This document shows, in pieces, positions 1 through 5,101 of a stretch of DNA of 5,101 nt (position 1 is its first letter; every line of letters begins with the position of its first letter). This stretch comes from an uncultured Eggerthellaceae bacterium. Lineage in GTDB: Bacteria; Actinomycetota; Coriobacteriia; Coriobacteriales; Eggerthellaceae. The DNA lies in contig CAMPAJ010000145.1 in NCBI GenBank assembly GCA_946631805.1, positions 1-5,101 of the forward strand, in the 5' to 3' direction. The position numbers and the translations under genes are program-made. The notes beneath the pieces were generated by a model. It saw nothing but the letters and a program-made list of their open reading frames with translations, had not been told where the DNA came from and ran no database searches.

Positions 1-1
1 G

Positions 2-1222
2 GCACATCCGGGCACCTCGGCGCAGGACCTGGGCACGATTATCTGCCAGACGTACTACAACAAGTGCGCAACGTACCGCCAGCAGGGCATGGCCACGCTT
101 TCCGTCATCGACCTCGATAAAATCGGCGATGTTTCCGAGGCGTTCGAGAACGCTTCGGACGACATAGCGTTCTCGACCGTCGATGCGACGTCCCTGCGGA
201 GGCTGCAGCAGGGGGCCAAGGCCGCCGAGAGCTACGGCAACACGGGCTTCTACTCGATGAACATGGTCGATTTGGCCGACCTTATGTCCAAGACGAGCGC
301 CGTGGTGGGCAATGACGCCAAGGCGGTGGTGAACGCCATCGACGAGGCGGTCGTCTACGAGGTACATGGCCGCAACCGCGCGAGCGCATCGGGGCTTTCG
401 GTGTACTTCCCGCTGCAGATTTTGGACCGCAAGGATTTCAACCGCTACGCAGAGATTACCGACAACACGCCCTACTTGCAGTTCCTCGCCGTCATGTTCG
501 GCGTGTACGACAACTACCAGTGGAACAAGTTCGACAACTTCGTGCCGCTGCACGGCGAGCCCGTGGCCGAAAAGGACGTGAAGATCAAGTACAAGCAGAC
601 CGTGAACAAGGACGGTCACGTGCAGCTGAAGGTGACCGATGGCGTCGACCAGGTCGGCAACGTCTCGTTCGAGATGTACGTGTACCTGGACCAGTTGGGC
701 ATCCTGTGCTATCTGGGTTCCGATAACGACATGACCGGGTCGTACGATACCGGCGTGTTCGTCGACAACTTCCAGGACGACTGGCTGACCATCGACGGCC
801 ACTACGTCAGCGCATCGCTGTGCGAAGTGGGCGACGGGTACAACCTGTACTACATCCCCATTTTGCTCAACGACGAGCAGACCGGCCTCGTCGTCGAATA
901 CGAGTACTCGACCAACGAGTACAACGTGCTGTGCGTGTGGGACGAGTCCAACCAGGCGACCGGCATGGCGGGCAAGACGGGCCGTCTGCTCGAGGAGGGC
1001 GACAAGGTGCAGTTCCTCTTCCCGGCCGAGAACGCCAAGACGGGCATCAACGACGTCATCCCGCTCGAGACGATGACGTGGCACGAGGATGCGGTCGTGG
1101 CCTACGAGGGCCTGGGTGATGGAAACTTCGCGTTCCGCTACGAGATTACCGACGTGCTTGGCAACAAGACCAACACTGAGCTTGTGTTCCAGCGCTACAA
1201 GGATGGGCGCGTCGTGAAATAG
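2..1222 (+). CDS. Clostripain-family (peptidase C11) cysteine protease, C-terminal part, 5' truncated
   Basis: The reading frame is open from base 2 to a TAG at 1220-1222, giving 406 residues with no start in view. An ATG at 89 is internal, because the protein reads through it with family-like sequence on both sides. Landmarks typical of clostripain-like proteins, in fragment numbering, are a helix with PGTSAQDLGTIICQTYY near the start, TLSVIDLDKI at about 32-41, FYSMNMVDLADL at about 83-94, and the hallmark GLSVYFP at about 131-137. A beta-rich C-terminal domain of about 200 residues follows (about 200-406), rich in Tyr, Asp and Val. The family's catalytic His and Cys lie upstream and are not visible, so activity cannot be judged. 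Known members are secreted or surface proteases cleaving after Arg or Lys. The visible C terminus ends in RYKDGRVVK with no membrane anchor or sortase motif, so any export signal must be N-terminal. Family assignment is firm; the substrate is unknown. Confidence 0.85.
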   Translation, partial: AHPGTSAQDLGTIICQTYYNKCATYRQQGMATLSVIDLDKIGDVSEAFENASDDIAFSTVDATSLRRLQQGAKAAESYGNTGFYSMNMVDLADLMSKTSAVVGNDAKAVVNAIDEAVVYEVHGRNRASASGLSVYFPLQILDRKDFNRYAEITDNTPYLQFLAVMFGVYDNYQWNKFDNFVPLHGEPVAEKDVKIKYKQTVNKDGHVQLKVTDGVDQVGNVSFEMYVYLDQLGILCYLGSDNDMTGSYDTGVFVDNFQDDWLTIDGHYVSASLCEVGDGYNLYYIPILLNDEQTGLVVEYEYSTNEYNVLCVWDESNQATGMAGKTGRLLEEGDKVQFLFPAENAKTGINDVIPLETMTWHEDAVVAYEGLGDGNFAFRYEITDVLGNKTNTELVFQRYKDGRVVK

Positions 1223-1233
1223 CGGGCTGCTGT

Positions 1234-1266
1234 CCCGCTGCCCCGTGAGGTGGCGGCGGGATCTTT
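1234..1266 (+). terminator. Hairpin after the C11 protease gene, possible terminator; left hairpin of repeat copy A
   Basis: Starting 11 bases after the stop codon, CCCGCTGCC (1234-1242) pairs with GGCGGCGGG (1252-1260), with one G-T wobble. Two inner C-G pairs close a GTGA (GNRA-type) tetraloop, leaving one bulged T. Only ATCTTT follows, so the U-tract is poor for an intrinsic terminator. A second, competing hairpin pairs AGCGGG (1221-1226) with CCCGCT (1234-1239). The same hairpin-then-core arrangement recurs at three other places, so this may be part of the repeat and serve as a 3' end or stabilising structure. Confidence 0.5.
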
Positions 1267-1286
1267 CGCTTGGCTTCGGCTAACCT
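1263..1286 (+). repeat. Interspersed repeat core, copy A (truncated)
   Basis: These 24 bases are identical to 5020-5043, the start of copy D, and include the 12-base CGCTTGGCTTCG shared by all four copies. The similarity stops abruptly after GGCTAACCT. The TAAGTGGAT and CTGCAGAATCGCTCA blocks of the full core are absent, and the hairpin of copy B begins within about 7 bases. Copy A is therefore a remnant of the left end of a unit. Confidence 0.75.
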
Positions 1287-1294
1287 GTCCCACC

Positions 1295-1405
1295 GCCCCG
1301 CGAGGGGGAGGCGGGGGCCGTTCGCTTGGCTTCGCCTAGCATAAGTGGATTACAGGAGCAGTGGCTGCAGAATCGCTCACGACCCCCGCCTCCCCCTCGC
1401 GGGGC
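1295..1405. repeat. Perfect 23-bp inverted repeat enclosing core copy B
   Basis: Arm 1295-1317 is the exact reverse complement of arm 1383-1405. They are separated by 65 bases that hold core B. The arms are almost pure G/C (runs of C, GCGAG, runs of G). The left arm, with the preceding CC, can also fold locally: CCGCC (1293-1297) with GGCGG (1310-1314) over a GCGA loop. A long-range stem and a short local hairpin are thus mutually exclusive. The first 18 bases of the right arm recur identically at 5084-5101 after copy D, so the right arm belongs to the element. Confidence 0.85.
1321..1382 (+). repeat. Interspersed repeat core, copy B
   Basis: This is a full 62-base core. Blocks shared with other copies are CGCTTGGCTTCG (1323-1334), TAAGTGGAT (1342-1350) and CTGCAGAATCGCTCA (1365-1379). 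Copy C lies exactly 108 bases further on and copy D 3701 bases further on, both without indels across the core. The left end can fold as GCTTGGC / GCCTAGC around TTC (1324-1340), with one T-T mismatch. Confidence 0.9.
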
Positions 1406-1429
1406 TCCGTTGTCCCAGTTGGGAGCCTC
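1401..1429 (+). repeat. Hairpin preceding repeat core C
   Basis: GGGGCTCC (1401-1408) pairs with GGAGCCTC (1422-1429): eight pairs including one G-T wobble, around a 13-base loop. It ends one to two bases before the CGCTTGG of copy C. Its sequence is unrelated to the hairpins before copies A and D, yet it occupies the same position, so structure and not sequence is what is kept. It shares bases 1401-1405 with the right arm of the 23-bp inverted repeat. Confidence 0.65.
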
Positions 1430-1490
1430 TCGCTTGGCTTCGCCTAGCATAAGTGGATAACAGGAAAAGTGGCTGCAGAATCGCTCAAGA
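1429..1490 (+). repeat. Interspersed repeat core, copy C
   Basis: This full core carries CGCTTGGCTTCG (1431-1442), TAAGTGGAT (1450-1458) and CTGCAGAATCGCTCA (1473-1487). It differs from copy B at only a few positions (for example ATAACAGGAAAA against ATTACAGGAGCA) and has no indels. The right flank after GACCC is diverged, reading CACCACCCCGAG where copies B and D have the CCCCGCCTCCCC arm. Confidence 0.9.
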
Positions 1491-1498
1491 CCCACCAC

Positions 1499-1524
1499 CC
1501 CGAGCTCGCGGGGCTACGGGTTTT
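1499..1524 (+). terminator. Possible intrinsic terminator at the end of the repeat array
   Basis: CCCGAGC (1499-1505) pairs with GCTaCGGG (1513-1520) with one bulged A and a 7-base loop, and TTTT follows directly (1521-1524). This is the best stem-plus-T-run in the intergenic stretch on the + strand. An alternative stem, CCCCG (1498-1502) with CGGGG (1509-1513), overlaps it. It would insulate the downstream operon from read-through. No experimental evidence; the T-run is short. Confidence 0.4.
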
Positions 1525-1538
1525 CCTCCCTTCAGGAT

Positions 1539-1562
1539 TTGTGCACAATGCAATGGTATACT
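1539..1562 (+). promoter_or_regulatory. Candidate extended -10 promoter with a palindromic box, upstream of the coiled-coil gene
   Basis: TATACT (1557-1562) matches the sigma-70-type -10 consensus at five of six positions and is preceded by TGG (1554-1556), an extended -10 TGn motif. No good -35 lies at 16-18 bases. Just upstream, where a spacer or -35 edge would be, is a perfect 10-base palindrome, TTGTGCACAA (1539-1548), which could be an operator. A start near 1569 would give a leader of about 100 bases. The AT-rich character stands out from the GC-rich surroundings. Confidence 0.5.
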
Positions 1563-1565
1563 CCA

Positions 1566-1604
1566 CCGCTGTGCTATCAGCGGGCGCGTGCGACTGGGGA
1601 GTCG
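1566..1604 (+). other. Two short hairpins in the presumed 5' leader
   Basis: CCGCTG (1566-1571) pairs with CAGCGG (1578-1583) around a 6-base loop. Further on, CGACT (1591-1595) pairs with AGTCG (1600-1604) around GGGG. Both would lie at the very 5' end of a transcript starting near 1569. They do not match any riboswitch I recognise. They could stabilise the mRNA or be chance in GC-rich DNA. Confidence 0.35.
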
Positions 1605-1655
1605 TTGGCGGCGCCTGCTCGTGTATCCGATATTCGAAGCTTCAAATTGCCGACA

Positions 1656-1662
1656 AGAGGAG
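1656..1662 (+). promoter_or_regulatory. Ribosome binding site that fixes the coiled-coil gene start at 1668
   Basis: AGAGGAG ends five bases before ATG 1668-1670, good Shine-Dalgarno spacing. The same frame is open upstream to an ATG at 1539. That one lies inside the promoter-like region, has no purine-rich site at proper spacing, and would add a 43-residue segment of unremarkable composition. ATG 1668 is therefore preferred. Confidence 0.75.
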
Positions 1663-1667
1663 TGAGC

Positions 1668-2984
1668 ATGGCTGGTCGCGATATTAATATCCCCTTTGGT
1701 CCCGATAGGACCGGAGCGTTGGATTTGTCTTCGATCGTTCCCGAGGTCGATCCTTCCAGCAAGGAGGATGGCAAAGACCTGGGGCATACGAATCGCTTTG
1801 AGGCCGTTGGTGCCCGGACCAATGTTTCGGAAGAAGAGATCAACGGGGCCTATAACCGCGCGTTTGCCGACGTTGCACCTGTTGGCGTGACCGATTCTGA
1901 GGCTGATTCAGAGCCCGGTGCGCAGGGGGACGCTGGGCTGGAGGTCTCGGGCGCTGCCATTTCCGAAATTGATGGCGCGGAGAGCGCTGCTGCTGAATTC
2001 GAAGGCGATGCTGCTGGCGCCGGTTTCGAGGCTGAAACCGAAGGCGACGCCGAGGACAATCCGGCGGGGAACGCCGTCGCCGACGTGCAGGCGAGCCTCG
2101 TCGCGCTCAAGAACTCCATCGACCAGGGTCGTCAGCTCAAGGCGCGCGAGAAGGAACGCGATGAGTTTGGCCAAAGGCTCGATGAGGCCCGGGAAGAGCT
2201 CGCCGATCGCGAGGACATCCTGGCCAACTATCGCGAAATCGTCGCCGAGCAGGATGCGATCATCGACGAGAACACGCGTCAGCGCGAGGCGCGCAAGAAC
2301 GAACTTGCCCAGCTCGTCGCCGACCAGGAGCAAATTTCCGAAGAGCTGCAGAGGATGCGCGAGTACAACGATTCCAGGCTCGAACCGCTCGAGACGGCGC
2401 TCGGCCGCGCGAAGGCCACTGCCGAGCAGGCCAAGAACGACGAGCGCAGCCGCAAATCGGAGTTGAGCGCTGCGGAATCCGAGAAACGCCGCGCCGAAGG
2501 CGGCGATGACGCAGCGATGGCGACTGCTCGCTTCGAGGTTGCGCAGCAAGCGTTCGACGAGGCGGCGGCGCGTAGCCAGGCGGCCAAGGAAGCGCTCGAC
2601 CGCGCGCAAAAGCAGTACGATGACCTGCGCGAACGGGTCAAGCAAGCCGAAGCCCCTCTTGAGCGCAGCCTCGAGGACCTCGACAAGCAGATCGAAGAGC
2701 TCAAGGAAAGCATCACGCGCCTGGGCGACACGATTTCGGCAGCGAACAAGCGCCGCCAGTACTGCGATACCGTGTACCAGTATCCGGACGAGACGGCCAA
2801 GCTGCGCGAGAGCGTCGAGGCCGACGAGGAGATAGCGCGCCGCATGGACGTCGAAAACGACGAGCTGCGCGACCGTCTGGCCGAAAGCAAGGCGCGCTCG
2901 AAGACCGCAAAGCTCGTCATCGGCGCGGTCATCGCCATCATCGTCGTCATAATCATCGTGTTCTTCGTCGTCGTCGGCCGCTAA
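1668..2984 (+). CDS. Coiled-coil protein with C-terminal membrane anchor, function unknown
   Basis: I do not recognise this 438-residue protein as a named family. It has no N-terminal signal peptide. Residues about 1-140 are low in structure, acidic and Ala/Gly/Glu-rich. Residues about 142-235 and 240-350 form long, highly charged heptad-like helices (for example EKERDEFGQRLDEAREELAD), broken near Pro240, the GGDD at 278-281 and Pro330. A short loop around 364-374 carries the only Cys (366) and several Tyr, followed by another helix to about 410. Residues about 416-436 (LVIGAVIAIIVVIIIVFFVV) are a single membrane segment after a basic stretch, KARSKTAK, leaving only Gly-Arg behind it. This predicts a tail-anchored protein with its bulk in the cytoplasm. 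The methyltransferase gene starts 19 bases after the stop, so the two are probably co-transcribed. A role as a membrane-tethered scaffold or spacer is inference only. Confidence 0.85.
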   Translation: MAGRDINIPFGPDRTGALDLSSIVPEVDPSSKEDGKDLGHTNRFEAVGARTNVSEEEINGAYNRAFADVAPVGVTDSEADSEPGAQGDAGLEVSGAAISEIDGAESAAAEFEGDAAGAGFEAETEGDAEDNPAGNAVADVQASLVALKNSIDQGRQLKAREKERDEFGQRLDEAREELADREDILANYREIVAEQDAIIDENTRQREARKNELAQLVADQEQISEELQRMREYNDSRLEPLETALGRAKATAEQAKNDERSRKSELSAAESEKRRAEGGDDAAMATARFEVAQQAFDEAAARSQAAKEALDRAQKQYDDLRERVKQAEAPLERSLEDLDKQIEELKESITRLGDTISAANKRRQYCDTVYQYPDETAKLRESVEADEEIARRMDVENDELRDRLAESKARSKTAKLVIGAVIAIIVVIIIVFFVVVGR

Positions 2985-3003
2985 AGCTGCGTAAGGGTTT
3001 CCT

Positions 3004-3858
3004 ATGCCCATAGTTGAGCTATCTGACCTGGACGACCGTCGCTTGCGCCCGTTTTCGGGGATGACGGACGGCCAGCTCAAACGGGGGGAGGGCTTCAGGC
3101 GCGACAACCCCGACGGCCTGTTCATCGGCGAGTCGGGTCGGGTGATCGAGAGGGCTTTGGATGCCGGCGTGCGGCCGGCTTCGGTGCTGGTGGACGAGCG
3201 CTGGCTCGAGCACGACCGCCCGATCATCGAGCGCATACTGAGCGTGCGGCCCGAAGCCCCCGTCATTTTGGCGACGCAGCAGCAGTTTCGCGAAATTACC
3301 GGCTACGAGGTGGTGCGCGGAGCGCTCGCATGCTTCGAGCGGCCTGCGCCACGCGGTGTCGACGAGGTGCTTGCAGGGGCGCGGCGCGTGGCGATACTCG
3401 AGGACGTGACGAATTACGCCAACATGGGCGCGCTGTTTCGGTCGGCCGCTGCGCTGGGCATGGACGCCGTGCTCATCACGCCGTCGTGCCACGACCCGTA
3501 TTACCGCCGATGCGCCCGCGTGAGCATGGGCACGGTGTTCCAAGTGCCCTGGGCGCGCATTCCCGGCTTAGGCGATTGGGCGCCCGAGCTCGTGCCGCAT
3601 CTGCATGACCTGGGTTTTGTTACGGCTGCCATGGCCTTGCGCGATGATTCCATCGGCTTGCGCGACGCGCGCCTGCAATCGGCCGGGCGGCTCGCCATCG
3701 TTTTGGGAACCGAGGGCGACGGCCTTAGGGACTCCACGATCGAAGCCTGCACGCATACCGTTCTCATCCCGATGGCCCATCAGGTCGATTCGCTCAACGT
3801 CGCGGCTGCAGCCGCCATCGCGTTTTGGGAGCTTGGCACCGCTTCGCATTCTGCGTGA
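3004..3858 (+). CDS. SpoU/TrmH-family RNA 2'-O-ribose methyltransferase
   Basis: A 284-residue protein with the three SPOUT-class motifs of the trefoil-knot, S-adenosylmethionine-dependent RNA methylases. Motif 1 is NMGALFRSAAALG (140-152), with Asn140 and catalytic-type Arg146. Motif 2 is VLGTEGDGL (233-241). Motif 3 is IPMAHQVDSLNVAAAAA (255-271). Residues about 1-110 form the N-terminal substrate-binding domain typical of the longer TrmH-like proteins (GLFIGESGRVIERALDAGV, about 38-56). Such enzymes methylate a ribose 2'-OH in tRNA or 23S rRNA in the cytoplasm; the target nucleotide cannot be told from sequence alone. TAAGGG (2992-2997) lies six bases before the ATG, supporting this start. 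It sits 19 bases after the coiled-coil gene with no terminator between, so it is likely the second gene of that operon. Length and motifs are complete. Confidence 0.9.
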   Translation: MPIVELSDLDDRRLRPFSGMTDGQLKRGEGFRRDNPDGLFIGESGRVIERALDAGVRPASVLVDERWLEHDRPIIERILSVRPEAPVILATQQQFREITGYEVVRGALACFERPAPRGVDEVLAGARRVAILEDVTNYANMGALFRSAAALGMDAVLITPSCHDPYYRRCARVSMGTVFQVPWARIPGLGDWAPELVPHLHDLGFVTAAMALRDDSIGLRDARLQSAGRLAIVLGTEGDGLRDSTIEACTHTVLIPMAHQVDSLNVAAAAAIAFWELGTASHSA

Positions 3859-3880
3859 CCGCCTTTTTCAATCGCATTCC

Positions 3881-3909
3881 AACGCCTCGTCTGCATGCTT
3901 TGTGGCGTT
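3881..3909 (+). terminator. Hairpin downstream of the methyltransferase gene, weak terminator candidate
   Basis: AACGCC (3881-3886) pairs perfectly with GGCGTT (3904-3909). The 17-base loop contains the palindrome GCATGC (3893-3898). Only TTTA follows, so termination would be weak. A run of five T at 3864-3868 follows the stop codon more closely, but the stem before it (CGCA/TGCG, 3845-3855, inside the gene end) is short and eight bases away. One of these may end the operon. Confidence 0.3.
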
Positions 3910-3931
3910 TACCTCGACTCCCGGTCCTGCT

Positions 3932-3973
3932 TTGTAGGCCCCTGCAGTTATTGCTAAGATACCGTTTGATAAT
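3932..3973 (+). promoter_or_regulatory. Candidate promoter of the dehydrogenase gene
   Basis: TAAGAT (3955-3960), preceded by TGC, can serve as an extended -10. TTGTAG (3932-3937) lies upstream at the ideal 17-base spacing, but matches the -35 consensus only in its TTG. A second -10-like hexamer, GATAAT (3968-3973), matches better but has no -35 partner. The AT-rich patch in a 144-base gap supports separate transcription of the dehydrogenase. The exact elements are uncertain. Confidence 0.35.
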
Positions 3974-4002
3974 CGAGGACGAGAAAAGAGAAGGGGCCAC
4001 GT

Positions 4003-4968
4003 ATGAACGTATTGGTCATGGTGCCGTTCCAAGAGCGCCATATGCAGCAGATTCGCGAAGCGGCAGGGGAAGGCGCCCGCGTCGACCAAATTCTGTTCAA
4101 GGACACGATGTTTCGCGAGATGCAGGAAGCCCTGCGTACGTATGACGTAATCATCGGCGAGCCCCCTGCGCGCCTGCTCATGGGCGATGACGTGACGGTC
4201 AAATGGGTGCAATCGACCTGGGCGGGCGTGGACATATACACGCGCAGTCCTTATGGCTTCCCCAAGGAAATGATGCTCACGAACGTCGCGGGTACCGCGT
4301 ACGGGCACATCGTCTCGCAGTTCGCCGTCGGGCAGATCCTCGCCCTTACCCAGAACATTGCAGGCTACGCGAAAGCCCAGGCCACCATGCAGTGGCACAG
4401 CCTGGGCCCCGTCATGTCGCTCGAAGGCGCCAACGTGCTCATTTTCGGCGCCGGCGATTTGGGCGCAAGCGTGGCCAAGCGCCTGAAGAGCTTCGACGTC
4501 GCCAAGATCACGGGTGTGTGCCGCAACACCGCTGAGCCGCGCGAAGGCTTCGACGAGCTCGTCACCCTTCCCAAGGCCGAGTTCTGCCTGGGTTCCTCCG
4601 ACGTGGTAGTCGGCTGCCTGCCCAGCGCACGCGAGACGACGAAGTACTTCGGCGAGCGCCGTTTGCGCATGCTCAAGGAGGGGAGCGTCCTCGTCAACGT
4701 GGGCCGTGGCGATTTCATCGACTGCGATGCCCTGGCGCGCGTTCTTTCCGATGGCCATCTGCGCGGCGCGGCCCTGGACGTGACCGATCCCGAGCCGCTG
4801 CCCCTCAAGCACGCCCTGTGGCGCAACCAGCGCTGTCTCATCACTCCGCATTCCGCTGGCGGCGCATTTGGCAAGTGCGACAAAACCGAAGACCTCATCG
4901 CCGAAATATGCTGCGACAACCTGCGCCGCTACCGCGCCGGCGAAGAACTAACGCACCGCGTGTACTAG
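4003..4968 (+). CDS. D-2-hydroxyacid dehydrogenase (NAD(P)-dependent), glyoxylate/hydroxypyruvate reductase-like
   Basis: A 321-residue cytoplasmic oxidoreductase that would interconvert a 2-keto acid and a D-2-hydroxy acid. The N-terminal substrate domain carries the family's (S)TWAGVD at 71-77. The Rossmann domain begins at about 141, with the dinucleotide motif FGAGDLG (148-154). The catalytic triad is complete: Arg235 in VNVGRGDFID, Glu264 in LDVTDPEPLP, and His283 in TPHSAGG. At the end of the second beta strand, where NAD-specific enzymes usually have Asp, the sequence reads GVCRNTA (171-177); Arg174 hints at NADPH use. Substrate is not predictable: 3-phosphoglycerate, glyoxylate, hydroxypyruvate and 2-ketoisocaproate enzymes share these motifs. 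It lacks the C-terminal ACT domain of regulated SerA enzymes. AGAAGGGG (3989-3996), six bases before the ATG, supports the start. Repeat copy D follows 21 bases after the stop. Confidence 0.88.
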   Translation: MNVLVMVPFQERHMQQIREAAGEGARVDQILFKDTMFREMQEALRTYDVIIGEPPARLLMGDDVTVKWVQSTWAGVDIYTRSPYGFPKEMMLTNVAGTAYGHIVSQFAVGQILALTQNIAGYAKAQATMQWHSLGPVMSLEGANVLIFGAGDLGASVAKRLKSFDVAKITGVCRNTAEPREGFDELVTLPKAEFCLGSSDVVVGCLPSARETTKYFGERRLRMLKEGSVLVNVGRGDFIDCDALARVLSDGHLRGAALDVTDPEPLPLKHALWRNQRCLITPHSAGGAFGKCDKTEDLIAEICCDNLRRYRAGEELTHRVY

Positions 4969-4989
4969 CACAGGGCTTCAGGCTTCCGT

Positions 4990-5018
4990 CTCACCGCCCC
5001 GTAACCCGGAGTGGTGGG
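4990..5018 (+). terminator. Hairpin after the dehydrogenase gene, possible terminator; left hairpin of repeat copy D
   Basis: CTCACC (4990-4995) pairs with GGTGGG (5013-5018), with one T-G wobble, around a 17-base C-rich loop. It begins 21 bases after the stop codon and is followed by CCTTTCG, with only three T. Position and context match the hairpin after the protease gene (1234-1260): stop codon, hairpin, then the conserved core. Termination is plausible but the T-run is poor. Confidence 0.45.
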
Positions 5019-5019
5019 C

Positions 5020-5101
5020 CTTTCGCTTGGCTTCGGCTAACCTAAGTGGATGACAGGAACAGTGCCTGCAGAATCGCTCACGACCCCCGCCTCCCCCTCG
5101 C
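5020..5101 (+). repeat. Interspersed repeat core, copy D, with right arm cut by the window edge
   Basis: The core starts with 24 bases identical to copy A and continues with the blocks found in B and C: CGCTTGGCTTCG (5024-5035), TAAGTGGAT (5043-5051) and CTGCAGAATCGCTCA (5066-5080). The next 18 bases (5084-5101) equal the start of the right inverted-repeat arm of copy B (1383-1400). About six substitutions and no indels separate it from B over the core. The element continues past the right edge. Confidence 0.9.

Follow-up and report, generated by a model that had tools for sequence, protein, structure and literature searches.

MITEs such as ERIC and NEMIS/Correia are small inverted repeats, dispersed and non-coding, which can fold and carry conserved terminal repeats. 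Another kind of folding DNA is represented by the attC sites, substrates of the integron integrase, which present a variable stem with fixed asymmetric mismatches and conserved R boxes at the base. REP/BIME sequences, as described in PMC3733652, are high-copy, extragenic units placed close together in opposite orientation; the genes on their two sides are unidirectional or convergent, and most units follow a coding region. The REP itself is a palindrome of 20-40 bp with a GTAG/CGTC tag. REPINs, as described in PMC3116915, are folded inverted pairs with common compensatory changes, in which two invariant 16-bp regions flank a variable hairpin part, and they are tied to RAYT genes. The element characterized here is REP/BIME-like in one genome (UBA3686, hereafter G001) and terminator-like at gene ends, and it shows the full set of defining features of neither.

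The window, that is the whole analyzed stretch of 5,101 nt from an uncultured Eggerthellaceae bacterium, had been described in a first-pass annotation as containing four repeat units, each made of a hairpin directly followed by a core. The four units stand, since CTTGGCTTCG is found at 1269, 1325, 1433 and 5026, whereas the layout was misread: one long stem spans the core, and the supposed separate hairpin at 1293-1317 is really a left arm (1295-1321) which, in copy B, pairs past the core with 1379-1405. The features of the window are the following:

1223..1286, + strand: copy A, truncated; it comprises the left part and the beginning of the core, CGCTTGGCTTCGGCTAACC, and breaks off where copy B begins
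1288..1412, + strand: copy B, the sole complete copy in the window; model score of 117.4 bits
1288-1294, + strand: left foot of copy B, TCCCACC
1295-1321, + strand: left arm of copy B
1323-1378, + strand: core of copy B
1325..1334, + strand: left strand of the internal motif of copy B, CTTGGCTTCG
1365..1375, + strand: right strand of the internal motif of copy B, CTGCAGAATCG
1379-1405, + strand: right arm of copy B
1406-1412, + strand: right foot of copy B, TCCGTTG
1402..1514, + strand: copy C, damaged, with an intact core and a right arm at about 1484-1514
4988..5101, + strand: copy D, behind gene 4, with hybrid arms; it runs past the end of the window

All four copies are on the + strand and 3' of + strand genes, A, B and C behind gene 1 (stop at 1222) and D behind gene 4 (stop at 4968). 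The 27-nt arms of copy B, with the core between them, are 96% complementary, and the copy as a whole is predicted to fold at -80.1 kcal/mol (z of -6.9 versus shuffles). The nhmmer match of copy A (1233-1286) covers the left half of the profile only, and the copy ends in the apical loop, after CTAACC. Copy C presents a local hairpin in place of a left arm matching its right arm, and its whole fold reaches -37.8 kcal/mol, while copy D has a right arm as in B and a non-matching left arm, its model match being of 69 bits over model positions 17-106. As the first-pass annotation had it, B, C and D are in register without indels, at offsets of 108 and 3701, and have an exact stretch in common (CTGCAGAATCGCTCA at 1365, 1473 and 5066); likewise, TGCAGAATCG lies downstream of CTTGGCTTCG in three of the four copies, at 1366, 1474 and 5067. 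One pair covaries inside the window, being C1335-G1364 in B, C1443-G1472 in C and G5036-C5065 in D. A 72-aa minus-strand ORF (1280-1498) overlaps copies B and C; protein coding was nevertheless rejected because no frame is consistent and the differences between copies, examined by eye, mostly change residues. No classical terminator was found in window 1200-1700. Genes 1 (2-1222) and 2 (1668-2984) are without a Pfam match at E 0.001, and gene 3 encodes a SpoU-type methylase with an identity of 85% to its counterpart in genome G126, 84% in G004, 82% in G002 and 78% in G001.

Compared across genomes, a complete copy is a rod of 110-125 nt: a basal stem whose sequence is free is followed by the internal motif, then by a small helix that covaries, and the top is a loop or a further stem. 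The left strand of the motif reads CTTGGCTTCG, CTTGTCCTCG or CTGGTCCTCG, the right strand CTGCRGAATCG, and the arms of complete copies measure 21-60 nt. The nearly invariant letters of the core (CT.G.C.TCG on the left, CTGC.GAATCG on the right) imply that several non-standard pairs sit in the middle of the stem. In an alignment of 73 copies, 28 of 35 stem pairs are changed on both sides, which bears out the covarying stems anticipated at first; paired cells amount to 89.7% (shuffles 70.2%, slid controls no more than 48.1%), doubly changed cells number 480 against 151.7 in shuffles, and the observed value was reached by none of 500 shuffles for any of five pairing measures, though kinship within G001 inflates the covariation counts, so that copies from other genomes weigh more. 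Two matches were left out when copies were selected, one likely random and the other a plausible diverged copy. In 47 of 50 non-G001 copies the arms had sufficient length to be measured: complementarity is 93% for own arms and 58% for crossed arms, and left arms share an identity of 37%. Arm complementarity was itself one ground for admission to this set; among the exact-core copies from the distant regions 26 of 30 passed, an uncounted number of fuzzy matches was dropped, and B alone of the window copies was admitted. Among 184 copies, the core pair S-S' is formed in every one (G-C in 95, C-G in 87, wobble in 2), and core pair 7 is T-A in 155 and C-G in 29, with no mismatch. A spacer-like origin of the arms was considered and rejected, their strongest matches in the retrieved DNA being, as read by eye, other and partly truncated copies of the element. 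One copy (L184, 2254-2448) carries about 70 nt extra in the apical loop, itself capable of forming hairpins as judged by eye.

This anatomy is close to that of REPINs in its folding, its variable hairpin and its compensatory changes, and is reversed with respect to the arrangement given in PMC3116915: here two variable stems enclose the invariant part, and the element is not linked to a transposase. It also appears to differ from the MITEs mentioned above, as its arms are not conserved in sequence. A variable stem with fixed asymmetric mismatches recalls attC sites, and the copies might then be sites of recombination that are recognized in a folded, single-stranded form; we hold this to be extremely unlikely, because conservation is centered within the element and not at its base, and no cassette-like array appears in the regions read. 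In agreement with the initial impression that the family was not a known one, no Rfam family matched at or above the gathering threshold; three sub-threshold matches to microRNA hairpins (E 1 to 2.5), over copies in L226, L262 and L264, are taken as generic hairpin scores, and the partial texts returned by literature searches held nothing describing the element.

A degenerate pattern of 21 bases covering the core retrieved 29 stretches from the 84,980-species genome_contigs collection: 23 from UBA3686 (G001), five from three other Eggerthellaceae MAGs and one from a Myxococcales MAG, in whose genome neither blastn nor the covariance model gave a match. With 28 of 29 matches in Eggerthellaceae MAGs, the core is not due to chance. 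With model R1, built from the 73 copies, G001 yields a minimum of 141 copies, as scoring covered 150 of its 1744 candidates; G002 has 22, G003 15 and G004 19, so that the many intergenic copies named as a check in the first-pass annotation do exist in relatives. The same model finds the element in 23 of 138 family genomes and in 22 of 396 genomes of the class (at most 8 candidates scored per genome), the class being Coriobacteriia according to record titles and the Eggerthellaceae lineage; kinship between genomes follows the groups given by the search tool. A two-subtype core pattern is present in 17 of the 396 class genomes, with 129 matches in G001 and 0 for the reversed control, and a phylum-wide core pattern occurs in 6 of 396 genomes, five of them already in the class search and the sixth, G656, with no palindrome between the motifs. 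Viral contigs gave no exact match to the G001-type pattern, and plasmids no blastn match to window 1223-1520. The pattern ATTCCGCAG..CGAGGAC (90 of 396 genomes) was discarded as a count, being noisy and having several matches without a palindrome between the motifs. The element is real, apparently uncatalogued, structurally constrained and patchily distributed across Coriobacteriia; its freely differing arms, its preference for gene 3' ends and its class-wide distribution go beyond what had been noticed in the window.

The placement of the copies was analyzed relative to genes called by a codon-usage script trained on loci mostly from G001. The 64 unpaired G001 copies are in tandem sense (29), tandem antisense (13), convergent (17) and divergent (1) position or at a contig or locus edge (4); for the 70 G001 copies in convergent pairs, these numbers are 26, 25, 16, 2 and 1, respectively. 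In these loci, gaps that lack the element and measure 150 nt or more are tandem in 55 cases, divergent in 18 and convergent in 11, and divergent gaps are avoided by the element (3 of 129 G001 copies versus 18 of 84 element-free gaps, p of 6e-6). Sense copies likewise outnumber antisense ones in tandem gaps (23:10) among the 50 non-G001 copies. The distant genomes contain a small number of copies, situated shortly past stop codons: 19 of 25 have a same-strand gene upstream, with the core 32-49 nt past the stop in 13 of these 19. One copy begins about 25 nt downstream of a gene for SRP RNA and shares its strand. The element is similar to an intrinsic terminator in being a strong GC-rich hairpin right behind the stop, in the same place as the plain terminators of relatives. 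It differs by its fixed internal motif, by its stems of 20 to about 60 nt and by being mostly without a U tract, TTTT being present within the downstream 30 nt of 21 of 184 copies (15 of 134 in G001, 6 of 50 elsewhere), against 4 on the mirrored side.

Orthologous gene ends were compared for two locus types, rpsJ and groEL. The end of rpsJ (S10) carries the element in G207 and G413, and in the other three genomes of the genus a simple hairpin followed by TTT, TTTT or TTTTT (G369, G279 and G394, respectively). For groEL, 30 loci were read from 43 genomes: the motif is present in 22, with one or two letters altered in five of these, and its left half only in L321; L332 and L335 have a similar hairpin with another core, L329, L330 and L333 a plain hairpin with 5-6 T, and in two loci a contig end intervenes. 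Here the motif is reduced to GTCCTCG...CTGCGGAAT, and the pairs flanking it are regular. Of ten groEL loci read further, five motif-bearing ones end in CTGCGTTYAC or CTTGCGTTTGC, without TTTT, and two of the three plain hairpins end in TTTTTGCGTT. No T tract follows the motif-bearing hairpins read at either gene. Among 16 aligned groEL orthologs a few stem pairs are changed on both sides (e.g., T-A 9, C-G 5), many of the mispaired cells coming from L321, whose right half is lost. This positional evidence points to the motif and the U tract as probable alternatives at gene ends and to a gene-end role for the element. Other long hairpins were seen at these loci and elsewhere. In L310 and most similar groEL loci, the apical stem is a long GC hairpin and the folds are near -170 kcal/mol; L281 (G394, behind rpsJ) and L329 (G427, behind groEL) contain other very long, near-perfect hairpins with GGGGACGGG beside ordinary terminators; and L217 (G004), at about 1230-1520, has a long hairpin with another core (CTAGGCCTACAGCTGC ... 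TAGCTGCGCAAGCGG) in the gap that separates its counterparts of window genes 3 and 4.

The explanation that we prefer, with about an even chance of being right, is that the copies are terminator-like mRNA 3'-end hairpins of Coriobacteriia that have turned REP/BIME-like in some lineages. The element would be transcribed at the gene end as an RNA rod, which would either end transcription or protect the 3' end, and the internal motif would serve as a docking site for a putative factor, making the U tract dispensable. Copy number and layout show that the element has also spread in G001 as a REP/BIME-like repeat, frequently in convergent pairs. That the element terminates transcription we infer from sequence and position, and the many G001 copies that are antisense members of convergent pairs count against an mRNA 3'-end function. 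Arms that vary freely by locus and sit where relatives have plain terminators could also mean that the core is a mobile insert which entered the loop of pre-existing terminator hairpins, the arms being the old terminator stems. This appears quite improbable, given that the stems of motif-less relatives at rpsJ and groEL differ in sequence from the arms, that arms are common within G001 subfamilies and bear the fixed C.A mismatch described below, and that arm copies found elsewhere in the retrieved DNA are remnants of the element.

The multiplication in G001 brings the element close to REP/BIME sequences as presented in PMC3733652, since it is likewise multi-copy, extragenic, composed of convergent units and situated in tandem or convergent gaps, rarely in divergent ones. 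Set against the same description, it is longer than a REP palindrome and has no general tag; its internal motif is fixed, the sequence of its arms is free, and it exists also at low copy number in distant genomes. In the 25 nt upstream, GTAG occurs for 4 of 134 G001 copies and 5 of 50 others, and CGTC for 45 of 134 and 5 of 50, so that at most one subfamily is CGTC-tagged. Neighbors within 400 nt in G001 are arranged +- in 35 cases, ++ in 2, -- in 1 and -+ in 0 (two -+ with a looser filter). The gap between convergent partners is 27-174 nt, and 42-43 nt in 7 of 35; T[TCA]CGT follows right after the arm in 13 of 20 convergent-pair gaps inspected. Convergent pairs often end in TCCC[AG]CC...GG[TC]GGGA, and TCCCACC is upstream of 46 of 134 G001 copies and 5 of 50 others. 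No target site duplication was visible by eye in 20 convergent pairs, with no close empty site for comparison, the G004 ortholog being too diverged to define exact insertion ends. Subfamilies of G001 are nearly identical, and the pairs in L085 and L087 share both halves and part of the gap, which shows multiplication within this genome.

Such features would also be expected of selfish miniature DNA of the REP/REPIN/MITE kind, folded as single strands and read through the internal motif by a transposase encoded elsewhere, with gene ends as tolerated insertion sites and arms kept by palindrome correction during replication. We regard this as a serious possibility, although a somewhat less than likely one. 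Besides the copy number in G001, the convergence of 35 of 38 close neighbors and the near-identical subfamilies with their two homologous pairs in L085 and L087, it is favored by presence or absence at the site of copy D, the gene 4 ortholog of G004 showing no core in the 275 nt read downstream. In addition, an orthologous copy in G160 and G244 has the same outside flank and an inverted core (L257 2545-2575, L258 2620-2650), and stem mismatches have no RNA-strand bias, with 54 G.T/T.G and 70 A.C/C.A unique contexts (p of 0.18) in a set likewise restricted to copies with complementary arms. A constraint acting on the sense RNA only predicts more G.U than A.C, so these counts argue against a purely RNA-level constraint; copies between convergent genes, perhaps read on both strands, may blur this measure. 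In G015 and G016, an antisense copy is placed behind rplX in the ribosomal protein operon, before a gene that we take to be rplE, and its arm changes look matched on both sides. This copy, the inversion in place and the missing strand bias fit maintenance at the DNA level or a strand-independent role, and they tell against the reading that we prefer.

Against the selfish origin stands the C.A mismatch about 8 nt before CTTGG, which is kept in 112 of 136 G001 copies (not in G002 or G004) and which free palindrome correction would erase, as well as the scarcity of copies in distant genomes and their closeness to stop codons. The candidate mobilizer is no more favorable to it. A REP-type transposase had been suggested as a point to check, and a RAYT-like gene does exist in G001 (L102, 1450-2211; Pfam Y1_Tnp above cut-off, NCBIfam RAYT model below it, at 56.2 of 80 bits). 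This gene, the sole one of its type found there, is flanked on both sides by different repeats of its own (GGGGAGTCTCCCC), a second REP family of the genome, and no element lies in the roughly 1.5 kb covered on either side, so it was rejected as an obvious mobilizer. Hairpins like the GGGGAGTCTCCCC repeats flank several copies of one element subfamily, making hitch-hiking with this second family possible. A Y1 transposase match was obtained in 3 of 4 genomes, the exception being G002, which has 22 copies and is a draft MAG, so that this absence is weak. Of the two alternatives raised at first, a constrained structured element or a REP/MITE-like spread, both seem to be partly right.

In its strongest form, a 3'-end function would make the element an undescribed kind of bacterial mRNA 3' end, in which the hairpin sequence is free and a dedicated factor, ending or processing the transcript, is recruited by a fixed internal RNA motif in place of a U tract; in some lineages it would have become a self-spreading repeat. 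We advance this tentatively and consider it doubtful. If the element terminates transcription or protects transcripts, it would be a 3'-end signal of Coriobacteriia, read by a factor and missed by terminator finders based on the U tract. If it is mainly mobile, it would represent a dispersed repeat recognized by its shape and its fixed internal motif instead of fixed ends. Either way, its many structured copies form a natural series in which constraint on the RNA could be told apart from constraint on the DNA.
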